DNA from: Gammaproteobacteria bacterium
GTDB lineage: Bacteria > Pseudomonadota > Gammaproteobacteria > Arenicellales > JAOTYS01
Length of the DNA stretch: 13,023 bases
Reading direction: 5' to 3'
Assembly: GCA_029861795.1 (NCBI GenBank)
Contig: JAOTYS010000084.1
Span: 1-13,023, forward strand
Part shown: positions 1 to 13,023 of the stretch, piece by piece
Numbering within the stretch: the stretch's first letter is position 1
Layout of the letters: the number at the start of each line of letters is the position of its first letter
Made by a program: the position numbers and the translations under genes
The notes under the pieces: model-generated
Told to the model about the DNA's origin: nothing
Databases searched by the model: none
The model's input: only the letters and a program-made list of their open reading frames with translations

Positions 1-1
1 C

Positions 2-604
2 AAAGGCCTACAATCCATCGATCTCAAACACCGCGCGGCACAAGTCGCGTATCTGGCACAAGGTGCTCCAGCACACTGGCCCATTAGCGTACACCGTCTA
101 GTTGAGTTGGGTAGACTACCCCACCTCGGTCCCTGGGCACGCTTGCAGAAAGGTGATCGTCGAGCCGTAGAGCGGGCCATGGCACTTGCAGACGTCGGCC
201 ATCTCGCTTCGCGACGCATGAATACGCTGTCCACAGGAGAACAGGTTCGCGTGTTGGTGGCGCGACTGCTCGCGGTGGAGCCAAAGCTTATTTTGGCAGA
301 CGAGCCCATCGCTGCGCTTGATCCGCTGCATCAATTACAGATCATGAACGTTCTCAAGACGCATTGCGCGCGCGGCGGCACCGCCGTTGTTGTATTGCAC
401 GACCTGACACTGGCAGCACGATTTTGCGCGGAACTCGCGCTGTTGCATCAAGGGCAAAGTGTGCTCCAGGGCCGTCCGGAATTTGTGCTCACAGCGCAAA
501 CCTTGGTGGATGTCTACGGAGTTGAGGCGAAATTCGCATCCATCGAAGATCAGCTTTATGTCGTGCCCTGGGCGCCAACATCTGCGCCAAATTCTACTGC
601 CTAG
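2..604 (+). CDS. ABC transporter ATP-binding protein, iron/haem/cobalamin import type (5' partial)
   Basis: The reading frame is open from base 2 to the TAG at 602-604, so the gene enters from the left; its start and Walker A motif lie outside the window. Visible ATPase motifs, in order, are an ABC signature of variant form LSTGEQ (in place of LSGGQ), Walker B LILADEP, the D-loop AALDP, and the H-loop histidine in VVVLHDL. The tail (LAARF, an LLHQGQ segment, then a PEFVLT...LVDVYGV stretch) is typical of the FecE/BtuD/HmuV branch, which energises import of iron chelates, haem or cobalamin across the inner membrane. The substrate cannot be told from the ATPase. The next gene follows after 76 nt on the same strand, so the two may be cotranscribed. 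A TTG at 107 could be mistaken for a start, but the open frame upstream still reads as ABC protein. Confidence 0.92.
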   Translation, partial: KGLQSIDLKHRAAQVAYLAQGAPAHWPISVHRLVELGRLPHLGPWARLQKGDRRAVERAMALADVGHLASRRMNTLSTGEQVRVLVARLLAVEPKLILADEPIAALDPLHQLQIMNVLKTHCARGGTAVVVLHDLTLAARFCAELALLHQGQSVLQGRPEFVLTAQTLVDVYGVEAKFASIEDQLYVVPWAPTSAPNSTA

Positions 605-680
605 CAACAACCGTGGGTGAGTCGTACTCGTTCGATGCTTGGCATACAATTCTGCTGTGAAGTTTTTTCCAGGCAGCAAT

Positions 681-1688
681 ATGTCGCGATTCAACCCCGC
701 ACCGCAAGGCATCACCGAGACCGTTAGCGAGCTGTTAGCAGATCCTGCTAATGGATGGAGTATCGGCACCTACGGCGCCATCGCCGAGTTTCTCCGCAGT
801 GGCACGGAGCGCGTTTTGTCGGAGAATCTATCGCCCAACAAGGGTCCACTAGCGGTTGTATTGGACCAAGGGGCGATTCGGCTAGAACTCAGCGAGGATG
901 TCATTCCAGTCGCTTATGAGACGCTGAGTCGAAAACCCGATCGATGGTCCCAAGGCGTGGCGTTTTGTCTGGACCAGACCCGAGCAACCATGTCTCGGCG
1001 CAGTAAGCTTACTGAGCTGGGTCCTGATAGCGGGGCCATTTTGGATCAGGATCGCAGCGCAGTCCTGTTCGATATGGGATTGGATGTGCCTCACGTCGAC
1101 GTTTGCATACGCACTGATGACTCTAACCTCATCAACATCTTACGCGGTCATTGTGGAGAATCGTTACTGAGTGAAGACAGCGCCGCAATGAACGCTGTGG
1201 TGCCCCACAGTCCACAGCGAGTGTTTGTCTCGCGGCTAGGTCGTGTGGAGATCTACCAAGGCATCGGACAGACCAAGACCCCACAAGGCCCACATACACA
1301 TGTTCTTCCAAAACTACTGGCCGTGGGGAAAACCCACGCCGATGACACCCCGATTCCTCAAGGTCTCTATCCGTGCCTGACGCTACACCCTGCGAGTCCG
1401 TTAGCAGACTGGCTCGGTGAGCCCAAAGTGTTCGAGCCCGAGCAATATCGTCGCTTCCAGAAGTTGCTCGCCGCATGGGGCAACTCTGAGTACGTGGCGG
1501 AGCATCGTCGGGCGGCGCGCGCGTTAGCAAATGGCGTTGAACCACGCGCTTATCGAGCGCCGAAAAAACAGCTTGGGATGTCGGCTTTGAGGATTGTACT
1601 GCGCCAGCAACATCATCTGCAGGGCACAAACCCGTTGTTGCAGCGCTGGCGGACGGAATTCGATGAGGGTCGCCCGCTCAAGACTTAA
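681..1688 (+). CDS. Uncharacterised conserved protein, DUF6925-like
   Basis: A 335-residue soluble protein with no signal peptide or membrane segment. I start it at ATG 681, preceded by AGG at 671-673; an in-frame GTG (657) and TTG (639) are possible alternatives. Recognisable conserved stretches are NGWSIGTYGAIAEF near the N-terminus, a middle block LTELGPD followed by AVLFDMGLDVPHVDVCIRT, then RVFVSRLGRVEIYQ and GPHTHVLPKLL, and finally PIPQGLYPCLTLHPASP. From memory this pattern matches the domain of unknown function DUF6925, a name I hold with moderate confidence. The histidine-rich GPHTH and KTHAD segments could bind a metal, which is inference only. It lies just downstream of the importer ATPase, so a role linked to the imported metal or cofactor is plausible but unproven. 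Confidence 0.82.
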   Translation: MSRFNPAPQGITETVSELLADPANGWSIGTYGAIAEFLRSGTERVLSENLSPNKGPLAVVLDQGAIRLELSEDVIPVAYETLSRKPDRWSQGVAFCLDQTRATMSRRSKLTELGPDSGAILDQDRSAVLFDMGLDVPHVDVCIRTDDSNLINILRGHCGESLLSEDSAAMNAVVPHSPQRVFVSRLGRVEIYQGIGQTKTPQGPHTHVLPKLLAVGKTHADDTPIPQGLYPCLTLHPASPLADWLGEPKVFEPEQYRRFQKLLAAWGNSEYVAEHRRAARALANGVEPRAYRAPKKQLGMSALRIVLRQQHHLQGTNPLLQRWRTEFDEGRPLKT

Positions 1689-1744
1689 ATCGCCCCGCAA
1701 GCCAATCGACGATCTGCCAATCTCCGGACCGGGCAGTGTTGCGA

Positions 1745-1750
1745 TATAAT
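1745..1750 (+). promoter_or_regulatory. Probable -10 box for the GYD-domain gene
   Basis: A perfect TATAAT lies 70 bases upstream of the chosen start of the GYD gene. No good -35 hexamer is visible 16-18 nt upstream. An upstream ATG at 1749 overlaps this hexamer, which argues against using that ATG as the start. Confidence 0.4.
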
Positions 1751-1820
1751 GCGCGGTCAGAGTTATCCTAAAAATCTAACTTGTTGTTTTACCCCTACCA
1801 CTAACTTGGAGTCTGAAGCA

Positions 1821-2156
1821 ATGACAATTTATATCACTCAAGGACGCTATCCGCGCGAAGCTGTTCAGGGCATGGTTGCCAACCCAGAAGATCGTGCGGT
1901 ACCGGTAGCAGCGCTGGCCAAAGCGGCTGGTGGCAAACTGATCGAATATTACGTGACCTATGGAGAGTACGATTTCCTCGTCATCATTGAGAGCGGGAAG
2001 AGCGAAACAGACATGTTGGGAGCACTGATGGCCGCCGCAGCAACTGGTGGCGTTACCGATCTAAAGACCACAGTGGCGATGACCTCAAAGCAAGCAATCA
2101 AGGGGATGAAGGCAGCCAAAAAGCTTCAAAAAGGATTCAAAGCTGCCGGTCAGTGA
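1821..2156 (+). CDS. GYD-domain protein
   Basis: A 111-residue protein beginning MTIYITQGRYPREAVQGM. The start at 1821 has GGAG at 1808-1811, 9 nt upstream; the longer frame from 1749 would add 24 residues unlike the family. The region LAKAAGGKLIEYYVTYGEYD followed by FLVIIES is the hallmark of the GYD family (PF08734), small ferredoxin-fold proteins of about 100 residues whose biochemical role is unknown. The C-terminus is lysine-rich (GMKAAKKLQKGFKAAGQ), giving a basic tail. It appears to be a single-gene unit: it has its own -10 box upstream, and a new promoter for the ileS leader starts two bases after its stop. Confidence 0.9.
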   Translation: MTIYITQGRYPREAVQGMVANPEDRAVPVAALAKAAGGKLIEYYVTYGEYDFLVIIESGKSETDMLGALMAAAATGGVTDLKTTVAMTSKQAIKGMKAAKKLQKGFKAAGQ

Positions 2157-2157
2157 G

Positions 2158-2185
2158 TTGCCTTTCCCGATCGGCCCGGTACAAT
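2158..2185 (+). promoter_or_regulatory. Sigma70-like promoter of the T-box/ileS transcript
   Basis: TTGCCT (2158-2163) and TACAAT (2180-2185) are separated by 16 nt, matching the sigma70 consensus at 4/6 and 5/6. Transcription would begin near 2192, giving a leader of about 400 nt before the ileS start. TGCCTTTC at 2159-2166, overlapping the -35 box, is complementary to GAAAGGCA at 2226-2233, just before the conserved T-box core. Confidence 0.5.
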
Positions 2186-2234
2186 TCATCCTGTGTCGTT
2201 CGCCGAATACCATGTGGCAACGGGCGAAAGGCAT

Positions 2235-2575
2235 TGATAGGGACGAGTAGCTGGATCAATTAGGTGAGGAACTACCTCTCAGCGATCGGGGGACAGTGCA
2301 AGCCCCGGACCAAGCAACCAGCGAATATCCCCCTGGAGCCGCTGACCGAGCTCAGTGGGTGAACTCACGACGGTAGGCTCGGCCGGATGGCCTCCGTTAT
2401 CGGGCCGGAGTCACAGTAAGCCCACATGGCACTAGTGACAAACAAAGGCCGTGCGCCGTGAGGCCGCGGCGAAGCCGGGTGGCAACGCGAGTGTTTGAAA
2501 CGAGGCAGTATGCCTCGCGGATGAACCCATCGCCCCGGTGTTCTGGTTAACAGGGCACCGGGGCTTTTTCTTTTT
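2235..2575 (+). promoter_or_regulatory. T-box riboswitch, isoleucine (AUC) specifier, controlling ileS
   Basis: This leader senses the charging state of tRNA-Ile. Stem I: AGTA at 2246-2249 faces GAA at 2323-2325 (the loop E/S-turn typical of T-boxes), above which GCTGG (2250-2254) pairs with CCAGC (2318-2322). The lower helix can use AGGG (2239-2242) with CCCT (2331-2334). The specifier loop strand GAATATCC places ATC at 2327-2329, an isoleucine codon, matching the downstream gene. The Stem II region carries the conserved CCGTTATC (2394-2401). The antiterminator is CCGGG (2475-2479), the T-box bulge TGGCAAC (2480-2486), and GCGA (2487-2490) pairing with TCGC (2530-2533) and CCCGG (2534-2538). 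Its apical loop contains a further hairpin, CGAGGCA/TGCCTCG (2501-2517). The 3' strand CCCGG is also needed by the terminator, so the two folds exclude each other. Upstream pairing details are hand-drawn; the antiterminator/terminator switch is the firmest part. Confidence 0.88.
2532..2575 (+). terminator. Rho-independent terminator of the ileS T-box
   Basis: GCCCCGGTG (2532-2540) pairs perfectly with CACCGGGGC (2556-2564), with a possible inner CTG/CAG extension in the 15-nt loop, followed by TTTTTCTTTTT (2565-2575). It ends 13 nt before the ileS start codon. The 5' strand shares bases with the antiterminator, as expected for transcriptional attenuation. Confidence 0.92.
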
Positions 2576-2588
2576 CAGACAAATAACA

Positions 2589-5500
2589 ATGCTTACGGAA
2601 GTCACAGGGCGTTACAACGGTCCAAGTTTAGAACAACAGATTCTAGACTTTTGGCGTACCCATGATGTTTTCAAGTCGACCCTAAAGTATTCAGCGGGTC
2701 GACCACTGTTCACGTGGAATGAAGGTCCACCCACCGCCAATGGCAAACCAGGGATCCATCACGTGCTCGCCCGCACCTTCAAAGATATGTTCCCGCGCTA
2801 TAAGACCATGCGCGGCTTCCACTGCCCGCGCAAGGCCGGCTGGGACACACATGGCCTACCGGTTGAACACGAAATCGAGAAAGAGCTCAACATCTTCGAC
2901 AAAAGCCGAATTGAAAATGAGGTGGGTGTGGCGGAATTCACCCGTCGCTGCCGAGAGTCTGTGATGCGTTATATCGGTGACTGGGAAGAGATGACTGAGC
3001 GCATGGGTTTCTGGGTAGATATCAAGGACGCCTACTACACCTTAGATAATGATTACATTGAATCGGTCTGGTACCTGCTGAAGACGATCTGGGACAAGGG
3101 TCTAATTTATCAAGGCTATAAGGTTGTTCCCTACGACCCGCGGATCGGCGCCACGTTATCGTCCCACGAAGTGGCGCTTGGGTATAAAGAGGTCGAGGAT
3201 CCGTCGATCTATGTGCGGTTTCGACTCAAGGGCGAAGACAATATCTCCTTCCTGGTGTGGACGACCACACCCTGGACATTACCATCCAATCTGGCCCTCG
3301 CCGTGCACCCAGAGGTGGACTACGCCTTTGTAAAGTGTGGCGGCGAAACCCTGATTGTTGCTGTGGCCTTGGTGGAACCAACACTGCGAGACACATCCTA
3401 CGAGATCATCAAGACTATCAAAGGCACTGAGCTGGTGGATCGACGTTACCAGCGTCTGTTCGACTACCTACCGGCCCAAGGAAATATTTGTCGGGTGCAT
3501 GCGGCGGACTTCGTTAGCACCGAAGAGGGCACCGGCATCGTGCATATCGCCCCAGCCTACGGAGTGGATGATCTCGCGCTCGGACAGCGCCACAACTTGC
3601 CGGTGGTTCATGGAGTTGGGCTAGATGGCTGTTTCCTTCCGGAGGTTGAACCGGTCGCTGGTAAGTTCTTTAAAGATGCAGATCACACCCTGATTGAAAT
3701 ATTGAGCGTGCGTGGACTCCTGTTCCGCGCTGAAACCTACTTACATAACTACCCCTTTGGATGGCGCACCGGCGATCCGCTGATCTATTACGCCAAGAAT
3801 GCTTGGTACATTCGTACCACTGAATACCGCGATCGCATGGTCGCGCTCAACAAAACCATTAACTGGGTCCCGGAAGGTATACGCGACGGTCGCTTTGGCG
3901 ACTGGCTGGAGCACAACATCGACTGGGCACTATCACGGGAACGCTTTTGGGGGACACCGCTGCCTGTATGGACCGATGGAGACGGCGACTACCTGTGTAT
4001 TGGCTCGCTAGAAGAACTGGAAGAATTCACGGGACGCTCCTTGAGAGAGTTAGATCTGCATCGACCCGCGGTTGACGAAATTACCTTCACCCATCCAGAC
4101 AATGGAAAGATTTACCGCAGAGTCCCAGAAGTCATTGACTGCTGGTTTGACTCAGGGGCCATGTCCTACGCCCAGTGGCATTACCCATTCGAAAATCGAG
4201 AAAAATTCAAACAACACTTCCCTGTAGACTATATCTGCGAAGCCATCGATCAAACCCGCGGTTGGTTCTATACGCTACACGCCATCGCCACCCTGGTGTC
4301 CGACAGCGTGGCCTACCGCAACTGTGTGTGCTTAAGCCACATCGTAGATAAAGACGGCAAGAAGATGTCTAAATCCTTGGGCAACATCGTCAATCCCTAT
4401 GATGTCTTCGACCAGGTCGGTGCAGACCCACTGCGTTGGTACTTCGCAGCACGTGTTGCACCTGACGTACAGAAACGAATTTCAGTGGACATCATCTCCG
4501 ACGTTGCAAGCGGTTTTGTCAACACATTTTGGAATACTTATGCATTCTTTGTGATGTACGCCCGCTTGGATCAGTTCGATTCGAGCAAAGATATCCCTGT
4601 GGCTGAACGACCGGAGATCGATCGATGGATTCTGGCCTTGCTGCAGCAAACAATTGCGAATGCCACTGCGGCCATGGATCGCTATGATTCGCGCGGCGCC
4701 GGCGAATGCATTGAAGGTTTTGTAAACCAGCTCAGCAACTGGTATGTGCGTCGCAATCGACGTCGCTTTTGGAAGGCAGCAGCCGGTGCTGACAAGCAAG
4801 CGGCCTATCTTACCTTATACGAGGCATTGCACGCGGTACACCGACTAATGGCGCCGTTTATGCCGTTTTTGTCTGAGGCAGTCTATCAGAACCTAGTGCG
4901 CAACGTAGACTCGGATGCACCATTAAGCGTACATATGGCCAGTTGGCCCATGGCGGACCCAGCCAAACAAGATAGCGAGCTCATTGGCGAGATCGATGTG
5001 GTACAGCAAGTGGTAGGACTTGGTCGCGCTGCACGAAATCAAACGAAACTGCGTGTGCGCCAACCGCTGCCCCGGTTGCTGGTACGGGTACCAGACAAAC
5101 GTGCGATAGAGGCTATACAGCGCCATGAGGGCCAATTATTAGAAGAGCTTAACGTAAAGGCAGTAGAGCTCATCGCTAGGGATGCAGACCTGGTGAGTTA
5201 TCGGATCAAGCCTAATCTCCCGCGTATCGGTAAGCGTTTAGGTAAATTGATTCCGGCTATTCGCCAAGCGCTAAACGAAGCGGACGGCGCGAAGATTGCC
5301 GCTGCAGTGGCGGCAGGAAATACGTTCCAGCTTAGCGTCGGCGAGGAGACATTGCAGTTCGAGGCCGATGACGTGTTGGTGGAAAGCACCTCCGCCGCAG
5401 GCTATGCCTGTGCGGAGGAAGGCGGCTACCTAGTGGGGTTAGACATTGGTATCACAGTGGAGCTGCGTCTCGAAGGACTTGCCCGAGAGGTAGTCCGCAC

Positions 5501-5741
5501 GGTGCAAGAGACACGCAAACAAGCAGGGCTCGAAGTCTCCGACCGCATTACTTTACGTGTGAGCGGAAGCCCAGATGTAGAAACGGCACTCGAGACACAC
5601 AGGGAGCTACTGATGGCGGAGACGCTGGCAACAGCATGGGCTGACACCGAGTTCAAACCCGAGTACGTGGTGGAACACAGATTGGATGACGAAAGCTGGA
5701 AAATCGAGTTGGTGCGAAACTATACGCATAGACATGATTGA
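2589..5741 (+). CDS. ileS: Isoleucyl-tRNA synthetase, type 2 (IleRS2)
   Basis: A 1050-residue class I aminoacyl-tRNA synthetase that charges tRNA-Ile in the cytoplasm. I start it at ATG 2589 (MLTEVTGRYNG). The frame also opens from GTG 2538, but that codon lies in the terminator stem. No Shine-Dalgarno sequence is visible before 2589. The catalytic domain shows PPTANGKPGIHH, with the HIGH-equivalent GIHH at residues 55-58, then RKAGWDTHGLPVEHEIEKEL. The CP1 editing domain has TTTPWTLPSNLALAVHP and GTGIVHIAPAYGVDD with the conserved Asp. KMSKS is at residues 592-596. The C-terminal anticodon-binding region ends with the EGLAREVVRTVQETRKQAGL-type block of eukaryote-like IleRS and lacks a CxxC zinc tail. 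GxHH and overall architecture place it in type 2, the group known for reduced mupirocin sensitivity. It is controlled by the T-box upstream. Confidence 0.97.
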   Translation: MLTEVTGRYNGPSLEQQILDFWRTHDVFKSTLKYSAGRPLFTWNEGPPTANGKPGIHHVLARTFKDMFPRYKTMRGFHCPRKAGWDTHGLPVEHEIEKELNIFDKSRIENEVGVAEFTRRCRESVMRYIGDWEEMTERMGFWVDIKDAYYTLDNDYIESVWYLLKTIWDKGLIYQGYKVVPYDPRIGATLSSHEVALGYKEVEDPSIYVRFRLKGEDNISFLVWTTTPWTLPSNLALAVHPEVDYAFVKCGGETLIVAVALVEPTLRDTSYEIIKTIKGTELVDRRYQRLFDYLPAQGNICRVHAADFVSTEEGTGIVHIAPAYGVDDLALGQRHNLPVVHGVGLDGCFLPEVEPVAGKFFKDADHTLIEILSVRGLLFRAETYLHNYPFGWRTGDPLIYYAKNAWYIRTTEYRDRMVALNKTINWVPEGIRDGRFGDWLEHNIDWALSRERFWGTPLPVWTDGDGDYLCIGSLEELEEFTGRSLRELDLHRPAVDEITFTHPDNGKIYRRVPEVIDCWFDSGAMSYAQWHYPFENREKFKQHFPVDYICEAIDQTRGWFYTLHAIATLVSDSVAYRNCVCLSHIVDKDGKKMSKSLGNIVNPYDVFDQVGADPLRWYFAARVAPDVQKRISVDIISDVASGFVNTFWNTYAFFVMYARLDQFDSSKDIPVAERPEIDRWILALLQQTIANATAAMDRYDSRGAGECIEGFVNQLSNWYVRRNRRRFWKAAAGADKQAAYLTLYEALHAVHRLMAPFMPFLSEAVYQNLVRNVDSDAPLSVHMASWPMADPAKQDSELIGEIDVVQQVVGLGRAARNQTKLRVRQPLPRLLVRVPDKRAIEAIQRHEGQLLEELNVKAVELIARDADLVSYRIKPNLPRIGKRLGKLIPAIRQALNEADGAKIAAAVAAGNTFQLSVGEETLQFEADDVLVESTSAAGYACAEEGGYLVGLDIGITVELRLEGLAREVVRTVQETRKQAGLEVSDRITLRVSGSPDVETALETHRELLMAETLATAWADTEFKPEYVVEHRLDDESWKIELVRNYTHRHD

Positions 5742-5779
5742 GGGAAGACGCCCGCCATTCGATGCGATCATATTCACTA

Positions 5780-6391
5780 TTAGTCCTGCTGTGCTCTGAT
5801 TCGATTAATCCACCAGATCACGACGAGCACTGGAACTATTACGATTGCTTCCAATCCTAAGGTCTTTAAATTGTGCCAAGAAAAGATGTGACCCATGACT
5901 GTTGCGAGACTGTCTCCGGGCACACCGTGCTTTACGCCACCCAAAATTGTCCACGGGGAAATGTAATACTCATTCGAGAAAGGCCAAAACAGGGGAATCC
6001 CATAGGGAGAGCGTGAATCCTCCGTGATGTAATCGACCAGCACATGGGAGGTGTAGATTAGTCCGCCCAACACCGCAATCCGCCCTGCCCTTTGACTGAA
6101 GCGTCTCGCCACCGCCCATACTATCAACGCGAACATTGCTGCTGCACCAAAGGAATGCGTAGCTGCGTGGTGGTATACGTTCATATCGCCGGCCAGCAGT
6201 CCCGGAAAAAAATCTAGATCTGCGGCGTTGGCGGCGAATACAGAGAACAGTAACCAATACCACGACTGCGCAAAAGATCGCGGCGCTCCGAGTTGACCTA
6301 CCGCCACTCCCATCAAAGTATGCCCAAACGGGGTGGCTATGACCTCACTCCTTTTGTTATCGTGCGGTGGCTCGCCGTGCGTGGCGAGCAC
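5780..6391 (-). CDS. YdjM/DUF457-type inner-membrane metal-dependent hydrolase-like protein
   Basis: This 203-codon frame (GTG start at 6391) encodes a membrane protein with about four hydrophobic helices (around WYWLLFSVFAANA, AAMFALIVWAVA, IAVLGGLIYTSHVLVDYI and AIVIVPVLVVIWWI). Conserved polar motifs between them, DLDFFPG, YHHAATHSFG and SHVLVDYITED, are the His/Asp pattern of the DUF457 family, annotated as membrane-bound metal-dependent hydrolases; activity is not proven for most members. Homologues usually begin at the ATPFGHTLMG segment. In this gene that segment is preceded by an AUA codon (6340-6338) with a strong AAGGAG 7 nt upstream, so the mature protein may be 186 residues with a non-standard start. 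The GTG has no good ribosome-binding site. It lies directly downstream of the 540-residue gene on the same strand, so the two are probably cotranscribed. It converges with ileS across a 38-nt gap with no clear terminator. Confidence 0.85.
   Translation of the reverse strand: MLATHGEPPHDNKRSEVIATPFGHTLMGVAVGQLGAPRSFAQSWYWLLFSVFAANAADLDFFPGLLAGDMNVYHHAATHSFGAAAMFALIVWAVARRFSQRAGRIAVLGGLIYTSHVLVDYITEDSRSPYGIPLFWPFSNEYYISPWTILGGVKHGVPGDSLATVMGHIFSWHNLKTLGLEAIVIVPVLVVIWWINRIRAQQD
6341..6353 (-). promoter_or_regulatory. Strong Shine-Dalgarno site pointing to an AUA start
   Basis: On the minus strand AAGGAG (complement of 6348-6353) is followed after 7 nt by ATA (complement of 6338-6340), in frame with the YdjM-type protein and exactly where homologues start. 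The GTG inside GGAGTGAGG is out of frame and meets TAG two codons later. No in-frame ATG, GTG or TTG stands at the expected spacing. Confidence 0.5.
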
Positions 6392-6412
6392 CTTGGACTG
6401 GACAGTCTAAGA

Positions 6413-8035
6413 CTAGGATATGATTCGAAATTCGAAGCAATCCACCAAACGCGTCGATACGATCAAAGTGGCGGGATCAACCATCACCTGATCTTTGCCT
6501 GCGGTTCTAAGCCATAACGGGCTGCCGGGGCTGTAGTGACCCTTTGGGGCGACCAGCATTTGCCTACGGCCAAGTGCCTCGGTCTCCAGTAAAACTACGG
6601 CGAGCACAAATGTGCTGACATCCGGTCCCGAGGAACCCTCCACTTGTTGGACAGCGGCCGCATTACCGTTCGCACCTAATTTAAAAATACCCAAATTCAC
6701 ATCGTTTGCCTGTCCACTCCTGGCCCAGCGAATGATGCCCACTATCCATCCCTGCTGCTCGTCCGCGATCGCAACGCACTCGCCCACACGTATCTGCGCA
6801 CGCGATGGATCTTGGTGCGCGAGCTGCAAACCCGCCAGGCTCTCGTCCACAATCTCCCAGTCCGGAATAAGAGAAATTTTATGGGTTTGCCTAAACTGCT
6901 GATAACCGAAAGTACCCTTCAACATTTCACGCGTATCACCGCGCTGCGGGGTCACGTGTTCTTGGTCTATTTCCTTCCATCCACTCAACGCAGAATAGAC
7001 AGAGTTCAATCCAACAGACATGTCGGCCTGACGATTGTTTTGTATCCTTGCGCTGGTACGGATCGGCCGAATTCCCCACTGAACAATTAAAGAGCGCAGC
7101 ATGTCCACCCTTTCAGAATCGTATATGCTGGACTCATTGCCGAGCTCGATGGGTTCATTGTTGATGATGCGCTCGAGCTCATGGCGCAACGTAATTACCA
7201 GTTCCGTGGTATCGAGCAGAAAACATTCTTCATTGTCAACGACGCTAGAACGAGACAAATAGGGCACGCCGGGTTGGTCAAGCTCAAAGTCCACGACAAA
7301 CATACAGGGGCTTTTCTTAGTGTGGGACGATGGGGTCAGGGCAACCTTATGAACCAAACGTTCCAACAGTTCATACACGCTGCGCACAGCCCGAAACGGA
7401 AGCTGATAGGGGTTGCTCAATCCCATGAGCAACAGTCGCTTGTACGCACCCCTTATGCTGTCACGGGATAACGCGTCGGTGCCTTCGATCGCTAACTTGT
7501 AATGCACGAACCCCTCAGTAAAGGCATAGGTAAACAGTTCATGGGCCTCCTTCCAAACGCCTTTTGGATAAGGGCGATAACTCTCATAGGCGGAGCGCAG
7601 CACTTCTGTCAGGTAGATCAACGCCCAGTAGCAGGCCCACACAACTTTGTTGCTAGACAATTCCTGATATTTCGATCCCTGACGCATCGCGTTGAGCACG
7701 ATGATCTTGTAGCCAAGAGCAACCTGATTGAATAAGCTGGTTATGGAATCGGCGAGCTTTGACGTCTCCACGGACAACGGCAAAGACAAACCCACTTTTC
7801 GTTTCTGTATTTCGTACGCTACGGACTCCACGTGGGATTGGTACACCTCAAGAATCTCAAAACGTGTTGAGTCAGCCAACTCAGCACAGTTCAGCTCAAG
7901 CAGCGAATCGCAGAGTGTTCGAATCATCTTCTCATTATTGAGCATAGGCAAGCTGGACAACCACTTGTCTATTTGTTGCGGCGTGCGCGCCTGCGCGTGA
8001 GCGGCGTCACGTTGCGATGTGTTCGTTTTTGTCAT
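6413..8035 (-). CDS. Large helical protein with possible C-terminal PilZ-like domain
   Basis: A 540-residue soluble protein starting at ATG 8035 (MTKTNTSQRD), with only a weak GAG upstream. The first 230 or so residues look alpha-helical (RTPQQIDKWLSSLPM, then LNCAELADSTRFEILEVY), and a middle block contains YELLERLVHKVALTP. Around residues 410-440, IRVGECVAIADEQQGW and IVGIIRWARSG resemble the beta-barrel strands of PilZ-type c-di-GMP receptors (pattern 'G.....W..G.VRW'). The canonical RxxxR and D/NxSxxG ligand motifs are not visible, so c-di-GMP binding is uncertain. Similar proteins with this layout exist in Beta- and Gammaproteobacteria, usually annotated as hypothetical, PilZ-like or 'molecular chaperone'. 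It is the first gene of a likely two-gene unit with the YdjM-type protein 21 nt downstream. Two dyads lie just upstream of its start. Confidence 0.85.
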   Translation of the reverse strand: MTKTNTSQRDAAHAQARTPQQIDKWLSSLPMLNNEKMIRTLCDSLLELNCAELADSTRFEILEVYQSHVESVAYEIQKRKVGLSLPLSVETSKLADSITSLFNQVALGYKIIVLNAMRQGSKYQELSSNKVVWACYWALIYLTEVLRSAYESYRPYPKGVWKEAHELFTYAFTEGFVHYKLAIEGTDALSRDSIRGAYKRLLLMGLSNPYQLPFRAVRSVYELLERLVHKVALTPSSHTKKSPCMFVVDFELDQPGVPYLSRSSVVDNEECFLLDTTELVITLRHELERIINNEPIELGNESSIYDSERVDMLRSLIVQWGIRPIRTSARIQNNRQADMSVGLNSVYSALSGWKEIDQEHVTPQRGDTREMLKGTFGYQQFRQTHKISLIPDWEIVDESLAGLQLAHQDPSRAQIRVGECVAIADEQQGWIVGIIRWARSGQANDVNLGIFKLGANGNAAAVQQVEGSSGPDVSTFVLAVVLLETEALGRRQMLVAPKGHYSPGSPLWLRTAGKDQVMVDPATLIVSTRLVDCFEFRIIS

Positions 8036-8048
8036 AGTGAACTCGATT

Positions 8049-8091
8049 GTTACGGTTTAGTAACTGGTACGCCGATCGACCATCGATTGGC
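8049..8091. promoter_or_regulatory. Two dyads upstream of the 540-residue protein gene
   Basis: GTTAC (8049-8053) and GTAAC (8060-8064) form an inverted repeat with a 6-nt spacer, 14 bases before the start codon at 8035. Next to it GCCGATCGA (8071-8079) and TCGATTGGC (8083-8091) form a 9-bp stem with one G-T pair and a 3-nt loop. They may be operators or leader hairpins; no known regulator consensus was recognised. The rest of 8092-8301 shows nothing I can name. Confidence 0.35.
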
Positions 8092-8301
8092 ATGAAGTTC
8101 CGATGCGTCTCAGCGACTGGCGCCTCAACATCTGGCGAAGCTCAAGGATAGTCAACCATTCATGATCTTAATAGGCTCCCCCTCGAGGCAGGCGCTTCAC
8201 AAGAAAACGTGTCCCGACCATTCTGCCACCACCTGTCGAGCCTTGGCAATGTACTTACCTATCCTATCCGCAGCGCGGCGAATCATGGTCTACACTTTAA
8301 T

Positions 8302-8457
8302 ATGGGGGTAAGGGGTGATGAGCCTGGGATGGATCAGATAGTGGTCACACTCCCCGGCAAGGGCGTCACTCGAAAAAGGGCAATTGCTAACTATACTGCG
8401 TCATTGATAGCAACACCGCAGCACATAACCGTTGATCTATTTGACTGGCAAGAATAA
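8302..8457 (+). CDS. Doubtful small ORF, 51 residues
   Basis: The open frame runs to TAA at 8455-8457 and starts at ATG 8302 or at ATG 8329 (MDQIVVTLPGKGV, 42 residues). The latter has AAGGGG upstream, but 13 nt away, which is long. The predicted product is hydrophilic with a basic segment (TRKRA) and an acidic C-terminus (DLFDWQE). I do not recognise a family. It sits alone in a region of more than 600 bp between divergently oriented genes, so it could be a real small protein or a chance frame. Confidence 0.25.
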   Translation: MGVRGDEPGMDQIVVTLPGKGVTRKRAIANYTASLIATPQHITVDLFDWQE

Positions 8458-8653
8458 TGAGGGGCTACCACTGTGTACCTAAAAAATGATGGAAGTTATC
8501 GGCTAGCCAAGGCGACGCCGGCGAAAATCAGTCCAGGAATGCTAGCCAAAGAAAAATTCGTCACCCCCGCGAAGACTGTCTTGAACTATAGACTCGAACC
8601 CCCCATTGCCCGTCAAGGAGCACGCAGTTAGGGAGTAGTAAGGATATAGCCCT
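8458..8653 (+). other. Non-coding leader of the LuxR-type regulator gene
   Basis: No convincing ORF is present. The stretch holds a 9-bp direct repeat GCTAGCCAA at 8502-8510 and 8541-8549, each containing the palindrome GCTAGC, and an 11-bp dyad AAGACTGTCTT at 8572-8582. AAGGA at 8640-8644 is the ribosome-binding site for the next gene. A clear sigma70 promoter was not found. Confidence 0.35.
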
Positions 8654-9286
8654 ATGCTTCTACTTTGTTGCGCAGATGAGCACATGCGTGAGCGATGGTG
8701 CCAAGGAGTGACCAACGCTGCGGTCGTGCGTAGGACCGACAACTATCAACACCTAAAGCAACACTTAGCGGATCTCAATCCAGATCTAGTCTTGTTGCAC
8801 CTAGATTTGCCTGGCCTTGAGCGATACGATGGAATTGTCGAACTAATAGGAAGTAATCCTGACCTACGTCTGTTCGTGCTATCCAATGCGCCTAGCGATG
8901 AAGAAGGGTTGGCTTTGCTGAAAGCGGGGGTCAGAGGTTATGCCAACACATACATCGATCCAGAGTTGTTGAAGCGGGCGATCGACGTGGTGTTGTCGGG
9001 CGAAGTCTGGGTGGGGCGTCGTCTCATGACCCGTATCATTGAGGAGTCGGCACGCAGAGGACGTCGCCGCGGCGACGTAGAATCCGAACGAGTGCTTGAG
9101 CTGCTCACGGACCGCGAGCGGGAAATTGCGCTTTTGGTGGGACGTGGCGCCAGCAATGGACAGATAGCGACCACACTCAACATTACCGAGCGCACGGTCA
9201 AGGCCCATGTCAGCTCGATCTTTGAGAAAATAGGCGTCCAAGACAGATTGCAGTTGGCGCTACTAGTGAACGGCCATCAAAGCTAA
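8654..9286 (+). CDS. LuxR/NarL-family regulator with degenerate receiver domain
   Basis: A 210-residue transcription factor. ATG 8654 has AAGGA 9 nt upstream. Residues 1-120 form a receiver-like domain: CCADEHMRE replaces the usual DDH pocket, PDLVLLHLDLPG places His49 where the phospho-accepting Asp normally stands, Ser77 occupies the conserved Thr position and Thr99 replaces the invariant Lys after RGY. After a basic linker (RRGRRRGD), residues 150-206 form a good LuxR-type helix-turn-helix (LTDREREIALLVGRG, then ITERTVKAHVSSIFEKIGV). DNA binding is therefore likely intact, while classical phosphorylation by a histidine kinase is unlikely. No cognate kinase gene is nearby. The next gene on the same strand encodes a retention-module protein 255 bp downstream, which makes it a candidate target; this is inference. 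Confidence 0.93.
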   Translation: MLLLCCADEHMRERWCQGVTNAAVVRRTDNYQHLKQHLADLNPDLVLLHLDLPGLERYDGIVELIGSNPDLRLFVLSNAPSDEEGLALLKAGVRGYANTYIDPELLKRAIDVVLSGEVWVGRRLMTRIIEESARRGRRRGDVESERVLELLTDREREIALLVGRGASNGQIATTLNITERTVKAHVSSIFEKIGVQDRLQLALLVNGHQS

Positions 9287-9541
9287 AGAGCATTTTCTGG
9301 ACACCCCCACGACGCGGGAGCTTTATTGCCAGTGATCGGTCCGCCTGCCTGCATACATTCCCAACGCGATTCAAGAGCTCGCGGAGCTCATCTGACATGG
9401 GCGATTCGAAGTATCGGCACCATAATGTGTACTAAAGTCCAATAGACGCCCCCGCCTTCCGGCCCTATAAATATCTCAGCTCGAATAAAAGCGTCCTGAT
9501 TCAACAAAGGACCTGGAACTGAATATAAGGGGGGTATACTG
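9287..9541 (+). other. Intergenic region before the retention-module gene
   Basis: No gene is supported in this 255-bp stretch. A GAGCTC-gcg-GAGCTC hairpin lies at 9375-9389. TATAAATA at 9466-9473 could serve as a -10 box but has no good -35 partner. AAGGGGGG at 9527-9534 is a strong ribosome-binding site for the GTG start at 9542. Confidence 0.3.
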
Positions 9542-10264
9542 GTGGGCGATTCCACATCCAAAAATGGTTCTTCTCCGATAGGGTTTGTCCTCTGCGTGAG
9601 CGGAGTGGCAAAGGCCACCGGTACAAGCGGTAGCGACCGGATACTGAAAATCGGAGAACCCGTGTTTGCCTACGACCGAATCGACTCTCAAGTGAATAGC
9701 TCTCTGATGGTGGAGTTGATAACGGGCTCGACGTTCTACTTGGGTGCTGACAAGACCGCAATCTTAGACAGCGATGTGTTTGATCGAGCCGGGCTTCCAG
9801 ATCCAGCGGATGCTGCCGTATCGGTCGAGGCCATTCAGCAAGCGCTCCCAGCCACCCAAAGATCTGACCGGATATTGGACGCCACGGATAATGAGGGGGA
9901 GATCACCATAGGCGACAGTGCACAACCCACAGTCAAGATCGACCAGGAAATTATTCCAGAGGCCGGGCTTGGGGCTGACTCAACAGACGAGTCTGGGTTA
10001 CCGGCTTCCGAACAGGAGGACGAGCAATTAGTTGAGAAAGAGGCTCGAAGCATCAACGCCAACGGCAGTGATCGGGCTATCGAAGCAGACGACGATGATG
10101 AAATCGACACAGAAACGGGCACAGACGGCGATACCGACACCGATGCGGATAAGTTATACTCTCAAGAGTCAAAACTCGCGGGGGTGCTAACACAGTTCAG
10201 GGACGCGACAGCACATTTTTCTTCTGTTCTTCGGAAGACGCACGAAATTGCGCTTGCTGTTTGA
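9542..10264 (+). CDS. Stand-alone LapA-type retention-module protein
   Basis: A 240-residue protein from GTG 9542, with AAGGGGGG 7 nt upstream. Residues 13-80 match the N-terminal retention module of LapA-type giant adhesins: IGFVLCVSGVAKA, a DRILKIGEPVFAYDRI segment, MVELITGSTFYLGADKT, then DSDVF. They are followed at 90-102 by DAAVSVEAIQQAL, the helix usually found just before the LapG cleavage site. In LapA this module plugs the outer-membrane TolC-like pore and holds the adhesin on the surface. Here no TAAG-like protease site, no adhesin repeats and no RTX repeats follow. Instead there is a hydrophilic linker and a strongly acidic run (residues 179-204, rich in Asp, Glu and Thr) before a short amphipathic C-terminus (QESKLAGVLTQFRDATAHF). 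There is no signal peptide. It may be a truncated adhesin, a decoy plug, or a distinct small protein. A FecR-like beta-domain is an alternative reading. Confidence 0.8.
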   Translation: MGDSTSKNGSSPIGFVLCVSGVAKATGTSGSDRILKIGEPVFAYDRIDSQVNSSLMVELITGSTFYLGADKTAILDSDVFDRAGLPDPADAAVSVEAIQQALPATQRSDRILDATDNEGEITIGDSAQPTVKIDQEIIPEAGLGADSTDESGLPASEQEDEQLVEKEARSINANGSDRAIEADDDDEIDTETGTDGDTDTDADKLYSQESKLAGVLTQFRDATAHFSSVLRKTHEIALAV

Positions 10265-10599
10265 ATAATCTAGGGTTCTGGCTGTGAAAGGTATGGAGTA
10301 GAATTTATAGCAATAGCCGCGCCCGAGTAGGCATATACGTCCGGGAATTGAGCTTAGTACTAAAAGCAGTAGACAGCCAAGTCGATCTAGGGTTAGTGAC
10401 CTGACAATGTGGTTCCCTTGTTACATCCTTCGGTCCCAGGATAGTCCTTATAAGTGCGATTCCCTTGGATGAACTTATATTACCTCAGCCACAGAGATGA
10501 TTTGCTGTCTCTGTGTTCCGTTGCACAAGCGCATTACGATTTAGATCTAGATGTAACACTGGCGGTTCGCATAGTAATACGGTAATAGTAGTAGCAGAT
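10265..10599 (+). promoter_or_regulatory. 335-bp intergenic region with an 8-bp inverted repeat upstream of the ATPase gene
   Basis: No coding frame is convincing. CACAGAGA (10490-10497) and TCTCTGTG (10508-10515) form a perfect 8-bp inverted repeat with a 10-nt loop and no T-run after it, so an operator or leader hairpin is likelier than a terminator. A 10-bp direct repeat ATCTAGGGTT occurs at 10268-10277 and 10385-10394, and TTCCCTTG at 10413-10420 and 10460-10467. No clear promoter was recognised. Confidence 0.35.
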
Positions 10600-12297
10600 A
10601 TGTACGAATCATTTTACGGGTTTCGAGAAAAGCCGTTCTCTCTGCTGCCTGACCCCAGCTTTCTGTATCTTGGCAAGAATCATATGCTGGGGCTTTCGAT
10701 GCTTCAGTATGGACTAGCCAATCAAGCAGGAATCACTGTGATCACCGGTGAGATTGGCTGCGGCAAGACCACTCTTATCAGGCATCTGCTTGACCAGATG
10801 GATCGCGATATCACGGTCGGCCTAATCACAAACACCCACAGTTCTTTTGGGGACCTGCTGCAATGGGTCCTCCTCGCGTTCGACCTCGAATATCGAGACA
10901 TGGAGCAAGTAGAGCGCTATCAGGTCTTTATAGATTTCCTCGTAAGCGAATATGCCCAGAACCGCCATACGGTGCTTATCGTTGATGAAGCACAGAACAT
11001 GGATGCGGCGACTATTGAGGAGCTGAGAATGCTGTCCAATGTCAATGCGGATAAGCACCAGGTGCTTCAACTCGTGCTGGTTGGCCAGCCCGAACTGCGA
11101 GTCACTCTGCGCCGTCATGATCTCAGGCAGTTCGCACAGCGTGTCTCCGTCGACTATCACCTTGAGCCGCTCGATGAAAAAGATACTCGAGAATACGTCC
11201 GCCATCGTATTAATTCCGTTGGCGGAGAACCGTCGATCTTTCAGTCAGATGCGTGTGAGCTGATCTACAAATACAGCAAAGGCATACCAAGAATAATCAA
11301 TATTCTTTGCGATACAGCACTGGTCTATGCATTTGCGGCAAAGAAAAAGCGCGTAAGCGGAAAAATCATAAATGAAGTCGCGTCAGATAAAAGTCGCTAC
11401 GGGATGTTCGAAATGCCAGCGGAATCAGAAACGGAAGTCTCCACTCAGCCAGAACAATCGGAAAGGCTTTCATCGGTACTAGAAATCCAATCAGCAAAAG
11501 CATCGCCCATTGACAGAGGCGGAAACGAAAAAACAAAGGAACTACACGACAAAGAAACGGGTGAGAAGAGTGGACAACAGGAAAAAAGTCGTTGCCCCGC
11601 CAACCAGGCGACGCTCATCAGCAAAAGCATAGATACCAAGAGCGACCATGATCCACATACTAGAGATTTGGAAAAGTCTGCTTCATTCGATGCTGAAGAT
11701 AGAGTAGACGCGGAAATCACTATACCAAGTTTGGAAGACGAACCGGATCGAAACGCTGGCCCTTCGAAGTTAAAAAATGACAGCGCACACGAAATTACTG
11801 TTCCATCATCACCACGGAATACGATTCAAGACGCGAAAAAAGCGCTCGCGGAAGCTGAAGAAACCCTTAGCGAGCTGCACAAACAAAATCTACAAGATCT
11901 TGCGACACTAGACAGTGACAGCGCACCGGAAGTCACGCTGCCGACGATTGCAGAGCAAGCGGACAATGAGGCCACCATTGTCGCCCTAGGAAATAACAAC
12001 AAGCAGGATATCACTCTGCCGACTTTCACGGAGAAAACAGATCAAGAAGCCGCCCTTTCGACACTACGGAGCAAAGACGCCAAGGAAGTTACTGCGCTGG
12101 CGGCGCAAAGTGATGCGGCAACCGTCGCGCCTACGCTAACATACCCACCTTGGCTTCAAGATCCCGTTGAATCACAGGGAGTCCCTACAGAACAACAGAC
12201 GCCCGAGGCGGTCAAAGAACAACCAGAATCGAAAAATGTTAGTGAAAATTCACCCCCAAAACTCGGTATCCTCCGCTGGTTAAGGCCTGCAAAGTAG
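10600..12297 (+). CDS. ExeA/GspA-like AAA ATPase with long repeat-bearing tail
   Basis: A 565-residue protein. I start it at ATG 10600 (MYESFYGFREKPFSLLPDP), the canonical beginning of ExeA-type ATPases; the frame continues upstream to 10513 but that extension is unlike the family. Walker A is GEIGCGKT at residues 50-57 and Walker B is VLIVDEAQ ending near residue 132. VGQPELR, the arginine-rich RRHDLRQFAQRV and GIPRIINILCD complete the AAA fold up to about residue 270. ExeA family members use ATP to assemble secretion or pilus machinery or occur in exopolysaccharide/XrtA loci. Typical ExeA adds a transmembrane helix and a peptidoglycan-binding domain. Here the C-terminal 300 residues are entirely hydrophilic (Lys, Glu, Ser, Asp), include the repeats listed separately and end in LGILRWLRPAK. 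It follows the retention-module gene on the same strand after 335 bp and converges with the rRNA operon. Confidence 0.92.
   Translation: MYESFYGFREKPFSLLPDPSFLYLGKNHMLGLSMLQYGLANQAGITVITGEIGCGKTTLIRHLLDQMDRDITVGLITNTHSSFGDLLQWVLLAFDLEYRDMEQVERYQVFIDFLVSEYAQNRHTVLIVDEAQNMDAATIEELRMLSNVNADKHQVLQLVLVGQPELRVTLRRHDLRQFAQRVSVDYHLEPLDEKDTREYVRHRINSVGGEPSIFQSDACELIYKYSKGIPRIINILCDTALVYAFAAKKKRVSGKIINEVASDKSRYGMFEMPAESETEVSTQPEQSERLSSVLEIQSAKASPIDRGGNEKTKELHDKETGEKSGQQEKSRCPANQATLISKSIDTKSDHDPHTRDLEKSASFDAEDRVDAEITIPSLEDEPDRNAGPSKLKNDSAHEITVPSSPRNTIQDAKKALAEAEETLSELHKQNLQDLATLDSDSAPEVTLPTIAEQADNEATIVALGNNNKQDITLPTFTEKTDQEAALSTLRSKDAKEVTALAAQSDAATVAPTLTYPPWLQDPVESQGVPTEQQTPEAVKEQPESKNVSENSPPKLGILRWLRPAK
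11713..12162 (+). repeat. Degenerate 26-residue repeats in the ATPase tail
   Basis: The motif E/D-I/V-T-x-P-S/T recurs at 11713 (EITIPS), 11791 (EITVPS), 11929 (EVTLPT) and 12007 (DITLPT), and in a decayed form at 12085 (EVTALA). Start-to-start distances are 78, 138, 78 and 78 bases, so the unit is 26 codons with one copy enlarged by 20 codons (a lysine- and glutamate-rich, possibly helical insert near AKKALAEAEETLSEL). Third-position differences between copies show an old, coding-constrained duplication. Confidence 0.7.
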
Positions 12298-12320
12298 TCC
12301 CTCATTCGACCCGAGTTTTT
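12258..12320 (+). terminator. Possible long-loop terminator of the ATPase gene
   Basis: AAAACTCGG (12258-12266, within the end of the gene) is complementary to CCGAGTTTT (12311-12319), which runs into TTTTT. The 44-nt loop makes it a weak candidate. Confidence 0.25.
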
Positions 12321-12377
12321 AGCGTGGGATACATAGACGTAATGCTTTAAGCGCCAACGGGCGTGTCTTGGAGCACC

Positions 12378-12412
12378 AAAAAGAAACCCCGTAACTTGAA
12401 AGAACTACGGGG
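12378..12412 (-). terminator. Rho-independent terminator of the rRNA operon
   Basis: Read on the minus strand, CCCCGTA and TACGGGG (12406-12412 and 12387-12393) form a 7-bp stem with a 12-nt loop, followed by TTTCTTTTT. It lies just after the 3' end of 5S rRNA. Confidence 0.85.
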
Positions 12413-12425
12413 CTTCGAAATTAAA

Positions 12426-12541
12426 GCCTGGCAGTGTCCTACTTTCACACGGGGAACCCGCACTATCATCGGCGCTGAGCGTTTTCACTTCTGAGTTCGA
12501 GATGGATTCAGGTGGTACCCGCTCGCTATGGCCGCCAGGCA
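12426..12541 (-). rRNA. rrf: 5S ribosomal RNA
   Basis: The minus strand begins TGCCTGGCGGCCATAGCGAG and ends with ACTGCCAGGC, the complementary ends forming helix I. It is 116 nt long. CCATCTCGAACTCAGAAGTG in the interior is the conserved loop B/C region, and the overall sequence is of proteobacterial, best gammaproteobacterial, type. The exact ends are inferred from helix I. Confidence 0.96.
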
Positions 12542-12556
12542 AACTGGCCGAAGGCC

Positions 12557-12581
12557 GGGGACAGAATTCAGTTCTGCCCCC
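12557..12581. repeat. REP/RAYT-like palindrome in the 5S-23S spacer
   Basis: GGGGACAGAATTC leads into GTTCTGCCCCC. The arms GGGG-A-CAGAA and TTCTG-C-CCCC pair with one A-C mismatch. The GGGGACAGAATT type of palindrome is, from memory, widely scattered in proteobacterial genomes and linked with REP-associated tyrosine transposases (RAYT). No transposase gene is present here. Confidence 0.5.
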
Positions 12582-12646
12582 TTCCCTCAAATTCGGATAG
12601 TCGACAAAGGCTGGGTATAGCACTTACCAGACCACTTGGGTGTTAT

Positions 12647-13023
<377 letters not shown>

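Follow-up and report, generated by a model that had tools for sequence, protein, structure and literature searches.

The window, that is, the whole stretch of 13,023 bases that was analysed, carries an isoleucyl-tRNA synthetase gene (ileS) preceded by a leader with the parts of a T-box riboswitch. The features of the window are as follows.

660–1685: DUF6925 protein (profile search)
1821–2153: GYD-domain protein (profile search)
2158–2185, +: sigma-70-like promoter TTGCCT-N16-TACAAT before the leader (consensus scan, one found against 0.1 expected in shuffles; alone no proof of function)
2225–2540, +: T-box leader (RF00230 match)
2239–2334, +: Stem I with AGUA/GAA internal loop, base AGGG 2239–2242 / CCCT 2331–2334 (59-row gammaproteobacterial alignment)
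2327–2329, +: specifier codon AUC, isoleucine (sequence; AUC in relatives)
2394–2401, +: CCGTTATC motif, end of the Stem II / IIA-B region (sequence; aligns to the conserved CCGUUA of RF00230)
2475–2479, +: 5' strand CCGGG of antiterminator helix A1, partner 2534–2538 (sequence)
2480–2486, +: T-box bulge UGGCAAC (sequence; 88-leader comparison)
2487–2490, +: 5' strand GCGA of helix A2, closing pair G2487-C2533, which is G-C and not G-U (sequence)
2530–2538, +: 3' strands of A2 (UCGC) and A1 (CCCGG), common to the terminator (sequence)
2532–2574, +: intrinsic terminator, 14-bp stem 2532–2564 with 5-nt loop, then a T-run, TTTTTCTTTT after the stem (terminator rule/scan)
2589–5741, +: ileS, IleRS2 type, 1050 aa (TIGR00392, 930.3 bits; cut-off 621.4)
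9542–10261: LapA-type retention module (34.1 bits; cut-off 50)
10513–12294: XrtA/PEP-CTERM-type ATPase (296.1 bits; cut-off 324.5)
12426–12539, −: 5S rRNA, host marker (RF00001, 84.9 bits)
12647–13023, −: 3' end of 23S rRNA, host marker (RF02541, 392.5 bits)

The identity of the leader was evaluated via a covariance-model search. RF00230, the T-box model, matched 2225–2540 of the forward strand over its full length (1–219) with 69.5 bits and E = 5e-15, a value that rules out a chance resemblance. The preliminary description had proposed exactly this Infernal check; the match was obtained, but its score lies under the Rfam gathering score of 93 bits, and for that reason the T-box was absent from the gathering-threshold scan of the window, which returned the 23S and 5S rRNA only. 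Homologous leaders precede ileS in relatives, and some of them exceed the gathering score (e.g., 115.8 bits in genome G010 and 113.3 bits in G112), in agreement with the T-box identity first proposed. The loop E, the AUC specifier, the antiterminator and the terminator reusing CCCGG were all found where that description had placed them. The leader contains GATAGGGACGAGTA at 2236–2249, and AUC lies within GCGAATATCC. Stem I fits a T-box, as its AUC specifier matches the downstream ileS. The antiterminator strand 2530–2538 overlaps the terminator strand 2532–2545, and the two hairpins are mutually exclusive by virtue of these shared bases. The fold of 2235–2575 on this strand was better than that of 100/100 dinucleotide shuffles (z −3.16). 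The stem II GAA motif is absent from the window, one of four leaders lacking it among the 88 compared below, and no strong Shine–Dalgarno sequence was read upstream of the ileS ATG.

The host was evaluated according to the rRNA. The 23S/5S region best matched G611 (85% over all 598 bases), G607 (93% over 388), G010 (92%), and G008 and G627 (91% each), all members of the order of G010; the match with G220 from the class-wide draw was 90%, and that with T-box genomes of the order of G004 was at most 89% on such stretches. Only 47 of the 80 chosen genomes matched, and the class-wide placement is therefore coarse. The record labels are Arenicellales and Acidiferrobacteraceae in the order of G010 and Woeseiaceae in that of G004. 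Both the rRNA and the IleRS were closest to gammaproteobacterial genomes, which bears out the host assigned earlier and rules out a Gram-positive, Chloroflexota or deltaproteobacterial contig. G611 and G607, the nearest by rRNA, have a native-type IleRS and no T-box match.

The distribution of the leader followed that of the gene. T-box matches were found in 40 of 196 genomes of the order of G004, one in each, and in 43 of 109 of the order of G010; the window-type IleRS was present in 44 (61–75% identity) and 60 genomes, respectively. These searches were run under Infernal's stricter filters, which drop weak matches. In the two orders together, 83 of the 104 genomes with this IleRS had one T-box match each, and none of the 201 others had any. 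The 21 genomes with the IleRS and no match include G099 and G124, where ileS lies behind ribF, G151 with a cut contig, and G163 with a truncated relic (L164), in which the leader start and the antiterminator are kept, the middle is lost, and the core has one mismatch. In 79/83 cases, the T-box preceded ileS on the same strand at a distance of 47–712 bases; in the other four (G156, G634, G658 and G659), it was on a contig other than that of the listed ileS piece. The longest gap was that of L010 (G010), where an ORF resembling by eye a glutathione S-transferase separates the T-box from ileS. Downstream of ileS, SAH riboswitch matches were noted in two gammaproteobacterial relatives (L002, 5732–5814; L003, 7559–7639). 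The class-wide draw gave a T-box in 2 of 369 genomes (G004 and G022), both in the order of G004. In G081, the T-box and ileS stand on a single contig of 4,059,891 bases, which speaks against a binning error. The T-box in a gammaproteobacterial genome is thus real, as first claimed; it is not an isolated case but a trait of two orders, and this spread rules out a single transfer confined to this organism.

Conservation was examined in 88 leaders, namely the window, the 83 T-box genomes, and G005, G006, G012 and G013. The anchor pattern, which required AT and then A, C or T, located the specifier in 85 of the 88 leaders, and the specifier was AUC in 85/85 of these. In the 59-row Stem I alignment, from which three leaders without a specifier anchor, G642 (cut 5' end) and near-copies were left out, 13 of 16 consensus pairs showed compensatory change and 891/934 cells were paired, with relatedness ignored. 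The T-box core GGGTGG..CGCG was present in 88/88 by construction of the search pattern and exact in 85. A fixed rule identified a terminator that uses the antiterminator strand in 61/88 leaders, including the window. Among the 27 leaders failing this rule, five were missed or weak (G645, G160, G189, G080 and G595), the terminator of G645 being visible by eye. The remaining 22 all belong to the order of G010 and have a different platform with no terminator after the core (L091, L190–L229; e.g., G003, G657, G670 and G647). In the consensus fold of 17 leaders of the G003 type, GCGCGC of the T-box core pairs with GCGCGC directly before the start codon; this fold suggests translational control, and the helix is nearly palindromic, which makes covariation uninformative there. 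In L089 (G012), L138 (G166), L149 (G203) and L233 (G172), the terminator is extended by inverted repeats to stems of 27–35 pairs, an appearance that the insertion of a small repeat element into the loop would give.

The bulge was the most divergent part of the window leader. The sequence was TGGTACC in 85 of the 88 leaders, TGGCACC in two (G641 and G642) and TGGCAAC in the window only; this last form departs from UGGUACC at two positions, more than any other in the set. TGGCAAC is present at 2480–2486 as first described, but it is a departure from the usual bulge. The structural, conserved ACC of the 7-nt bulge is AAC in the window and ACC in 87/88, that is, in every other leader; T-box membership is left intact by this departure because ACC is conserved rather than defining, and membership follows from whole-leader homology. 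The UGG is kept and is followed by C. The discriminator was A73 in 4/4 tRNA-Ile(GAU) genes read from four genomes, two of which have T-boxes, those with UGGU. A73 suits UGGU and not UGGC, and the A73 of these tRNAs, which come from other genomes, would mismatch the window bulge. In most T-box genomes, the search for tRNA-Ile recovered chiefly tRNA-Met and tRNA-Val, with one pattern-based tRNA-Ile in G592; tRNA-Ile was not found in the rRNA region of G081, nor in the UGGC genomes G641 and G642.

The pair closing helix A2 was G-C in 87/88 gammaproteobacterial leaders and G-U in G010 alone, whereas in 33 ileS T-boxes from outside the class it was G-U in 30 and G-C in three. A script gave A-U for four, G-U for two and G-C for two of the eight other T-boxes of two Anaerolineae. 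As the rule for the 3' antiterminator strand misplaced rows (three gammaproteobacterial; four outside rows marked GG, two unfound and L016 in the wrong place), the outside rows were read by eye, and the gammaproteobacterial count comes from a separate reading of the 88 leaders. The G-C pair is a near-fixed trait of the gammaproteobacterial clade that is also seen elsewhere, and it may represent a single inherited change.

The anatomy of the leader, its homology, its association with ileS in relatives and the competition of the two hairpins for the same bases were observed, whereas tRNA binding and switching by the leader are inferred. The anticodon of uncharged tRNA-Ile(GAU) would pair with AUC at 2327–2329, and its CCA end would pair with UGG at 2480–2482. 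The bound uncharged tRNA would then hold the antiterminator (2475–2490 with 2530–2538), so that the terminator at 2532–2564 would be blocked; with charged tRNA, the terminator would form. The preliminary description held that the riboswitch still works. For the window copy, this is no more than likely because the bulge is altered at two positions, and the leader may respond weakly.

A decaying T-box is the alternative that survives best, although we regard it as rather unlikely. The leader would be homologous to working T-boxes, with the switch impaired in the window and ileS expressed via terminator read-through or another signal. The two changed bulge positions, constant in 85/88 leaders, the lost stem II GAA motif, the relic in G163 and the 21/104 genomes with the same gene and no T-box would agree with such decay. 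However, the window retains an intact Stem I, specifier, A1 and A2 together with an intact strong terminator, UGGC is present in G641 and G642 as well, and keeping such a terminator before a sole ileS with no working antiterminator would presumably be costly. A bolder reading is advanced only tentatively. The gammaproteobacterial T-box lineage would not only have replaced the control of an essential synthetase but also rebuilt the aminoacylation gate, with a change to G-C of the G-U pair to which the primary steric sensing of 3'-aminoacyl-tRNA is ascribed. Some members would have moved from termination to hiding of the start codon, and the window would read the tRNA 3' end with UGGCAAC, perhaps together with a changed tRNA-Ile.

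The origin of the gene was explored through its protein. The IleRS2 assignment (naming after the accessible text of PMC4861432) follows from the TIGR00392 score above its cut-off and from a tree clade shared with Chloroflexota copies; the models of the mupirocin-resistant type, MupA (816 bits, cut-off 1900) and MupB, both scored well under their cut-offs. The nearest proteins were those of G594 (74%) and G593 (73%), both from the order of G010, and the next after the gammaproteobacterial copies were those of Anaerolineae. In a maximum-likelihood tree of 38 of the 140 extracted proteins, rooted on three Bacillota rows, the 15 gammaproteobacterial rows and the window formed a clade with 100/100 support, nested in a 99/99 clade otherwise made up of 11 Chloroflexota rows and a single contig with the label Leptolyngbyaceae. 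The same nesting within Chloroflexota was obtained in a quick 112-row tree. The outside rows were drawn from the 80 best matches of one scan restricted to window-derived peptide words, and a nearer donor could be missed for this reason. T-boxes were found somewhere in 32 of 44 outside genomes, and a T-box core with at most one mismatch lay in the 600 bases before ileS at 33 of 67 outside loci scanned. The Chloroflexota rows around the gammaproteobacterial clade mostly carry such a core upstream of ileS, which accords with the joint transfer of riboswitch and ileS2 put forward earlier. The simplest reading is that the leader and the gene moved once together, followed mainly by descent with some losses. 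The Leptolyngbyaceae cyanobacterium contig (L039, 8.5 kb), with IleRS2 and an upstream T-box core with UGGC, could be real or mis-binned.

That Anaerolineae hold the nearest IleRS after Gammaproteobacteria would also agree with a contaminating or chimeric contig, in which a Chloroflexota or Gram-positive fragment was misassembled beside gammaproteobacterial rRNA. This explanation is very improbable, as the IleRS is 63–75% identical to gammaproteobacterial copies against approximately 50% or less to others, and the leader–gene pair recurs in 83 gammaproteobacterial genomes, in one case within a contig of 4.06 Mb.

The fate of the native ileS was explored at the ribF-ileS-lspA operon. The lspA gene was found in 17/18 T-box genomes and 7/8 controls. 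In 17/17 T-box genomes with lspA, a RibF-like protein ends directly before lspA with no intervening ileS, whereas in 7/7 controls the frame before lspA shows, by eye, KMSKS and a native-type IleRS C-terminus, five being placed there also by IleRS search. This contrast indicates that the imported enzyme took over the native role in the members examined. Retention of a native ileS beside the import was rejected in 13 gammaproteobacterial genomes, where one match of at least 619 bits was found in 12 and two IleRS2 copies in G002 (G011 and G012 partial). In G099 (L240) and, by eye, G124 (L241), the imported ileS2 lies behind ribF in the native position, that of G099 before lspA, and the T-box is absent; the imported gene thus apparently entered the native operon on at least two occasions.

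Judged by homology and anatomy, the element is a T-box leader in a gammaproteobacterium, acquired with ileS2 by an ancestor. We consider it very probable that 2225–2574 is a tRNA-Ile-sensing T-box controlling ileS transcription, that the leader and the IleRS2 gene entered together from a Chloroflexota-like donor into the ancestor of the two orders, and that the native ileS is gone in the members tested. A plain intrinsic terminator or attenuator that does not sense tRNA and resembles a T-box by chance could account for the 3' part through the strong terminator alone, but it is extremely improbable in view of the E value across the full model, the compensatory changes in Stem I and the shared core.

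The joint crossing of a riboswitch and its gene between phyla, with the native gene ousted, offers a clean case of regulatory transfer. Moreover, with G-C nearly fixed in place of the sensor G-U, a published claim on structure can be put directly to the test. MAGs labelled Woeseiaceae, a group described as widespread in marine sediment in the accessible text of PMC7082342, fall within one of the two T-box orders. According to the available part of a 2013 survey (PMC3766115), T-boxes occur in Firmicutes, Actinobacteria, Chloroflexi, Thermus/Deinococcus and Geobacter, and the accessible text of a 2020 paper (PMC7270179) terms them restricted to Gram-positive bacteria. No report of T-boxes in Gammaproteobacteria was found in the open-access literature searched.

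Among known systems, the transcriptional ileS T-boxes of Anaerolineae (Chloroflexota; e.g., L012 and L013) resemble the gammaproteobacterial leaders in the AUC specifier, the gene, the order of parts and the overlap of terminator and antiterminator. They differ in the G-U pair closing A2, the bulge UGGUACC and their number, seven T-boxes in each of the genomes of L012 and L013 against one in the gammaproteobacterial genomes. The RF00230 T-boxes of Firmicutes and Actinobacteria, as far as described in the available text of PMC7583486, share the specifier loop, the contact of the bulge with the tRNA 3' end and the choice between antiterminator and terminator; the present leaders differ from them in host class and in G-C for the conserved G-U, and that of the window also in its altered bulge. 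The Xanthomonas SAM-I riboswitch that senses uncharged tRNA-fMet is likewise a 5' leader sensing uncharged tRNA in a gammaproteobacterium; in the portion of PMC7270179 available, it is presented without a T-box bulge or specifier loop, whereas the window leader has both.
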